NCBI RefSeq assembly: GCF_006094435.1
Contig: NZ_CP034783.1
Coordinates: 3,189,001 to 3,253,000 of the forward strand
Length of the DNA: 64,000 bases
Source of the DNA: Pseudomonas sp. MPC6
Lineage (GTDB): Bacteria; Pseudomonadota; Gammaproteobacteria; Pseudomonadales; Pseudomonadaceae
Direction of reading: 5' to 3'
Shown here: positions 1 to 64,000 of the stretch, piece after piece
Layout of the letters: every line of letters starts with the position of its first letter
Numbering within the stretch: position 1 is the first letter of the stretch
Notes under the pieces: generated by a model
Databases searched by the model: none
Told to the model about the DNA's origin: nothing
Seen by the model: only the letters and a program-made list of their open reading frames with translations
Made by a program: the position numbers and the translations under genes

Positions 1-1662
1 GAGGGCGAAGGCTGGCGGGTGCGCAAGGACGGCACGCACTTTTGGTGCCACGTGGTCATCGACCCGATTATCGACCCGACGGGCAAATTGCTGGGGTTTG
101 CCAAGATCACCCGGGACCTGACCGACCGCAAGATGGCCGAAGAGACCCTCAAGCAAAGCGAGCAGCAATTCCGCCTGCTGGTGCAAAGCGTCACGGACTA
201 CGCGATCTATATGCTCGCCCCGGACGGCCGCCTGACCAACTGGAATCTCGGGGCCCAGCGCATCAAGGGCTATATGCCCGAAGAAGTGATCGGGCAACAT
301 TTTTCGATGTTTTATACCCCGGAGGACCGCGAGGCCGGCGAACCGCAACGAACCCTGTCCATTGCCATCCGTGACGGGCGGTTCGAAAACAAGGGCTGGC
401 GCGTGCGCAAGGACGGGACGCGGTTCATGGCGCACGTGGTGGTCGATCCGATCTGGGGCGACACCGGCACGCTACTCGGTTTTGCCAAGATCACCCGTGA
501 CATCACCGAAGCCACCCAGGCCCAGCAGGTCCTCGAACAAACCCGCGAGGCGCTGTTCCAGGCGCAGAAAATGCAAGCCATCGGCCAGCTCACCGGAGGC
601 ATTGCCCACGATTTCAACAACCTGTTGACGGTGATCCTCGGCAATCTGGAAATAGTCCGCAAGCGCGTGGGTGACGACCCGCGTATTACCCGGCTGGTGG
701 ACAACGCCACCCAGGGCGCCTTGCGTGGCGTATCGCTGACCCAGCGCATGCTGGCGTTTGCCAGGCGCCAGGAACTCAAGGCCGAACCTGTCGAGATTCC
801 GGCGCTGGTGCAAGGTATCTCCGGCTTGTTGCGCAGCTCCCTCGGGCCTTCCGTGGTCCTTGAAACCAGCTTTTCAACCGAACTCGAACCCATTCTGGCC
901 GACGTCAATCAGCTTGAACTGGCGGTGCTGAACCTGGCGACCAACGCCCGGGATGCAATGCCCCATGGCGGGAAGTTGGTGATCAGCGCCAGAACGGAAG
1001 AGGTTCGCGACCAACTCCAGTTCACCCCGATGAAGGGCCGCTATGTCTGCCTGAGTGTCAGAGACACGGGGGAAGGCATGGATGAGACCACGCTGGCCTC
1101 GGCGATGGACCCGTTCTTCACCACCAAGGGGGTGGGTAAAGGCACGGGCCTGGGGTTGTCGATGGTGCATGGTTTTATCGAACAACTGGGCGGGCGATTC
1201 ATCCTCAAGAGCCAGAAAGACGCGGGCACGACCGCAGAACTGTGGATACCCGTCGCCACGACCGGTTCGGTTGCCACGCCCGCTACCGACGAAGAAACCG
1301 CACCGCCGGTGCCTCGCCTGTGTGTGCTGGTGGTGGACGACGACAGCCTGGTGCTGACCAGTACCTGCCTGTTGCTCGAAGATCTCGGGCATCGGGTGAT
1401 CAGCGCGGTATCCGGGGCGCTGGCGCTGAAAGCGCTCGATGCCGAGCCGGCCATCGACCTGGTCATTTCCGACATGGCCATGCCGCAGATGAATGGCGCG
1501 CAATTGGCGCAGGCCATTCGAACCCGCAAACCTGACCTGCCGATCATCCTCGCGACCGGCTATGCCGAACGGCTGGAAGGCTTTGCCACGAAACTGCCGC
1601 GCCTGTCCAAACCCTATACCCAGCTCAATCTGGTGGAGATCATTGCCTCGACCATGAAATGA
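1..1662 (+). CDS. Hybrid sensor histidine kinase (PAS-PAS-HisKA-HATPase-REC), 5' end outside window
   Basis: The reading frame is open from base 1, so the N-terminus is missing. The visible part starts in the end of one PAS/PAC domain (KDGTHFW..., GFAKITRDLTDR). A second full PAS/PAC follows at about 150-520, with the same GFAKITRD signature. The HisKA helix carries GIAHDFNN, with the phospho-acceptor His codon at 607-609. The HATPase has its N-box (NARDAMP), G1 box (DTGEGM) and GLGLSMVHG. The receiver domain near 1320-1650 keeps the acidic VVDDD patch and a phospho-acceptor Asp in ISDMAMP (codon 1471-1473). Cytosolic PAS-sensing hybrid kinases of this layout are common in Pseudomonas; the signal and output partner cannot be told here. 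No membrane segment lies in the visible part. Confidence 0.93.
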   Translation, partial: EGEGWRVRKDGTHFWCHVVIDPIIDPTGKLLGFAKITRDLTDRKMAEETLKQSEQQFRLLVQSVTDYAIYMLAPDGRLTNWNLGAQRIKGYMPEEVIGQHFSMFYTPEDREAGEPQRTLSIAIRDGRFENKGWRVRKDGTRFMAHVVVDPIWGDTGTLLGFAKITRDITEATQAQQVLEQTREALFQAQKMQAIGQLTGGIAHDFNNLLTVILGNLEIVRKRVGDDPRITRLVDNATQGALRGVSLTQRMLAFARRQELKAEPVEIPALVQGISGLLRSSLGPSVVLETSFSTELEPILADVNQLELAVLNLATNARDAMPHGGKLVISARTEEVRDQLQFTPMKGRYVCLSVRDTGEGMDETTLASAMDPFFTTKGVGKGTGLGLSMVHGFIEQLGGRFILKSQKDAGTTAELWIPVATTGSVATPATDEETAPPVPRLCVLVVDDDSLVLTSTCLLLEDLGHRVISAVSGALALKALDAEPAIDLVISDMAMPQMNGAQLAQAIRTRKPDLPIILATGYAERLEGFATKLPRLSKPYTQLNLVEIIASTMK

Positions 1663-1692
1663 TCGCCGCACAATCACCCGTATACCGAAACA

Positions 1693-1932
1693 TCAGGAGG
1701 CGGAGTGCGCATTCTTCCTGAAGCCGCGCAGGTTCATGGTGCACAGGCAAAACTGCAACACGATCAGGGCATAGGCCTGGGTGTGGTATCCCCATATCAC
1801 CCACAACACATTGCTCACGATAAAACAGATGAAGCCCGAGACCCGACGCTCGGGCTTTTGCGAACCGATCAGCCACGCGGCCAGCACCGTGACCACCATG
1901 GCTGGCCATTGCACCCAATCGAGATAGTCCAT
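1693..1932 (-). CDS. Small conserved membrane protein, 79 aa
   Basis: A 79-residue protein begins at ATG 1932, behind an AGGGG ribosome site. It has three hydrophobic stretches (residues about 8-24, 34-48 and 52-64) and a short basic tail, so it is probably an inner-membrane protein. Codon use fits the host. I do not recognise a named family. It is convergent with the kinase ending at 1662 and divergent from the gene starting near 2008. Confidence 0.6.
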   Translation of the reverse strand: MDYLDWVQWPAMVVTVLAAWLIGSQKPERRVSGFICFIVSNVLWVIWGYHTQAYALIVLQFCLCTMNLRGFRKNAHSAS

Positions 1933-2007
1933 TGCTGACCCCTTGTGTTGTCAATCCGGCTGAACTTGTCGGCAGCGGTTTCTTCTAAAGGTCTTTGCAG
2001 CCCTCGG

Positions 2008-2553
2008 GTGATTGCAGTGCCAAGAATACTGACCGAGGCCCCGGCCGAAGAAACCCTCACCGAACACAACGCCAAAATGTTTGGTTCGCCCAAGGAACGC
2101 CTGGATTTCTATCGCCGGGAAATCCAGTACGAAACCAGCATTCTGGCCAATCGCACCGACGCCTATCTGGCCGCGCAATCGTTTTTGCTGATTGCCTTTG
2201 CCTCCTGCATGTCCAACCTCAATCCGGAATGGGGCAAGCTCTTTACCCTGGTGGTGCCGCCATTCCTGGCGTTGTTGGGGCTGCTCAGTTCGCTCAACGC
2301 CTGGCCGGGTATTCGAGCGGCCTACGACATTATTGATCATTGGCATTTCAAGCAGAGTGAGTTGTTGCGCAGCGAGCCCTTGATGGGCCTCGCCTATGAT
2401 GAATCGCCGTTGTTCAGTGAGATGGAGTCGTCCCATAAGGGCTATCGCAAATCCTTGTTGTTTTCGGTGCGTACGCCGTGGATTTTCGCCACGTTCTGGG
2501 TATTGCTGGGGACCTATGCGGTTTATATCCAGGTGACCAATCCCGGTGCGTGA
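2008..2553 (+). CDS. Hypothetical membrane protein, about 180 aa
   Basis: The frame is open from 1945. A GTG at 2008 and an ATG at 2077 (MFGSPKERLDFYRREIQYE) are the plausible starts; no clear Shine-Dalgarno decides between them, so I give the GTG. The first part is charged and helical. Three hydrophobic segments follow: around AYLAAQSFLLIAFASCM, around LVVPPFLALLGLLSSL, and near the C-terminus (WIFATFWVLLGTYAVYI). This suggests an inner-membrane protein with a cytosolic N-terminal helix. Function unknown. A REP pair follows the stop codon. Confidence 0.6.
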   Translation: MIAVPRILTEAPAEETLTEHNAKMFGSPKERLDFYRREIQYETSILANRTDAYLAAQSFLLIAFASCMSNLNPEWGKLFTLVVPPFLALLGLLSSLNAWPGIRAAYDIIDHWHFKQSELLRSEPLMGLAYDESPLFSEMESSHKGYRKSLLFSVRTPWIFATFWVLLGTYAVYIQVTNPGA

Positions 2554-2594
2554 GCCGGGCGGAGCAAGGTTCGGCGGGTTACTCGGCAAAAGCC

Positions 2595-2695
2595 CTGTAG
2601 GCGCGAGCTTGCTCGCGAAGGATTCAAGAACAGCGCGATCATTCAGACTGTACGCATGTCGTCGTCATCCATCGCGAGCAAGCTCGCTCCTACAG
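2595..2695. repeat. REPIN (inverted REP pair)
   Basis: Two REP arms in opposite orientation, GTAGGCGCGAGCTTGCTCGCG and its counterpart ending GCTCGCTCCTACAG, separated by about 60 bases. The left arm has one extra C compared with the consensus. It lies between the gene ending at 2553 and the convergent hemerythrin gene. Confidence 0.9.
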
Positions 2696-2730
2696 GTGTC
2701 CGCCCCCTTTGCCAGAGGCAGAACGCTCCC

Positions 2731-3207
2731 TCAAGCCGCCATGTTGCCCGCGCTCATTTCTTTCTTGTACTGGGCCTTCAAGGTTTCCATTTGCGCCCCC
2801 AGTTCTTCCAAGGTGGCTTTGCCCAGCAGCTTTTTCGCCTGAGGAAACATTTCCGTTTCTTCCTCTTCGATATGGTGTTCCAGCAGTTCCTTGACCACTT
2901 TCACCCGACCGGCGAATTCCGGAGTGGAGGGGTCGGTGACTTTCAGGTCGGGCAGCACCAGCGAGTCCACGGTGCGATGTTCTTCCTTGGCCTCGTAATA
3001 CATCACGTCCTGCTCTTTGCCCCCGGCTTTCTTGTACGCCGGGTACAAAACCTCTTCTTCGATACGGGTATGAATGGTGATCTCCATTTCCAGCTTGGCC
3101 AGCAGTTCGCCGCGTTTTTTGACACCACGCTCGGTGGATTCGCTTAATTGGGTCAAGATGCCTTTTACACGTTCATGGTCGGCTTTCAACAGGTCTATGG
3201 CGTTCAT
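2731..3207 (-). CDS. Hemerythrin HHE-domain protein
   Basis: A 158-residue all-helical protein that binds a di-iron or other metal centre through spaced His and Glu residues. The expected ligands are visible: DHERVK near the start, HTRIEEEVLYPAYKK in the second helix, H in EEHRTVDSL, and HHIEEEETEMFP in the fourth. I chose ATG 3207 (MNAIDLL) rather than the in-frame TTG at 3222, because GAGAG lies just ahead of the ATG and family members start this way. Such proteins are linked to oxygen or nitrosative stress; the physiological role here is not shown. The C-terminal 30 residues are a charged extension usual for the family. Confidence 0.9.
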   Translation of the reverse strand: MNAIDLLKADHERVKGILTQLSESTERGVKKRGELLAKLEMEITIHTRIEEEVLYPAYKKAGGKEQDVMYYEAKEEHRTVDSLVLPDLKVTDPSTPEFAGRVKVVKELLEHHIEEEETEMFPQAKKLLGKATLEELGAQMETLKAQYKKEMSAGNMAA

Positions 3208-3465
3208 GGTCGAGTCTCTCAACTAGTCAGGGGATGAGCGCGAACGGTCTCAAGGCCGAAGGTCGCTCCTGGTACGGGAGCATTTGTCGTGCCGCTTCTT
3301 ACTATCTTTTAATTGTCATATTAATCAATAGGTTAAGAGCGCTGATGGCAAACTGAAGTCGTGCAGGCTGCATGAGTCTGGAAATTGACTCATGCAGTTC
3401 GCGGCGTCGCTTTTTTACCCCGGTAATAGTGTGATTTTCCACCTTGACCGCTGATCAGATTCGCC

Positions 3466-3711
3466 CGGCATGTCGAAGAAACCGGCTCGGCAGTGACGGC
3501 CGTGCAGCGCGGTGATCGGGTGGTGATCCCGTTCGTGATTGCGTGTGGCGAGTGCTTTTTTTGCCAGCGTGACCTGTTCGCCAGTTGCGATGCGTTCGAC
3601 AAGGGCCTGACGTTCAAAATGGGCCAGACCCAGGTGCAGCGCTACTTGCCGGAGTTGCTCGGTCACATCGAAACCGGACGCCTGCAACCGGAGGCAATAT
3701 CGGCGTTATAG
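3466..3711 (+). pseudogene. Zn-dependent alcohol dehydrogenase remnant, internally deleted
   Basis: The frame VTAVQRGDRVVIPFVIACGE followed by CFFCQRDLFASCD is the GroES-like domain of a zinc alcohol/formaldehyde dehydrogenase, including the structural-zinc cysteines. It then jumps, still in frame, to DKGLTFKMGQTQVQRYLPEL, which belongs near the C-terminus of that family. The N-terminus, the whole Rossmann domain and the last residues are absent. Full-length relatives have about 380-390 residues; about 80 remain. This is a scar of a gene, not a small enzyme. Confidence 0.75.
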
Positions 3712-3777
3712 ATCGGTTTTGCAGCAGGGAATTGTGCGGCCTGTGCCGGACGCCGGATTGGTGCGCGCCCCGATTAA

Positions 3778-3869
3778 CTGTAGGAGCTGGCTTGCCAGCG
3801 AAGACGGCGGGTCAGTCGACATTGATGTCGGATGTCAGTCCGCCTTCGCTGGCAAGCCAGCTCCTACAA
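3778..3869. repeat. REPIN (inverted REP pair)
   Basis: Arms GTAGGAGCTGGCTTGCCAGCG and CGCTGGCAAGCCAGCTCCTA flank a spacer that itself carries a GTCGACATTGATGTC-like inverted core. It directly follows the alcohol dehydrogenase remnant. Confidence 0.92.
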
Positions 3870-3912
3870 GGGATCTCTGCTTTCTCGGGATTGGTCTACG
3901 GCCCCAATTCCT

Positions 3913-3941
3913 GGTGGGAGCGAGCCTGCTCGCGAAGAGGC
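3913..3941 (+). repeat. Single REP element
   Basis: A lone arm GTGGGAGCGAGCCTGCTCGCG with no inverted partner nearby. It lies 3' of the 101-codon gene on the other strand. Confidence 0.8.
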
Positions 3942-3956
3942 CGCGCACGCCTGCCT

Positions 3957-4253
3957 CTAAACCCTGGACTCGGCTTCCCGATGCAACCGTTGCGCATTTT
4001 GCGTAGACGCCGAAACAGGCGGGAAATCTGTATTGAGTACGCGCAAGTGTTCGATCGCTTCCTTGAACTTCAGGTTGGCCTTCCTGCGTATGTCCAGATA
4101 GCGATCAAACAGTTCGCCATCCATATCGCTGCCCTCGAGCAGCTCGAAGGCGCTGCGGCTGAGCGCCTGGGCCTCGGCAAACATCTGGCGGTTGCGTTCC
4201 AGGGCGAACGCGCGGCAGGCTTTGATTTCTTCGCAGGTTGAATAGTGAATCAT
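3957..4253 (-). CDS. Conserved hypothetical protein, 98 aa
   Basis: Starts at ATG 4253 (MIHYSTCEEIKACRAFALERN) with AAGGTG about ten bases ahead; an in-frame GTG at 4262 is less likely. The protein is soluble, highly charged and predicted helical throughout, with no signal peptide or membrane segment. I do not recognise a named domain. Codon use fits the host, and it is probably a small cytosolic protein of unknown role. Confidence 0.6.
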   Translation of the reverse strand: MIHYSTCEEIKACRAFALERNRQMFAEAQALSRSAFELLEGSDMDGELFDRYLDIRRKANLKFKEAIEHLRVLNTDFPPVSASTQNAQRLHREAESRV

Positions 4254-4441
4254 GACCAGCACCTTATTTTCGAGGTCCCTTTTTATAGGCTTGGCGCCGC
4301 AGGGGAACCGAACCTGAATCCTCGCGCCCTACAAAAGCCGGGCGCGATTAACCGTATGACCCGCCGGATCGCCCAAGGATTTCAAATTTATGAAGGCGAA
4401 AATTCGATGATTCCGGCAGTAAAAGCCGGGGGTAAAATCAA
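4254..4441. other. Intergenic stretch without recognisable gene
   Basis: This AT-richer stretch lies between the hypothetical gene and the truncated antiporter. It holds a GCGCC-rich segment near 4290-4350 that at first looks tRNA-like but cannot be folded into a tRNA, and two copies of AGTAAAAGCCGGG-like sequence. It probably contains a deletion end-point. Confidence 0.4.
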
Positions 4442-4948
4442 CTATCCTGTTTTTTTACGCCGCTCATATCTAGCCAGGATCGGTTGGGTAATGATCCCGC
4501 TGTCGTCATCCCGGGCATCGTTGACTTGCACCAGTGAGGCGAGGACCGGGTCGGTCGGCGCCAGAATCGAGCCGATCAGCACCGAAGGCCCCCAGGTTAG
4601 CTGGAACCCGTAGTGCAGCAACAGACTGACGCCGGCAATGGTCAACAGCATCACCGGACCGGCCAGCCCGAATGCAATCCGCCATTTTTTGTCCCTGAGC
4701 GGCGAGCGCAATTTGAGGCCGCAGACAAACAGCGAAAACAGCACCGCGACTTCCGTCAGGTGCTCCATCCAGATCGACGCGTCCGTCGTATCCAGTTTCA
4801 ACAGCCCGAATCCCGCCGGCCCGATCGCCACCCCCAGCACCAGGCACACGGCGGAGGTGGTCACCGGCATCCAGCGCAGGTACGACGACGTCAGTGCCAG
4901 CGTCAGCAGCACAGCTCCCAGTACCGCCACCCAGACAATGAAACTCAT
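4442..4948 (-). pseudogene. CPA1 (NhaP-type) Na+/H+ antiporter, C-terminally truncated
   Basis: ATG 4948 opens a good N-terminal half of a cation:proton antiporter. Hydrophobic helices follow one another up to IGSILAPTDPVLASLVQV, which matches the conserved helix carrying the ion-binding Asp residues (APTDPVLA) of the family. The homology stops soon after NDARDDD. About 18 unrelated residues (SGIITQPILARYERRKKTG) run to a stop. Full-length members have about 400 or more residues with 12-13 helices, so more than half is missing and transport activity is very unlikely. The next gene upstream, a Yip1-family protein, is broken as well. Confidence 0.8.
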
Positions 4949-5019
4949 GATCGGGATTCACTGCGGGCGGCGCGGGCCCCAAGGGCCGAGGTCATCAACC
5001 GACAGTCGCGCGCAGGTAT

Positions 5020-5376
5020 TCAGGCGTCGGTCACGGTATAGGCTGCAAAACCGATGCATTGATTGACGGTCGGCCGCGCGTCGAACGTGCGCGACATCCA
5101 GCGGATGAACAGTCCCGTCAGCGCCACGCCGGCGACGATGGTGACGTAGAGCAACCCACACAACTGCAACGCACTGCCGGCGCTGAGCTTGACGATTTCA
5201 TTCTCCGCCAGGCTCCAGCCGACGTAGGTAGTCCCGATAAACAGGCACACCGCGGGGATCAAGGCCAGCAGCAACAAATGGGCGAGGTAATGACGCGGAT
5301 GCGCTTCCTCTTCCTTGCGGATATCCGTCCACGCGAAGTTCGGTTGGGTAAACAGCTTGACGATAGGTGCGGACAT
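5020..5376 (-). pseudogene. Yip1-family inner-membrane protein, C-terminally truncated
   Basis: Begins MSAPIVKLFTQPNFAWTDIR at ATG 5376 with AGGAGG seven bases ahead. Two or three hydrophobic helices follow (HLLLLALIPAVCLFIGTTYV; LCGLLYVTIVAGVALTGLFI). Family members continue through two or three more helices to about 190-200 residues. Here the frame stops at 118 residues, right after FAAYTVT. The gene therefore lost its C-terminal half, probably in the same rearrangement that affected the antiporter just downstream. It could still be translated. Confidence 0.7.
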
Positions 5377-5546
5377 GACGACCTCCTGAGCCGGAGCGGC
5401 CGGTGACAGGGGCCCCTAAACGTATCGAGGGGCAAGTTTTGCCAGGGGTTCATTTTTTCTCCGCAGGCCTGGGGCAGGTGCCGATAGAGGGAATGTTTGC
5501 AGGTGGCCAAGGTCAACCGAGCAGTTGTCTGCCTGGATGATTTGCC

Positions 5547-6068
5547 ATGAACGTCAGCCAATCGGTGGTCGAGTATCTGCGTCAAAACGGCTTGCTGCTG
5601 ACCACTGCAGAGTCATGTACAGCGGGCAAGATCATCACGCTGCTGGCTGAAGTGCCGCACAGCGGGGAGCTGATCGAAAGCGGGTATGTGGTCTATTCCC
5701 CCGAAGCCAAGCAACGATTGCTCAACGTCAGCCCCGAGACCATCGAAACCTTTAACCTGACCAGTTGTGAAGTTGCCCGGGAAATGGCCTCGGGTGCCCT
5801 GCGCGACAGCACGGCCAATGTCGCGGTGGCAACCACCGGCATACTCGGGCCGGAAGACGTGGATGGCATTCCAGCCGGCACCATTTGTTTCGCCTGGGCC
5901 TTCCAGACCGCGCAGGGACAAAGGGTTTTCAGCCAGCAACAGCGGTTCTTCGGGACGCGTTCCGAGGTCCAGTTGTTGGCCGCCGAGCATGCCTTGAAAC
6001 GGCTGTCGCACTTCCATCAACGGGCCTTGGCGGGTGAGCAAGACCTGGGAGCATCAGATGAACGATGA
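5547..6068 (+). CDS. CinA C-terminal-domain protein (nicotinamide-nucleotide amidohydrolase family)
   Basis: A 173-residue stand-alone CinA/PncC domain. The family hydrolyses nicotinamide mononucleotide to nicotinate mononucleotide in NAD recycling. Visible signatures are TTAESCTAGKI near residues 19-29, with the catalytic Ser/Cys region, ESGYVVYSPEAKQRLL, and ATTGILGPED for the phosphate/ribose pocket. The usual last motif GxAGP is replaced by GILGPED, as in stress-cluster paralogs. The length matches single-domain PncC. The stop overlaps the next small ORF by 11 bases, suggesting co-transcription. Confidence 0.88.
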   Translation: MNVSQSVVEYLRQNGLLLTTAESCTAGKIITLLAEVPHSGELIESGYVVYSPEAKQRLLNVSPETIETFNLTSCEVAREMASGALRDSTANVAVATTGILGPEDVDGIPAGTICFAWAFQTAQGQRVFSQQQRFFGTRSEVQLLAAEHALKRLSHFHQRALAGEQDLGASDER

Positions 6069-6227
6069 ATCCGACCATACCGATTACCGCAGCCGCGACT
6101 ATCCGGTGCGTGAAGACATGGTGCATCAGGTCAAGGTCTGGCGATTCGAGCGCTGGGGCTGGTACGTGATCAGATCAAGTTCGCCATCCTGGAGCGCAAC
6201 GGCAAGATCTCGGTGATTGCCGTGTAG
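6058..6227 (+). pseudogene. Fused remnants: small gene start joined to DUF421 (YetF-like) C-terminal tail
   Basis: ATG 6058 starts MNDESDHTDYRSRDYPVRED inside the end of the CinA gene and reads well to WRFERWGWYV. It then shifts frame: from 6168 the +3 frame reads DQIKFAILERNGKISVIAV and stops at 6227, which is the typical C-terminal end of DUF421/YetF membrane proteins. The two halves are not in one frame, and everything between them is gone. The TAG stop is also the first base of the next REP. Confidence 0.6.
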
Positions 6228-6329
6228 GAGCGAGCGGTGCGGCGATCCGACTTGCCCGCGAATTGGGCGCTGCGGTGTATCTGTTGTACCGGGTTATCGT
6301 TCTTCGCCGGCAAGCCTGGCTCCTACAAG
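6224..6329. repeat. Degenerate REP pair
   Basis: Left arm GTAGGAGCGAGCGGTGCGGCG is diverged; the right arm GGCAAGCCTGGCTCCTACAAG is closer to consensus. It abuts the stop of the DUF421 tail. Confidence 0.7.
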
Positions 6330-6362
6330 GGGCCAGGCGTGGCATTGACCCAAGTACGGTGT

Positions 6363-7220
6363 TCAGAGCATCGGTTTGCCGCCGGTAATGCCGTACCGCT
6401 GCCCGGTGATGTAGCTGGCTTCATCCGACGCCAACAGCACATAGATCGGCGCCACCTCCACCGGTTGGCCCGGCCGCCCGAGCGGGGTCTGTCCGCCAAA
6501 GTTCTGCACTTCTTCATCGGGCATGGTCGAGACGATCAACGGCGTCCAGATCGGCCCCGGTGCTACGCAGTTCACCCGGATGTTCTTCTCGCCCAGCATC
6601 TGCGCGAGGCCGGCGGTGAAGTTGGCGATGGCGCCCTTGGTCGTGGCGTAGGGCAGGAGGGTCGGTTTGGGCATGTCCGAATTGACCGAACTGGTGTTGA
6701 TGATCGAACTGCCGGGTTGCATATGCTTCAGTGCGGCCTGGCAGATGCGGAAAATGGCGGTGATGTTGACATCGAAGGTCATCACCCATTCGTCGTCGGG
6801 GATGTCTTCGAAGTGTTCGTGGGTCATCTGGAACGCGGCGTTGTTGACCAGCACATCGATCCGGCCGAAGCGTTCGACCGTCTTGTCCACCAGGGCCTGG
6901 CAGTGCGCTTTTTGCGCCAGGTCGCCGGGCAGCAGCAGGCATTGCCGGCCGGCCTGCTCGACCCAGCGCGCGGTTTCCTGCGCGTCTTCATGTTCGTTGA
7001 GGTAGGCCACCACGACATCCGCGCCTTCACGGGCGAAGGCAATGGCGACGGCGCGACCGATGCCGCTGTCGGCGCCGGTGATCAGGGCGATCTTGCCCTC
7101 CAGCCGGCCCGAACCTTTGTAACTCTGCTCGCCGCAGTCCGGGTAGGGGTCCATTTTCTTCTGGGAACCGGGGACAGGCTGGCCTTGTTTGGGGAAGGGT
7201 GGTTTTGGATAGTCATTCAT
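6363..7220 (-). CDS. Short-chain dehydrogenase/reductase (YhdF/YdaD-like)
   Basis: A 285-residue NAD(P)-dependent oxidoreductase of the long-N-terminus SDR type. The leader is Pro/Lys-rich (MNDYPKPPFPKQGQPVPGSQ). The Rossmann motif is TGADSGIGRAV; NNAAF, the catalytic Ser in NTSSVNS and YATTKG (Tyr and Lys) follow. The C-terminus SYITGQRYGITGG closes the fold. Members with this leader are general-stress genes in several bacteria, but the substrate is not known. A GAG-type ribosome site lies ahead of ATG 7220. The gene is intact, unlike its neighbours. Confidence 0.92.
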   Translation of the reverse strand: MNDYPKPPFPKQGQPVPGSQKKMDPYPDCGEQSYKGSGRLEGKIALITGADSGIGRAVAIAFAREGADVVVAYLNEHEDAQETARWVEQAGRQCLLLPGDLAQKAHCQALVDKTVERFGRIDVLVNNAAFQMTHEHFEDIPDDEWVMTFDVNITAIFRICQAALKHMQPGSSIINTSSVNSDMPKPTLLPYATTKGAIANFTAGLAQMLGEKNIRVNCVAPGPIWTPLIVSTMPDEEVQNFGGQTPLGRPGQPVEVAPIYVLLASDEASYITGQRYGITGGKPML

Positions 7221-7344
7221 GGGGAATCTCCGATTTCAAGGCAGAAGAGTCAAAGGGTTGACCCTGGTGTTTTGCCTTGAGTTCGGTTGGATTTCATTGC
7301 TGTTCGGTAAACCTGGGCACCACACAGATCCCCTGTAGGAGATT

Positions 7345-8307
7345 CTATGTTTGGGGGGAAGCCCCAAAAACTGGATTTGGCTGATATTCGCTCTGGTTCT
7401 TCATCAGGGCGAATGCCACCCGTGCCAGCTTGCGAGCCAGGATGACCAGCACTTGAGTCGTCTTTAATCCCCGCTCCAGATAGCGTTCGTAAAACGGCTT
7501 CCAGGTCTTTGAGCGACTGGCAGCCATCGCCGCGTTATGCAGCAGGCGCCGTATCTCTGAGTCACCTTTCTTGGTCAGCTTTCGACGTCCGTTCATCTGC
7601 CCCGAATCAGAGACTCTCAAATCCATTCCAAGAAACGCGATATAGGCGTCACCACTGGCGAAGTCGCCGCGTTGAAATGCCATCGTCAGTGCGGTGGCGG
7701 TAAGAAAACCGACCCCCTCTACGGCCTGGCAGCGTTTGACTTGCTCGAGCAGACCCGCCTCTTTTACGACGTCCAACAGCTTCTTCTGGATGAGTAAATC
7801 CAATCGGCCCATGGCAGCGATCTGTTGTTTGAATGCCGCTTTCAGCAGCGGTTCGTCGTTCCAGCTTTGAGTCAAACTGACACGCGCCTGGACCAATGTC
7901 GCTCGTCTTCGAAGCAGGCTTTGAAGCTTGGTATAGACCTTCGGCGGCGGGCTCCAAGGACGTAGCTCTTCCTCTTCGTTCTTCAAGTAACGCGCCAGTA
8001 AACGGGCGTCGCTGGCATCTGTTTTGGCGCGGCCACCCACTCCTTTGCGGTAATTACTCAAACGGAAGCCGTCGATGACATAGACGGTATGTCCCATTGC
8101 ATGAGCCAGCTCAACCGTATCCAGGTGATAGATATTGGTGGCTTCAATAGCGATGGCGCTGTTTGCAGGTAACGTTTTCAGCCACTTTGTAAGAGACGGT
8201 TTATCGTTTGACACGGCCAACAGCAGATCCGTGTCGGCCTGATAGACCACCACTTCGGCCTTGGCGACATCCACTCCGACTACAGAACGCGAGACACTCA
8301 TTGCCAC
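7345..8307 (-). CDS. IS110-family transposase (copy 1)
   Basis: 320 residues. The N-terminal RuvC-like DEDD domain shows [13 protein letters not shown] (Asp), AIEATNIYH (Glu) and [11 protein letters not shown] (two Asp). The C-terminal Tnp domain carries the helix-hairpin-like [13 protein letters not shown] and the conserved [16 protein letters not shown] with the catalytic Ser. It starts GTG GCA ATG, with GGAG eight bases ahead of the GTG. The protein sequence is the same as that of copy 2. In this family the recombinase works with a bridge RNA made from the element's own non-coding end. Confidence 0.95.
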   Translation of the reverse strand: MAMSVSRSVVGVDVAKAEVVVYQADTDLLLAVSNDKPSLTKWLKTLPANSAIAIEATNIYHLDTVELAHAMGHTVYVIDGFRLSNYRKGVGGRAKTDASDARLLARYLKNEEEELRPWSPPPKVYTKLQSLLRRRATLVQARVSLTQSWNDEPLLKAAFKQQIAAMGRLDLLIQKKLLDVVKEAGLLEQVKRCQAVEGVGFLTATALTMAFQRGDFASGDAYIAFLGMDLRVSDSGQMNGRRKLTKKGDSEIRRLLHNAAMAASRSKTWKPFYERYLERGLKTTQVLVILARKLARVAFALMKNQSEYQPNPVFGASPQT

Positions 8308-8334
8308 AAAGAAAGCTCCGGGTTAGGGTTTAAA

Positions 8335-8495
8335 GGCTTGTCGGGGCTTCACCATTGCGCTGGCTTGCTTCTATCGTCGGTCATGGCCGATGCATTCCTT
8401 ATCGGCGCTTTGGTGAAGGGGTGGGGCGAAGTCTCCCACGGTCTGTACTGGCTAGAGTCAGATGCTGGCTTTTAGTCCCACCACCCCTACAAGTC
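8335..8495 (-). ncRNA. Predicted bridge RNA of IS110 copy 1
   Basis: Mirror image of the structure described for copy 2 (18990-19150). The left-end non-coding segment of about 190 bases lies ahead of the transposase, and two internal-loop stems can be drawn by hand. Its existence is inferred from family knowledge and folding, not seen as a transcript. Confidence 0.55.
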
Positions 8496-8505
8496 TAAAC
8501 ATACA

Positions 8506-8591
8506 AGCTGGCTTGCCAGCGAAGAGGCCCTTCCAGTCGACATCATTGTTGGCTGAAAGGACGCCTTCGCTGGCAAGCCAGCTCCTACAGG
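8506..8591. repeat. REP pair, one arm split by IS110 copy 1
   Basis: Left arm CTGGCTTGCCAGCGAAG adjoins the IS left end; its outer bases CCCCTGTAGGAG lie beyond the IS right end at 7330-7341. The right arm CGCTGGCAAGCCAGCTCCTA is whole. The spacer has the GTCGACATC-type core seen in other REPINs here. Confidence 0.88.
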
Positions 8592-8605
8592 GGGCTGCGT
8601 TGTTT

Positions 8606-9766
8606 TTAGCGGGTGCGGTTGATCAGGCTGCGCTCCATCCGCGCAATACCTTCCTCCAGTAACGCCCGCGGGCAGCCGAAATTCAGGCGCACGAACTGTT
8701 GACCGTCATCGCCGAAATCCAGGCCGGCGCTGAGCCCGACCTTGGCTTGTTCGAGGAAAAATTGCTGCGGGTTGTCCAGCCCCAGCGCCGAACAATCGAG
8801 CCACGCCAGGTACGTGCCCTGCGGCACGTTCATGGTCACGCCCGGCAACCGGGTGCGAACGGCGTCGACCAGGTAGTCGCGGTTGCCTTGCAGATAAGTC
8901 ATGAGACCGGTCAGCCAGGGTCCGGCTTCGCTGTAGGCGATGCGGGTGGCTTCCAGGCCCAGCGGGTTGACGCTGTCGACCAGGCCGCAGCGCGCGTGGT
9001 TGACCCGCTCACGCACGGCTTTGTCCTGAATGATCATGAACGAGGTTTTCAGCCCGGCAATGTTATAGGCCTTGCTCGCCGACATCAGCGTGATGGTGCG
9101 CCTGGCGATGTCCGGGCTCAGGGTGGCGATCGGCACATGCACACGTCCGTCGAAGCACAGTTCGGCGTGGATCTCGTCGGAAATGATCCAGGCGTCCTGT
9201 TCCAGGCAGATGTGCGCCACCGCTTGCAGTTCTTCCCGCGGGAACACTTTGCCCAGCGGGTTGTGCGGGTTGCTCAGCAGCAGGGCGCCGCCGCCTTCCA
9301 GGGACTGGCGCAAAGCGTGCAGCGGCGTGGCATAGGTACCGTCAGGCAGGGCGTCGAAACCCAGTTCGACCTTGTTCAGCCCCCAATGCCCCGGTGCGTG
9401 ACGCAGCGGCGGGTAGTTGGGGGTCTGGACCACGACATTCTGTTGCGGTTGCACCAGTGCGTGCAGGGCCATGTTGAAGCCCGACTCCACGCCCGGCAGG
9501 AAGATCAGCTCCTGGGGCTCGACGCGCCAGGCGTACTTTTTCCACAGGTCGGCAACGATGGCCTCGCGCAAGTCGTCCTGAGGCACGCTGTAGCCGAGCA
9601 ATGGGTGTTCCAGACGTTTTTGCAGGGCCTGGATGATCACCGGCGGCGCGGCGAAGTCCATGTCGGCGACCCACATCGGCAATACGTCGGCCGGGTAACG
9701 GCTCCATTTGGTACTGCCGGTGAAGTGGCGGTCGAACACCTGATCAAAATCGAAAGTCATGCTCAT
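8606..9766 (-). CDS. MalY/PatB-type PLP aminotransferase (probable C-S beta-lyase)
   Basis: 386 residues of fold-type I class I/II aminotransferase. Seen are PMWVADMDFAAPP at residues about 30-42 (the MalY/PatB hallmark), NYPPL, SNPHNPLGKVF, DEIHAEL, and SASKAYNIAGLK with the PLP lysine. Relatives cleave cystathionine or cysteine conjugates to pyruvate, ammonia and a thiol. ATG 9766 (MSMTF) and ATG 9760 (MTFDF) are both possible; GAGATGAG precedes the second. It is flanked by REPs on both sides and has no operon partner. Confidence 0.9.
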   Translation of the reverse strand: MSMTFDFDQVFDRHFTGSTKWSRYPADVLPMWVADMDFAAPPVIIQALQKRLEHPLLGYSVPQDDLREAIVADLWKKYAWRVEPQELIFLPGVESGFNMALHALVQPQQNVVVQTPNYPPLRHAPGHWGLNKVELGFDALPDGTYATPLHALRQSLEGGGALLLSNPHNPLGKVFPREELQAVAHICLEQDAWIISDEIHAELCFDGRVHVPIATLSPDIARRTITLMSASKAYNIAGLKTSFMIIQDKAVRERVNHARCGLVDSVNPLGLEATRIAYSEAGPWLTGLMTYLQGNRDYLVDAVRTRLPGVTMNVPQGTYLAWLDCSALGLDNPQQFFLEQAKVGLSAGLDFGDDGQQFVRLNFGCPRALLEEGIARMERSLINRTR

Positions 9767-9813
9767 CTCATAAAGGCCGGATTAATTCGGCAGACATGAT
9801 AAGCGCCAAGCCC

Positions 9814-9842
9814 CTGTGGGAGCGAGCCTGCTCGCGAAGAGG
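9814..9842 (+). repeat. Single REP element
   Basis: One arm, CTGTGGGAGCGAGCCTGCTC followed by GCGAAGAGG, without an inverted partner. Confidence 0.8.
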
Positions 9843-9886
9843 CCGTCACAGCCAGCATCAATGTCGACTGGCACGCCACCAACCCC

Positions 9887-9977
9887 CTGTAGGAGCTGGC
9901 TTGCCAGCGAAGACGGTGGCACAGGCAACGAAGATGTTGGATGTGACGGCCCCTTCGCTGGCAAGCCAGCTCCTACG
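9887..9977. repeat. REPIN (inverted REP pair)
   Basis: Arms GTAGGAGCTGGCTTGCCAGCG and CGCTGGCAAGCCAGCTCCTA, spacer about 45 bases. Confidence 0.92.
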
Positions 9978-10127
9978 GGTCGGGGGCGTGACAGGAAGAC
10001 GGGAATTGCCCGACTGTCGGTTTTCACACAATGCACCACAGCATTGTCTACAGTTTCAACTGTCGGTAGCCAAGCTGCCAACACCGTGATCGTCCAGAAA
10101 AAACCCGGCAAAGTACTAATGCCAACC

Positions 10128-10229
10128 TTGTAGGAGCGAGCTTGCTCGCGATGAACGTTAACGATAACGCGTTATTTCTGAATAAGCGCGTCGCCCTTGA
10201 GACCATCGCGAGCAAGCTCGCTCCTACAG
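10128..10229. repeat. REPIN with conserved spacer
   Basis: Arms GTAGGAGCGAGCTTGCTCGCG and GCGAGCAAGCTCGCTCCTAC. The spacer GTTAACGATAACGCG... is shared with the REPIN at 40687-40788, which has the same overall length. Confidence 0.92.
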
Positions 10230-10286
10230 AGAGCGCTGATCGGCATCAGGCAAAGTACCGGGTCTCCACCTGATCAGGAGTGCACG

Positions 10287-13200
10287 ATGGACCTCAACCG
10301 TCGTCAGTTCTTCAAGGTCGCCGGTATCGGCCTTGCGGGCTCGAGCCTCGGCGCGCTGGGCATGGCCCCCGCGACTGCCTTCGCCGAGCAGGTGCGCCAC
10401 TTCAAGCTTGCCCACACCCATGAAACCCGTAACACCTGTCCGTATTGCTCGGTCGGCTGCGGGTTGATCATGTACAGCCAGGGCGATGCCGCCAAGAACG
10501 TTGCGCAAAACATCATCCACATCGAAGGCGATGCCGACCACCCGGTCAATCGCGGCACCCTGTGCCCCAAAGGCGCCGGCCTGCTGGATTTCATTCACAG
10601 CCCCGGTCGCCTGCAGTACCCGCAGGTGCGCAAGCCCGGCAGCGGCGAGTGGACTCGGATCTCCTGGGATGAAGCGCTGGATCGCGTGGCCGACCTGATG
10701 AAGGCCGACCGCGATGCCAACTTCATCGAGAAGAACGAAGAGGGCCAGACGGTGAACCGCTGGCTGACCACCGGTTTCCTGGCGGCCTCGGCGGCGTCCA
10801 ACGAAGCGGGCTACATCACCCACAAGGTCATTCGCAGTCTCGGCATGCTGGGGTTCGACAACCAGGCGCGTGTCTGACACGGTCCGACGGTGGCAAGTCT
10901 TGCCCCGACGTTTGGCCGTGGTGCCATGACCAATACCTGGACCGATATCGCCAACGCGAACCTGATCCTGGTGATGGGCGGCAACGCAGCGGAAGCGCAC
11001 CCGTGCGGCTTCAAATGGGTGACCGAAGCCAAGGCGCACAATGCCGCCAGGCTGATCGTGATCGACCCGCGATTCACCCGGACCGCGTCGGTGGCCGACT
11101 ATTACGCGCCGATTCGCACCGGTACCGACATCGCCTTCATGGGCGGGCTGATCAATTACCTGCTGACCGAGGACAAGATCCAGCACGAGTACGTGCGCAA
11201 CTACACCGACCTGTCGTTCCTGGTCGACCCCGGTTTCACCTTCGAAGACGGGATCTTCAGCGGCTATGACGCGGTGAAGCGCCGTTATACCGACAAGACC
11301 ACCTGGAACTATCAATATGCTGCAGACGGATTCGCCATGGTCGATCCGACCCTGCAAGACCCGCGCTGCGTCTACCAGCTGCTCAAGCAGCACTACAGCC
11401 GTTACAACCTGGAACTGGTGAGCCAGATCTGCGGCATGCCAACCGAATCGATCCAGAAGATCTGGGAAGAAATCGCCACCTGCTCGGCACCGGGCAAGAC
11501 CATGACGATTCTCTATGCCCTGGGCTGGACCCAGCATTCGATCGGTTCGCAGATCATCCGCAGCGCGGCGATGGTGCAACTGCTGCTGGGCAACGTCGGC
11601 ATGCCCGGTGGCGGGGTCAATGCCTTGCGGGGACACTCCAACATCCAGGGCCTGACCGACCTCGGGTTATTGTCCAATACACTTCCCGGCTATCTGACGC
11701 TGCCCAGTGATAGCGAGCAGGACTACGACACCTACATCTTCAAGCGGGCCCTCAAGCCCCTGCGCCCCGGGCAGATGTCCTACTGGCAAAACTACGGCAA
11801 GTTTCATGTCAGCCTGATGAAGTCCTGGTATGGCGCCAATGCCACGGCGGAGAACCATTGGGGCTACGACTACCTGCCGAAGATCGACGTCCCCAGCTAC
11901 GACATCCTGAGAATGTTCGACCTGATGGGCCAGGGCAAGGTCAACGGCTACATGTGCCAGGGCTTCAACCCGATCGCCGCGCTGCCGGACAAAAACCGGG
12001 TGACGGCGGCATTGGCCAAGCTGAAGTGGCTGGTGATCATGGACCCGCTGGCCACCGAAACCTCGGAGTTCTGGAAAAACGTCGGGCCGTACAACGATGT
12101 GAAGAGCGCCGACATCCAGACCGAAGTGATTCGCCTGCCCACCACCTGCTTTGCCGAGGAGGACGGCTCGCTGGTCAACAGCAGTCGCTGGCTGCAATGG
12201 CACTGGAAAGGCGCCGACGGCCCGGGATTGGCGCGGACCGACATCCGCATCATGAGCGAATTGTTCCTGCGCCTGCGCCAGCGTTATCAGGCCAATGGCG
12301 GTGCCTATGCCGAACCGATGCTGAAGCTGTCCTGGCCTTACAAGGTGCCGGAAGAACCGTCGCCGGAAGAACTGGCCAAGGAAATCAACGGCAGCGCCAC
12401 CGCCGACTTTACCGACGCCACCGGCGCGACAATCAAGGCCGGCGCGCAACTGGCCGGGTTCGCTCAGCTCAAGGATGACGGCAGCACCGCGTCCGGTTGC
12501 TGGATTTTCTGCGGCAGCTGGACCGAGGCGGGCAACCAGATGGCCCGGCGCGACAACAGCGACCCGTACGCCATGCACCAACACCAGGGCTGGGCCTGGG
12601 CCTGGCCGGCGAACCGGCGGATTCTCTACAACCGCGCCTCGTGCGACCCGCAAGGCAAACCCTGGGCCGAGAACAAGCGCCTGGTGTGGTGGAACGGCAA
12701 AACCTGGGCCGGCACCGACATCCCGGACTACAAGGCCGATTCGCCACCGGAAGCCGGGATGAACCCGTTCATCATGGCGCCCGAAGGCGTCGGGCGGTTT
12801 TTCACCCGGGACAATATGGCCGAAGGACCTTTCCCCGAACACTACGAACCGTTCGAAACGCCGATCGGCATCAACCCGCTGCACCCGAACAACAAGAACG
12901 CCACGAGCAACCCGGCGGCGCGGATCTTCGATTCGGTGTGGGACACCCTCGGTGTGGCCAAGGATTATCCCTACGCGGCCACCAGCTACCGGTTGACCGA
13001 GCATTTCCACTTCTGGAGCAAGCATTGCAAGCTCAACGCCATCTCCCAGCCGGAGCAGTTCGTGGAGATCGGCGAGGTGCTGGCCAAGGAGAAAGGCATC
13101 GTTGCCGGTGACAAGGTGCGAGTCAGCTCCAAGCGCGGCTTCATCGAAGCGGTGGCGGTGGTGACCAAGCGCATCCGGCCGCTGCAGGTCAACGGCCAGG

Positions 13201-13352
13201 TGGTGCACCACATCGGGATTCCGTTGCACTGGGGCTTCACCGGCCTGACGCGCCACGGTTACCTGACCAACACCCTGGTGCCGTTCCTCGGCGATGGCAA
13301 TTCCCAGACCCCGGAATCCAAGTCATTCCTGGTCAACGTGGAGAAAGTCTAA
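10287..13352 (+). CDS. fdnG: Formate dehydrogenase major (alpha) subunit, selenocysteine-containing
   Basis: A 1021-residue molybdopterin oxidoreductase that oxidises formate to CO2 in the periplasm. ATG 10287 follows CAGGAG. A twin-arginine signal (NRRQFFKVAG) ends near AFAEQV. CPYCSVGCG binds the [4Fe-4S] cluster. The frame meets TGA at 10875-10877, codon 197, in the context ARV-U-HGPTVASLAPTFGRG, exactly where E. coli FdnG has selenocysteine (residue 196). A hairpin right behind it fits a SECIS. Translation then continues to TAA 13350. Length (E. coli about 1015) and all later blocks fit (CGFKWVTEAKAHNA, GHSNIQGLTDLGLL). It is the first gene of fdnGHI-fdhE. An automated caller would split it in two at the TGA. 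Confidence 0.96.
10888..10907 (+). promoter_or_regulatory. SECIS element of fdnG
   Basis: Ten bases after the UGA a hairpin forms: CGG, bulged T, GGCA pairs with TGCC, CCG. The apical loop AGTCT (10896-10900) places the G and U that SelB reads about 20 bases from the UGA. This agrees with bacterial SECIS geometry. Confidence 0.8.
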
Positions 13353-14288
13353 ATGGCCAGCCAAGACATCATCGCCCGTTCGGCCACCACCACGGTTTCG
13401 CCTTCGGTGCGCACTCAGGACGAAGTGGCCAAGCTGATCGACACCACCAAGTGCATCGGCTGCAAGGCCTGCCAGGTCGCCTGCTCGGAATGGAACGAGC
13501 TGCGTGACGACGTCGGCCATAACCTCGGCACTTACGATAACCCCCAGGACCTCAGCGCAGACACCTGGACCTTGATGCGCTTTACCGAGCATGAAACCGA
13601 TGCCGGCAACCTCGAGTGGCTGATCCGCAAGGACGGCTGCATGCACTGTGCCGAACCCGGTTGCCTGGCGGCGTGCCCGAGTCCGGGGGCGATCATCAAG
13701 CACGCCAACGGCATCGTCGATTTCGACCAGGACCATTGCATCGGCTGCGGTTACTGCATCACCGGTTGCCCGTTCAATATTCCGCGGATCTCGCAGAAGG
13801 ATCACAAGGCCTACAAATGCACGTTGTGTTCGGACCGGGTGGCGGTGGGCCTGGAGCCGGCCTGCGTGAAAACCTGCCCGACCGGGGCGATTGTGTTCGG
13901 CACCAAGGACGACATGAAAGAACATGCCGCCGAGCGCATCGTCGACCTCAAGAGCCGCGGCTTTGCAAACGCCGGTCTGTACGACCCGGCAGGTGTCGGC
14001 GGCACTCACGTCATGTACGTGTTGCATCACGCGGACACGCCGGTGCTCTACGCCGGCTTGCCGGCGCATCCGACGATCAGTCCCCTGGTGGACCTGTGGA
14101 AGGGCGTGAGCAAACCCCTGGGTTTATTGGCCATGGGCCTGGCGGTGCTGGCCGGGTTCTTCCACTACGTGCGTGTCGGGCCGCAACTGGTCGAGGAGGA
14201 TGAGCTGCCGGGCACTGTCGATCCGGCGGTGCATGAGGTCGATCCGTCGGTGCATACCTTTGATCCGCGCGGGGAGGACAGACCATGA
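13353..14288 (+). CDS. fdnH: Formate dehydrogenase iron-sulfur (beta) subunit
   Basis: 311 residues with four ferredoxin-type cysteine clusters: [11 protein letters not shown] (residues about 31-41), [27 protein letters not shown], and CTLCSDRV...[10 protein letters not shown]. They carry electrons from the Mo site to the membrane. A C-terminal transmembrane helix ([15 protein letters not shown], near 255-270) anchors it, followed by an acidic periplasmic or cytosolic tail. The start ATG abuts the fdnG stop, so the two are translationally coupled. Confidence 0.95.
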
Positions 14289-14938
14289 TCCGCAGACAGA
14301 TCCTGCGCTACACCGCGAACCAGCGCACCAACCACTGGCTGGTGGCGATCTTGTTCTTCCTGGCGGCGCTGTCGGGGCTGGCGTTGTTTCATCCGGCGCT
14401 GTTCTGGCTCAGTCACCTGTTCGGTGGCGGCCCCTGGACGCGCATTCTGCATCCGTTCATGGGCGTGGTGATGTTCGTCCTGTTTCTGGGCCTGGTGCTG
14501 CAATTTTTTCGGGCGAATTTCTTTATCACCAATGACCGCCTGTGGCTGCGGCGTGTCGGGCGGGTGATCCGAAATGAGGAGGAGGGCGTGCCGGCGATCG
14601 GCAAATACAACCCGGGGCAGAAGCTGCTGTTCTGGACCTTGCTGCTGTGCATGCTGGTGTTGCTGTTCAGCGGGCTGGTGATCTGGCGCGCGTATTTCAG
14701 CGATTACTTCGGGATCACGGCGCTTCGCTGGGCGATGCTGCTGCACGCGGTGGCCGCTTTGATCCTGGTACTGAGCATCATCGTGCATATCTACGCCGGT
14801 ATCTGGATCAAAGGTTCGGTCAGCGCCATGCTGCATGGGTGGGTCAGCCGCGCCTGGGCGAAAAAGCATCACGAACTCTGGTACCGGGAAGTGACCCGGG
14901 ACGAGCACCCCGAGCGACCGGTCAGCAAAAAAGGATAA
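14285..14938 (+). CDS. fdnI: Formate dehydrogenase cytochrome b556 (gamma) subunit
   Basis: 217 residues with four membrane helices: [20 protein letters not shown], the helix around [20 protein letters not shown], the one around [20 protein letters not shown], and the last around [20 protein letters not shown]. The His residues expected for two b hemes are present (NHW, HP, LHAVAA, VHIYAG). The start overlaps the fdnH stop (ATGA). It passes electrons to the quinone pool. Confidence 0.95.
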
Positions 14939-14942
14939 CCCC

Positions 14943-15869
14943 TTGGCGACGATTCTTGAGCCTGGCGACATCGAAGCGGCGGCGAGTTCTCCGCCGTTTC
15001 TGCACCTGCCACCGAACAACCTGTTCACGTTGCGGGCACAGCGCCTGGAACGGTTCGCCGAAGGGCATCCCTTGGCCGATTACCTGCGGTTGGTGGCCGG
15101 CCTGTGCCATGTCCAGCAGCAACTGATGGACGATCCACCCGCCACTGCACCGTTGGACCTTGAACGCCTGCGGGTCTGCCAGCAACATGGCCTGCCACCG
15201 TTCGCCGCCGACAGCCTGGTGCGCGAGGGCGAATGGTTGCCGTTCCTCGAAGCGCTGTTGCAGCGGTATCCGCCACCTGCACAACCTGCGGTGGTAAAAG
15301 CCCTGGCGTCTTTGCGCAATGCCAACGCCGGGCAGCTCAAGGCCTGGGCGATTGCGTTGGTCAGCGGCCAGTTCACGCTGGTGCCGACCGCCCTGGTGCC
15401 ATTTCTCGGCGCCGCGTTGCAGGCGGCCTGGAGCCATTGGTTGTTGGGCACACCGAACCTGCAGTTGAAACCCGGCGACAGCCTCAGCCAATGCCCGGCC
15501 TGCGGTTCGCCGGCCATGGCCGGGGTGATTCGCCACCGAGGCAAATACAACGGCCTGCGTTATCTGGTGTGCTCGCTGTGTGCCTGTGAATGGCACGTGG
15601 TGCGGGTCAAGTGCGTGTACTGCGAGCAAAGCAAAGGCCTGGAATACCTCAGCCTCGACGATGACCGCCACGCCGCCGACCAGGCCCCGCTGCGCGCGGA
15701 AACCTGTCCCGGCTGTCACAGCTACCTGAAGCTGCTGTACTTGGAAAACGACGCCGAAGCCGAAGCGCTCTCGACCGACCTGAGCAGCCTGATGCTTGAT
15801 ATGCGCCTGGAGCAGGAGGGCTTTCAACGGCTGGCGCCAAATCTGTTGTTCGCCCCGGGAGGCGACTGA
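14943..15869 (+). CDS. fdhE: Formate dehydrogenase accessory protein FdhE
   Basis: A 308-residue cytosolic maturation factor for respiratory formate dehydrogenases. The C-terminal rubredoxin-like metal sites are visible: CPACGSPA, CSLCACEW, CVYCEQSK and CPGCHSY. The start is a TTG at 14943, with AAGGAT nine bases ahead and no upstream alternative that fits, so a rare start codon is likely. It lies four bases behind fdnI, so it is the last gene of the operon. The REP array starts about 50 bases after its stop. Confidence 0.93.
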   Translation: MATILEPGDIEAAASSPPFLHLPPNNLFTLRAQRLERFAEGHPLADYLRLVAGLCHVQQQLMDDPPATAPLDLERLRVCQQHGLPPFAADSLVREGEWLPFLEALLQRYPPPAQPAVVKALASLRNANAGQLKAWAIALVSGQFTLVPTALVPFLGAALQAAWSHWLLGTPNLQLKPGDSLSQCPACGSPAMAGVIRHRGKYNGLRYLVCSLCACEWHVVRVKCVYCEQSKGLEYLSLDDDRHAADQAPLRAETCPGCHSYLKLLYLENDAEAEALSTDLSSLMLDMRLEQEGFQRLAPNLLFAPGGD

Positions 15870-15919
15870 ACCTGCGATCCTGATCTGCATCCCGCAGGAT
15901 GGTGGAGAACGCCAAACCC

Positions 15920-17456
15920 TGCGTAGGAGCCGGCTTGCTGGCGAAGGCGTCTGCATGGGCGCTGCAAGTCTTGAGACCGCCTTCGCTGGCAAGCCAGCTC
16001 CTACACGATTACCTGCGTACCGATGATTTGCGGAGAACGCCAACCCTATGTAGGAGCCGGCTTGCTGGCGAAGGCGTCTGCATGGGCGCTGCATGACTCA
16101 AGGCCGCCTTCGCTGGCAAGCCAGCTCCTACACGATTACCTGCGTACCGATGGTTTGCGGAAAACGCCAAACCCTGCGTAGGAGCCGGCTTGCTGGCGAA
16201 GGCGTCTGTATGGGCGCTGCATGACTCAAGGCCGCCTTCGCTGGCAAGCCAGCTCCTACACGATTACCTGCGTACCGATGGTTTGCGGAAAACGCCAAAC
16301 CCTGCGTAGGAGCCGGCTTGCTGGCGAAGGCGTCTGTATGGGCGCTGCATGACTCAAGGCCGCCTTCGCTGGCAAGCCAGCTCCTACGCGATTACCTGCG
16401 TACCGATGATTTGCGGAGAACGCCAAACCCTGCGTAGGAGCCGGCTTGCTGGCGAAGGCGCCGGCATGGGCGCTGCATGACTCAAGGCCGCCTTCGCTGG
16501 CAAGCCAGCTCCTACACGATTACCTGCGTACCGATGGTTTGTGGAGAACGCCAAGCCCTGTGTAGGAGCCGGCTTGCTGGCGGAGGCGTCTGCATGGGCG
16601 CTGCATGACTCAAGGCCGCCTTCGCTGGCAAGCCGGCTCCTACACGATTACCTGCGTACCGATGGTTTGCGGAAAACGCCAAACCCTGTGTAGGAGCCGG
16701 CTTGCTGGCGAAGGCGTCTGTATGGGCGCTGCATGACTCAAGGCCGCCTTCGCTGGCAAGCCAGCTCCTACACGATTACCTGCGTACCGATGGTTTGTGG
16801 AGAACGCCAAGCCCTGTGTAGGAGCCGGCTTGCTGGCGGAGGCGTCTGCATGGGCGCTGCATGACTCAAGGCCGCCTTCGCTGGCAAGCCGGCTCCTACA
16901 CGATTACCTGCGTACCGATGGTTTGCGGAAAACGCCAAACCCTGTGTAGGAGCCGGCTTGCTGGCGAAGGCGTCTGTATGGGCGCTGCATGACTCAAGGC
17001 CGCCTTCGCTGGCAAGCCAGCTCCTACACGATTACCTGCGTACCGATGGTTTGTGGAGAACGCCAAGCCCTGTGTAGGAGCCGGCTTGCTGGCGGAGGCG
17101 TCTGCATGGGCGCTGCATGACTCAAGGCCGCCTTCGCTGGCAAGCCGGCTCCTACACGATTACCTGCGTACCGATGGTTTGCGGAAAACGCCAAACCCTG
17201 TGTAGGAGCCGGCTTGCTGGCGAAGGCGTCTGTATGGGCGCTGCATGACTCAAGGCCGCCTTCGCTGGCAAGCCAGCTCCTACGCGATTACCTGCGTACC
17301 GATGATTTGCGGAGAACGCCAAACCCTGCGTAGGAGCCGGCTTGCTGGCGAAGGCGCCGGCATGGGCGCTGCATGACTCAAGGCCGCCTTCGCTGGCAAG
17401 CCAGCTCCTACACGATTACCTGCGTACCGATGGTTTGCGGAAAACGCCAAGCCCTG
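15920..17456. repeat. Tandem array of 127-128-bp REP units (12 units)
   Basis: Units start (GTAGGAGCC) at 15923, 16050, 16178, 16306, 16434, 16562, 16690, 16818, 16946, 17074, 17202 and 17330. Each holds a REP arm, a 25-base centre (GGGCGCTGCATGACTCAAGG), the inverted arm, and a 45-base spacer (GATTACCTGCGTACCGATG...). Units 6, 8 and 10 (with GGCGGAGGCG and CCGGCTCC) alternate with 7 and 9, giving a 256-bp higher-order repeat. Units 4-5 resemble 11-12. A thirteenth unit lies beyond the IS3 element. No gene is encoded; ORFs here are repeat artefacts. Confidence 0.97.
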
Positions 17457-17507
17457 TGAACTGCCCCCCAAAAGTTGGACACAGATCCTGACTTTTGGGG
17501 TGTTCCA

Positions 17508-18035
17508 ATGGGCAAGTATTCCGTGCAGTTCAAAATCACAGCCGTTGAGGCCTACATCAACGGCGACGATGGGTTTCGAAAAATCGCCAATCGCTACTCG
17601 ATTGATTGCAGTCTTCTGCGACGTTGGGTTGCCGCTTTTCAAGCCCGTGGCAGCGCGGGTCTGCGAGCGAATGGTCACCACTACAGTGCGGTGTTCAAGC
17701 TTTCGGTTGTTGAATGTATGCACAAAGAACGACTTTCCTGTCGCGAGGCCGCCACCCGGTTTGGGCTCGGACAGTCTTCGCAGGTGGGCATTTGGGAGCG
17801 CCAGTATTACAGTGGCGGTCTAGATGTACCCAAGAGAAAAAAGACTGTCTCCATGCCAAAAAAATCGCCTGTCCCACCCCAGTCCCCGTTTGTAGATGAT
17901 GATTCGAAAAGTCGGGAACAATTCAAGGCTGAGCTTGAATACCTGCGCATGGAGAACGCCTATCTAAAAAAGCTCGAGGAAATAAGGGAGGCTCCGAACA
18001 GGAGCCGTCCCCCCAAGAAAAAACGCTCACCGTGA
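17508..18035 (+). CDS. IS3-family transposase OrfA
   Basis: 175 residues starting MGKYSVQFKITAVEAYINGD behind GGGGTG. Two helix-turn-helix blocks are present (RKIANRYSIDCSLLRRWV; SCREAATRFGLGQSSQVGIW), followed by a leucine-zipper-like helix (AELEYLRMENAYLKKLEEI). It binds the IS ends. An A6 run at 18018-18023 near its 3' end may allow the -1 frameshift that makes OrfAB in this family, although it is not the canonical in-phase heptamer. Confidence 0.93.
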   Translation: MGKYSVQFKITAVEAYINGDDGFRKIANRYSIDCSLLRRWVAAFQARGSAGLRANGHHYSAVFKLSVVECMHKERLSCREAATRFGLGQSSQVGIWERQYYSGGLDVPKRKKTVSMPKKSPVPPQSPFVDDDSKSREQFKAELEYLRMENAYLKKLEEIREAPNRSRPPKKKRSP

Positions 18036-18862
18036 TAGCGCTGCGCTCGAGGTTTCCTTTGGATGGTCTGCTCAAACTGGCCAATCTCGCGCGCAGTACC
18101 TTTTATTACCAAGTCGGCGCCCTCCAGAAACCTGACAAGCATGCTGACCTGAAAGCCACCATTCAGGGGCTCTATCATGAGCATGAGGGCCGTTACGGTT
18201 ATAGACGCATTACCTTGGCGATCCGCAAAAAAGAGCCCGTCAACGAAAAAAGGGTACAGCGTTTGATGGAAGACATGAATCTGAAGTCGCTCGTGCGACC
18301 AAAAAGGTATCGTTCTTACAAAGGCCTGGTCGGCAAAATAGCGCCGAATCTGCTGGAGCGTAACTTTCTCGCGCAACGGCCCAACCAGAAGTGGGTGACC
18401 GATGTTACGGAATTTAAGGTCGGGCTGAAGAAGCTCTATTTGTCGCCCGTCATGGATCTCTACAACGGCGAGATCCTGGCCTACCAGATCGATACGCGAC
18501 CGAGTTTTGCCTTGGTAACCGAGATGCTGGATAAGGCTATTGAGCAGCTGCAAGGCCCGGTCAATTTAGTGATCCACTCCGACCAGGGCTGGCAATACCA
18601 ACAGCCCCGATACCGGCATGCACTGAAGGATCGAGGAATAAAGCAAAGCATGTCGAGAAAGGGGAACTGCTTGGACAATGCTGTGATCGAGAGCTTTTTC
18701 GGAACACTGAAGTCCGAGTTTTTCTACCTCAACCGTTTTGAAAGCATAGAAGAACTCCAGGCAGGCCTGGACAAATACATCCGTTACTACAACCATGACC
18801 GCATCAAATCGAAGCTCGGCGGACTGAGCCCTGTGGAATACAGAACACAATCCGCTGGCTAG
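18032..18862 (+). CDS. IS3-family transposase OrfB (DDE integrase)
   Basis: 276 residues with an rve integrase core. HTH_21 (GRYGYRRITLAIRKKEPVNE) precedes the catalytic triad: Asp in WVTDVTEF, Asp in HSDQGWQY, and Glu in NAVIESFFGTLKSE. The GTG start overlaps the orfA stop (GTGA). The frame is -1 relative to orfA and is open back across the A6 run, so fusion by frameshift is possible. It appears intact. Confidence 0.95.
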   Translation: MIALRSRFPLDGLLKLANLARSTFYYQVGALQKPDKHADLKATIQGLYHEHEGRYGYRRITLAIRKKEPVNEKRVQRLMEDMNLKSLVRPKRYRSYKGLVGKIAPNLLERNFLAQRPNQKWVTDVTEFKVGLKKLYLSPVMDLYNGEILAYQIDTRPSFALVTEMLDKAIEQLQGPVNLVIHSDQGWQYQQPRYRHALKDRGIKQSMSRKGNCLDNAVIESFFGTLKSEFFYLNRFESIEELQAGLDKYIRYYNHDRIKSKLGGLSPVEYRTQSAG

Positions 18863-18898
18863 CGACAAAAGACCGTCCAACATTTTGGGGTCAGTTCA

Positions 18899-18979
18899 CT
18901 GTGTAGGAGCCGGCTTGCTGGCGAAGGCGCCGGCATGGGCGCTGCAAGTCTCAAGGCCGCCTTCGCTGGCAAGCCAGCT
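18899..18979. repeat. Thirteenth array unit, cut by both insertion sequences
   Basis: GTAGGAGCCGGCTTGCTGGCG at 18903 continues to GCTGGCAAGCCAGCT. It is preceded by the IS3 target triplet and broken at CT by IS110 copy 2. Its centre (GGGCGCTGCAAGTC) resembles unit 1 more than the others. Confidence 0.93.
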
Positions 18980-18989
18980 TGTATGTTTA

Positions 18990-19150
18990 GACTTGTAGGG
19001 GTGGTGGGACTAAAAGCCAGCATCTGACTCTAGCCAGTACAGACCGTGGGAGACTTCGCCCCACCCCTTCACCAAAGCGCCGATAAGGAATGCATCGGCC
19101 ATGACCGACGATAGAAGCAAGCCAGCGCAATGGTGAAGCCCCGACAAGCC
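18990..19150 (+). ncRNA. Predicted bridge RNA of IS110 copy 2
   Basis: The 190-base non-coding left end can fold into two stems with internal loops. Stem 1: GGGGTGG (18998-19004) with CCACCCC (19061-19067). Its internal loop has AAGCCAGC (19014-19021) on the 5' side, identical to the REP target left of the cut, and GTGGGAG (19046-19052) on the 3' side, which complements the right flank CTCCCAC exactly and CTCCTAC with one G-T wobble. Stem 2: TTCACCA-AA-GCGC (19068-19080) with GCGC-AA-TGGTGAA (19125-19137); its donor guides are less clear. The layout matches the bridge RNA known for IS621. Inferred, not observed. Confidence 0.6.
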
Positions 19151-19177
19151 TTTAAACCCTAACCCGGAGCTTTCTTT

Positions 19178-20140
19178 GTGGCAATGAGTGTCTCGCGTTC
19201 TGTAGTCGGAGTGGATGTCGCCAAGGCCGAAGTGGTGGTCTATCAGGCCGACACGGATCTGCTGTTGGCCGTGTCAAACGATAAACCGTCTCTTACAAAG
19301 TGGCTGAAAACGTTACCTGCAAACAGCGCCATCGCTATTGAAGCCACCAATATCTATCACCTGGATACGGTTGAGCTGGCTCATGCAATGGGACATACCG
19401 TCTATGTCATCGACGGCTTCCGTTTGAGTAATTACCGCAAAGGAGTGGGTGGCCGCGCCAAAACAGATGCCAGCGACGCCCGTTTACTGGCGCGTTACTT
19501 GAAGAACGAAGAGGAAGAGCTACGTCCTTGGAGCCCGCCGCCGAAGGTCTATACCAAGCTTCAAAGCCTGCTTCGAAGACGAGCGACATTGGTCCAGGCG
19601 CGTGTCAGTTTGACTCAAAGCTGGAACGACGAACCGCTGCTGAAAGCGGCATTCAAACAACAGATCGCTGCCATGGGCCGATTGGATTTACTCATCCAGA
19701 AGAAGCTGTTGGACGTCGTAAAAGAGGCGGGTCTGCTCGAGCAAGTCAAACGCTGCCAGGCCGTAGAGGGGGTCGGTTTTCTTACCGCCACCGCACTGAC
19801 GATGGCATTTCAACGCGGCGACTTCGCCAGTGGTGACGCCTATATCGCGTTTCTTGGAATGGATTTGAGAGTCTCTGATTCGGGGCAGATGAACGGACGT
19901 CGAAAGCTGACCAAGAAAGGTGACTCAGAGATACGGCGCCTGCTGCATAACGCGGCGATGGCTGCCAGTCGCTCAAAGACCTGGAAGCCGTTTTACGAAC
20001 GCTATCTGGAGCGGGGATTAAAGACGACTCAAGTGCTGGTCATCCTGGCTCGCAAGCTGGCACGGGTGGCATTCGCCCTGATGAAGAACCAGAGCGAATA
20101 TCAGCCAAATCCAGTTTTTGGGGCTTCCCCCCAAACATAG
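19178..20140 (+). CDS. IS110-family transposase (copy 2)
   Basis: The 320-residue protein is identical to that at 7345-8307. The GTG start at 19178 has GGAG eight bases ahead; ATG 19184 is the alternative. The stop TAG lies only about three bases before the right core dinucleotide, so nearly all non-coding sequence is at the left end. This is the IS110-subgroup arrangement (not IS1111). All catalytic residues (Asp, Glu, Asp, Asp and the Tnp-domain Ser) are present, so the element may be active. Confidence 0.95.
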
Positions 20141-20199
20141 AATCTCCCACAGAGGTTCAACGGCTACACTCAGGCCATCAGCGTTTGCGGGAACCCCTG

Positions 20200-21614
20200 A
20201 TGTCCAGCCAGGCCTTGCGGTTGCCTTCCATCGACAGTTTGCTGCGTCATCCAGCCTGCCAGCCACTGGCCGAGCGCTATGGACGCGACGCGCTGCTGGC
20301 CAGCTTGCGCCAATTGCTCGACGACCTGCGTGAGCCGGTGCTTTGCGGCCACCTCGACGCCGTTGAAATCGCCCCCGAAATCCTCGCGGGCAGGGCGGGC
20401 GAGCGCCTGGCCCGGCAGCATCGCAGCCATGTCCGCCGGGTGTTCAACCTCACCGGCACGGTGCTGCACACCAACCTTGGTCGCGCGCTGTTGCCAGAGG
20501 AGGCGATAGACGCGGTGCAGCTCGCTGCGCGCTACCCGCTCAACCTGGAGTTCGACCTGGACAGCGGCAAGCGCGGCGACCGTGACGACCTGATCGAAGG
20601 CCTGATCCGCGAATTGACCGGGGCCGAAGCCGTGACCGTGGTCAACAACAATGCCGCCGCAGTGTTACTGACGCTCAACAGCCTGGGCGCGCGCAAGGAA
20701 GGCATCATTTCCCGGGGCGAGCTGATCGAGATCGGCGGCGCCTTCCGGATTCCCGACATCATGGCCCGGGCCGGGGTGAAGCTGCACGAAGTCGGCACCA
20801 CCAATCGCACCCATGCCCGCGATTATGCAGCGGCCATCGGTCCGCGCAGTGGCCTGGTGATGCGGGTGCACGCGAGCAACTATTCCATCGAAGGCTTCAC
20901 CGCCCGGGTGCCGACCGCCGAGCTGGCGCAACTGGCGCACAAGCACGGATTGCCGTTGCTGGAAGACCTCGGCAGCGGCAGCCTGCTGGACCTGACGCGC
21001 TGGGGTTTACCTGCCGAACCGACGGTGCGCCAGGCGCTCCTCGATGGCGCGGACATCGTGACCTTCAGCGGCGACAAGTTGCTGGGCGGCCCGCAAGCCG
21101 GGTTGATCGTCGGCCGCAAGGACCTGATCGCGCGAATCAAGAAGAACCCGCTCAAACGCGCGTTGCGGGTCGACAAGCTGACCCTGGCCGCGCTCGAAGC
21201 GGTGTTGGGCCTGTACCGCGATCCGGACCGACTGGCCGAACGCCTGCCGAGTCTGCGCCTGCTGACCCGGCCACAAGCGGACATCCTGGCCCAGGCCGAG
21301 CGCCTGCAGCCCGCGCTGGCCAGGGTGCTCGGCGACGGCTGGAGTGTCAGCGCAGTGACGGCACTGGGCATGATCGGCAGCGGCAGCCAACCGGTGGCGC
21401 GTTTGCCGAGTGCCGCGTTATGCATTCGGCCCGACTCGTCCAAACGTCTGCGCGGACGACGCTTGCACGGTCTGGAAACCGCGCTGCGTGGCTTGCCGAT
21501 CCCGGTGCTCGGACGCATCGACGACGACGCCCTGTGGCTCGATCTGCGGCAACTGGACGACGAGGCGGCGTGGCTGGCGCAACTCGAGCAATGGCCGCAG
21601 GAGGGCGAACCAGG

Positions 21615-21618
<4 letters not shown>
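20200..21618 (+). CDS. selA: L-seryl-tRNA(Sec) selenium transferase
   Basis: 472 residues, the usual SelA length. The PLP enzyme converts seryl-tRNA(Sec) to selenocysteyl-tRNA(Sec) with selenophosphate. Visible are [10 protein letters not shown] at the start, [27 protein letters not shown], the [11 protein letters not shown] segment and the PLP-lysine motif [14 protein letters not shown] chose ATG 20200 (MSSQALRLP) over 20185. IS110 copy 2 ends 55 bases upstream, so the native promoter region has been split. Confidence 0.96.
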
Positions 21619-23522
<1,904 letters not shown>

Positions 23523-23528
23523 GTTCAA

Positions 23529-23624
23529 GGAAGGCAATCGCGCCCGGTGGCGCGGCCGGGCTTCAAACCCGGTTGGGGACGGCATCCGTTCCCGGGCAGG
23601 TTCGACTCCCGCTGCCTTCCGCCA
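23529..23624 (+). tRNA. selC: tRNA-Sec (anticodon TCA)
   Basis: 96 bases ending in encoded CCA. The acceptor arm is GGAAGGC (23529-23535) with GCCTTCC (23614-23620). The anticodon TCA is at 23563-23565 in the loop CTTCAAA, with stems CCGGG and CCCGG. There is a long variable arm and a T-loop GGTTCGACTCC. The long acceptor/T helix is typical of Sec tRNA. It starts six bases after the selB stop. Confidence 0.96.
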
Positions 23625-23655
23625 TTTTCAAAAATCTCCCAGCCACCCAAATCCC

Positions 23656-23746
23656 CTGTAGGAGCTGGCTTGCCAGCGAAGACGGCGGCCCATTCAACAT
23701 CGCAGTGCCTGACAGACCGCTTTCGCGGGCAAGCCCGCTCCCACAG
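23656..23746. repeat. REP pair of two types
   Basis: Left arm GTAGGAGCTGGCTTGCCAGCG, right arm CGCGGGCAAGCCCGCTCCCA. The right arm belongs to a different REP sub-type. Confidence 0.85.
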
Positions 23747-23787
23747 GAATCGCTGCCATACACAAATATTTTGTCCAACACAGAACC

Positions 23788-23892
23788 CTGTAGGAGCTGG
23801 CTTGCCAGCGAAGACGGTCTGTCAGTCGACATCGATGTTGACTGACAGACCGCTTTCGTCGGAACGCCGCCCGGAGCAAGCTGCTCCTACAG
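23788..23892. repeat. REP pair with diverged right arm
   Basis: Left arm is consensus; the right arm (GGAGCAAGCTGCTCCTACAG) is rearranged. The spacer has the GTCGACATCGATGTTGAC palindrome. It lies just after the stop of phbC on the other strand. Confidence 0.8.
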
Positions 23893-23898
23893 AGGCGG

Positions 23899-25602
23899 TC
23901 ATTGCTTCACATAACGCCCGGGTGCCGGTTCCAGTGGCGGGTACTGCTCGTTACCGGCGTGCTGCACCGAAGGCTGGCGTTCCCCGGCGTGCCCGGCCAG
24001 CCAGGCGAACCAATCGTTCCACCAACTGCCTGGACTCTGTTGGGCTCCGTCGAACCAGTTTTGAGGGTCCTGGGTGACCTGGTCGTTGGTCCAGTAGTGG
24101 CGTTTTTCCTTGGCCGGCGGATTGATCACGCCCGCGATATGCCCCGAGGCGCCCAGCACGAAACGCTTGGTTCCGGAGAGCAATTCGGTGCTGGCGTAAG
24201 CGCTCCGCCATGGCACGATGTGGTCGTCATGGGTGGCGAGGATGTAGGCCGGGGCGTCGATGGCGCGCAGGTCCAGCTTGACCCCGCAGCAATCCAGTTC
24301 ACCGGATTTCAGATCGTTCTGCAAATAGGTATGGCGCAGGTACCAGCAGTACATCGGCCCCGGCAGGTTGGTGCTGTCGTTGTTCCAGAACAGCAGATCC
24401 AGCGGGATCGGTTTCTGCCCCTTGAGGTATTTGTCGACGTTGTAGTTCCACCACAGGTCGTTGGGGCGCAGCAGCGAGAAGGTATTGCCCATGTCCTCGC
24501 CCTTGAACAGGCCGATGGGGCCGTTCACGCCGCCAATGGTGCGCTCGCGTTGGGCGACCAGTTTTTCGTCGACGAAGATATCGATCGCACCGGTATCGCG
24601 GTAATCGAGGAAAGTGGTCAGCAGGCTGACGCTGGCGATTTCCTTGTCGCCGCGGGCCGCCAATACGGCCAGCGCCGAACTCAGCAGCGTGCCGCCGATG
24701 CAGAAACCCATGCAATTGGGCCGTTGCTCGCCGCTGATCTCGCGGGTCACCTGCAGGCCTTTGATAACGCCGGTTTCGACCAGGTTATCCCAGGTGGTGC
24801 CGGCGAGCGACTGGTCGAAGTTGCGCCAGGATATCAGGAACACCGGGTGGCCTTGCTGCAACAGATGCCGAACCATCGAGTTGTCGGGGCGCAGGTCGAG
24901 GATGTAGTACTTGTTGATCGACGGCGGAACGATGAACATCGGGCGCCGGTACTGGGTTTCGCTTTGCGGACTGTACTGGATGAGCTGGAAGAGTTCGTTC
25001 TCGAAGACCACCTCGCCCGGGGTGTTAGCCAGGTCGAGCCCCACTTTGAAGGCGCCGGCGTCGCACTGACGCATCTTGCCTTCCTGCAGGTCGCTGGCCA
25101 GGTGCAGCAGGCCGGTGATGAGGCTGCTGCCTTGGGTCTCGACGACCCGTTGCAGTGCATCGGGATTGCTGGCGAGGAAATTGCTCGGCGCACCGGCGGC
25201 GATCGCTTGCTCCACCAGATACAGCAGGCGCTGGCGTGGTTTCTTCTCGCTGATCGGCAGCAGCTCGAGCAGCTTCATGAGGAAGCCGGAATTGAGCAGG
25301 TAAAACGCCGCGAGGGAACCGAACAGCGGCTGGCTCCAGTTACCGCTGGCAAACCGGCGGTCGTCGAAGGTGAAGGCCTGGCCGGTCAACAGACGCTGGC
25401 CGAGTTCAGCCCATTGCTGCTGATAATCGGATTGAAGGCTGTCCAGGGTGCTGCGTGGCAGATCGAACCAGGCGTCGCAGTCCTGGCCGGTGAACCACGG
25501 ATTGGTGGCGACCCACAGGCGTAATTGTTGCACTGCAAAGGAGGCAGCGAACGGAACCTGGCCTGACCAGAAAGTGTTGAAAGTGTGCGCGTTGTTGTCC
25601 AT
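23899..25602 (-). CDS. phbC: Class I poly(3-hydroxybutyrate) synthase
   Basis: 567 residues that polymerise (R)-3-hydroxyacyl-CoA on the granule surface. The lipase-box-like GFCIGG carries the catalytic Cys (codon 301, DNA 24700-24702). The Asp lies in ATHDDHIVPW and the His in GASGHIAGVINPP. Length and the conserved Trp-rich C-terminal part (NDWFAWLAGHAG) fit class I, short-chain synthases, not the medium-chain PhaC1/PhaC2 of most pseudomonads. Starts at ATG 25602 (MDNNAHTF) or ATG 25620 are both open and neither has a clear ribosome site. A strong hairpin terminator lies 34 bases ahead. Confidence 0.93.
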   Translation of the reverse strand: MDNNAHTFNTFWSGQVPFAASFAVQQLRLWVATNPWFTGQDCDAWFDLPRSTLDSLQSDYQQQWAELGQRLLTGQAFTFDDRRFASGNWSQPLFGSLAAFYLLNSGFLMKLLELLPISEKKPRQRLLYLVEQAIAAGAPSNFLASNPDALQRVVETQGSSLITGLLHLASDLQEGKMRQCDAGAFKVGLDLANTPGEVVFENELFQLIQYSPQSETQYRRPMFIVPPSINKYYILDLRPDNSMVRHLLQQGHPVFLISWRNFDQSLAGTTWDNLVETGVIKGLQVTREISGEQRPNCMGFCIGGTLLSSALAVLAARGDKEIASVSLLTTFLDYRDTGAIDIFVDEKLVAQRERTIGGVNGPIGLFKGEDMGNTFSLLRPNDLWWNYNVDKYLKGQKPIPLDLLFWNNDSTNLPGPMYCWYLRHTYLQNDLKSGELDCCGVKLDLRAIDAPAYILATHDDHIVPWRSAYASTELLSGTKRFVLGASGHIAGVINPPAKEKRHYWTNDQVTQDPQNWFDGAQQSPGSWWNDWFAWLAGHAGERQPSVQHAGNEQYPPLEPAPGRYVKQ

Positions 25603-25635
25603 GGAAATTCTTGCCCACATGAAAAGACCAGGTAT

Positions 25636-25668
25636 AAAAAAACCGCGGCGCCGGAATTCGGCGCCGCG
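25636..25668 (-). terminator. Strong Rho-independent terminator between phbA and phbC
   Basis: A perfect 10-bp GC stem (CGCGGCGCCG with CGGCGCCGCG), five-base loop, then seven Ts when read on the minus strand. It lies 29 bases after the phbA stop. Confidence 0.88.
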
Positions 25669-25697
25669 TCTTCAATCAAGCAAGCCCATCGGTGTGC

Positions 25698-26876
25698 CTA
25701 GCGCTCGATCGCCAGGCTCACGCCCTGACCGCCACCGATGCACAAGGTGGCCAAGCCTTTCTTGCCGTCGCGACGAATCAGCTCATGCACCAGCGACACC
25801 AGAATCCGTGCGCCTGATGCACCGATCGGATGACCGAGGGCGATCGCGCCACCGTTGACGTTGACCTTGTCCATGTCCCAGCCCAACTCCTTGCCGACAG
25901 CCAGTGACTGCGCGGCGAAGGCTTCGTTGGCTTCGATCAGGTCCAGGTCGTCCAGGCTCCAGCCGGCCTTGGTCAGGGCCAGGCGGGTGGCAGGTACCGG
26001 GCCGATGCCCATGATCGACGGGTCGACACCGGCACTGGCATAGGCCTTGATGCGTGCCAGTACCGGCAAGCCCAGGGCCTGGGCCTTGGCGGCGCTGGCC
26101 AGCATCAGCACGGCGGCGCCGTCGTTGAGGGTCGACGCATTGCCGGCGGTGACGGTGCCGGTTTTCTGGAACGCCGGCTTGAGGTTGCCCAATGCCTGGA
26201 GCGTGCTGCCCGGGCGCGGTTGTTCATCGGTGTCGAAGACCAGCGGATCGCCCTTGCGCTGGGGAATCAGGATCGGGGTGATTTCAGCCTTGAAATAACC
26301 GCCTTCGATGGCTGCAGAAGCTTTCTGCTGCGAGGCCGCGGCGAAGGCGTCCTGGTCTTCGCGGCTGAGTTCGTACTTGCTCGCCAGATTTTCCGCGGTG
26401 ATGCCCATGTGGTAGTCGTTGAACGCATCCCACAAGCCATCCTGGATCACGCTGTCCTGCAGTTGCGCATGGCCCAGGCGCAGGCCGGTGCGTGCCTTGG
26501 GCAGCACATAGGGGGCCAGGCTCATGTTTTCCTGGCCGCCGGCGATCACCAGTTCGGCGTCGCCGCAACGGATGGCCTGGACGGCGAGCTGGACCGCCTT
26601 GAGGCCGGAGCCGCAGACTTTGTTCAGGGTCAGGGCAGGGACGGTATGGGGCAGGCCGGCGTTGATCGCCGACTGGCGTGCCGGGTTCTGACCCGAGCCT
26701 GCGGTCAGCACCTGGCCGAGGATCACTTCATCGATCTGTGCAGCATCGACACCGGTCTGTTCGAGCAGGCGACGAATCACTGCTGCGCCCAGTTCGGTGG
26801 CGGGAATGGCGGACAGGGAGCCTTGGAAACTGCCAATGGCGGTACGCGTAGCGGCAACGATTACGACTTCGTTCAT
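25698..26876 (-). CDS. phbA: Acetyl-CoA acetyltransferase (beta-ketothiolase)
   Basis: 392 residues, the usual thiolase length. It condenses two acetyl-CoA to acetoacetyl-CoA, the first step of PHB synthesis. The acyl-accepting Cys is in [10 protein letters not shown] near residue 88, the His in GHPIGASG, and the second Cys in [12 protein letters not shown] 26876 ([12 protein letters not shown]) has GAGG ahead. It lies 56 bases after phbB in the same direction, and phbC follows beyond a terminator. Confidence 0.95.
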
Positions 26877-26932
26877 GCAAAACCTCATAGAGTTGTGTCA
26901 AGCGGGAGCAGGGCGTCCATGCCCTGACAGGC

Positions 26933-27679
26933 TTATTGCATGTTCATGCCGCCATTGACCGAGAAGTCGGCGCCGGTGCTGTAGCCCGATTCATCGCCGG
27001 CCAGCCAGGCCACGATCGAGGCGATTTCTTCGGGTTGGCCGAGGCGGCCGACCGGGGTGGCGGCGATCATGGTGTCGAGAATGTCCTGGCGGATGGCCGC
27101 GGTCATGCTGGTCTGGATGTAGCCTGGGGAGACGGTGTTGACGGTCACGCCCTTGCCGGAAACTTCACGGGCCAAGGCCATGGTGAAGCCATGGATGCCG
27201 GCTTTGGCCGCGCTGTAGTTGGTCTGGCCGAACTGGCCACGCTGACCGTTGATCGAGGAGATATTGATGATCCGGCCCCAGCCCTTGGACAACATGCCTT
27301 CAATCACCTGTTTGGTGGTGTTGAACATGCCGTTGAGGTTGGTGTTGATTACGGCGTTCCAGTCTTCCGGAGTGATTTTGCGGAAGGAGGCGTCACGGGT
27401 GATGCCGGCGTTGTTGACCAGTACATCCACCGGGCCGAATTGTTCACGGGCCATCTCGAAGGCCTTGCGGGTGGACTCCCAATCGGTGATGTCGCCGTAG
27501 ATGAATTCGAACTTATAACCCGCCGCCAGCTGGCTCGCTGCCCATTCATTCTTGCGGGCGGAGTCCGAGCTGCAGCCGACGATGACTTTGAAACCTTCCT
27601 TGTGCAGGCGCTGACAAATTGCCGTGCCAATTCCACCCATACCGCCAGTAACCAACGCAATACGACCAAGCGATTTCAT
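26933..27679 (-). CDS. phbB: Acetoacetyl-CoA reductase
   Basis: A 248-residue SDR that reduces acetoacetyl-CoA to (R)-3-hydroxybutyryl-CoA with NADPH. Motifs: TGGMGGIGTAI (cofactor), NNAGITRD, the NISSINGQ Ser, YSAAKAG (Tyr, Lys), and SPGYIQT. ATG 27679 (MKSLGRIALVTGG) follows AAGGAAAG; the longer upstream frame is not coding. It is the first gene of phbBAC, with phbR divergent 258 bases away. Confidence 0.95.
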   Translation of the reverse strand: MKSLGRIALVTGGMGGIGTAICQRLHKEGFKVIVGCSSDSARKNEWAASQLAAGYKFEFIYGDITDWESTRKAFEMAREQFGPVDVLVNNAGITRDASFRKITPEDWNAVINTNLNGMFNTTKQVIEGMLSKGWGRIINISSINGQRGQFGQTNYSAAKAGIHGFTMALAREVSGKGVTVNTVSPGYIQTSMTAAIRQDILDTMIAATPVGRLGQPEEIASIVAWLAGDESGYSTGADFSVNGGMNMQ

Positions 27680-27937
27680 ACCGTCTTTCCTTTCTATATT
27701 TTGCGTTGCAGGATGGGGTGTGATTGTTCGGTATTGGCGAGGTATGCGGAAGTGTTGGGAGGTGACTGTCTGGTGTCCAACGGCGCCATACGGGTTTTTC
27801 TTGTTCCCTGGCAAAAAACGAACAGGATCTATACTGGGATCAATTATTCGAAGCGAATCACCGGCTAGTATTTGTTTAACGCAGATCAGTTATGGCTCCG
27901 GACAGGACGTTCGGTTCCACAGGTCAATGAGGACGCC

Positions 27938-28975
27938 ATGTATAGAATGAGTTCCGGTTACGCCAACGTGCTGGTCAATACGCTGTCAGCGGAAGGAATG
28001 GATGTCGCCCACCTGTGTCAGGAGGCTGGACTGGACTTGAACATCGCGCACACGCCAGGCGCGTTGTGTGAGCGACGAGCGATCTATCGGCTCTGGCAAC
28101 TGGCGGCACAGGCCAGCGGCGATCCCGACATTGGTTTAAAAGCCTACGGCCATTTTCATCCCGGCAGTTTTCAGATTGTCGGTTACACCATGATGTCGAG
28201 CCTGAACCTGAAAAGGGCGCTGGAACGCCTGGTGCGATTCAGCCCGTTGATCGGCACCGGCTTCAGCCTGTTTTTTGTCCCGGAGCGGGAGCACTACCGC
28301 ATGGCCTCGCTCGATCATCAACAGACCGGCTCGATCAAGCCCCGGCAATATGCCGATGCCGGGCTGGCTTCCCTGCTGGGCTTCTGCCGCTGGCTGGGCG
28401 ATGGAACACTGCCGCAGCCCCTGAGTGTGGAATTCAGCTACCCGGAGCCGCGAGACACGTCCGAGCACCAACGGCTGTTTGGCTGCGACCTGCAATTCGG
28501 CTCGGCCTACGACAGCATTCTGTTTGACGGCGAGGAGCTGCTGCGGCCGTTGAGCATGGCCAACGAGGCGCTGGCGGTCCTGCATGACAGTTTCGCCGAG
28601 GCGCAACTGGATTCGCTCTGCGGCTTCTCCATTGTCGGCAAAATCCGCGCGCTGCTCACCGAGCGTTTGAGTCACGGCCAGGGGCAATGCGACATGGAGT
28701 CGATCGCCGCTGCATTGAACCTCAGCAAGCGCACCCTGCAACGCGCCCTGGAAAAGGACGGGACTCAATTCAAGGACGTGCAGAACGCCGTGCGCCGGCA
28801 ACTGGCCGATTTCTACCTGCGCCATTCTCACTTCAACATGAAGCATGTGGCGTATCTCCTTGGTTTTCATGACCACAGCAGCTTCAACAAAGCCTGCAGC
28901 CGCTGGTTCGGAATGACCCCCGGCCAGTACCGGGCCGAGGAATCGTTCGCGTTCGAGGGCGCCGCGCCGGTGTGA
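27938..28975 (+). CDS. phbR: AraC-family regulator of the PHB operon
   Basis: 345 residues. The N-terminal part is an Arabinose_bd-type ligand domain (QEAGLDLNI, YRLWQLAAQASGDPDIGL, FHPGSFQIVGYTMMSS). The C-terminal AraC helix-turn-helix pair reads MESIAAALNLSKRTLQRAL and MKHVAYLLGFHDHSSFNKAC, ending RWFGMTPGQYR. ATG 27938 follows GAGGACG. The position, divergent to phbBAC, is the one described for PhbR in PHB-producing Pseudomonas, so it is probably its activator. Confidence 0.88.
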   Translation: MYRMSSGYANVLVNTLSAEGMDVAHLCQEAGLDLNIAHTPGALCERRAIYRLWQLAAQASGDPDIGLKAYGHFHPGSFQIVGYTMMSSLNLKRALERLVRFSPLIGTGFSLFFVPEREHYRMASLDHQQTGSIKPRQYADAGLASLLGFCRWLGDGTLPQPLSVEFSYPEPRDTSEHQRLFGCDLQFGSAYDSILFDGEELLRPLSMANEALAVLHDSFAEAQLDSLCGFSIVGKIRALLTERLSHGQGQCDMESIAAALNLSKRTLQRALEKDGTQFKDVQNAVRRQLADFYLRHSHFNMKHVAYLLGFHDHSSFNKACSRWFGMTPGQYRAEESFAFEGAAPV

Positions 28976-28993
28976 CGCGGCGCTGGCCGATGA

Positions 28994-31771
28994 TCAAGGC
29001 TTTTTGGTAGAAGGTTTTTTCGCGCCTTTTTTGGCTTTGGGGGAGGAACTCACAGGGCTCACGGTTTTGGCGATGGGTTTGGACAGCACTGCCGGGGCTT
29101 TCGGCTCGGTCGGGCTGGTGGGTATCGGCTTGGCCGCTACGACCGGGACTTGCTGCTTGATCGGCTCAGCTGTCGCTACCGGGTCTTTTTGCTTGGCTGG
29201 CTCAGGAGTGGCCAACGGCGCTTTTTGCTCGGCTGGTTGCGGTGTTACCGCTGCGGCCTTTTGCTTGGCTGGCTCAGGTGTGACCACGGGCGCTTTTTGT
29301 TCAGCTGGTTGCGGTGTTACCGCTGCGGCCTTTTGCTTGGCTGGCTCAGGTGTGACCACGGGCGCTTTTTGCTCGGCTGGTTGCGGTGTTACCGCTGCGG
29401 CCTTTTGCTTGACCGGCTCAGGCGTTACCACGGGAGCCTTGATCGGCTCGGCCGTCACCACCGGTATTTCCTGTTTGATGACTTCGGATTTGGCTTCACT
29501 CGGCGCCTGGGGCGCGCTGGAACCTGGCAATGGGACATCGAGCAGCGTGTGCAGCTCTTGCCAGACCGGATGTTCCGCGCCGTTGACGGTCAGCAGTTCC
29601 GGCAGCAGATTGGCCGCCGCCGCCAACACTTGTTGGCGTTCTTCGGCTTCGGGCAGCAACGATAGCAGGCTTTGCACGCTTTCCTGCGGATAGGTGGCGA
29701 CCAGCAGTTTCTGCAGGCTCAAGGTTTCGCGCAGGTCAACGGACCCGGGATTGTGGTCCGGCAGCGGCGCCTGCAGTTTGCGGATCAGTTTCTCGACACT
29801 TTGCCGGCCGGGCTCGTTACTGTCGTTGCCCAGCAGAAACAGGATGCGGATCAAGGCTTCCATCAAGCCGCCCAGGGGCAAGGCATCCTGCAGGCGTTCG
29901 ATCAGGAGCTTGTCGTGCTGCTCGGCATGTGCCTGCAGATTGCGTCCGGTGGCATTGCCGAAGAGGCTGTTCAGTACGCCATAGATACCGTAGAAACACA
30001 GCTCCTGGGTGGCATCGCGCAAATCGCGGTAACCATCCAGGGCGTCCTGGATCTGGTTGGAGAACAACGCCTGCCAGGCCAGAAGAGGGTTGTCCGGGGT
30101 AACCGGGTGACGATCCTTGCTGACCTGGGAGGCGCTGGCGGACAGCCACCACAAGGCCGGGTTCATGCTGCTCCACATCACTTGTTGCTGATGGAAGGGG
30201 TGCGAGCGGCGGATCAGTTCGGCGGCCGGTTCGTTGATCCACTGCCGCAGCCACGGGCGTATGAAGCCGTCGTACAGGCTGTTGTTGAGGGCGGAAGCGC
30301 GTTCGACCAGGGCGAATTCGCGATCGTCGTCACGGCGTGGTTGCTCGTCGCCATGAATGTCGGCGATCCGCCGCGGTTCGAAACTCACGGCATAGCGAGT
30401 TGCCGAGTTTGCCGGCAGGTCTTCGATCAACATTTCATACAGCCCGGCCGGCAAGGCATTGATGATGTCGACCGCACCGAGCAGCTCGCGGTGCTCGCGC
30501 CGGGCCACTTCACCGGAGACGAAGATGCCCAGGTGCCCGATGCTGGCATGGCGCAGGTAAACGATGGTACGCCCGGCACGTTGCAGGGCGAGATCGCTCG
30601 GATAGACATCGGTGATCCAGTCCAGCGCCTGCTGCGGCGGAGTGATGTTGTCGCCATAGGAGCAGAACACCACCACCGGCACTTCGATGCGCTTGAGGTC
30701 CAGCCCGCTGCTCTTGCGTCCCAGGCCGCCGGACAAGCGATTACCGATGAACAGGTCATCGACAATCATCTCGATTTCTTCGCCGTTGAGCAGCGTCGGG
30801 CTGCCCCACCAGCGCTCGAAGTCGAGAAAACGCTCGACCTCGCTGTCGACTTCGCTGAACAGGTGGTAGTACTTGCCCCACCAGCTGTGCGCCGGGTCGA
30901 GGCTTTCGAAATTGCTCACCAGCCAGGTGCCGTCGAAACGGTCGTTGCCCAGGTCGCTGCCCAGGCGCGCCATCCAGCCGCCCCCCAGCAAGCCGCCGGA
31001 GTAGCGCATCGGATTTTTTCCATTGACGCCGGCCCAGTAGGACAGCGGCGCGCCATTGACGATGATCAGCCCCGGCAACTCCGGCCGGGAGGCTGCCAAC
31101 CCCATCAAGGCCCAGCCCGCCTGGCAGTTGCCGATCACCACCGGTTTGCGGCTGGCGGGATGGCGGGCGCTGACGACTTCGATGAACCGGGCCTGGGCGG
31201 CGGTAATGTCCGCCAGGGTTTGCCCGGGGTTTGGCGAGTGGCTGAAGGCGATGAAGTAGGTGGGATGCCCGGCACGCAGGCTTTCGCCGATGACCGAATC
31301 CTGTTTGAAACCGCCGATGCCCGAGCCATGCCCGCCCCGTGGATCGATGATGATCACCGGCGGTTTATTGCCGTCGATCGCTTTGCCGGAGCCGCCGAAC
31401 ACCTGCAACAGCGAGTAATTGACCGGGCGGGGCAGGTCTTCGCCGGCGACCAGGGTTTCATGATCGAATTTGAGCAGCAGCGGGTACCCGGCCCGTTCGT
31501 GCGCCAGGGTGTTGTCGCCGCGCTGACGCAAGGTGTCCCAGAACAGCACGCTGCGTTGGCCCAGATCAGTGAAATATTCCTGCCATTCCTTTGCGGTAGG
31601 TTGTCTCAGTTGCCCGAGACTTGCCGGTGCGAAGGTTTTTGCCTGGCGCTTTTGCACGGCGTCGAGCACGTTGCGGGTATTGAGGCGTTGCAGGTGACTG
31701 AGGTGCTCGAACAACCCGGGGGTTGATGCAAGCCCTTCATCTTGCAACGCAATATTCTGATCCTGGCCCAT
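28994..31771 (-). CDS. DUF3141 alpha/beta-hydrolase with repetitive Pro/Ala/Lys tail
   Basis: 925 residues from ATG 31771, with AGGAG seven bases ahead. The main part is a PhaC-related alpha/beta-hydrolase: PPVIIIDPRGGHGSG, a nucleophile elbow GNCQAGWALMG, and FCSYGDNITPP for the acid region. The last 200 residues are low complexity. They include three exact 24-residue repeats (VTPEPAKQKAAA plus VTPQPAEQKAPV) and end in a Lys-rich patch like PhaF or histone-like tails. It is encoded beside phasin and PHB genes, facing phbR. A granule-bound depolymerase or synthase-like role is possible but unproven. Confidence 0.75.
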   Translation of the reverse strand: MGQDQNIALQDEGLASTPGLFEHLSHLQRLNTRNVLDAVQKRQAKTFAPASLGQLRQPTAKEWQEYFTDLGQRSVLFWDTLRQRGDNTLAHERAGYPLLLKFDHETLVAGEDLPRPVNYSLLQVFGGSGKAIDGNKPPVIIIDPRGGHGSGIGGFKQDSVIGESLRAGHPTYFIAFSHSPNPGQTLADITAAQARFIEVVSARHPASRKPVVIGNCQAGWALMGLAASRPELPGLIIVNGAPLSYWAGVNGKNPMRYSGGLLGGGWMARLGSDLGNDRFDGTWLVSNFESLDPAHSWWGKYYHLFSEVDSEVERFLDFERWWGSPTLLNGEEIEMIVDDLFIGNRLSGGLGRKSSGLDLKRIEVPVVVFCSYGDNITPPQQALDWITDVYPSDLALQRAGRTIVYLRHASIGHLGIFVSGEVARREHRELLGAVDIINALPAGLYEMLIEDLPANSATRYAVSFEPRRIADIHGDEQPRRDDDREFALVERASALNNSLYDGFIRPWLRQWINEPAAELIRRSHPFHQQQVMWSSMNPALWWLSASASQVSKDRHPVTPDNPLLAWQALFSNQIQDALDGYRDLRDATQELCFYGIYGVLNSLFGNATGRNLQAHAEQHDKLLIERLQDALPLGGLMEALIRILFLLGNDSNEPGRQSVEKLIRKLQAPLPDHNPGSVDLRETLSLQKLLVATYPQESVQSLLSLLPEAEERQQVLAAAANLLPELLTVNGAEHPVWQELHTLLDVPLPGSSAPQAPSEAKSEVIKQEIPVVTAEPIKAPVVTPEPVKQKAAAVTPQPAEQKAPVVTPEPAKQKAAAVTPQPAEQKAPVVTPEPAKQKAAAVTPQPAEQKAPLATPEPAKQKDPVATAEPIKQQVPVVAAKPIPTSPTEPKAPAVLSKPIAKTVSPVSSSPKAKKGAKKPSTKKP
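29219..29434. repeat. Three 72-bp coding tandem repeats in the DUF3141 gene
   Basis: The markers CTTTTTG(C/T)TC at 29221, 29293 and 29365 show the 72-bp period. Copies are almost identical, so slippage or recent expansion is likely. Confidence 0.9.
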
Positions 31772-32024
31772 CGTGAACTCCTGATGCCTTAATAGGGAAG
31801 CGGCGCATCCAACCCTTTTATGCAACATGACTGGGCCGGCCGTCTGATGGTCAGGAGTTTAGCGCTATTAAGGGCAGGGCTGACAAGGTTTATTTTGCGC
31901 TGCACAAAAAAGGGGTTGCGAAAAGTTTTTGTGCGCTGCAATATAAAGGCTAACGCGATGACTGGCAGGTTCGCTATCGCGTCCTCTGGCCCATTTGGGC
32001 CTTCCAGTACCAGGAGATTCAAGC

Positions 32025-32621
32025 ATGTCTTTTTTCAACTCGGAAAAACTGCAAGCCACTCAGAAAGCCAACCTTGACCTGATCCAGCAAATCAGCGGCA
32101 AAGTCTTCGCCAGCGTTGAGCAGCTCAGCCAGTTGCAGTTCAAGGCCCTGCGCGAGTCGACCGAAGAGCAGTTCGAAGGCTTTCGCAAGCTGCTCGCCGT
32201 TCGCGGTCCACAAGATTTCGCCGAGCTGCAGGCTTCTTTCACCCAGCCGAACAAGCAGACCGAACGCCTGACCGAGTTCAATCGCCAGGTTCAGGCACTG
32301 ATCGCGGACACTCAGTCGGACATCGCCAAGCTGGCCTCCAGCCAGGTAGAAGCCGGCACCCAGCAAGTGCAAGAGTTCGTTGAAGCGATCAGCAAGAACG
32401 CACCAGCTGGCTCCGAGCCAGTAGTGGCCGCGTTCAAGTCGGGCCTGGCGAATGCCGGCTCCGCGTTTGCAAATGCACAGCAAGCCGCGAAACAGGCTTC
32501 CGAAAACGCACAGCAAGCTGCAAAGCAGGCTTCTGACACGGCTCAGAGCACTTTCGCCGAAGCTACTGCCGCTGCCACCAAAGCAGCTCCAGAAGCAAAC
32601 GCCAAGACCGGTAACAAGTAA
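32025..32621 (+). CDS. phaP: Phasin (PHA granule-associated protein)
   Basis: 198 residues. ATG 32025 (MSFFNSEKLQATQKANLDLI) follows AGGAG. Amphipathic helices of the phasin_2 type cover residues about 5-130. The tail has Ala/Gln/Lys repeats (AQQAAKQASENAQQAAKQAS). Phasins coat PHB granules and control their size. It is divergent from the DUF3141 gene across 253 bases and is followed by its own terminator. Confidence 0.88.
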   Translation: MSFFNSEKLQATQKANLDLIQQISGKVFASVEQLSQLQFKALRESTEEQFEGFRKLLAVRGPQDFAELQASFTQPNKQTERLTEFNRQVQALIADTQSDIAKLASSQVEAGTQQVQEFVEAISKNAPAGSEPVVAAFKSGLANAGSAFANAQQAAKQASENAQQAAKQASDTAQSTFAEATAAATKAAPEANAKTGNK

Positions 32622-32644
32622 GTCTTAGCAAACCAGCTGTACCG

Positions 32645-32679
32645 ATGGCGATGGGTTTACTCCCCATCGCCATTTTTTT
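32645..32679 (+). terminator. Terminator after phasin gene
   Basis: Stem ATGGCGATGGG with CCCATCGCCAT, loop TTTACTC, then seven Ts. It lies 24 bases after the phaP stop. Confidence 0.88.
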
Positions 32680-32722
32680 CGACTGGAACAAACTGATCGG
32701 CAGGGCTCAGGCCGACAGTGCT

Positions 32723-33214
32723 TCACTCACCGTCTTTCTTTGGCGGCTTGGCGCCAAACAGGCCGAACATGTTCTGGGTGTTGAGATACAGCGCCTTTGA
32801 CTGGTCGACATACTGGCGCATCAGGTCCTGCATCACTGGCGCCTGCTGGTGCATGAACGCGCTCCAGGCCTCTGACGATTGCGCGCCGGTCTGGGACTGG
32901 ACGTCGATCACGGTCTGGATGCTCTTGTCCAGGTAGCTGCCGAGCACACCCTGATAAGGACCGTAGAACTGGATGATCCCCATCAGCATCTCGCTGGAGA
33001 AGATCGGCTCGCCGCCGCTTTCAGCTTCCAGAATCACTTGCAGCAGAATGCTGCGAGTCAAATCCTCGCCGCTCTTGGCATCGACCACCTGAAACGGAAC
33101 CTTGTCGACGACCAGCTGGCGGATGTCGGCCAGGGTCAGGTGACTGCTGGTATGGGTGTCGTACAGTCGGCGATTGGGGTATTTCTTGATCAGGCGGGGG
33201 GTGGTATCGGTCAT
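32723..33214 (-). CDS. phaR: PhaR-type polyhydroxyalkanoate synthesis repressor
   Basis: 163 residues. The N-terminal PHB/PHA regulator DNA-binding domain (RLIKKYPNRRLYDTHTSSHL, then LADIRQLVVDKVPFQVVDAK) is very clear. A PHB_acc domain follows (YGPYQGVLGSYLDKSIQ). Members bind PHB granules and the phasin promoter and release DNA when polymer builds up. It is convergent with phaP. Confidence 0.92.
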   Translation of the reverse strand: MTDTTPRLIKKYPNRRLYDTHTSSHLTLADIRQLVVDKVPFQVVDAKSGEDLTRSILLQVILEAESGGEPIFSSEMLMGIIQFYGPYQGVLGSYLDKSIQTVIDVQSQTGAQSSEAWSAFMHQQAPVMQDLMRQYVDQSKALYLNTQNMFGLFGAKPPKKDGE

Positions 33215-33329
33215 GCGGGCGTCTCGCGGCGGGCCTGGATTGCAGGCATCTTACTCTACTATGACAACTGCCGCGGATTGGTGTCGGGGAGGGGAACCCA
33301 GGGCCGACATTCATGTCGCCCTGGAGGAC

Positions 33330-33417
33330 GCCTTCGCTGGCAAGCCAGCTCCTACAGTTGACCGTGTCTTTCTGAACAACTCGGTCAACCGTAGGAGCTG
33401 GCTTGCCAGCGAAGGGG
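33330..33417. repeat. Two REP arms facing outward
   Basis: CGCTGGCAAGCCAGCTCCTA at 33337-33356 and GTAGGAGCTGGCTTGCCAGCG at 33391-33411 stand in the order opposite to a normal REPIN. They are separated by about 35 bases. Confidence 0.85.
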
Positions 33418-33445
33418 CCCGTCAGAACACTGCAAATCCAGCAAC

Positions 33446-33476
33446 AAAAAAGGGACTACGCCACCCAGCGAGTCCC
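33446..33476 (-). terminator. Terminator of the OprD gene
   Basis: On the minus strand GGGACT pairs with AGTCCC, followed by six Ts. It lies 23 bases after the stop at 33499. Confidence 0.75.
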
Positions 33477-33498
33477 CCCTCATGCCGCCCGGATCGAC

Positions 33499-34767
33499 CT
33501 ACCAGATCGGCAAGCTATAGCTGACAATCAACCGATTCTCATCCAGATCGCTGCCAAAGTTGCTCGAGCGCACCGTGGCATTACGCCATTTCACCCCGAC
33601 ATTCTTCAACGGCCCGCTCTGCACGACATAGCCGATATCGGTATCGCGCTCCCATTCCTTGCCTTCCGGGCGGTTGTTGCCCAGGTCGATATCGGAACCG
33701 CTGAGGTAGCGGGTCATGAAGGTCAGGCCCGGAATGCCAAGGGCCGCGAAGTTATAGTCGTAACGGGCTTGCCAGGATTGTTCGTCCTTGCTGGCGAAGT
33801 CGCCTATCTGCACGAAGTTGACCAGGAACGCATCGGTACCGTTGATGTAGGCGTAGCCGGTGTCGCCGCTCATGCCTTGGTAGCCGAGGCCGAACGCATG
33901 CCCGCCGAGGCTGTAGGTGAACATCGCGCCAATCGCGTTGTTGTCTACATTGCTACCGCCATCGTCCGTGGAGCGGGCGTAACGCAGATCAGTCTTGAGC
34001 GACTGGCCGGTGGCGACCGGCAACACGTAGGTCAAATTCACCAGGTGCTGACTGTAGAGATTGTCGAGGTGGCCGTAGCTATAGCCGGTGGCCAGGTTGC
34101 CGGTCCACTTGTAGTTGAGACTGGCGAAATCGAAGCTGTCGCTGGTCGCATGCCGGGTAATGATGCCCTTGGCGCCGGTGCGGGTGATGCCCATGTCCTC
34201 GTAGTCCGAGGAGTCACGCTGGTTGACCTGGGTCAGGCGCCCGGCGTCCACGGTCAGGCCTTCGATTTCCAGCGAGGACAACTGTCCGCCTTCGAAGGTT
34301 TGCGGCAACAGCCGCGAATCGTTGGCCAGCACCGTGGGCAGCTTGGGCAGCAGGGTGCCGAGTTTCAGCGTGCTCTTGGAGGCGCGCAGTTTGGCAGTCA
34401 GGCCCAGTTCGCCGTACTCGTCCTGGGCACCTTTGCTGATGTCGCTATGGCGCTTGAGCAGGCCGGAGCCGGCGCGATCGGGGCTGGAGTCGAGTTTGAC
34501 ACCGAGCAGGCCAATGGCATCGAAACCGACGCCGATCAAGCCTTCGGTGAAGCCCGATTCATAGCGCAGCAGGAAACCCTGGGCCCATTCCTCCTGTTTG
34601 GATTGCGCAGCGTTGTCCTGGCGATAATCGCGATTGAAGTAAAAGTTGCGCAGCTCGACGCTGGCCTTGCTGTCCTTGATAAAATCAGCGGCGGCGGGGG
34701 CCGAGAGGCTGATGACGCCACCGGCCAGCAGCAGTCGGGTGGTGAGAGTGCGGGTGTTACGGTCCAT
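33499..34767 (-). CDS. OprD-family outer-membrane porin
   Basis: 422 residues with a signal peptide ending about APAAAD. The start is typical of the family (FIKDSKASVELRNFYFNRD), followed by alternating beta-strand segments and a C-terminal aromatic residue (LIVSYSLPIW). OprD channels take up small acids or amino acids; the substrate is not visible. It is encoded next to acyl-CoA dehydrogenase, symporter and ligase genes, so a carboxylic acid is plausible. Confidence 0.93.
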   Translation of the reverse strand: MDRNTRTLTTRLLLAGGVISLSAPAAADFIKDSKASVELRNFYFNRDYRQDNAAQSKQEEWAQGFLLRYESGFTEGLIGVGFDAIGLLGVKLDSSPDRAGSGLLKRHSDISKGAQDEYGELGLTAKLRASKSTLKLGTLLPKLPTVLANDSRLLPQTFEGGQLSSLEIEGLTVDAGRLTQVNQRDSSDYEDMGITRTGAKGIITRHATSDSFDFASLNYKWTGNLATGYSYGHLDNLYSQHLVNLTYVLPVATGQSLKTDLRYARSTDDGGSNVDNNAIGAMFTYSLGGHAFGLGYQGMSGDTGYAYINGTDAFLVNFVQIGDFASKDEQSWQARYDYNFAALGIPGLTFMTRYLSGSDIDLGNNRPEGKEWERDTDIGYVVQSGPLKNVGVKWRNATVRSSNFGSDLDENRLIVSYSLPIW

Positions 34768-34841
34768 GGTGAAGCCCCTTTGTTTTTATTAGGCAAAGAC
34801 AGGTCCCGCGGCCCTCGCCGGAGGGGCGAGGGTTTATCGAT

Positions 34842-34880
34842 AAAAAACGCAGGCGCCGAAAAGAGAGGAGCGTGGCGCCG
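34842..34880 (-). terminator. Terminator of the acyl-CoA dehydrogenase gene
   Basis: CGC and GGCGCC arms (34848-34857 and 34874-34882) pair on the minus strand and are followed by six Ts. Confidence 0.65.
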
Positions 34881-34894
34881 CGTGGGTTCAATCG

Positions 34895-36667
34895 TTAAAA
34901 CTGTTCGGCAGACAGGCCGTAGAGGGAGCCACTGCCGGCGCGGATGGATTGCTCCAGGCTCAAGATGCGCGGCAGCAGGCGATGGATGTAGAAGTCGGCG
35001 GTGGCGATTTTCGCGCCGTAGAACGCCTCGTCTTCGCCGCGTTTCTGCCCGGCGACCTGCGCCATGCGCGCCCACAGCCAGGCGTAGGCGACGTAGCCGA
35101 ACAGGTGCAGATACTCCACCGAGGCGGCGCCGATTTCGTTGCGGTTGGTCGCGGCCTGGTCCTGCAGCCAGTCGCTCAGGTCTTCCAGGCGCTGCACGGC
35201 ATCGAACAATTGAGCGCTATAGGGCGCGTTCGGCTGTTGGGCGAAATCAAGGATCTGGCCGGTGAACTGGCGCAGGGCGAAACCGTTGTCAGCCAACACT
35301 TTGCGACCCAGCAGGTCCAGCGCCTGAATGCCGTTGGTGCCTTCGTAGATCTGCGCGATGCGCACGTCGCGGACCAGCTGTTCCTGGCCCCATTCGCGGA
35401 TGTAGCCATGGCCGCCGAATACCTGTTGGCCGTTGATGCAGCTTTCCAGGCCGGTATCGGTGAAAAATGCCTTGGCCACCGGCGTCAACAGCGCGACCAG
35501 GGTTTGCGCGGTGTCGCGTTCCCGGGCGTCATCGGAAAATTTCGCCAGGTCCAGTTGCTGCCCGACGTAGCTGGCAAACGCACGGCCACCTTCGGTCATG
35601 GCTTTCATGCTCAGCAGCATGCGCCGCACGTCGGGGTGGACGATGATCGGGTCGGCCGCTTTGTCCGGGGCGATGGTACCGGTCGGTGCGCGGCTCTGCA
35701 CCCGTTCACGGGCGTAAGCCACGGCGCTCTGGTAGGACGCTTCGGCGCAACCGATGCCCTGGATGCCGATGGACAGGCGTTCGTAGTTCATCATGGTGAA
35801 CATCGCGGCCAGGCCTTTGTTGGCCTCGCCGACCAGCCAGCCGCTGGCGCCGTCGAAGTTCATCACACAGGTGGCCGAGGCCTTGATGCCCATCTTGTGT
35901 TCGATCGAACCGCAGCTCACGGCATTGGGATTGCCCAGGGAACCGTCGGCGTTGACCAGCACTTTGGGCACTACGAACAGCGAGATGCCTTTCGGGCCAG
36001 CCGGCGCATCGGGCAGTCGGGCCAGCACCAGGTGCACGATGTTTTCGGTCAGGTCCTGATCGCCACCGGTGATGAAGATCTTGCTGCCGGTGATGCTGAA
36101 ACTGCCATCGGCCCGGGGTTCGGCCCGGGTGCGAAGCAGCCCCAGGTCGGTGCCGGCGTGGGCTTCGGTCAGGCACATGGAGCCGGCCCAGCGGCCTTCA
36201 TACATCGGCGGCAGGTACAGGCTTTTCAGGGTCTCGCTGGCATGGGCGTCCAAAGCCAGGCAGGCGCCGGAACTCAAGGCCGAATACAGGGCGAAGCTGG
36301 AGTTGGCGCCGTAGAGCATTTCCTCGAACTGCACCGCAAGCATCTTCGGCATGCCCATGCCGCCGAAATCGGCGTTGCCGGACAGGCCGACCCAGCCGCC
36401 TTCAATGTAGGTGGCATACGCCTGTTTGAAACCGATCGGCGTACTGACCTGGCCGTCTTGCCACTGGGCGCCTTCCTCGTCGCCGCTGCGATTCAAGGGG
36501 GCAATCAGGTGCGAGGTGACTTTGGCGGCTTCCTCGAGAATCGCGTCGGCGGTGGCGGTGTCGACACTGTCGGCCAGGGCCGGCAGGCGCGCCCACAGGG
36601 CGGGGGCGTCGAACACTTCATGCAGCACAAAGCGCATGTCGCGCAGCGGGGCGTTGAATTCGGGCAT
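34895..36667 (-). CDS. Acyl-CoA dehydrogenase with C-terminal extension (DmdC/AcdA-like)
   Basis: 590 residues from ATG 36667 (MPEFNAPLRDMRFVLHEVFD), with GAGG ahead; the upstream frame is not coding. The FAD-binding middle part reads MCLTEAHAGTDLGLLRT and ITGSKIFITGGDQD. The catalytic Glu region YEGTNGIQALDLLGRK and the long C-terminal helical domain (about 470-590) mark the subfamily that includes 3-methylmercaptopropionyl-CoA dehydrogenases. The true substrate is not shown. Confidence 0.92.
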   Translation of the reverse strand: MPEFNAPLRDMRFVLHEVFDAPALWARLPALADSVDTATADAILEEAAKVTSHLIAPLNRSGDEEGAQWQDGQVSTPIGFKQAYATYIEGGWVGLSGNADFGGMGMPKMLAVQFEEMLYGANSSFALYSALSSGACLALDAHASETLKSLYLPPMYEGRWAGSMCLTEAHAGTDLGLLRTRAEPRADGSFSITGSKIFITGGDQDLTENIVHLVLARLPDAPAGPKGISLFVVPKVLVNADGSLGNPNAVSCGSIEHKMGIKASATCVMNFDGASGWLVGEANKGLAAMFTMMNYERLSIGIQGIGCAEASYQSAVAYARERVQSRAPTGTIAPDKAADPIIVHPDVRRMLLSMKAMTEGGRAFASYVGQQLDLAKFSDDARERDTAQTLVALLTPVAKAFFTDTGLESCINGQQVFGGHGYIREWGQEQLVRDVRIAQIYEGTNGIQALDLLGRKVLADNGFALRQFTGQILDFAQQPNAPYSAQLFDAVQRLEDLSDWLQDQAATNRNEIGAASVEYLHLFGYVAYAWLWARMAQVAGQKRGEDEAFYGAKIATADFYIHRLLPRILSLEQSIRAGSGSLYGLSAEQF

Positions 36668-36728
36668 AACGTGAACCTCAATGGAACGGTTGGGCACGGC
36701 GCCGCTGTGGCGGGCCGTGCCTTGTCTA

Positions 36729-38399
36729 TCAGTGGCTGGAAGCGCTGGCGGCACCGAGGCCGGTCTGGGCGCGAACGAACTGGTCGGCGTAGGCGTCACG
36801 CTCCTTGTCGGCGCGCACGCTGCGGTCAAGCCGGGAGACGACCACGATCACCAGGAACGCCAGCGGCATGGAGAACAGCGCCGGATGGTCGTAAGGGAAG
36901 ATCGCGTGGGCATTGCCGAGCACGGTGACCCAGACGGCTGGCGACAGGATCACCAGCACCAGCGCGCAGATCAGGCCGGAGAAACCGCCGATGATCGCGC
37001 CCTTGGTGGTCAGGCCTTTCCAGTACATGGCCATGATCAGCACCGGGAAGTTGGTCGAGGCGGCGATGCCGAAGGTCAGGCCCACCAGGAACGCGACGTT
37101 CATCTTCTCGAACAGGATGCCCAACAGGATCGCGACGATGCCCAGGCCGACGGTGGCCATGCGGGTCACGCGCATTTCCTGTTTCTCGCTGGCCTTGCCT
37201 TTCTTGAACACGGTGGCGTAAAGGTCGTGGGAGATCGCCGAAGCACCGGCCAGGGCCAGCCCGGAAACTACCGCGAGGATGGTGGCGAAGGCCACGGCGG
37301 CGAGGAAACCGAAGAACAGGTTGCCGCCCACCGCTTTGGCCAGGTGCATGGCAACCATGTTGCCGCCGCCCACCAGGGCGCCGCCGACTTCACCGTTGAC
37401 GTAGTACTGCGGGTCAGTGCCGATGATCACCATCGCGGCGAAACCCAGGGTGCACACCACCAGGAAGAAGAAGCCGATGAAGCCGGTGGCGTAGAACACC
37501 GACTTGCGCGCTTCCTTGGCGTTGGGCACGGTGAAGAAGCGCATCAGGATATGCGGCAGGCCGGCGATGCCGAACACCAGGCCCAGGGACATCGACGCGG
37601 TGTTGATCGGATCGGCGAGCATCGAGCCCGGGCCCATGATGTTCCAGCCGCTGGCGTGAGCCTCGACGGCCTTGGTAGCCAGGGCTTCGTAGCTGAAACC
37701 GAACTGCGACATGGCCATGACCGCCAGGGTCGTGCCGCCAGCGAGCAGCAGTACGGCCTTGATGATCTGCACCCAGGTGGTGGCGATCATGCCGCCGAAA
37801 ATCACATACACCAGCATCAACGCACCGACGATCACCACGGCGACCGGGTAGTCGAGACCGAACAGCAGTTTGATCAACTGGCCGGCGCCGACCATCTGCA
37901 CGATCAGGTAGCAGCACACCACCGTCAGCGAGCCGAAGGCGGCGAAGATCCGCACTTTGTTCTGGTCCAGGCGATAGGACACGATGTCGGCGAAGGTAAA
38001 GCGCCCCAGGTTGCGCAGGCGCTCGGCCATCAGGAAAGTAATGATCGGCCAACCGACGAAAAAGCCGATGGTATAGATGAAGCCGTCGTAGCCCTTGGCG
38101 AACACCAGGCTGGACAGACCGAGCAGGGTGGCCGCGGACATGTAGTCACCGGCAATCGCCAGACCGTTCTGGAACCCGGTGATACCGCCGCCAGCGGTGT
38201 AGAAGTCCGAAGTGGATTTGGTCTTGCTCGCCGCCCACCAGGTAATGGCCAGCGTGCCAAGGACGAACACGAAGAACATGCCGATGGCATGCAGGTTCAG
38301 CGGTTGTTTTTCCACGACGCCCAGGGCAGGTGCCGCGAGTGCCACGGAGGCCGGCAGCAGGCACGCTGCGGCGAGCATGAGTTTACGTAGCTGAGTCAT
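36729..38399 (-). CDS. actP: Solute:sodium symporter, acetate permease ActP-like
   Basis: 556 residues, about 13 membrane helices after a cleavable-looking leader ([16 protein letters not shown]). SSF motifs are seen: [47 protein letters not shown] 38399 overlaps the stop of the DUF485 gene by one base (TGATG). ActP imports acetate and related short acids such as glycolate. No acs gene is adjacent; an acyl-CoA ligase follows upstream instead. Confidence 0.9.
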
Positions 38400-38725
38400 C
38401 ACTTGCTCTCCTCGAGAATGGCCGCGCCCAGGGCGTCGAAGCGGGTGTTGGCGGTGTAGACGTACCAGCCGGTCAGCAACCAGGAAAAAATGATGATCGC
38501 CGCGCCAACCGGCATGCCCAGGGTCAACATCCGATGCTCGGCGAGCGGTGCATGCAGCCATTGCGGGGCGAACGCAACCACCAGCATGAAGGCGTAGTAC
38601 GTCACCAGTACCGCGGCACTGAGCGACCAGGCCAGGCGCGAACGGCTGCTCACCAGTTGCAGGAATTTCGGGTTGGCCCGGATACGTTCACAGCGTTGGG
38701 TATCGGTTGAATGGATGTCGATCAT
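38399..38725 (-). CDS. yjcH: DUF485 membrane protein (YjcH-like)
   Basis: 108 residues from ATG 38725 ([11 protein letters not shown]), with GGAG nine bases ahead. Two membrane helices ([38 protein letters not shown]). The DUF485 protein always accompanies ActP in acetate operons, although its role is unclear. It is coupled to actP by stop-start overlap. Confidence 0.92.
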
Positions 38726-38853
38726 GGGTGGCTCCACCTTGTTTTTGTTATCGGTGCATGTGGGTTGGGCAGGACAGGGCCGAATTCGGCCTGCACGAGC
38801 CCGAAGCGGCAGGTAAAGGCACCTGCCGCCTGGTGGTTACAACGTCGGTTCGG

Positions 38854-40476
38854 TTAGAGCGCTTTAGCCCTGTCGCGCAGCACGTACTTCTGGATCTTGC
38901 CGGTGGACGTCTTCGGCAACAGGGTGAAGATCACCGTGCGCGGGACTTTGAAACCGGCCAGGTGTTCGCGGCAGAAACTGATGATGTCGGCCTCGCGCAC
39001 GTCCTGGTGATCAGCCTTCAAGGTGATGAAGGCGCAAGGGGTTTCTCCCCATTTTTCATCGGGACGGGCCACGACGGCCGCTTCCATCACGCCCGGATGG
39101 CGATAGAGCACGCCCTCGAGTTCAATGGTGGAAATGTTCTCGCCGCCGGAGATGATGATGTCCTTGAGCCGGTCCTTGATCTCGACATAACCGTCGGGAT
39201 GACAGACCGCCAGGTCGCCGGTGTGGAACCAGCCGCCTTCAAACGCTTCGGCGGTGGCGGTCGGGTTTTTCAGGTAGCCCTTCATCACGGTATTGCCGCG
39301 CATGAAAATCTCGCCGATGGTCTGACCGTCCCGCGGGGTCGGTTCCAGGGTCTTCGAGTCCGCGACCATCACGCCTTCGAGCGTCGGGTAGCGCACGCCC
39401 TGGCGGGATTTGACCTGCGCCCGTTCGTCCAGCGGCAGTTTGTCCCATTCGGCATGCCAGGCGCAGAGGGTCACCGGGCCATAGGTTTCGGTCAGGCCAT
39501 ACACATGGGTGACCTTGATGCCCATTTCTTCCACGGCACCGATCACCTTGGCCGGCGGTGCGGCGCCGGCGACCATGGCGTTGACCGGGTGATCGATGGC
39601 CGCCTTCGCCGACTCCGGCATGTTGACCAGGGCATTGAGCACGATTGGCGCGGCACAGAGGTGAGTGACCTGGTGCTCACGGATCAGCGTGAGGATTTTC
39701 TGCGGATCGACCCGGCGCAGGAACACATGCACACCGGCCAGCGCGGTGATGGTCCACGGGTAGCACCAGCCGTTGCAATGGAACATCGGCAGGGTCCAGA
39801 GGTACACCGGATGGTTGCCCATGGCCCAGGTCATCTGGTTGCCCAGGGCGTTGAGGTACGCACCGCGATGGTGATACACCACGCCCTTGGGGTTACCGGT
39901 GGTGCCGGAGGTGTAGTTCAGCGCGATGGCTTGCCATTCGCTCACCGGCCAGTGCCAGTCGAAGGCCGGGTCGCCCTCGGCCAGCAGCGCTTCATAGTCC
40001 AGGTCGCTGACGGCCTCGCCCTCACCGTACTCGGGATCATTGACGTCGATGACCAGCGGCGGGTGATCCAGCATGCCGATCGCCGCATGAATCACGCTAT
40101 GAAACTCGCGGTCGGTGATCAGCACCTTGGCCTCGCCATGCTGCAGCATGAAAGCAATGGCTTCGGCGTCCAGGCGCACGTTGAGCGGGTTGAGCACCGC
40201 GCCGATCATCGGCACGCCGAAGTGCACTTCCAGCATCTCGGGAATGTTCGGCAGCATCACGGCCACCGTGTCGTTCTTGCCGATGCCGCGCCCGGCGAGC
40301 GCCGAGGCCAGGCGCCGACAGCGGGTGTAGGTCTGGGCCCAGGTGCGACGAATCGAGCCGTGGATCACGGCGGGGTAGTTGGGGTAAACGCTGGCGGTGC
40401 GCTCGATGAAGCTGAGCGGAGACAGGGCAATGTGGTTGACAGCCGCAGGGCCTAGCCCTTGTTCATAGATCGACAT
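38854..40476 (-). CDS. AMP-forming acyl-CoA synthetase
   Basis: 540 residues of the ANL superfamily. The P-loop YTSGTTGNPKGVVYHHRG, HVYGLTETYGP, GWFHTGDLAV, the hinge KDRLKDIIISGGENIS and the C-terminal catalytic lysine in PKTSTGKIQK are all there. It activates a carboxylic acid to its CoA ester. Its type resembles medium-chain/AlkK and methylmercaptopropionate-CoA ligases (DmdB). It is encoded upstream of yjcH-actP in the same direction, with a gap of 128 bases, so it may share regulation. Confidence 0.92.
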   Translation of the reverse strand: MSIYEQGLGPAAVNHIALSPLSFIERTASVYPNYPAVIHGSIRRTWAQTYTRCRRLASALAGRGIGKNDTVAVMLPNIPEMLEVHFGVPMIGAVLNPLNVRLDAEAIAFMLQHGEAKVLITDREFHSVIHAAIGMLDHPPLVIDVNDPEYGEGEAVSDLDYEALLAEGDPAFDWHWPVSEWQAIALNYTSGTTGNPKGVVYHHRGAYLNALGNQMTWAMGNHPVYLWTLPMFHCNGWCYPWTITALAGVHVFLRRVDPQKILTLIREHQVTHLCAAPIVLNALVNMPESAKAAIDHPVNAMVAGAAPPAKVIGAVEEMGIKVTHVYGLTETYGPVTLCAWHAEWDKLPLDERAQVKSRQGVRYPTLEGVMVADSKTLEPTPRDGQTIGEIFMRGNTVMKGYLKNPTATAEAFEGGWFHTGDLAVCHPDGYVEIKDRLKDIIISGGENISTIELEGVLYRHPGVMEAAVVARPDEKWGETPCAFITLKADHQDVREADIISFCREHLAGFKVPRTVIFTLLPKTSTGKIQKYVLRDRAKAL

Positions 40477-40596
40477 GTGCGGGTACTCGGTGGCTGATTG
40501 TTAGCTCTATGGTGGCCTTGCAGCGTCGCCGCTGAGGTCGCCTTTTATGTCCGGTGTGCTTTATATAACATTCAGCCATAGATATGGAAGTACAAC

Positions 40597-40626
40597 CTAT
40601 AGCTTATAGTACATATACTATAGCTT
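40597..40626. promoter_or_regulatory. Candidate operator: inverted TATAGTA and direct CTATAGCTT repeats
   Basis: TATAGTA (40605-40611), four bases, TACTATA (40616-40622) is a perfect inverted repeat. CTATAGCTT occurs at 40597 and 40618, 21 bases (two helix turns) apart. It is placed between the acyl-CoA ligase and kinase genes. Confidence 0.5.
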
Positions 40627-40686
40627 GGTGCAGAGGCTCTAAATGAATGCGGCCTGACACCCGAGGCCGGTATATCCTCAATGCCG

Positions 40687-40788
40687 CTGTAGGAGCGAGC
40701 TTGCTCGCGATGGTCGTTAACGATAACGCGTGTCTACTGACTGAACGCGTCGCTCGTGAGCCCATCGCGAGCAAGCTCGCTCCTACAG
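40687..40788. repeat. REPIN with conserved spacer
   Basis: Arms GTAGGAGCGAGCTTGCTCGCG and GCGAGCAAGCTCGCTCCTAC. The spacer shares CGTTAACGATAACGCG and GAACGCGTCGC-like parts with the REPIN at 10128-10229. Confidence 0.92.
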
Positions 40789-40842
40789 TGGACAGCTTTC
40801 GCTTAACTGAACGGCATGTTTTCCCAACGAAGCGGACCCGAG

Positions 40843-43119
40843 ATGACCCTGACCCCCGTTCGATTGCACAGCTGGTTGCGCCTGCAGCGCGAAGGTGTGC
40901 CCCTGGCCGCCCGAGCCGATGCCTTGTGCCGTGCGCTGCAGGAATGCCCCGAGGTGCGCCGGGCGGTCTATCTGAGCTGGCAAGCCAAATCGCGGATCTA
41001 CAGTCACGAAGGCGCCGCCCAGCATTTTCCACCGGGCCTGGGTGACCCTTCGCAAGCCAGCGATCAACGGCTGTTCGAGCGCCTGGTCGAGGCGGGACGG
41101 CTGGATCTGGCGCAAGTGCGGCAACTCGATTGCTGGCTGGCCGGCCGGCTGCGTCGGGCCGCCATCAGCCACGGCCAGGTATTTGACCTGGCCTTGCAGC
41201 CGGATCAGCCGGGGTTGCTGCTGGTGGAGGTGTGCGAGGGCGTGAGCCTGGACTGGCTGGGTTGGGTCCAGGATTTGCTGACGACCTTGCTCAGCAGCGT
41301 CAACGGCATGCTGCGCGGCTCGCCGCTGTTGGGCCACGACCCGCAACCGAGTCTGTTGCTCGATGCCCAGGGCCGGCCGCTGGAGTTCAATGCGGCGCTG
41401 CTGGCATTGCTCGCGGAAAAGCCGCTGACCGAGCTGCCCGGCTTTCTGCCGGTGAATCACCGGGTGCTGGTGCGCGCCTGTCTCGACCAGCAACGTGCCA
41501 TCGAAGGGGTCGAGGCCCAGTTCGAAGCGCAGATCCTGATCTGGACCTTTATCCCCGACCCCCAGGACAACCGCGTACTCGCCCGTTGCCGCGACGCCAC
41601 CGCACAAGTGCTGGCCGAGCGCGAAGCGACCCAGGCGCGTCGGCTGTACCGGCTGATCATCGAAAACACCACCGACCTGATTTCCCGACACACCCCGGAC
41701 GGGCGCTTTCTCGATGCATCGCCCGCGTCCTGGACCTTGCTCGGCTACTGGCCGGAAGAGTTGCGCGGGCAAATGGCCCAGGGCCTGTTCCATGGCCAGG
41801 ACCTGGCCAGCCTGGTGCAGCGCGCGCGCGATGCCCTGGAGCAGGACGGTTACCACACCATGACCTATCGCATTCGCCATCGGGACGGGCACTACCTGTG
41901 GTTCGAAACCGCCAGCCGGGCAATTCGGGAAACCTACACCGGTGCGGTGGTCGAAGTGGTCAGCGTCTCCCGGGACATCACCGCCCGGGTGCAGGCGGAG
42001 GAGACCAAGCGGCGCCTGGCCGAAGTGGTCGAGGTCAACACCGATCCGGTGCTGTTCATCGACCCCGAGGGGCACGTCACTTATCTCAACCCGGCGGCCC
42101 GGCGCATCCTCGGGGTCGACGAGCAACAGCCGATGCCGACCCTGGCGCAGCTGTTCGCCAGCAGCGACCTGGCCCGCCTGCAACGCGACGGCTGGAGCGG
42201 CGCCGAACGCAACGGGGTGTGGAGCACCGATGCCCGCTTGTTACCCCCGGGCGGCGGCACGTCGGTGCCGGTCTCGCTGGTGCTGCTGGCGCACCGTTCC
42301 GCCGGCGGCGAGCGCTATTACTCATTGGTGGCGCGGGACATGACCGAGCACGAACTGCGCGAAGTGCAACAGCGCCGCCATCAGGACGAACTGGCGCACA
42401 CCGCGCGGCTGGTGACCCTGGGGGAACTGGCCTCGGGCATCGCCCACGAAATCAATCAGCCGTTGGCGGCGGTTGTCAATTATGCCAACGCCAGCCAGCG
42501 TTATCTGCAGACGCTGGACTCCAACCCCCAGGCCGCCGCCAGAGTCGCCCAAGGCCTGGAACGCATCACCCACCACGCGACCCATGCCTCGGAGGTCATC
42601 CGGCGTTTGCGGGCGTTCCTGCGCAAGGGCCAGCGGCGCATGCAGGCCCTGAATTTCACCGACGTCGCCCGCGAGGCCGTACGCTTGTGCGCCTGGGAAG
42701 CGAACAATTGCCAAGTGACAATCGAGGACCGGCTGCCGGATAATCTGCCGCCGGTTTACGCCGACCGGGTGCTGCTGGAGCAGGTCTTGCTCAATCTGCT
42801 GCGCAATGCGATCGACGCCAACCGCGAACAGCATCCGGGGCAGCCTTCGTTGATCGTGATGGCGGCTGAGCTGGGCAATGGCGCGACGGTGGAAATCAGC
42901 GTGCAGGACCAGGGCCCCGGCGTCAGCGAGCCGGAGCTCGAGCAGATATTCACCCCGTTCTACACCAGCAAGCCCGACGGCCTGGGCCTCGGGCTGTCCA
43001 TGAGCCGCAGCATCATCGAAGGTTTCGGTGGCGAACTGCAGGCCCGCCGCCAGCCCGTCGGGTTGCTGATGTGTTGCCGCTTGCCGCTGGCCGGTCTGAC
43101 AAAACAACAACAGGAATAA
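40843..43119 (+). CDS. PAS-domain sensor histidine kinase (FixL/DctS-like)
   Basis: 758 residues from ATG 40843 (MTLTPVRLHSWLRLQREGVP); ATG 40816 is an in-frame alternative and neither has a strong ribosome site. The first 270 residues have no recognised domain. Two or three PAS folds follow (YRLIIENTTDLISRHTPDGR; EVVEVNTDPVLFIDPEGHVT). HisKA is GELASGIAHEINQPLAAVVN with the phospho-His. HATPase has NLLRNAIDA, QDQGPGVSE and GLGLGLSMS. No membrane segments are visible, so it is a cytosolic sensor. It forms a pair with the response regulator four bases downstream. Confidence 0.9.
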   Translation: MTLTPVRLHSWLRLQREGVPLAARADALCRALQECPEVRRAVYLSWQAKSRIYSHEGAAQHFPPGLGDPSQASDQRLFERLVEAGRLDLAQVRQLDCWLAGRLRRAAISHGQVFDLALQPDQPGLLLVEVCEGVSLDWLGWVQDLLTTLLSSVNGMLRGSPLLGHDPQPSLLLDAQGRPLEFNAALLALLAEKPLTELPGFLPVNHRVLVRACLDQQRAIEGVEAQFEAQILIWTFIPDPQDNRVLARCRDATAQVLAEREATQARRLYRLIIENTTDLISRHTPDGRFLDASPASWTLLGYWPEELRGQMAQGLFHGQDLASLVQRARDALEQDGYHTMTYRIRHRDGHYLWFETASRAIRETYTGAVVEVVSVSRDITARVQAEETKRRLAEVVEVNTDPVLFIDPEGHVTYLNPAARRILGVDEQQPMPTLAQLFASSDLARLQRDGWSGAERNGVWSTDARLLPPGGGTSVPVSLVLLAHRSAGGERYYSLVARDMTEHELREVQQRRHQDELAHTARLVTLGELASGIAHEINQPLAAVVNYANASQRYLQTLDSNPQAAARVAQGLERITHHATHASEVIRRLRAFLRKGQRRMQALNFTDVAREAVRLCAWEANNCQVTIEDRLPDNLPPVYADRVLLEQVLLNLLRNAIDANREQHPGQPSLIVMAAELGNGATVEISVQDQGPGVSEPELEQIFTPFYTSKPDGLGLGLSMSRSIIEGFGGELQARRQPVGLLMCCRLPLAGLTKQQQE

Positions 43120-43123
43120 TGCA

Positions 43124-43759
43124 ATGGCAGGTGCGACGGAGCACGTGGTGTATGTGGTCGACGACGATCAAGGCATGCTCGATTCAACGGTCTGGCTCCT
43201 GGAATCGGTGGGGCTCAAGGCCTTGCCGTTTACCAGTGGCGCGGAGTTTCTCAGTGCCTGTGATGCGAGTCTCGATGCCTGCGTGCTGCTCGATGTGCGC
43301 ATGCCCGGCATGGGCGGCTTGAACGTGCAGGAAGAAATGCGCGCCCGGGAGCTGAGCCTGCCGATCATTTTCGTCAGCGGTCACGCCGATGTGCCGATCG
43401 TGGTTCGAGCGTTCAAGGCCGGCGCCCATGACTTCATCGAGAAACCCTACAACGAGCAATTGCTGCTGGACAGCGTGCAACAGGCCCTGAGCAACTGCGC
43501 GGCCAACCGCTCGGGCAATCAGGGCCACGACGCGTTGCAGGCGCGCCTGCTCACCCTGACGCCACGGGAGCGCGACGTCTTGCTGCCGCTGGTGCAGGGC
43601 TACACCACCAAGGAAATTGCCGAGCAACTGGGGGTGAGCGCCAAAACCGTCGATCTGTATCGCTCGCGGGTGATGAAGCGCATGCAGGCCAGCACCTTGC
43701 CGGACCTGGTGGGCATGGCGATCGCCGCGCAACTGGTCGATCCGTTGAAGCTGCGTTGA
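43124..43759 (+). CDS. FixJ/LuxR-family response regulator
   Basis: 211 residues. Receiver domain: VVDDDQGML, phospho-acceptor Asp in VLLDVRMPGMGG (residue about 57), conserved Lys in IEKPYNE. LuxR-type HTH: LTPRERDVLLPLVQGYTTKE then IAEQLGVSAKTVDLYRSRVM. It lies four bases after the kinase with AGGAAT ahead, so they form one operon. A candidate target is the repeat at 40597-40626 upstream of the pair. Confidence 0.93.
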   Translation: MAGATEHVVYVVDDDQGMLDSTVWLLESVGLKALPFTSGAEFLSACDASLDACVLLDVRMPGMGGLNVQEEMRARELSLPIIFVSGHADVPIVVRAFKAGAHDFIEKPYNEQLLLDSVQQALSNCAANRSGNQGHDALQARLLTLTPRERDVLLPLVQGYTTKEIAEQLGVSAKTVDLYRSRVMKRMQASTLPDLVGMAIAAQLVDPLKLR

Positions 43760-43836
43760 GACCTCGCGTTCTCCATTGAGGGTCTATGCTGGGCTAACCG
43801 ATCCCCTACCTTGCAGTGATCTGCAAAGAGGCAGCC

Positions 43837-44931
43837 ATGGAGCCCACGTCCTTCCCCGAGAAAGCGCTCACCCGCACACTGATGGATGTCTTGATTCGTG
43901 CCGGGCTGATCGTCGTACTGGTGCTGTTCTGCTTCCAGATATTCGCCCCGTTCCGCGACTTGATGCTGTGGTCGCTGATTCTGGCGATCACCCTTTACCC
44001 CCTGCAAATACGGCTCAAGGGGTCGCTGGGGCGCAAGGATGGCATGGTTGCGACGCTGATCGTGCTGGTGGCGATCGTTATCCTGATGGTGCCGATCTAC
44101 CTGTTGGGCATCTCGATTGCCGATTCGGTCGAGCGCACGCTGGAAATCGTCAAGGGCGGCGAGTTTCATATTCCGCCGCCCGCTGAGTCAGTCGCCCAGT
44201 GGCCGTTGATCGGCAAGCCGCTCTCGACACTCTGGTTGCAGGCTTCAACCGATCTGCCCGAAGTGACCGCGAAATACCTGCCGCAGATCAAACATGCCAG
44301 CCTGAGCCTGTTGAGCAAGCTTGCCGGTGTCGGCATGGGTTTGCTGATGTTCATTGTTGCCTTGATCATCGCCGGGATCTTCATGGCTTATGGTGAAGAG
44401 GGCAACCGCAGCGCGATCCAGATCGCATCGCGCCTGAGCGGCCCGGAAAAAGGCCGGAAAATTGCCGCGCTGTGCACCGCCACGATCCGTGCGGTGGCGC
44501 TGGGGGTGGTCGGCATCGCCTTCATCCAGATGCTGCTGGTGGGCCTGGGTTTCGTGTTCAAAGGCGTTCCCGGCGCAGGTCTGCTGGCGCTGGCCGTGCT
44601 GTTGCTGGGCATCATGCAACTGCCGGCGACCCTGGTCACGCTTCCCGTGATCGCCTACGTGTTCGCCACCGAAGGGGCCAGCACGGCGACGATCGTCTTC
44701 GCCATCTATGTCTTCGTCGCCGGCCTGGTAGACAACGTGCTCAAGCCATTGCTGCTGGGCCGCGGTGTCGATGTACCGATGCCGGTGATATTGATCGGCG
44801 CGCTGGGCGGCATGGTCACCAGCGGCGTCATCGGGCTGTTCATCGGTCCGGTGGTGCTGGCGGTCGGGTATCAATTATTCTGGCAGTGGGTGCAGGATCG
44901 GCCGCAGGACGGAGGAGGGCAGTCGTTGTGA
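43837..44931 (+). CDS. AI-2E-family transporter (YdiK/PerM type)
   Basis: 364 residues from ATG 43837 (MEPTSFPEKALTR), with GAGG eight bases ahead. About seven or eight membrane helices, including the two-helix start (IVVLVLFCFQIFAPFRDLML) and the conserved C-terminal block (LKPLLLGRGVDVPMPVILIG, then GALGGMVTSGVIGLFIGPVV). Family members export or take up diverse solutes; no partner here shows the substrate. Confidence 0.88.
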   Translation: MEPTSFPEKALTRTLMDVLIRAGLIVVLVLFCFQIFAPFRDLMLWSLILAITLYPLQIRLKGSLGRKDGMVATLIVLVAIVILMVPIYLLGISIADSVERTLEIVKGGEFHIPPPAESVAQWPLIGKPLSTLWLQASTDLPEVTAKYLPQIKHASLSLLSKLAGVGMGLLMFIVALIIAGIFMAYGEEGNRSAIQIASRLSGPEKGRKIAALCTATIRAVALGVVGIAFIQMLLVGLGFVFKGVPGAGLLALAVLLLGIMQLPATLVTLPVIAYVFATEGASTATIVFAIYVFVAGLVDNVLKPLLLGRGVDVPMPVILIGALGGMVTSGVIGLFIGPVVLAVGYQLFWQWVQDRPQDGGGQSL

Positions 44932-45001
44932 GTGCGCTCATCGCCACCTGATCGACCTCGGTGATATCGGCTACTCGTGGTGCAACACGGAGGAATCAAT
45001 C

Positions 45002-45466
45002 ATGACCGTGCATGCCTGGGAAAAGCTCTACCTCGATGACCTGAGACTGGGTCAGGAATTTGAAAGCGACCCTGTCCGTGTCGAGCGCGAGCCGATGCTG
45101 GCGTTTGCCCGGGCGTTCGACCCGCAACCCTTCCATCTCGATCCTGAAGCGGCCAGCCTGAGCCTGTTCCGCGGCCTGGCGGCCAGTGGCTGGAACACCG
45201 CGGCCCTGACCATGAAAATGCTGGTGGCCAGCGTGCCGCTGGCGGACGGGATCATTGGCCTGGGGATCGAACTGAGCTGGCCGACACCGACCTATCCGGA
45301 CGACGTATTGCGTCTGAAATGCACCGTGCAGGCCATCGAACCCTCCGCGTCCAAACCGGATCGGGGCGTGGTGACGATGTTGATGGAAACCCTGAATCAG
45401 AACGACAAGGTGGTGCAGCGCGCGACGGGCAAGCTGTTGGTGTTCAATACTCCGGCGCCTGATTGA
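45002..45466 (+). CDS. MaoC-family (R)-hydratase/dehydratase
   Basis: 154 residues, a single hot-dog fold. The hydratase motif is FARAFDPQPFHLDPEAAS (Asp and His of the active site), followed by FRGLAASGWNTAAL. The start has a GGAGG-type site (CGGAGGAATCAATC) just ahead. It may hydrate enoyl-CoA or act on a similar thioester; the true substrate is unknown. It stands alone. Confidence 0.88.
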   Translation: MTVHAWEKLYLDDLRLGQEFESDPVRVEREPMLAFARAFDPQPFHLDPEAASLSLFRGLAASGWNTAALTMKMLVASVPLADGIIGLGIELSWPTPTYPDDVLRLKCTVQAIEPSASKPDRGVVTMLMETLNQNDKVVQRATGKLLVFNTPAPD

Positions 45467-45563
45467 ACAGTGATCAATCGTTGCCCAGCGGCAGTATCGC
45501 TGAGCATCAAGGCAGCCTATACTTCATTTGACTGAAAAAAATGTTCATTTGAAGGTGGTGATC

Positions 45564-46040
45564 ATGAATACCTCGACCGCCGCTCGGCGTCCGGCCGCAA
45601 AGAAGGCTGAACCTGGTGAAATCGGGATCGCTGCGTTCTGGCGTTTCAGTTTCAATCGAGAACTGCTCAAGGACTCGGAACGCTTGCAGCAGATCAAGGC
45701 GGGTTTTCCAGCGTCTCTGGTCCAGGCATTGCGCCAGACCTTCGACCTGCAGGAGCGCAATGTCGAAACCTTGCTCAACGCCTCGATCTCTACGCTCGAA
45801 AGGCGTCGGCGTGAGCGAAAGAACCTGGATTCTGTCGCTTCCGAACGCCTGGATCGCATAGCCACGGTCTTTAATCTGGCCGAAGAGGTGTTCGAGGACA
45901 AAGTGAACGCTGCGCACTGGATGTCGACGCCGAACAAAGCGCTCGATGGAATCGCCCCGATCATGCTCTGCGAAACCGAGATCGGCGCCAGGCAGGTTCG
46001 GCGAGTGCTGCATGCCCTGGAGTGGGGCGGCGCCGCCTGA
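45564..46040 (+). CDS. Antitoxin of Xre-RES system (DUF2384)
   Basis: 158 residues from ATG 45564 (MNTSTAARRPAAKKAEPGE). The middle part is an Xre-like helical fold (VQALRQTFDLQERNVETLLN). The C-terminal DUF2384 toxin-binding domain is ASERLDRIATVFNLAEEVFE, then NAAHWMSTPNKALDGIAPI. Its stop overlaps the toxin start by one base. Such antitoxins repress their own promoter. Confidence 0.9.
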   Translation: MNTSTAARRPAAKKAEPGEIGIAAFWRFSFNRELLKDSERLQQIKAGFPASLVQALRQTFDLQERNVETLLNASISTLERRRRERKNLDSVASERLDRIATVFNLAEEVFEDKVNAAHWMSTPNKALDGIAPIMLCETEIGARQVRRVLHALEWGGAA

Positions 46041-46498
46041 TGCGGGCCTGGCGCATCGCGAAGGCGAAACGTGCGACCGATCTTTCGGGTATGGGCGCCG
46101 CTATCGAGGGTGGGCGCTGGAATGATCAGGATGTGCCTGCCGTCTACATGGGGCTGACACCAGCAATCTGCTGCCTGGAGACATTCGTCCATGCGGGTGG
46201 CGAGCCGACATTCCCGATGAAGATCACCTGCTTCGAACTGCCCGACGATCCCGCGTTGTTTTTGCAGCCTGATCCGAAGACGTTGCCGGACGGTTGGGCG
46301 AGCCTTCCCGCTGACCGCCCAAGCATGGATTTCGGTACCGCCTGGCTGCGGGCGAACACGCACTTGGGCCTGTTGGTTCCTTCTGCGGTTTTAGCGCTGG
46401 AGCGCAATGTGGTGATCAACCCCAATCACCCGGCGGTGAACGAGATCAAAGTGGTCGACGTGTTCGACTTCATGTACGACCCCCGCATGTTTGCGTAG
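46040..46498 (+). CDS. RES-domain toxin
   Basis: 152 residues from ATG 46040 (MRAWRIAKAKRATDLSGMGA). The RES fold is fully there: the first Arg in WRI, GGRWN, then VYMGLTPAICCLETFVH with Tyr and Glu, and LVPSAVLALERNVVINP with the Ser. RES toxins degrade NAD+ in cells. The pair is followed by partial REPs. Confidence 0.9.
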   Translation: MRAWRIAKAKRATDLSGMGAAIEGGRWNDQDVPAVYMGLTPAICCLETFVHAGGEPTFPMKITCFELPDDPALFLQPDPKTLPDGWASLPADRPSMDFGTAWLRANTHLGLLVPSAVLALERNVVINPNHPAVNEIKVVDVFDFMYDPRMFA

Positions 46499-46639
46499 GC
46501 GGCGGGTCAGCCGACATCAATGTTGCCTGACCCACCGCCATCGCGAGCAAGCTCCCACAGGGTTCGGCGGTGGCTGCACCATCGCGTGAACACCGCAAAC
46601 CCCTGTAGGAGCTGGCTTGCCAGCGAAGAGGCCATATCA
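46499..46639. repeat. REP fragments
   Basis: A GGCGGGTCAG/CTGACCCACCGCC hairpin and a half REP (CATCGCGAGCAAGCTCCCAC) lie at 46501-46560. A full left arm GTAGGAGCTGGCTTGCCAGCG is at 46605-46625. The last runs straight into the aldolase remnant. Confidence 0.75.
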
Positions 46640-46900
46640 GCCCTGACGCCGTATCAGGTGATGAAAGTCGGGCGTATCCCGTTGATTGGCTATCAACGCC
46701 CCGGCTCACCACAGGTCGCCCAGTGGGCCAATAAGGTTCGTGGCGTGATGCTCGAACGGCTGGGGCCGGTGGTCTGGGAACGTTCGGTGTCCAAGGCCAG
46801 TTATGCGCTGGAAGAGCTTGAGGAAACCGCGGGACTCTGGCTGATGAGCCAGCCCAGACCGGAACCTCTCGACCAGGCGGCCCTGGATGAGTTGATGCCG
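46640..46900 (+). pseudogene. Class II aldolase (OtnC-like) C-terminal remnant
   Basis: The frame LTPYQVMKVGRIPLIGYQRPGSP, the middle part VRGVMLERLGPVVWERSVSK and YALEELEETAGLWLM match the C-terminal third of class II aldolases of the 3-oxo-tetronate 4-phosphate decarboxylase type. No start codon, N-terminal half or metal-binding His cluster remains. A REP lies at its 5' break. At its 3' end homology stops after LDEL, where the DeoR gene fragment begins on the other strand. Confidence 0.75.
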
Positions 46901-47271
46901 AAGTCGTTGGTCACCACGGTCATGCCGGACAGTGCCTTGATGTAGGGGACGATTTCCAGGGTGCTGGTCCCCGCATCCAGGTAGATCGTCATATCGGCAT
47001 GCAGCAGCCCGGCGGCGAGTTTGGCCATGGCTTGTTTCTGCGGCAACTCGACCACGGCCTTGAGCTGATGACGGGGTTCACTGTGGAGCTGGCTGGCGAT
47101 TCGTACCCCACCCGTTACCGAGTAAGCCCGGCCTTCCTGCTCCAGCAACGCGATATCGCGGCGTATGGTCATGTGCGAACAGTCGAGCATGTCCATCAAT
47201 TGATGAACGCTCAACACCTGATGCTTGCGCAGCTGTCGCAGCAGTGATTCACGGCGCTGTTCAGGAATCAT
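46895..47271 (-). pseudogene. DeoR-family regulator, C-terminally truncated
   Basis: ATG 47271 opens MIPEQRRESLLRQLRKHQVL with a clear DeoR HTH (SVHQLMDMLDCSHMTIRRDI) and the start of the sugar-sensor domain (AKLAAGLLHADMTIYLDAGT). After VVTNDFGIN the frame enters the antisense of the aldolase remnant. About 100 C-terminal residues are missing. The DNA-binding half could still be made. Such regulators often control otn/hexarate genes, which fits the neighbours. Confidence 0.75.
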
Positions 47272-47490
47272 CGGTGAGCCGCTGTCGGCGGCGATGTCCT
47301 ACTGGCTAGGCATTCGGGCTCCAGGGCAAGGAAAGCCGACGGTAGGGATAGCGGTCAAACAGGGTGGCGAATCCGTAGCAGGATCAGTAGCGACAATAAT
47401 GGGGGGCGTGGTGTTTCTCCACCAACGGGGATCGGCCGCGCAGGTCCGGTAGCGAAGAGCTGAGTGGGCAATGCAAGGCAGCGATTCCTG
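47272..47490. other. Gene-free stretch
   Basis: Upstream of the truncated DeoR gene. I see no ORF with coding character and no repeats until the REPIN at 47491. Confidence 0.5.
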
Positions 47491-47581
47491 TGTAGGAGCT
47501 GGCTTGCCAGCGAAGGCGATCTTTCAGTCGACATCTTCATTGACTGATCCACCGCTTTCGCTGGCAAGCCAGCTCCTACAG
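47491..47581. repeat. REPIN (inverted REP pair)
   Basis: Arms GTAGGAGCTGGCTTGCCAGCG and CGCTGGCAAGCCAGCTCCTA, with the GTCGACATC-type spacer. It ends 14 bases from the aldehyde dehydrogenase stop. Confidence 0.92.
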
Positions 47582-47594
47582 GGGGGCTCGGCCG

Positions 47595-49175
47595 TTAGAG
47601 GGTGTCGCGGGTGGGTTGGCCGTCCACCAGGCGCTGGATGCCCAGCGGATTGGCATTCTTCAGGGCTTCGGGCAGCAAGCTGTCCGGGTAGTTCTGGAAA
47701 CACACCGGCCGCAGGAAGCGATCGATCGCCAGGGTACCCACCGACGTCCCGCGCGCATCGGACGTCGCCGGATACGGCCCGCCATGGACCATCGAATCGC
47801 AGACTTCCACACCGGTCGGATAACCGTTGAGCAGGATCCGTCCGACCTTCTGTTCCAGCACCGCCGTCAGCTCGCCGAACTGTTCGAAATCTGCCGGCTC
47901 GCCAATGATGGTCGCCGTCAGTTGCCCATGCAGCTTGTGCAACGCGGCACTGAGTTGGGCCTGATCGGCGACTTCGACGAACACCGTGGTCGGCCCGAAC
48001 ACTTCCTCTTGCAGCACTTCATCGCCCTCGAGCAACAGGCTGACCTGCGCCTTGAACAGCTGCGGCTGCGCCTGATTCCCCGCCTGCGGGCGGCCGGCCA
48101 GGTGTTCGATGCCGGGATGCGCGAGGAGTTTTTGCAGGCCCTTGCCATAGCTGCTCAAGGTGCCGGCGTTGAGCATGGTCTGCGCCGGCTGATCGGCCAT
48201 CAACCCGGCCACCTGCTGCACGAAGGCGCTGAACTGCGGCGAGCGAATCCCGAGCACCAGGCCCGGATTGGTGCAGAACTGGCCGCAACCCTGTACCACC
48301 GAAGCGCTCAGCTCGCGGGCCACGCTTTCAGCGCGCGCGGCCAGGGCCTGGGGCAGCACGATCACCGGGTTGATGCTCGACATTTCGGCGAACACCGGGA
48401 TCGGCTGGGGACGAGCCGCGGCCATGTCGCACAATGCCCGGCCACCCTTGAGCGAGCCGGTGAAACCGACCGCCTGGATCGCCGGATGCTTGACCAGCGC
48501 TTCGCCGACCCCGGCGCCGTAGATCATGTTGAACACGCCCGCCGGCATCGCGGTTTTTTCCGCAGCGCGCAGGATCGCATCGGCGACCCGTTCGGCCGTG
48601 GCCATGTGCCCGCTGTGGGCCTTGAACACCACCGGGCAACCGGCGGCCAATGCCGAAGCGGTGTCACCGCCGGCCGTGGAAAAGGCCAGGGGAAAGTTGC
48701 TCGCGCCAAACACCGCCACCGGTCCGAGGCCGATGCGGTACTGGCGCAGGTCGGGACGCGGTGCCGGCTGGCGTTCCGGCAAGGCCTGATCGATCCGCGC
48801 ACCGTAGAAATCACCGCGCCGCAGCACCTTGGCGAACAGCCGCATCTGGCCGCTGGTGCGACCGCGCTCGCCCTGGATCCGTGCAGCCGGCAACGCGGTT
48901 TCGCGACAGACCAGGGCGACAAACTCATCGCCCAGGGCATCGAGTTCATCGGCCACCGCGTCGAGAAACTGTGCCCGGCGCTCGGCGCTCAGGCTGCGAT
49001 AGGCCGGGTAAGCAGCGGCGGCAGCCCTGGCGGCGGCGTCGACTTCTGCCAGGGTGGCTTGGTGGAAATCGTGGGGCAAGGCTTCGCCGGTGCTGGCGTC
49101 GACGCTTTTGACGATGACAGTGCCGGCAGCGCTGCGCTGCCCGCCGATGTAGTTGCGGCCGATAATCGTGGACAT
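47595..49175 (-). CDS. 2,5-dioxovalerate (alpha-ketoglutaric semialdehyde) dehydrogenase-type ALDH
   Basis: 526 residues of the NADP-linked ALDH group that ends hexarate and pentose oxidation at 2-oxoglutarate. Seen: FGASNFPLAFSTAGGDTASA, the NAD(P)-loop GFTGSLKGGRALCDMA, catalytic Glu in VFAEMSSINPV, catalytic Cys in GQFCTNPG, and EEVFGPTTVFVEV. ATG 49175 has a weak ribosome site. garD lies 66 bases upstream in the same direction, so they probably form one operon. Confidence 0.92.
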   Translation of the reverse strand: MSTIIGRNYIGGQRSAAGTVIVKSVDASTGEALPHDFHQATLAEVDAAARAAAAAYPAYRSLSAERRAQFLDAVADELDALGDEFVALVCRETALPAARIQGERGRTSGQMRLFAKVLRRGDFYGARIDQALPERQPAPRPDLRQYRIGLGPVAVFGASNFPLAFSTAGGDTASALAAGCPVVFKAHSGHMATAERVADAILRAAEKTAMPAGVFNMIYGAGVGEALVKHPAIQAVGFTGSLKGGRALCDMAAARPQPIPVFAEMSSINPVIVLPQALAARAESVARELSASVVQGCGQFCTNPGLVLGIRSPQFSAFVQQVAGLMADQPAQTMLNAGTLSSYGKGLQKLLAHPGIEHLAGRPQAGNQAQPQLFKAQVSLLLEGDEVLQEEVFGPTTVFVEVADQAQLSAALHKLHGQLTATIIGEPADFEQFGELTAVLEQKVGRILLNGYPTGVEVCDSMVHGGPYPATSDARGTSVGTLAIDRFLRPVCFQNYPDSLLPEALKNANPLGIQRLVDGQPTRDTL

Positions 49176-49241
49176 TTCTGGCTCCAGTAAAGGATGTCCC
49201 CTTGCGGGGATGTCAGGACAACAGGGGAGGAGAGCGGGGAT

Positions 49242-50789
49242 TCAGGTGACTGCGCCAATCTGCCAGGGCACAAATTCGTTCTGCCCGTAACCGTGCTGCT
49301 CGCTCATGCTGCGTTCGCCCGAAGCAATGCGCAGCATGAGTTTGAAGATGGCTTCACCGCATTCTTCGATGGTCAGGGTGTCTTCGGCGATTTCGCCGCA
49401 GTTGATGTCCATGTCTTCGCGTTGGCGGTTCCACAAGGCGCTGTTGGTCGCCAGTTTGATCGACGGCGAGGGCGCGCAACCATAGGCAGAGCCACGTCCG
49501 GTGGTGAAGGCGATCAGGTTGGCGCCACCGGCGACCTGGCCGGTAGCCGACACCGGGTCGTAGCCTGGGGTGTCCATGAACACCAGGCCTTTGGCGCTGA
49601 CCACCTGGGCGTACTCATAGACATCCACCAGGTTGCTGGAGCCTGCCTTGGCGACAGCCCCCAGGGATTTTTCGAGGATGGTGGTCAAGCCGCCGACCTT
49701 GTTTCCGGCCGAAGGGTTGTTGTTCAGCTCTGCGCCCATGCGTGCGCAATACGCTTCCCACCAATGGATCCGGGCAATCAGTTTTTCGCCCACCGCGCGG
49801 TTGACGGCCCGGCGGGTCAGCAGGTGTTCGGCGCCATAGATTTCCGGGGTTTCCGACAGGATGGCCGTACCCCCGCAGGCCACCAGGCGATCCACGGCAT
49901 TACCCAGCGCAGGGTTGGCGGTAATTCCGGAATAACCATCCGAGCCGCCACATTGCAAGCCAATCACCAGGTGCCGGGCACTCACGGGTTCGCGCTTGAC
50001 CTGGTTGGCCCCCTCAAGCAACGTCTTGACCTGGGCGATGCCGCTGGCGACCGCTTTGGCGGTACCGCCGCTGTCCTGGATGCTGAAGGTGCGCAGGGTA
50101 TCGCTGCGGCTCAGGCCCTGAGTGCTGAGCAACCCTTCGATCTGATTGGTTTCGCAGCCCAGACCGATCACCAGCACGGCGGCAAAATTGGCGTGGGTGG
50201 CGTAGCCGGCCAATGTCCGGCGCAACAGGGCCAGGCCTTCGCCAGCGGGGTCCACGGCGCAGCCGGCGGAATGGGTCAGGGCCACTACACCATCGACGTT
50301 GGGGTACGCCAGTAGCGCGGCAGGGTTGATGTCGCGCCGGAAGTGGTCGGCGATGGCACGGGCGACGGTGGCCGAGCAATTGACCGAGGTCAGGATACCG
50401 ATGTAGTTGCGAGTCGCCACTCGACCATCCTGGCGCACGATCCCCATGAACACGGGCTCGTCGTTCAAGGGCTGGTCGGGCTTGACATCGACGCTGAAGG
50501 CATAGTCGCGGGCGAAATCGCCCATGGTCAGGTTGTGCACATGCACGTGATCGCCGGCTTCGACAACCCCGGTGGAAAAACCGATGATCTGTCCGTAGCG
50601 ACGCAAGGGCTGGCCGGCTTCGACTCGGCGTGCGGCGATCTTGTGGCCGGCGGGTACCGGCTGGCGTACGGTCACGCCTTCCTGCTCGAGTACTTCACCC
50701 GCCACCAACGGCCGACGGGCGATCAACACATCGTCCAGAGGATTGAGGCGCAGCACGGCGGCTGCCCCGGTTTTCATGATCAAATGCAT
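49242..50789 (-). CDS. garD: Galactarate dehydratase/altronate hydrolase family (GarD-type)
   Basis: 515 residues from ATG 50789 (ATG 50777 is an alternative). The N-terminal SAF domain (LNPLDDVLIARRPLVAGEVL) and the UxaA domain (VFMGIVRQDGRVATRNYIGI, ALTHSAGCAV, LQCGGSDGYSG, MDTPGYDPVSATGQVAGG) are complete. It dehydrates galactarate to 5-keto-4-deoxy-glucarate. Together with the ALDH and the MFS transporter it fits hexarate use; altronate or another aldarate remains possible. Confidence 0.9.
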   Translation of the reverse strand: MHLIMKTGAAAVLRLNPLDDVLIARRPLVAGEVLEQEGVTVRQPVPAGHKIAARRVEAGQPLRRYGQIIGFSTGVVEAGDHVHVHNLTMGDFARDYAFSVDVKPDQPLNDEPVFMGIVRQDGRVATRNYIGILTSVNCSATVARAIADHFRRDINPAALLAYPNVDGVVALTHSAGCAVDPAGEGLALLRRTLAGYATHANFAAVLVIGLGCETNQIEGLLSTQGLSRSDTLRTFSIQDSGGTAKAVASGIAQVKTLLEGANQVKREPVSARHLVIGLQCGGSDGYSGITANPALGNAVDRLVACGGTAILSETPEIYGAEHLLTRRAVNRAVGEKLIARIHWWEAYCARMGAELNNNPSAGNKVGGLTTILEKSLGAVAKAGSSNLVDVYEYAQVVSAKGLVFMDTPGYDPVSATGQVAGGANLIAFTTGRGSAYGCAPSPSIKLATNSALWNRQREDMDINCGEIAEDTLTIEECGEAIFKLMLRIASGERSMSEQHGYGQNEFVPWQIGAVT

Positions 50790-50954
50790 CGCAAACTCAC
50801 TGGCTATGAAGCGGTGGGGGTCGCTGGCAAACGGGCTGCGCCTTACCTTTGTTGCCGCACTATAAGAGCCCCGGGACAGCGTTGCCTAATGAGACCTTTG
50901 GATTGATCGATAACCTTTTCTCATTGGTTCAAGGATTTTTGAGTGAAATATCGC

Positions 50955-51914
50955 TCATCGGTCGCCGGCTTCCCGTCGCAGCCGGGCGAATTCCAGCAAG
51001 GTGTCGGCGAATTCCCGGGCCGCTTCGGACAGCGGCTCGTCCTTGCGCGTGATGACGCCGTAGTCCTGGGGTTCGACCTTGAACGGCGTGTTGAGCACCT
51101 TGAGCAAACCGCTCTGGACCTGGGGCTGGACCATGGACTCGGGCAACATCGCGAGCATCGGTCCCGATTGCAGGAGTTGCAGGAAGGTCGGCATCGAGAT
51201 GGTTTCGACGGTGTTGGTCGGAATGCGTACATTGAACTCGGTGAAGGCACTTTCCATCCGTCGACGGATAGGGGCGTTGAAGGGGTACATGACCCAGGGC
51301 CAATCGCCGAGCTGGTCGGTCGCCACTTCGTCGAACTGTGCGAGCGGATGGCGGCTGTTGACCACCAGGCAAAAGGGCTCGGGCCCCAGCGCGCGATATT
51401 CGAACGGCTGCTGGTAACGTTCATCGGTGAAGCGGGCAATGATCAGGTCGAGCTTTTTATGCTGGAGCATCTCCAGCAGTTGGTTGCTGGTTTGCTCGAT
51501 CACTTCGATGGACAGCATCGGGCGATCCAGCTTGATCCGGGTGATGGCCTCGGGCAGCACGACCGAGGTCGCGGCGAATATCGCGCCGACTTTCAAATGG
51601 CCATGTCCGCCTTTGCGCAGCTTATTAAGCTGATCGACGAAGGATTGCGTGTCGTCCAGGGTCATCCGCGCATAGCGCACCACAAACTCGCCGAGCTCGG
51701 TCAGGACCATGCTGCGGGTTTGCCGTTCGAACAAGGCAAAGCCGAGCAACAGTTCGATGTCGCGCAACATCTTGCTGATGGCGGGCTGGGTCAGGTTCAT
51801 CAGCTCGGCAGTCGTATGCATGTTGCGCGTCCGGGCCAACGTATCGACCAGCACCAGGTGCTTGATCTTGAGCCATTTGCTGACGCTGGCGTATGAAATC
51901 TCGTCGTTTTCCAT
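50955..51914 (-). CDS. LysR-family regulator of the hexarate genes
   Basis: 319 residues. HTH: LVLVDTLARTRNMHTTAELM then NLTQPAISKMLRDIELLLGF. The effector domain starts near GHLKVGAIFAATSVVLPEAI and ends with LLEFARLRRE. ATG 51914. It is divergent from the FAH gene across 120 bases that contain an inverted repeat. LysR proteins of this type (GalR/GulR-like) control aldarate genes, so regulation of garD and the MFS gene is likely but inferred. Confidence 0.9.
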   Translation of the reverse strand: MENDEISYASVSKWLKIKHLVLVDTLARTRNMHTTAELMNLTQPAISKMLRDIELLLGFALFERQTRSMVLTELGEFVVRYARMTLDDTQSFVDQLNKLRKGGHGHLKVGAIFAATSVVLPEAITRIKLDRPMLSIEVIEQTSNQLLEMLQHKKLDLIIARFTDERYQQPFEYRALGPEPFCLVVNSRHPLAQFDEVATDQLGDWPWVMYPFNAPIRRRMESAFTEFNVRIPTNTVETISMPTFLQLLQSGPMLAMLPESMVQPQVQSGLLKVLNTPFKVEPQDYGVITRKDEPLSEAAREFADTLLEFARLRREAGDR

Positions 51915-51928
51915 GGAACGCTCAATTC

Positions 51929-51984
51929 GGTTGATAACGAAACGATATCAAATGCTGAGAATATGTCATTGGGATTTATCAACC
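51929..51984. promoter_or_regulatory. Candidate LysR operator: spaced inverted repeat
   Basis: GGTTGATAA (51929-51937) and TTATCAACC (51976-51984) form a perfect 9-bp inverted repeat with 38 bases between. It lies in the 120-bp divergent region, close to both start codons. Confidence 0.5.
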
Positions 51985-52034
51985 CAGTCCACTAGTTTTG
52001 CCCGGTCGTCATCGAATTTGACCTGGACCTGCAT

Positions 52035-53231
52035 ATGCCAAAGCTGAAATTGACCTGTAACAACACCCTCCCGATCGACGGGCTGGAAGGCACCCTGATC
52101 GGTCGTGCCTGGGTGCCGGGAGAGACTGCTGGCCCGTCGCCAGTGGTGCTGCGCGCCGATGGCGTGTTTGATCTGTCGCAGCACTTCCCGACCTTGAGCG
52201 ATTTGCTCGAGAGCCCGTCGCCACTCGAGGCTGTGCGCAGTGCTCGCGGCCGATTCATCGGCAGTGTTGAAGAACTGTTGGCCAATACCGGAGTGGACTG
52301 CGATCCCGCCAGCGCTTTTCTGCTGCCGCCGGCTGACCTGCAGGTGATCAAGGCCGCCGGGGTGACGTTTGCCTCCAGTATGATCGAGCGGGTGATTGAA
52401 GAGCAGGCCGGTGGTGATGCGGTCAAGGCCGAGAGCGTGCGCAGCGTGGTCAAGGCGGCTATCGGTGATAACCTGCGCTCGATCAAACCGGGTTCGAGTG
52501 AAGCGGCGCGATTAAAGACCGTGTTGATCGGGCAGGGGTTGTGGTCGCAATACCTGGAAGTGGGCATCGGCCCTGATGCCGAAATTTTCACCAAGGCACC
52601 GGTCCTGGCTTCCGTCGGCAGCGGCAATGAGGTCGGTATTCACCCCGAGTCCAAATGGAACAACCCGGAGCCGGAAATCGTCCTGGCGGTCAACAGCCAT
52701 GGCCGGATCCTCGGCGCGACGCTGGGCAACGACGTCAATCTGCGCGACTTCGAAGGCCGTAGCGCCTTGTTGCTGAGCAAGGCCAAGGACAACAATGCGT
52801 CTTGCGCGATCGGCCCGTTCATTCGCCTGTTCGACGAAGGCTTTACGCTGGATGACGTGCGCCGCTGCGTGGTCGACCTGGTGGTCGAAGGCGATGACGG
52901 TTTCGTCCTGCGCGGCAGCAGTTCGATGGCGCAGATCAGTCGCGACCCGCTGGAACTGGTGGCCCAGACCGTGGGCAGCAATCACCAGTACCCGGATGGC
53001 TTCATGCTGTTCCTCGGCACCCTGTTTGCGCCGACCCAGGATCGTGAGGAGCAGGGCAGTGGCTTCACGCACAAGCAGGGCGACAGCGTCAGCATCGGCA
53101 GTCCGTTGCTGGGTACCCTGCACAATCGCGTCACCTGCAGCGATCAGGCCACGCCATGGACATACGGCCTGCGTGCATTGATGGGCAACCTGGCGGCTCG
53201 CGGACTGGTGACAGGCAAATCACACCACTGA
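52035..53231 (+). CDS. Fumarylacetoacetate hydrolase-family protein (AraD1-like)
   Basis: 398 residues, ATG 52035. The FAH domain is in the C-terminal part: FTKAPVLASVGSGNEVGIHP, then WNNPEPEIVLAVNSHGRI with the metal-binding Glu pair, and LGNDVNLRDFEG. The N-terminal half is a linker and substrate lid. Relatives in sugar-acid clusters act as 2-keto-3-deoxy-sugar-acid dehydratases. The same is likely here, but fumarylacetoacetate-like hydrolysis cannot be excluded. The MFS gene follows 70 bases later. Confidence 0.85.
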   Translation: MPKLKLTCNNTLPIDGLEGTLIGRAWVPGETAGPSPVVLRADGVFDLSQHFPTLSDLLESPSPLEAVRSARGRFIGSVEELLANTGVDCDPASAFLLPPADLQVIKAAGVTFASSMIERVIEEQAGGDAVKAESVRSVVKAAIGDNLRSIKPGSSEAARLKTVLIGQGLWSQYLEVGIGPDAEIFTKAPVLASVGSGNEVGIHPESKWNNPEPEIVLAVNSHGRILGATLGNDVNLRDFEGRSALLLSKAKDNNASCAIGPFIRLFDEGFTLDDVRRCVVDLVVEGDDGFVLRGSSSMAQISRDPLELVAQTVGSNHQYPDGFMLFLGTLFAPTQDREEQGSGFTHKQGDSVSIGSPLLGTLHNRVTCSDQATPWTYGLRALMGNLAARGLVTGKSHH

Positions 53232-53301
53232 TTGGCCTGCCAGAAGTTGCTGGCAGATAAAAACAGCGGTCGCTGGACAATAATAACAAGGCACAAAAAT
53301 C

Positions 53302-54666
53302 ATGAGCAAAAACACAACAAGAGCCGATCACGCGGCTGCCATCGAGAGCGCCATCGCCAAGTGCCGATGGAAGCTGTTGCCGTTCCTGGCGTTGATGTTT
53401 GCCCTGGCAATGATCGATCGCTCCAATGTCGGTTTCGCCAAGGCCGCGCTGCAAACCGATATCGGGTTGAGCAATGCCGCCTTCGCCCTGGGCGCGGGTA
53501 TTTTCTTTATTGGTTATGCGATCTTCGAAGTTCCCAGCAACCTGATGTTGCACCGGGTCGGTGCACGGCTCTGGCTGAGCCGGATCATGATCACCTGGGG
53601 GCTGGTGTCCGCCGCCATGATGTTCACCCGGGATGAAACAACGTTTTACGTGCTGCGCTTTCTGCTCGGCGTGGCCGAAGCGGGCTTTTCCCCGGGTGTG
53701 ATCCTGTACCTGACCTACTGGTTTCCCGCCCAGCGTCGCGGCCAGGCCATCGGCATCTACTATTTCGGCTTGCCGATGGCCCTGATGCTGGGCAGTCCGC
53801 TGTCGGGCTGGTTGCTGGAAATGCATGACATGTTCAACCTGACCAACTGGCAGTGGATGTTCCTCGTGGAAGGCCTGGCGGCTGTCGTCGTGGGGATCAT
53901 TGCGCTGTTCTACCTCAAGAGCAAACCACAGGACGCCCCTTGGCTGACCCGCGAGGAGAAGGCGGCCCTGAGCCAGGAGCTGGAAGCTGAAGACAAGCTC
54001 AAACTGGCCCATGGCCCGAGCAACCTGCTGGGCCTGGTGCGCAACAAGCGAGTGCTGAAGTTCATCCTGATCTACTTCAGCGTCCAGGTCAGCGTGTATG
54101 GGGTCATCTTTTACCTGCCGACGCGGATCGCCGAGCTGCTGGGCACCACCGTCGGGTTCAAGGTGGGCATGTTCATTTCGCTGCCGTGGCTGTGCGCCGC
54201 CGTCGCCATGTACTTCGTGACGCGGTATGCCGACCGGCATGGGGCGCACCTGAAAATGGCGATGTGCATGCTGGGCATGGCAGCCTTGGGTATTGCCGCC
54301 TCGGCATTGCTCAACAGTTTTGCCCCGGTACTGCTGGCATTCTGCTTCGCAGCGGCCGGTTTCGTGACGGTTCAGCCGCTGTTCTGGACCCTGCCTACCG
54401 GCTATCTGGGAGGGGTCGCCGCAGCAGGCGGTATTGCGCTGATCGGTTCCATGGGCAATATCGGCGGCTTCGTCGCGCCCATGCTCAAGGCCAATATGGA
54501 GGTCTGGTTCACCGATCCCCGTGCAGGCATGTTGTCACTGTCGGCGGCGGGGCTGGTGGGGGTGTATCTGCTATGGACGTTGCGGACGCCGAAGGGGCCA
54601 TCGCGGGTTGAGCAAAGCCCTTTGGACGGGGTGGCGAGTCGGGGCCGGGCAGCTTCGAACGGGTGA
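53302..54666 (+). CDS. MFS transporter (anion:cation symporter family, hexarate-type)
   Basis: 454 residues with 12 helices. Signatures: LPFLALMFALAMIDRSNVGF, FEVPSNLMLHRVGARLWLSR, GVAEAGFSPGVILYLTYWFP. These match the glucarate/galactarate/phthalate permease group (GudP-like). AAGG lies ahead of ATG 53302. Co-directional with the FAH gene, so probably co-transcribed. A terminator follows. Confidence 0.9.
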   Translation: MSKNTTRADHAAAIESAIAKCRWKLLPFLALMFALAMIDRSNVGFAKAALQTDIGLSNAAFALGAGIFFIGYAIFEVPSNLMLHRVGARLWLSRIMITWGLVSAAMMFTRDETTFYVLRFLLGVAEAGFSPGVILYLTYWFPAQRRGQAIGIYYFGLPMALMLGSPLSGWLLEMHDMFNLTNWQWMFLVEGLAAVVVGIIALFYLKSKPQDAPWLTREEKAALSQELEAEDKLKLAHGPSNLLGLVRNKRVLKFILIYFSVQVSVYGVIFYLPTRIAELLGTTVGFKVGMFISLPWLCAAVAMYFVTRYADRHGAHLKMAMCMLGMAALGIAASALLNSFAPVLLAFCFAAAGFVTVQPLFWTLPTGYLGGVAAAGGIALIGSMGNIGGFVAPMLKANMEVWFTDPRAGMLSLSAAGLVGVYLLWTLRTPKGPSRVEQSPLDGVASRGRAASNG

Positions 54667-54700
54667 AAGGAACAGTTCGCCCATAGATAGATAAAAAATC

Positions 54701-54730
54701 GCCGAAGCCCTCAGGGCTTCGGCTTTTTTT
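54701..54730 (+). terminator. Terminator after MFS gene
   Basis: GCCGAAGCCCT and GGGCTTCGGC form a stem with a two- to three-base loop, followed by seven Ts. Confidence 0.92.
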
Positions 54731-54901
54731 GTTCATTCAAAATAAAACGTCCTGAAATACGGAAATTTCCGACGTGATCAGTGGATTTTTCCGGCATTCA
54801 TTCTTGCCCCTTCTTGTTAGTGTGCCCGCCAATTTCGCGTGCACAGACCATGGACGGTTTGGACATCGCGCTTCATTTCCTCTCTGCTTAAGGAAAAGCG
54901 T

Positions 54902-56974
54902 ATGTTCCAGTCGGCCAATACGGCGCATTTTTCGTTGCACATCCCCACGGTTCGTAACGATTTCAACGTCCTCGCCTTTGACGGTGTCGAGGCCATCAGC
55001 GCCTTGTATGCGATCCACGTGGAACTGGTCAGCGAACACCCGGATTTCGATCTGGAGAGCCTGCTCGGCCAGCCCGCGTTTCTCCAGTTCGGTCTTGATG
55101 GCGAAGGCCTTCATGGCCGTATCGAAGACGTATTGGTGGGGGAGGCCGGCAAGCGCCTGACCCGTTATCACCTGACCCTGGTCCCGGCGTTGCACTACCT
55201 GCAATTCAGCCACAACCAGCGGATTTTCCAGCACCTGACCGTGCCGCAAATCATCGCTCAGGTGTTCAAGGGCCACGGCATTCAGGCCGATGCGTTTGCC
55301 TTCCATGTCAGCACCAGTCCCGAGCGCGAGTACTGCACGCAATACGGGGAAAGCGACTTCGAGTTCGTCCAGCGCCTGTGCGCCGAGGACGGCATCGCCT
55401 GGCATCATCAGCATTCGCCAGACGGTCATCTGCTGGTGTTCAGCGACGACCAGACCTGGTTCCCCAAACTGGGCGAAACCCCTTATCAGCAAGACTCCGG
55501 CATGGTGGCGGACAACCCGGTCGTCAGCCAGTTTTCCCTGCGTCTCAGCACCCGCACCAGCACGGTCACGCGCCGGGACTATGACCTGAAACGGCCGAGT
55601 CTGCTGCTGGAGAGCCGCTTCAGCGCCGAGTTCAGCCCTGAGCTGGAAGACTATCGTTACCCGGTGTTCATCAAGAACGAAAGCCGCGGCAAACAACTCG
55701 CTCGCCAAGCCTTGGAGCGGCACCGTGCCGATTACCGGTTGGCCGAGGGCAAGAGTGATCAACCCGCGCTGCGCAGCGGTTACTTCTTCGACTTGACCGA
55801 ACACCCGCGCAAAACCTGCAACGATTTGTGGTTGCTGGTAAGCCTTCATCACGTTGGGCGACAACCTCAATCACTGGAAGAGGCCATCACCAGCGACGTC
55901 AAACCTGAAGACGACTTTACCCAAGGCTATCGCAACAGTTTCAGCGCCATTCCCTGGGACGTGTTTTATCGGCCACCGATACCTGCACAAAGACCGGCGC
56001 TGGTCAGCCAGACCGCCCGGGTCACCGGGCCTGCCGGCGAAGAGATTTATTGTGATGAGCATGGCCGTGTCCGGGTCGAGCTACCTTGGGATCGGGCCGA
56101 ACTCAACAGCGAAAAAAGCAGCTGCTGGCTGCGGGTTTCATCCAGTTGGGCGGGAGAAAACTTTGGCGCGGTGACCATCCCGCGCATCGGCATGGAAGTC
56201 GTCGTCACCTACCTGGAAGGTGATCCCGACCAACCGTTGATCACCGGGTGTGTGGTCAACAAAGTCAACTCCGCAGCGCATCCATTGCCCGAGCACAAAA
56301 CCAAAACCGTCTTGCGCAGCCACAGCTCCCCGCACACCGGGGGTTACAACGAGCTGTCGCTGGACGACCGCGCCGGGCAGGAACAAATCTACTTGCGGGC
56401 GCAGCGCGATATCGAGCAACTGATCCTCAACGATAGCGACACCAAAATTGGCAATGACCGTCGCGAACAGATCACTCGCGACAGCCACAGCCTGATCAGC
56501 AACGACCGTTTCGAACAGGTGGACCACCACAGCGCCAGCCTGATCAAGGGCGACGAGTTGCACACCACCCAAGGCGTGCGCAACACCGTGATCGGCGGCG
56601 ATGAACTGATCACCATCACCGGCAACAGCAGCACGACGGCAGGCGGCACCTTGGTGATCCAGGCCGGTGCGCAGGCCCACGTCACCGCGGCCAACGTGGT
56701 GATCGATGCGGGGATGAGCCTGACGCTCAAGGCCGGCGGTCATTACATCGTGATCAATTCGGGCGGAATTTTCAGCAGTGTGGCCATTGTCCAGGGTGGG
56801 GTACCCATGGCGGGTCTCCCGCCACTCCTGGCGTTGTCGGCTGAACAAGCTGCATCAGTCGCCCTTCAAGTGCCCTTGTTACCTCAGACGCAGCGTTTGG
56901 CCCTGATGGCCCAAAAGCCGATCTGTGCGGTTTGCGAAGCCGCTCAACAACAGCGTGGTCAAGCCAATGTTTGA
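54902..56974 (+). CDS. vgrG: Type VI secretion spike protein VgrG
   Basis: 690 residues from ATG 54902 (MFQSANTAHFSLHIPTVRND), behind AAGGA. The gp27-like base covers residues about 1-370. The gp5 OB-fold begins near 376 (ARVTGPAGEEIYCDEHGRV, ELPWDRAE, RVSSSWAGENFG, IGMEVVVTYLEGDPDQPLIT). A beta-helix with repeated ND/R pattern (GNDRREQITRDSHSLISNDR) follows. The tail (PICAVCEAAQQQRG) has a CxxC. It carries the effector in the next genes. No other T6SS core gene is in the window. Confidence 0.95.
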   Translation: MFQSANTAHFSLHIPTVRNDFNVLAFDGVEAISALYAIHVELVSEHPDFDLESLLGQPAFLQFGLDGEGLHGRIEDVLVGEAGKRLTRYHLTLVPALHYLQFSHNQRIFQHLTVPQIIAQVFKGHGIQADAFAFHVSTSPEREYCTQYGESDFEFVQRLCAEDGIAWHHQHSPDGHLLVFSDDQTWFPKLGETPYQQDSGMVADNPVVSQFSLRLSTRTSTVTRRDYDLKRPSLLLESRFSAEFSPELEDYRYPVFIKNESRGKQLARQALERHRADYRLAEGKSDQPALRSGYFFDLTEHPRKTCNDLWLLVSLHHVGRQPQSLEEAITSDVKPEDDFTQGYRNSFSAIPWDVFYRPPIPAQRPALVSQTARVTGPAGEEIYCDEHGRVRVELPWDRAELNSEKSSCWLRVSSSWAGENFGAVTIPRIGMEVVVTYLEGDPDQPLITGCVVNKVNSAAHPLPEHKTKTVLRSHSSPHTGGYNELSLDDRAGQEQIYLRAQRDIEQLILNDSDTKIGNDRREQITRDSHSLISNDRFEQVDHHSASLIKGDELHTTQGVRNTVIGGDELITITGNSSTTAGGTLVIQAGAQAHVTAANVVIDAGMSLTLKAGGHYIVINSGGIFSSVAIVQGGVPMAGLPPLLALSAEQAASVALQVPLLPQTQRLALMAQKPICAVCEAAQQQRGQANV

Positions 56975-57842
56975 ATTACCGCCTCTGCCTGACGATTTGC
57001 CTTGGACGATGCCTGGCTACTTGCTCCTTGATGGTGTCAGCGCGTCAAACCTGGCGCAGCGTCTGCTCCCCTGGGATAACCCGGCGTATTGCCTGTACCG
57101 AGGCTCGCGCTGGCAGGAATTGTCGGACATTTCGCCGTATTTGATCTCGCTCAAAGGTGCGCACGATCCACTGCTGGCGTATTACCAGGAAAACGCCGCA
57201 CTTGAATGGGGCTATCTGCTGTTCAGTGAGGTTGACGCGCTGATGCTCTGTCAGCATTGGCGTCGCCTGCTGACCGTCGAACACCCGAGTGGTATTGAGC
57301 TAATGCCGCGTATAGCCGACCCAGCGGTCATCCATCAATTGCTCGGTCTTGCACAGAAAGCGCAGACCGCACGCTGGTTTGGCCCCATTGAACACGTGTG
57401 TTTGCCCGATAGTCTTCAAGCGACCTGGCACCTGCATGCACGTCCCGATCACGCCGCGCCAGACTCCGCCGACACCTATCGGCTGACAGACCAGGAACTC
57501 ACGGCGCTGGGGGGTGTTGAATTCCGTTGTTCGGTATTTGGCTTGAGTGATCACTTGCACACGTATTTTCCCGAGTTTATGGCGTCATACCCGGTGCGAG
57601 AGCACCTGCGTTATGCCCAACAAGTGGCTCAAGAGGCTTACCGGCAGGGCTTCACGTCGGAGCAGGAAATCACCCTCTACGCCAATGTTCTCGGTTATTT
57701 GGCCGGGCAACCGTTGGCCGATCACCCCGACATCGTCGAGCTGCTGACGGTATCCACGGCGCAATCCCCCTTGAAGCGTTTGCAACGCGCTGCCGAACTG
57801 GCTCAAAGCCGTGCCGCCGACCCACAAGGAAATCGACTGTGA
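56967..57842 (+). CDS. DUF4123 T6SS effector adaptor (Tap/TEC-like)
   Basis: 291 residues from ATG 56967 (MFELPPLPDDLPW), overlapping the vgrG end by eight bases. The DUF4123 region covers about 15-130 (YLLLDGVSASNLAQRLLP, LSDISPYLISLKGA, WGYLLFSE). The C-terminal half is helical. Adaptors of this family load a specific effector onto VgrG. Its stop overlaps the effector start (GTGA), which supports a vgrG-adaptor-effector set. Confidence 0.9.
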   Translation: MFELPPLPDDLPWTMPGYLLLDGVSASNLAQRLLPWDNPAYCLYRGSRWQELSDISPYLISLKGAHDPLLAYYQENAALEWGYLLFSEVDALMLCQHWRRLLTVEHPSGIELMPRIADPAVIHQLLGLAQKAQTARWFGPIEHVCLPDSLQATWHLHARPDHAAPDSADTYRLTDQELTALGGVEFRCSVFGLSDHLHTYFPEFMASYPVREHLRYAQQVAQEAYRQGFTSEQEITLYANVLGYLAGQPLADHPDIVELLTVSTAQSPLKRLQRAAELAQSRAADPQGNRL

Positions 57843-60800
57843 CCGCCCGACAACCGCCAAAAATCTGTGCCAACACCGCCGCCATGGCCAAGAGTGCCAA
57901 GGACGTCCGTTCACCCATCGGGCTGTGCCCCTTGATGGGCCAGAAAGTGCAGCTGCTGCCGCTGCGCTACGGTCTGGTCGAAAGCCTCGACCCCTCGTCC
58001 GAACTGACCCTGCCGTTCTCACTGGACAGTCAGCCCCTGGGCATCCGCCTACTGCGTGACGGCTACCTGTACATCATCGATAACGGCACCGGCTATCTAC
58101 ACGAATACCGCATTGAACAAGGACAGATCAGCAAATTGCTGTGGCAGGGCCCGGAAGTGGCTGGCGATACGCGCACCACGTCGGTTGGCGAGCCGCATTT
58201 GGTCTTCACCCGACAACACGTGTTATTTGCCAGCTATTCGGAAATTCAGTGGACGGCTTACAAGTGTTCGCAAGTGCTCAAGGACAACATCGAGCGTGAG
58301 CGCTTGATGCAACGCATCGAGCCGGCCAGTGCCTGTCCGGCCAATGGCGGTCCCGACTTGTTGAGTAAACAGCAGGCTGGAAAGTGGCTGGGGGAAGTGG
58401 CGCAGCACACCCCGAACACCAAGGCATTGCCCGAAGGCGCCGACCCGCAAGAGCGTCAGCCCTACGGCTGGGAAGACACGCCGCTGTTTAAGGAAACTGC
58501 GATTGAAGCGCTCACCAGCAAAGTGCTCGGTCCTTATCAGGACGATTACCTGTTTTTGGTCTTGCGCGATGACATTGGCGTCATGCGCGATCTGGCCAGC
58601 GCACAACTGAAGGTGGCCGACTGGATTGAGCAATGGAGCGCCGACGATGCCGCCCAGCGCCAATACCTCACCGGCGCCTACATCCAGTCTTTGTATGAGA
58701 TGAGTCCGGCGCGTCTGGAGGCCTTGGCCAACACGGATCCCGATGTCAAAGCCCTGCAGGAGGACCTCAACCCGCAACAGCAAACAGCAGTTCATGATTA
58801 CTTACGGGCCAAACGCGAACATAACGGGCAGTCAATCTATGGCGACGAACAGTATTGGCGAAAGGCGACAAGCAGCCCTTACGCACGCGCCTTCGTCAAC
58901 CTGCTCGATGGCCTGGGCGAAGTGCTTTGGCAAAAACATCGAAGCACCATCGCCGCCCTCCACGTGCGAACCTGGGAAGCGTTGTACGGCGAGGCCATCG
59001 GGGAGCGTGGCATTGATCACCTAATCAACCGGGCGGACATGCAAGCGTTCGTCCGCCAGCAGCAAACGCTACTCAGCCATTGGCAAAAGCGCCTTCAGAC
59101 CATTCGCGAAGATCGCTTGAACATGATTACCGGTGGCTACTTTCACCGTGCCGCCTGGTATTACGATTTCGAGCAAAACGCGCAAATCCAGCATCGCCTG
59201 GAAGCCGAATTCGTCTGCGTGGCGGCCCTGTGCGGTAATCGCGCCGCGACTGAAAAACTCGCCGCCTTCCTCGAGCAACACCCGCTCACCGTCGTGCCGG
59301 GGCTGGAAACCCTGACCCTCGCCGATCAACTGGATGTGAGCAAGAAGCTCCTGGATCTGAGCAACTTCTCGATCCGGGTCGCCACGGCGCAGGACAGTCT
59401 GGCCAGCGTCAATGCGCTGGCCAATCAATTCAACAGCCTGATGACCGAACGGCTGCCCAACTATGTGGATCTGAATACGCGATTCAGGGGGCTGCAGAGT
59501 TTATTGGATGGGGCGTATAACCCGGCCAGGCAACTAAAGAATGCGGATAAACTCGATTTAGCACTTCGCGATTTTCATCTAGGAAATCATGTAGACCCCC
59601 ACAGCTTCCTCCGTGACCTCGGCAAGCCGGCACGCCTGCAACTGTTGCGCGAATTTTCCCGCAGCGGCTTGACCCTGCGGGCGGCGTCGGCTTACGAAAT
59701 CCAGGCGTTCAACCAGACCCGGGATGCCGCCCTCGACCTGCGTGGCCAGCTCAAGGAGACTTACAAACTGCGCCATCGTGAGTTGTCGCGGCAACTCTAC
59801 GGCTTGACCGCACCGGGCAGCGAGCAGGTTTACAACCAGCGCATCAATCAACTCAAGGCCAGGCTCGCGCCGTTGGAAGACAGCCTCAGCCGGGCCTTGA
59901 CCGTCGGCAGTGGCAGCGGCAGTCCGGGGCAAATCGGCACAGTGGTCGATGGCATGGCGCCGCCACTGCGTGATGAAATGCACCGTACTGTGCGGGACTT
60001 CCGCGCGACGGGGACGTTTGGCAAACCGCTGAGTAGCGCCCTGAAATCCGGAGGGGACGGGATTGCGCTGTTGCTGTTTGTGTATCAGGGGCAGAAGTTT
60101 GTTGAGGCGTTGAGTGCGCTTGGTAAAAAAACTGATCGTTCGTTATCAGACTTGGGAGTTTTCGTTGAGGCATTCGTTGTGATGTCGGCTGCCGGGTTTG
60201 CCGCGGTACAGGGCTTGTCAATAACGATCTTGCAGGCGCATATCGAACAAATGGACAGTGCCACCGGCAAGCTCAACACCATGAGCCGCCTGGGACGCTG
60301 GGCGGGCGCTACAGGTTTTGGAGCATTCTTTTTTGGTGGTGTGGCTGCCCTTACCGATTCCGTTAAACACTCTCGGCAATGGACTAAAGCACTGGCTGAA
60401 GGCAATCCCCAGGGCTTGGCGGCCACGACCCTGCAAATCGCTGGCGACGGCATTCTCGTGGGCACCAACACCTGGGGCGCCAGACACACGACGTCGATCA
60501 TCAGCCAGATCCTCAAGAAACCCGTCGAACTGCGGGCCCTGGCCTGGGCCGAAGCCAGTCCTCGGCTTGTGAGCATTGGCGTCAAAGCCAATCTGGTCGG
60601 TTTGATCGGCACGGCCCTGCAACTGACGGGCGAAGGTTTCTACAACTACTTCAACCTGGACGCATTGCAAAAATGGCTGCAAGCCAGTGCCTGGGGGACG
60701 CAAAACCTGCAGCGCAGCCTGCCCGAGGACTGGAGCGCCCTGGCCAGGGTAGTGCAACAACCGACCTGTGAGCTGGTGCGCGAAGGCCAGCGCACGTACC

Positions 60801-61261
60801 TGCAACTGCGACTGCCCGGTGTCCGCACCCGGGAAATGGACAGTCGCCAATTGCAGTTGCAGGCCTATCAGCAAACCCGCGATCGGGATCTACCTCGGCC
60901 CTACAGTCCGCACTTACCGCCCGCCCGCTGGCAGGAAAGCAGCGCGGCATGGGCTGCTGTTGCCGTTGTCGTCAGCCGGGAAGAAGAGGCGCTGACCCTT
61001 CAGCTGCCGATCGGCGAAGCCCAGCAAACGTCGGATTTCGCCCTGGCCCTCAACATCGGTTATCAACTGGAAGCCGAGCGCGAGTTGATTCACCGCACCT
61101 GTTTTGTCCTGCGCGACCTGCGCATCGCGACGGAGCGAGGCGTACGGTTGCCGGCCCAGGGTCGGTTTACGCTCGACGCCGTGGAAACCTTGCCCAGTGG
61201 CACAGGCAAGGCCCCTTACTGGTTTTTCACCCGAGACGAAATGGCGGCGATCGATGATTAG
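57839..61261 (+). CDS. VasX-like T6SS effector, pore-forming type
   Basis: 1140 residues from GTG 57839. The VasX N-terminal region/BTH_I2691-type start covers about 20-150 (SPIGLCPLMGQKVQLLPLRY, GIRLLRDGYLYIIDNGTGY). The middle is helical and hydrophilic. Several long hydrophobic helices lie between residues about 740 and 940 (IALLLFVYQGQKFVEALSAL, VVMSAAGFAAVQGLSITIL, GFGAFFFGGVAAL, VGLIGTALQLTGEGFYNYF), as in colicin-like pore formers. No signal peptide. It is encoded right behind its adaptor and ahead of a membrane protein that may be its immunity partner. Activity is inferred. Confidence 0.88.
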   Translation: MTARQPPKICANTAAMAKSAKDVRSPIGLCPLMGQKVQLLPLRYGLVESLDPSSELTLPFSLDSQPLGIRLLRDGYLYIIDNGTGYLHEYRIEQGQISKLLWQGPEVAGDTRTTSVGEPHLVFTRQHVLFASYSEIQWTAYKCSQVLKDNIERERLMQRIEPASACPANGGPDLLSKQQAGKWLGEVAQHTPNTKALPEGADPQERQPYGWEDTPLFKETAIEALTSKVLGPYQDDYLFLVLRDDIGVMRDLASAQLKVADWIEQWSADDAAQRQYLTGAYIQSLYEMSPARLEALANTDPDVKALQEDLNPQQQTAVHDYLRAKREHNGQSIYGDEQYWRKATSSPYARAFVNLLDGLGEVLWQKHRSTIAALHVRTWEALYGEAIGERGIDHLINRADMQAFVRQQQTLLSHWQKRLQTIREDRLNMITGGYFHRAAWYYDFEQNAQIQHRLEAEFVCVAALCGNRAATEKLAAFLEQHPLTVVPGLETLTLADQLDVSKKLLDLSNFSIRVATAQDSLASVNALANQFNSLMTERLPNYVDLNTRFRGLQSLLDGAYNPARQLKNADKLDLALRDFHLGNHVDPHSFLRDLGKPARLQLLREFSRSGLTLRAASAYEIQAFNQTRDAALDLRGQLKETYKLRHRELSRQLYGLTAPGSEQVYNQRINQLKARLAPLEDSLSRALTVGSGSGSPGQIGTVVDGMAPPLRDEMHRTVRDFRATGTFGKPLSSALKSGGDGIALLLFVYQGQKFVEALSALGKKTDRSLSDLGVFVEAFVVMSAAGFAAVQGLSITILQAHIEQMDSATGKLNTMSRLGRWAGATGFGAFFFGGVAALTDSVKHSRQWTKALAEGNPQGLAATTLQIAGDGILVGTNTWGARHTTSIISQILKKPVELRALAWAEASPRLVSIGVKANLVGLIGTALQLTGEGFYNYFNLDALQKWLQASAWGTQNLQRSLPEDWSALARVVQQPTCELVREGQRTYLQLRLPGVRTREMDSRQLQLQAYQQTRDRDLPRPYSPHLPPARWQESSAAWAAVAVVVSREEEALTLQLPIGEAQQTSDFALALNIGYQLEAERELIHRTCFVLRDLRIATERGVRLPAQGRFTLDAVETLPSGTGKAPYWFFTRDEMAAIDD

Positions 61262-62435
61262 CAGACTGTTCAAACGCAAAAAACCGCCAGACACCTCAGA
61301 GTCGGCTCTGGACATTCGCAGCCAACGGCCTCGTGCCGGGGAGTTGCGGGTCAGGGGCTTGAATGAAACCCTGTTTTTAGCGCCGTTGCCGGTGTACACC
61401 GGGCAGGCGCAAGTCTCTCGGCGTAATTTTTCGGCGATGAACGAGACCTACCTGGAGTTGGGGGGGAGTAACCGGGGGATAGTGGAACAGGGGAAAATCC
61501 TGGCTACTGGAATTTGGTTTGTTTTGTTTACAGCTTTTGTTATGCCCGTGCTTATTTGTCTATGGCTTGTTGCTTTTAGCCCTCCGGAGATTGACCGACA
61601 GTTTTTCGATATTGTCGGGGATGCTGTGCAGGTATTCGCCACAGGATCTCTCACAGCCATCCTCCCCATCGGCGCCTTCATCTACGGCATGCTCTCCAAC
61701 GTCCGAACCCTGGCCAAAAGCTACCCGGTCCGCTTCAACCGCCAACGCCGCGAAGTCTGCTATATCGACGACACCACCCATCGGGTGCTGATCGTGCCTT
61801 GGGAGAGCGTGGTGGCCTGGGTCGCCCGCAGCCAGGGCGTGACCAGTTACGGCGCGATGCGTGATTACACCTTCGGCATGGGGCTGGAAGACGAAGAACG
61901 CGACACCGTGCAGTTTATATTGTCGGCCCAACCCAGCGATGCGCATGCGCTGGGCATGTGGACGTCGATCCGCAACTACATGGAGGACGGGGAACTGGTC
62001 GATACGCCCAACCCCATGTTTGCCATATTGAACATCACCCTGTCCGAGGACGAGCTCAAACCTTATGAAGGACTGCACACCTTTGAAGTCGAACGGCTCG
62101 ATGCCAGGTTTATGGGCGATCTCGATGACGCCATGGATGACGCATACCGCAAACGTTATGGCTACCCCCAGCCCACAAAATGGCCCCTGCGCTGGTGGTA
62201 CGTTCGTCGAGTGTTGACCTTCTGGAAAATGCCCTACCTGATCGCCGAATGGGCCCACCGCAAGGGCCGCCCGACCCTGCCTGAAAGCGTGCAAGCCTGG
62301 TCGCAACCGCTGCCCCCCGAACAATGGGCCCAGCCCAGCCCCGCCCTGCAAAAAGCCAACGTTCAGGTCAAGACCGCCATGGACAAAAAAGGCGCGAACT
62401 TCGTCGACGCCTGCAAGGCGGCGGGGCTGCATTGA
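61254..62435 (+). CDS. Probable immunity protein of the VasX-like effector (DUF6708-type)
   Basis: 393 residues from ATG 61254 (MISRLFKRKKPPDTSESALD), overlapping the effector by eight bases. Two membrane helices near residues 85-110 and 125-150 (FVLFTAFVMPVLICLWLVAF; AVQVFATGSLTAILPIGAFI). The rest is a cytosolic domain (YPVRFNRQRREVCYIDDTTH, IVPWESVVAWVARSQGV) like DUF6708 proteins beside T6SS effectors. The membrane location fits protection against a pore-forming effector. The partner role is inferred from position. Confidence 0.75.
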   Translation: MISRLFKRKKPPDTSESALDIRSQRPRAGELRVRGLNETLFLAPLPVYTGQAQVSRRNFSAMNETYLELGGSNRGIVEQGKILATGIWFVLFTAFVMPVLICLWLVAFSPPEIDRQFFDIVGDAVQVFATGSLTAILPIGAFIYGMLSNVRTLAKSYPVRFNRQRREVCYIDDTTHRVLIVPWESVVAWVARSQGVTSYGAMRDYTFGMGLEDEERDTVQFILSAQPSDAHALGMWTSIRNYMEDGELVDTPNPMFAILNITLSEDELKPYEGLHTFEVERLDARFMGDLDDAMDDAYRKRYGYPQPTKWPLRWWYVRRVLTFWKMPYLIAEWAHRKGRPTLPESVQAWSQPLPPEQWAQPSPALQKANVQVKTAMDKKGANFVDACKAAGLH

Positions 62436-62543
62436 ACCCGCCGCCATACCTGGCCTGGTAGCCGACTGATTTGGCGCTAGCGGAACAGAGGGGGCGCGAA
62501 GCGATCTTGATCTAAAACCAGTAGCGCTCGCACCTGTCCTTAA

Positions 62544-62576
62544 ATAAAAAACGCCCAGTGCGGTGCATCGGGCGTT
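62544..62576 (-). terminator. Terminator of the glycine-zipper gene
   Basis: On the minus strand AACGCCC and GGGCGTT pair, followed by TTTTTTA. It lies 45 bases after the stop at 62621. Confidence 0.8.
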
Positions 62577-62620
62577 AGGGTGAAACAGATGTAAACCTAT
62601 TTCAGGACTAGACATTATAT

Positions 62621-63079
62621 CTAGGGTGTTACCTGATAACCGCGCTGCTGCATGCAACTGGCGTAGGCGGAAGAAGCGGCAGCCGTATTCTGTTCAGCAC
62701 TGCGGCGATCCTGGCGACGGTCCTGACGTTGCCGGGCTCCGCCGACCACCGCGCCGGCCACCGCGGCATCCTTGGCTTTGTTCTGCCTATATTCCTGTTT
62801 GACATCGTCATCGACCCGGTCATAAAACTCGTCATGCTGACGACCGCGCGCCCCGGCCACCGCTGCGCCCGCGACTGCACCCGTGGCGGCACCACGGACC
62901 CGTCCACCTGATTGAGGGCTGGTGCTGGTGGTACCGCCGGCCTGAGCCTGGCACGCGCCTATGTCTTGCTGGATGATGTCCGGGGACTGCCCTTTGAGCG
63001 GCGTCACGGTCTCGGCCGTGGCGCACAGGCAGACCATGGAGAGCATCGTTGCGATGCAGGGTGAGAAGGACGTTTTCAT
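62621..63079 (-). CDS. Glycine-zipper periplasmic or outer-membrane protein
   Basis: 152 residues from ATG 63079. The signal peptide MKTSFSPCIATMLSMVCLCA is followed by TAETVTPL. A Gly/Ala zipper (GAATGAVAGAAVAGARG; DAAVAGAVVGGARQRQ) frames a charged centre, and YASCMQQRGYQVTP ends the protein. Cys residues at both ends may pair. Similar small YMGG/glycine-zipper proteins are cell-envelope components of unknown role. Confidence 0.8.
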   Translation of the reverse strand: MKTSFSPCIATMLSMVCLCATAETVTPLKGQSPDIIQQDIGACQAQAGGTTSTSPQSGGRVRGAATGAVAGAAVAGARGRQHDEFYDRVDDDVKQEYRQNKAKDAAVAGAVVGGARQRQDRRQDRRSAEQNTAAASSAYASCMQQRGYQVTP

Positions 63080-63171
63080 AAAGACTCCACTGCTGACGAA
63101 GTGCCCTGGCGTTGCGGCCCCCGGGAGGACGCGCTGTAGCCTGGTTTGCACCCCTGACCGGATGTTCTACG

Positions 63172-63345
63172 TTAGGCCGCTTCTGCATTGACGACCCGCG
63201 CTTTTCGAATAAAACCCGCCACACCGACCATTGCGGCAAGGGCTACCAACAGCCAGGAGCCCAACATCACACAGAGAATGATGATCCCCAACTTGAAGCG
63301 CCAGCCGGCTGAATGGGCCTCCACAGTAGCCTGGGTCGTATTCAT
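63172..63345 (-). CDS. Very small membrane protein, 57 aa
   Basis: From ATG 63345 (MNTTQATVEAHSAGWRFKLG); the longer frame to 63585 is not needed. One or two membrane helices (IIILCVMLGSWLLVALAAMVGVAG is the main stretch). AGWRFKLGI resembles the start of so-called transporter-suffix proteins, but only the first part. Possible truncated relative. Low information. Confidence 0.5.
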   Translation of the reverse strand: MNTTQATVEAHSAGWRFKLGIIILCVMLGSWLLVALAAMVGVAGFIRKARVVNAEAA

Positions 63346-63463
63346 GGGGATCGTACCTGTTAACCGGTCGCTGCAGAGGCGGCGGTGTTTAAAAAGCTTA
63401 GCAGCCGTTTGCCCGTTTGGGCGTCTATGCTCCAGTGAACTTCGTCGGCCGGGAACAGCGTAA

Positions 63464-64000
63464 ATGCAGTCACGTAGAGCCTTGCTGTTTCGGCCAGGCC
63501 GGCTCCTGCTGCTTGGTGCACTGGGTCTTTGCGGCTGCGTACGACTCGGGCCGGATTTCCAGGCGCCTGGCGAGGCCTGGGTCAAACACTGGGGTAGCCC
63601 GGCCCTCGAGCAATCCAGTCAACGCAGCCTGAACCCGGATCTGCGGCAGTGGTGGCAAGTCTTCGCCGATCCGGTCCTGGACCAGTTGATTGCCGAAGCC
63701 GATGCGCACAACGCCGACCTGGAAATCGCCGGTCTGCGGGTGATGGAAGCCCGCGCCCAGCTGGGTATCGCGCAAAGCGGACGTTACCCGCAGATGCAGC
63801 AGGCCAGCGCCGACAGCCTGTACATCAACCGTCGGCAATTCGGTGGCAGCAACCCGCAGGACAGTCATTTCTGGCAACACAGCGCTGCCTTCGACATCGG
63901 CTGGGAGCTGGACTTCTGGGGGCGCTTCAGTCGCGCCATCGAGTCGTCCGACGCCAGCTACTTCGCTGCCCAGGCCAACTATGAAGACGTGCTGGTGTTG
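63464..64000 (+). CDS. RND efflux outer-membrane lipoprotein (OprM/NodT family), 3' end outside window
   Basis: ATG 63464 opens MQSRRALLFRPGRLLLLGAL and a lipobox LCGC, so a lipoprotein. Family marks follow: RLGPDFQAPG, then WWQVFADPVLDQLIAEADAH, and IGWELDFWGRFSRAIESSDA. The frame is open to the window end (179 codons seen of about 480 in the family). TolC-like outer-membrane channel for a tripartite efflux pump; the partner genes are beyond the window. Confidence 0.9.
   Translation, partial: MQSRRALLFRPGRLLLLGALGLCGCVRLGPDFQAPGEAWVKHWGSPALEQSSQRSLNPDLRQWWQVFADPVLDQLIAEADAHNADLEIAGLRVMEARAQLGIAQSGRYPQMQQASADSLYINRRQFGGSNPQDSHFWQHSAAFDIGWELDFWGRFSRAIESSDASYFAAQANYEDVLVL

Follow-up and report, generated by a model that had tools for sequence, protein, structure and literature searches.

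The window, the whole 64,000-nucleotide stretch of Pseudomonas sp. MPC6 contig NZ_CP034783.1 that was analysed (positions 3,189,001 to 3,253,000), carries two copies of an IS110-family element, which are identical over 1,206 nt when the REP flank common to both is included. A CT dinucleotide common to both junctions represents the core and sets the exact limits of the element:

18980..20145, plus strand: IS110-family element, copy 2 (1,166 bp, one CT core counted)
7340..8505, minus strand: IS110-family element, copy 1, identical in sequence to copy 2
18980..19177, plus strand: left non-coding end with the putative bridge RNA (198 bp)
19178..20140, plus strand: DEDD transposase/recombinase gene (320 aa, GTG start)
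20141..20145, plus strand: right non-coding end 3' of the stop codon, its last bases being the core CT (5 bp)

The encoded protein scores over the cut-off for both IS110 domains, namely the DEDD RuvC-like N-terminal domain PF01548 (78.6 bits, cut-off 29) and the C-terminal Transposase_20 domain PF02371 with the catalytic serine (56.6 bits, cut-off 21.3), as well as for the NCBIfam model NF033542 'IS110 family RNA-guided transposase' (167.7 bits against a cut-off of 140). In the PDB, nothing besides IS621 and ISCro4 matches at E 0.001; the serine-loop S-G of both aligns with an S-G of the element protein, and the role of S241 is that given in the IS621 structure paper (PMC11208158). The nearest named protein is a cluster at 98% identity, called ISPpu10 by one source, and the likeness to ISPpu10 of Pseudomonas putida is drawn through this named protein rather than through the type sequence. 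The combination of a long left and a short right non-coding end, a trait of the IS110 group, is present (198 bp versus 5 bp). On this sequence evidence, we assign the element to the IS110 group of the IS110 family as an ISPpu10-like member.

A search of the host genome (7.22 Mb, 4 contigs) recovered 11 full-length copies, along with 6 short matches; a full copy has at most one difference from the reference, at position 837 or 843 within the gene. Plasmids gave no match to the element, whether searched for closely similar DNA or with the protein at E 1e-60, and a search of phages with the element returned 22 records, every one at less than 60% identity. Other IS110-family sequences are also present in this genome. 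Loci L012–L017 are fragments of a second IS110 lineage, comprising four right ends, with best matches of 93–95% to elements of genome G214 and P. cedrina, and two left ends of ~28–31 bp, located at AGGCTCGCT and AAGCTCGCT REPs, which are classes occupied by none of the 11 resident copies. A further IS110-family element with an open frame of 353 aa occurs in two copies (L029, L030) and apparently has a downstream non-coding region, perhaps IS1111-like.

The preliminary description of this DNA had placed both window copies at the same point of a REP, and this extends to the whole genome: all 11 resident copies interrupt a REP at one CT, with AAGCC(A/C)GCT to the left and CC(T/C)AC to the right. 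In each of them the left flank is the REP arm with GCT at its end and the right flank is the REP foot. The left flank is AAGCCAGCT in seven copies and AAGCCCGCT in four, and the right flank is CCTAC in six and CCCAC in five. For the copies in the window, the targets are:

18971..18979, plus strand: left target of copy 2, AAGCCAGCT (REP arm and CT core)
20146..20150, plus strand: right target of copy 2, CCCAC (REP foot)
8506..8514, minus strand: left target of copy 1, AAGCCAGCT
7335..7339, minus strand: right target of copy 1, CCTAC

The general REP pattern GCAAGCNNGCTCCYACA occurs at 2,039 sites in the genome, in several classes, and only 10 intact AAGCCAGCTCCCAC sites are left. Four of the 11 insertions used a AAGCCAGCT REP and left the adjoining inverted AAGCCGGCT REP untouched; the copy at L007 is a counter-example, being inserted in AAGCCCGCT although a AAGCCAGCT REP adjoins. 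The window also contains a tandem array of 12 register copies at ~128 bp spacing (15789–17495), whose units contain two inverted REPs, with AAGCCGGCT on the minus strand and mostly AAGCCAGCT, in some cases AAGCCGGCT, on the plus strand. An IS3-family element (~17457–18898), the transposase of which passes NF033516, separates this array from the REP taken by copy 2; its ends, as read by eye, are inverted, perhaps with a CTG repeat.

The left non-coding end contains candidate guide segments at the locations noted in the preliminary description, flanking a hairpin inside a helix:

18990..19150, plus strand: putative bridge RNA, approximate limits from the alignment
18998..19010, plus strand: 5' arm of the helix closing the target loop, GGGGTGGTGGG
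19014..19021, plus strand: left target guide, octamer AAGCCAGC
19046..19052, plus strand: right target guide, GTGGGAG
19059..19067, plus strand: 3' arm of the helix closing the target loop, CCCCACCCC
19087..19093, plus strand: possible left donor guide, compare the element end AGAATCT (by eye)
19111..19121, plus strand: possible right donor guide ATA-GAAG-CAAG, discontiguous, compare the element start CTTGTAT (by eye)

The target loop is split by the hairpin, with AAGCCAGC on its 5' side and GTGGGAG on its 3' side, inside the predicted helix GGGGTGGTGGG/CCCCACCCC. The left guide, initially described as equal to the REP sequence left of the cut, is exact to the flank in seven of the 11 resident copies and has one mismatch in the other four (guide A, target C), while GTGGGAG pairs exactly with five right flanks and with one G-T wobble with six. 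Despite the few intact AAGCCAGCTCCCAC sites, the copy at 18980 is the sole resident copy that matches its guides perfectly on both sides. Pairing of the donor loop with the element ends is plausible by eye, and this loop hardly varies among relatives.

To relate guides to targets across relatives, we searched 398 genomes of the genus, the host's own included, and found matches at 1e-40 in at least 55, with up to five candidates scored per genome and the results holding among the matches listed. In total, 147 places were read: the 11 resident copies, 29 of 30 genus-search loci (L088, a repeat of L011, was left out), 100 further stretches and seven of 57 named loci. Two of these were dropped as they have no left flank (L036 and L040), giving 145 copies, and the duplicates among them (L217 = L099, L038 = L189) were later removed, giving 143. 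Many relatives among the genus-search matches listed have one stop codon in the aligned stretch, which probably reflects merely differing C-terminal lengths.

The 145 copies (11 resident, two duplicate places) carry 21 different guides in a fixed 9-nt frame, for example AAGCCAGCA, AAGCCCGAT, AAGCTCGAT, AGGCTCGAT, AAGCCGGAT, CAATTCGCA, TAGTTCGCT and GAAGCCGCT. Scored against the commonest target of each guide over seven positions to the left of the core, guides match their own targets at 120 of 147 positions, compared with a mean of 85.0 (sd 4.7, maximum 107) in 100,000 shuffles that ignore relatedness. Among the eight offsets tried, the proposed register gives 847 matches out of 1,015 and the runner-up 443. 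A scan of 358 left-end windows in both orientations, based on 51 genome-guide rows and likewise ignoring relatedness, peaks at the loop with a z of 8.8, the next value being 2.9. Loop bases and targets change together across the 21 guides rather than varying independently, the latter being the outcome that the preliminary description had set against its own reading. Sites lacking the left flank noted there, its other contrary outcome, do occur, namely those of four of the 11 resident copies and of the one copy read from P. putida 17522, all at AAGCCCGCT; they count mildly against the reading.

Parsimony on a transposase tree of 50 of the 51 genome-guide rows (one short protein was left out) requires at least 25 changes for the 21 guides, where the least possible is 20 and the shuffled mean 36.6. 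Among the results listed, independent tree pairs at single positions mostly go in the expected direction, for example 3.3 the same way versus 1.0 the other way at position -5 and 3.0 versus 0 at position -8, and are too few for significance. Opposite the core, just six of the 21 guides have the letters CT; in the others these two letters are AT (nine), CA (five) or AA (one). Guide AGCTCGTCA (G005, G128 and G382; 10 copies) is a poor fit to its targets when read in the common register, and guides AGCCTAGCT (G301) and AGCCTCGCT (Leaf48) show an intermediate fit. The elements with guide AGCTCGTCA (L213, L102, L098) fit their targets only with a one-base shift. A preference for wobble pairs was rejected, as 15 wobble-type and 14 reverse transitions were counted in 61 genome-guide-target rows from which three guides out of register and three atypical sites had been excluded. 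At one locus (L114, G186), the left flank duplicates the right flank (CCCACATTTGGTAGCT) and has no REP arm, as if by secondary rearrangement.

The right guide is far less variable. Among 138 copies with a right flank (duplicates included), GTGGGAG is partnered by CTCCCAC in 129, CTCCTAC in eight and CTCTCAC in one. The variant GTAGGAG is found in G094 (three copies) and G356 (one copy), in all four cases at CTCCTAC, and both copies in G080 have GTGAGAG at CTCCCAC. As judged from these pairings, the right guide co-changes with its target in two lineages only.

Across 49 distinct left ends, the duplex predicted for the arms of the closing helix has an energy of -17 to -27 kcal/mol (calculated without a null), taken per sequence as the best pairing of the two arms. 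This approach was chosen after RNAalifold, applied to the full alignment and rejected, had misaligned the main helix between subfamilies. A variable pair of this helix is T-A in 55 of the 143 copies, A-T in 45 and C-G in 20, with two unpaired and 21 unparsed; it is kept in 120 of the 122 parsed copies, which indicates that compensatory change preserves the predicted helix around the target loop. Within the loop hairpin, one T-A pair is replaced by C-G in five of 50 aligned ends. Fold energy is unremarkable (MFE z -1.24, with 23 of 200 shuffles as good) and was dropped as uninformative. Guide accessibility was likewise set aside, since the mean unpaired probability is 0.44 for the left and 0.39 for the right guide versus 0.41 overall. 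A search of Rfam returned no family at gathering score, its three matches all being far below. Since the fold alone is unremarkable and the guides are no more unpaired than the remainder, the evidence is co-variation rather than fold energy.

Because the copy in the loop changes with the REP taken in relatives, it very probably guides insertion. RNA-guided insertion into REPs by an ISPpu10-like IS110-group element is by far the best reading of these sequences, and one in which we place high confidence; what was first proposed from the window is supported as to the layout of the target loop, REPs as the target and membership of IS110. We hypothesise that the left end encodes a bridge RNA, transcribed as expected from IS621, and that RNA binding, donor pairing and strand exchange would proceed by analogy with that system. 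The left guide would read the variable REP arm, which may be why it varies between elements, and the right guide the nearly constant REP foot, which may be why it is nearly constant.

It is very improbable that the recombinase instead recognises REPs directly, by sequence or hairpin, with the likeness in the loop being a captured or coincidental REP fragment. A simple arm test, run without a null, detects a REP-like hairpin in 132 of 143 left flanks, so that the sites by themselves do little to tell the effect of the hairpin from that of the guide match. However, what speaks against direct recognition is the joint change of guides and targets over 21 guides, the restriction of this co-variation to the target loop among the 358 windows, and the finding that, within genomes, the guide predicts the class taken beyond availability.

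This last finding is based on REP classes counted in 26 hand-chosen genomes, where 85 of 106 copies fall within the five classes tested. Over these 85 copies we observed 503 matches, versus 472.4 (sd 5.9) in availability-weighted draws, a value reached in none of 20,000; counting each genome-guide-class once, the figures are 187 versus 178.4, reached in 62 of 20,000. When wobbles are scored as matches, the copies give 536 versus 517.5, reached once in 20,000, and the single rows reach the observed value in 935 of 20,000. Shuffling guides among elements (26 genomes, 5,000 shuffles) gives a mean of 437.5 (sd 18.8) and a maximum of 511, which is above the observed 503. In G252, which has 604 AAGCTCGCT REPs versus 374 of AAGCCCGCT, all five copies read carry guide AAGCCCGAT and lie in AAGCCCGCT. 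A counter-example is G205, where both copies, with guide AGGCTCGAT, are in AAGCTCGCT despite 95 AGGCTCGCT sites. Guides predict the REP class taken beyond the REP content of the genome, and do so more weakly when each genome-guide-class is counted once. The least probable account, that guides simply reflect whichever REP is most abundant in the host, through shared ancestry or composition and without any guiding, draws on the strong differences in REP content between genomes and on the tendency of related elements to share guides (25 changes versus the shuffled mean of 36.6), but the commonest class of the host is the best fit to the guide for just 12 of the 24 elements, and the null of availability-weighted draws is rejected, less strongly with copies unweighted (62 of 20,000).

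RNA-guided insertion into REPs has close precedents, and the novelty implied by the preliminary description is lower in light of the literature. For IS621 and its relatives, bridge RNAs, the loop layout and guide-target co-variation have been published by Durrant 2024 (PMC11208160), who compared 16 guides with target motifs and included ISPpu10 and ISPa11 among six elements with predicted bridge RNAs; IS621 itself targets REPs. REP insertion by ISPpu10, ISPpu9 and ISPa11 has been in print since 2006, when Tobes and Pareja (PMC1525189) reported seven of seven ISPpu10 copies in REPs, with a 2-bp repeat at the insertion point. There is also sRNA work on ISPpu9 (PMC8450116), and the seekRNA paper (PMC11187229) includes ISPa11, which targets P. 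aeruginosa REPs. Since the 98% identical protein is named ISPpu10, an element whose REP insertion and predicted RNA are both published, we regard the present element as a further case of a published kind.

With IS621 of E. coli the element has in common a CT core, a long left end with an RNA (putative here), a two-sided target loop and a REP target, as well as a protein match at E 2.8e-20. However, the protein is distant and the REP is another one, a gap of 4 nt interrupts the possible right donor guide, and the left guide often matches just one of the two core bases. The seekRNAs of IS1111 and IS110 types follow the same principle, whereas those of IS1111 types usually lie downstream and have their two guides in reversed order.

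Guides following REP classes were absent from the titles and abstracts searched, a scope outside which most subscription papers and all preprints fall, and a natural guide series that follows REP classes, with an availability control, is possibly new. We tentatively suggest, at somewhat less than even odds, that the ISPpu10-like clade represents a series of reprogrammings that arose in nature. Its left guide, by parsimony on the best transposase tree, would have gone through no fewer than 25 changes in step with host REP classes, its right guide would read the nearly constant REP foot, and this one recombinase lineage would be a specialised parasite of the REP system, keeping pace with REP evolution. 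While the guiding mechanism itself is already published for other IS110-family members, these data, comprising 21 guides and a control inside genomes, allow bridge-RNA guiding to be checked independently and in nature, in a clade remote from IS621. They also supply ready-made natural guide-target pairs, tolerated mismatches included, and make the re-evolution of guides in nature a testable question.

At the other end of the element, many but not all of 51 distinct right ends have a hairpin just 5' of the right core (20117–20135 in copy 2), with z values against simple shuffles averaging -2.4 and ranging from -9.1 to 1.3. This hairpin overlaps a possible -35 box of a putative promoter across the joined ends. 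With the spacing fixed at 17 and without a null, the possible -10 box in the 51 distinct joined ends is TATGGT in 30, TATGTT in 18 and TATGCT in three, and the possible -35 box is mixed (TTCCCC 17, TTGCTG 7, TAGCCC 7, TTGCCC 3, others 17).
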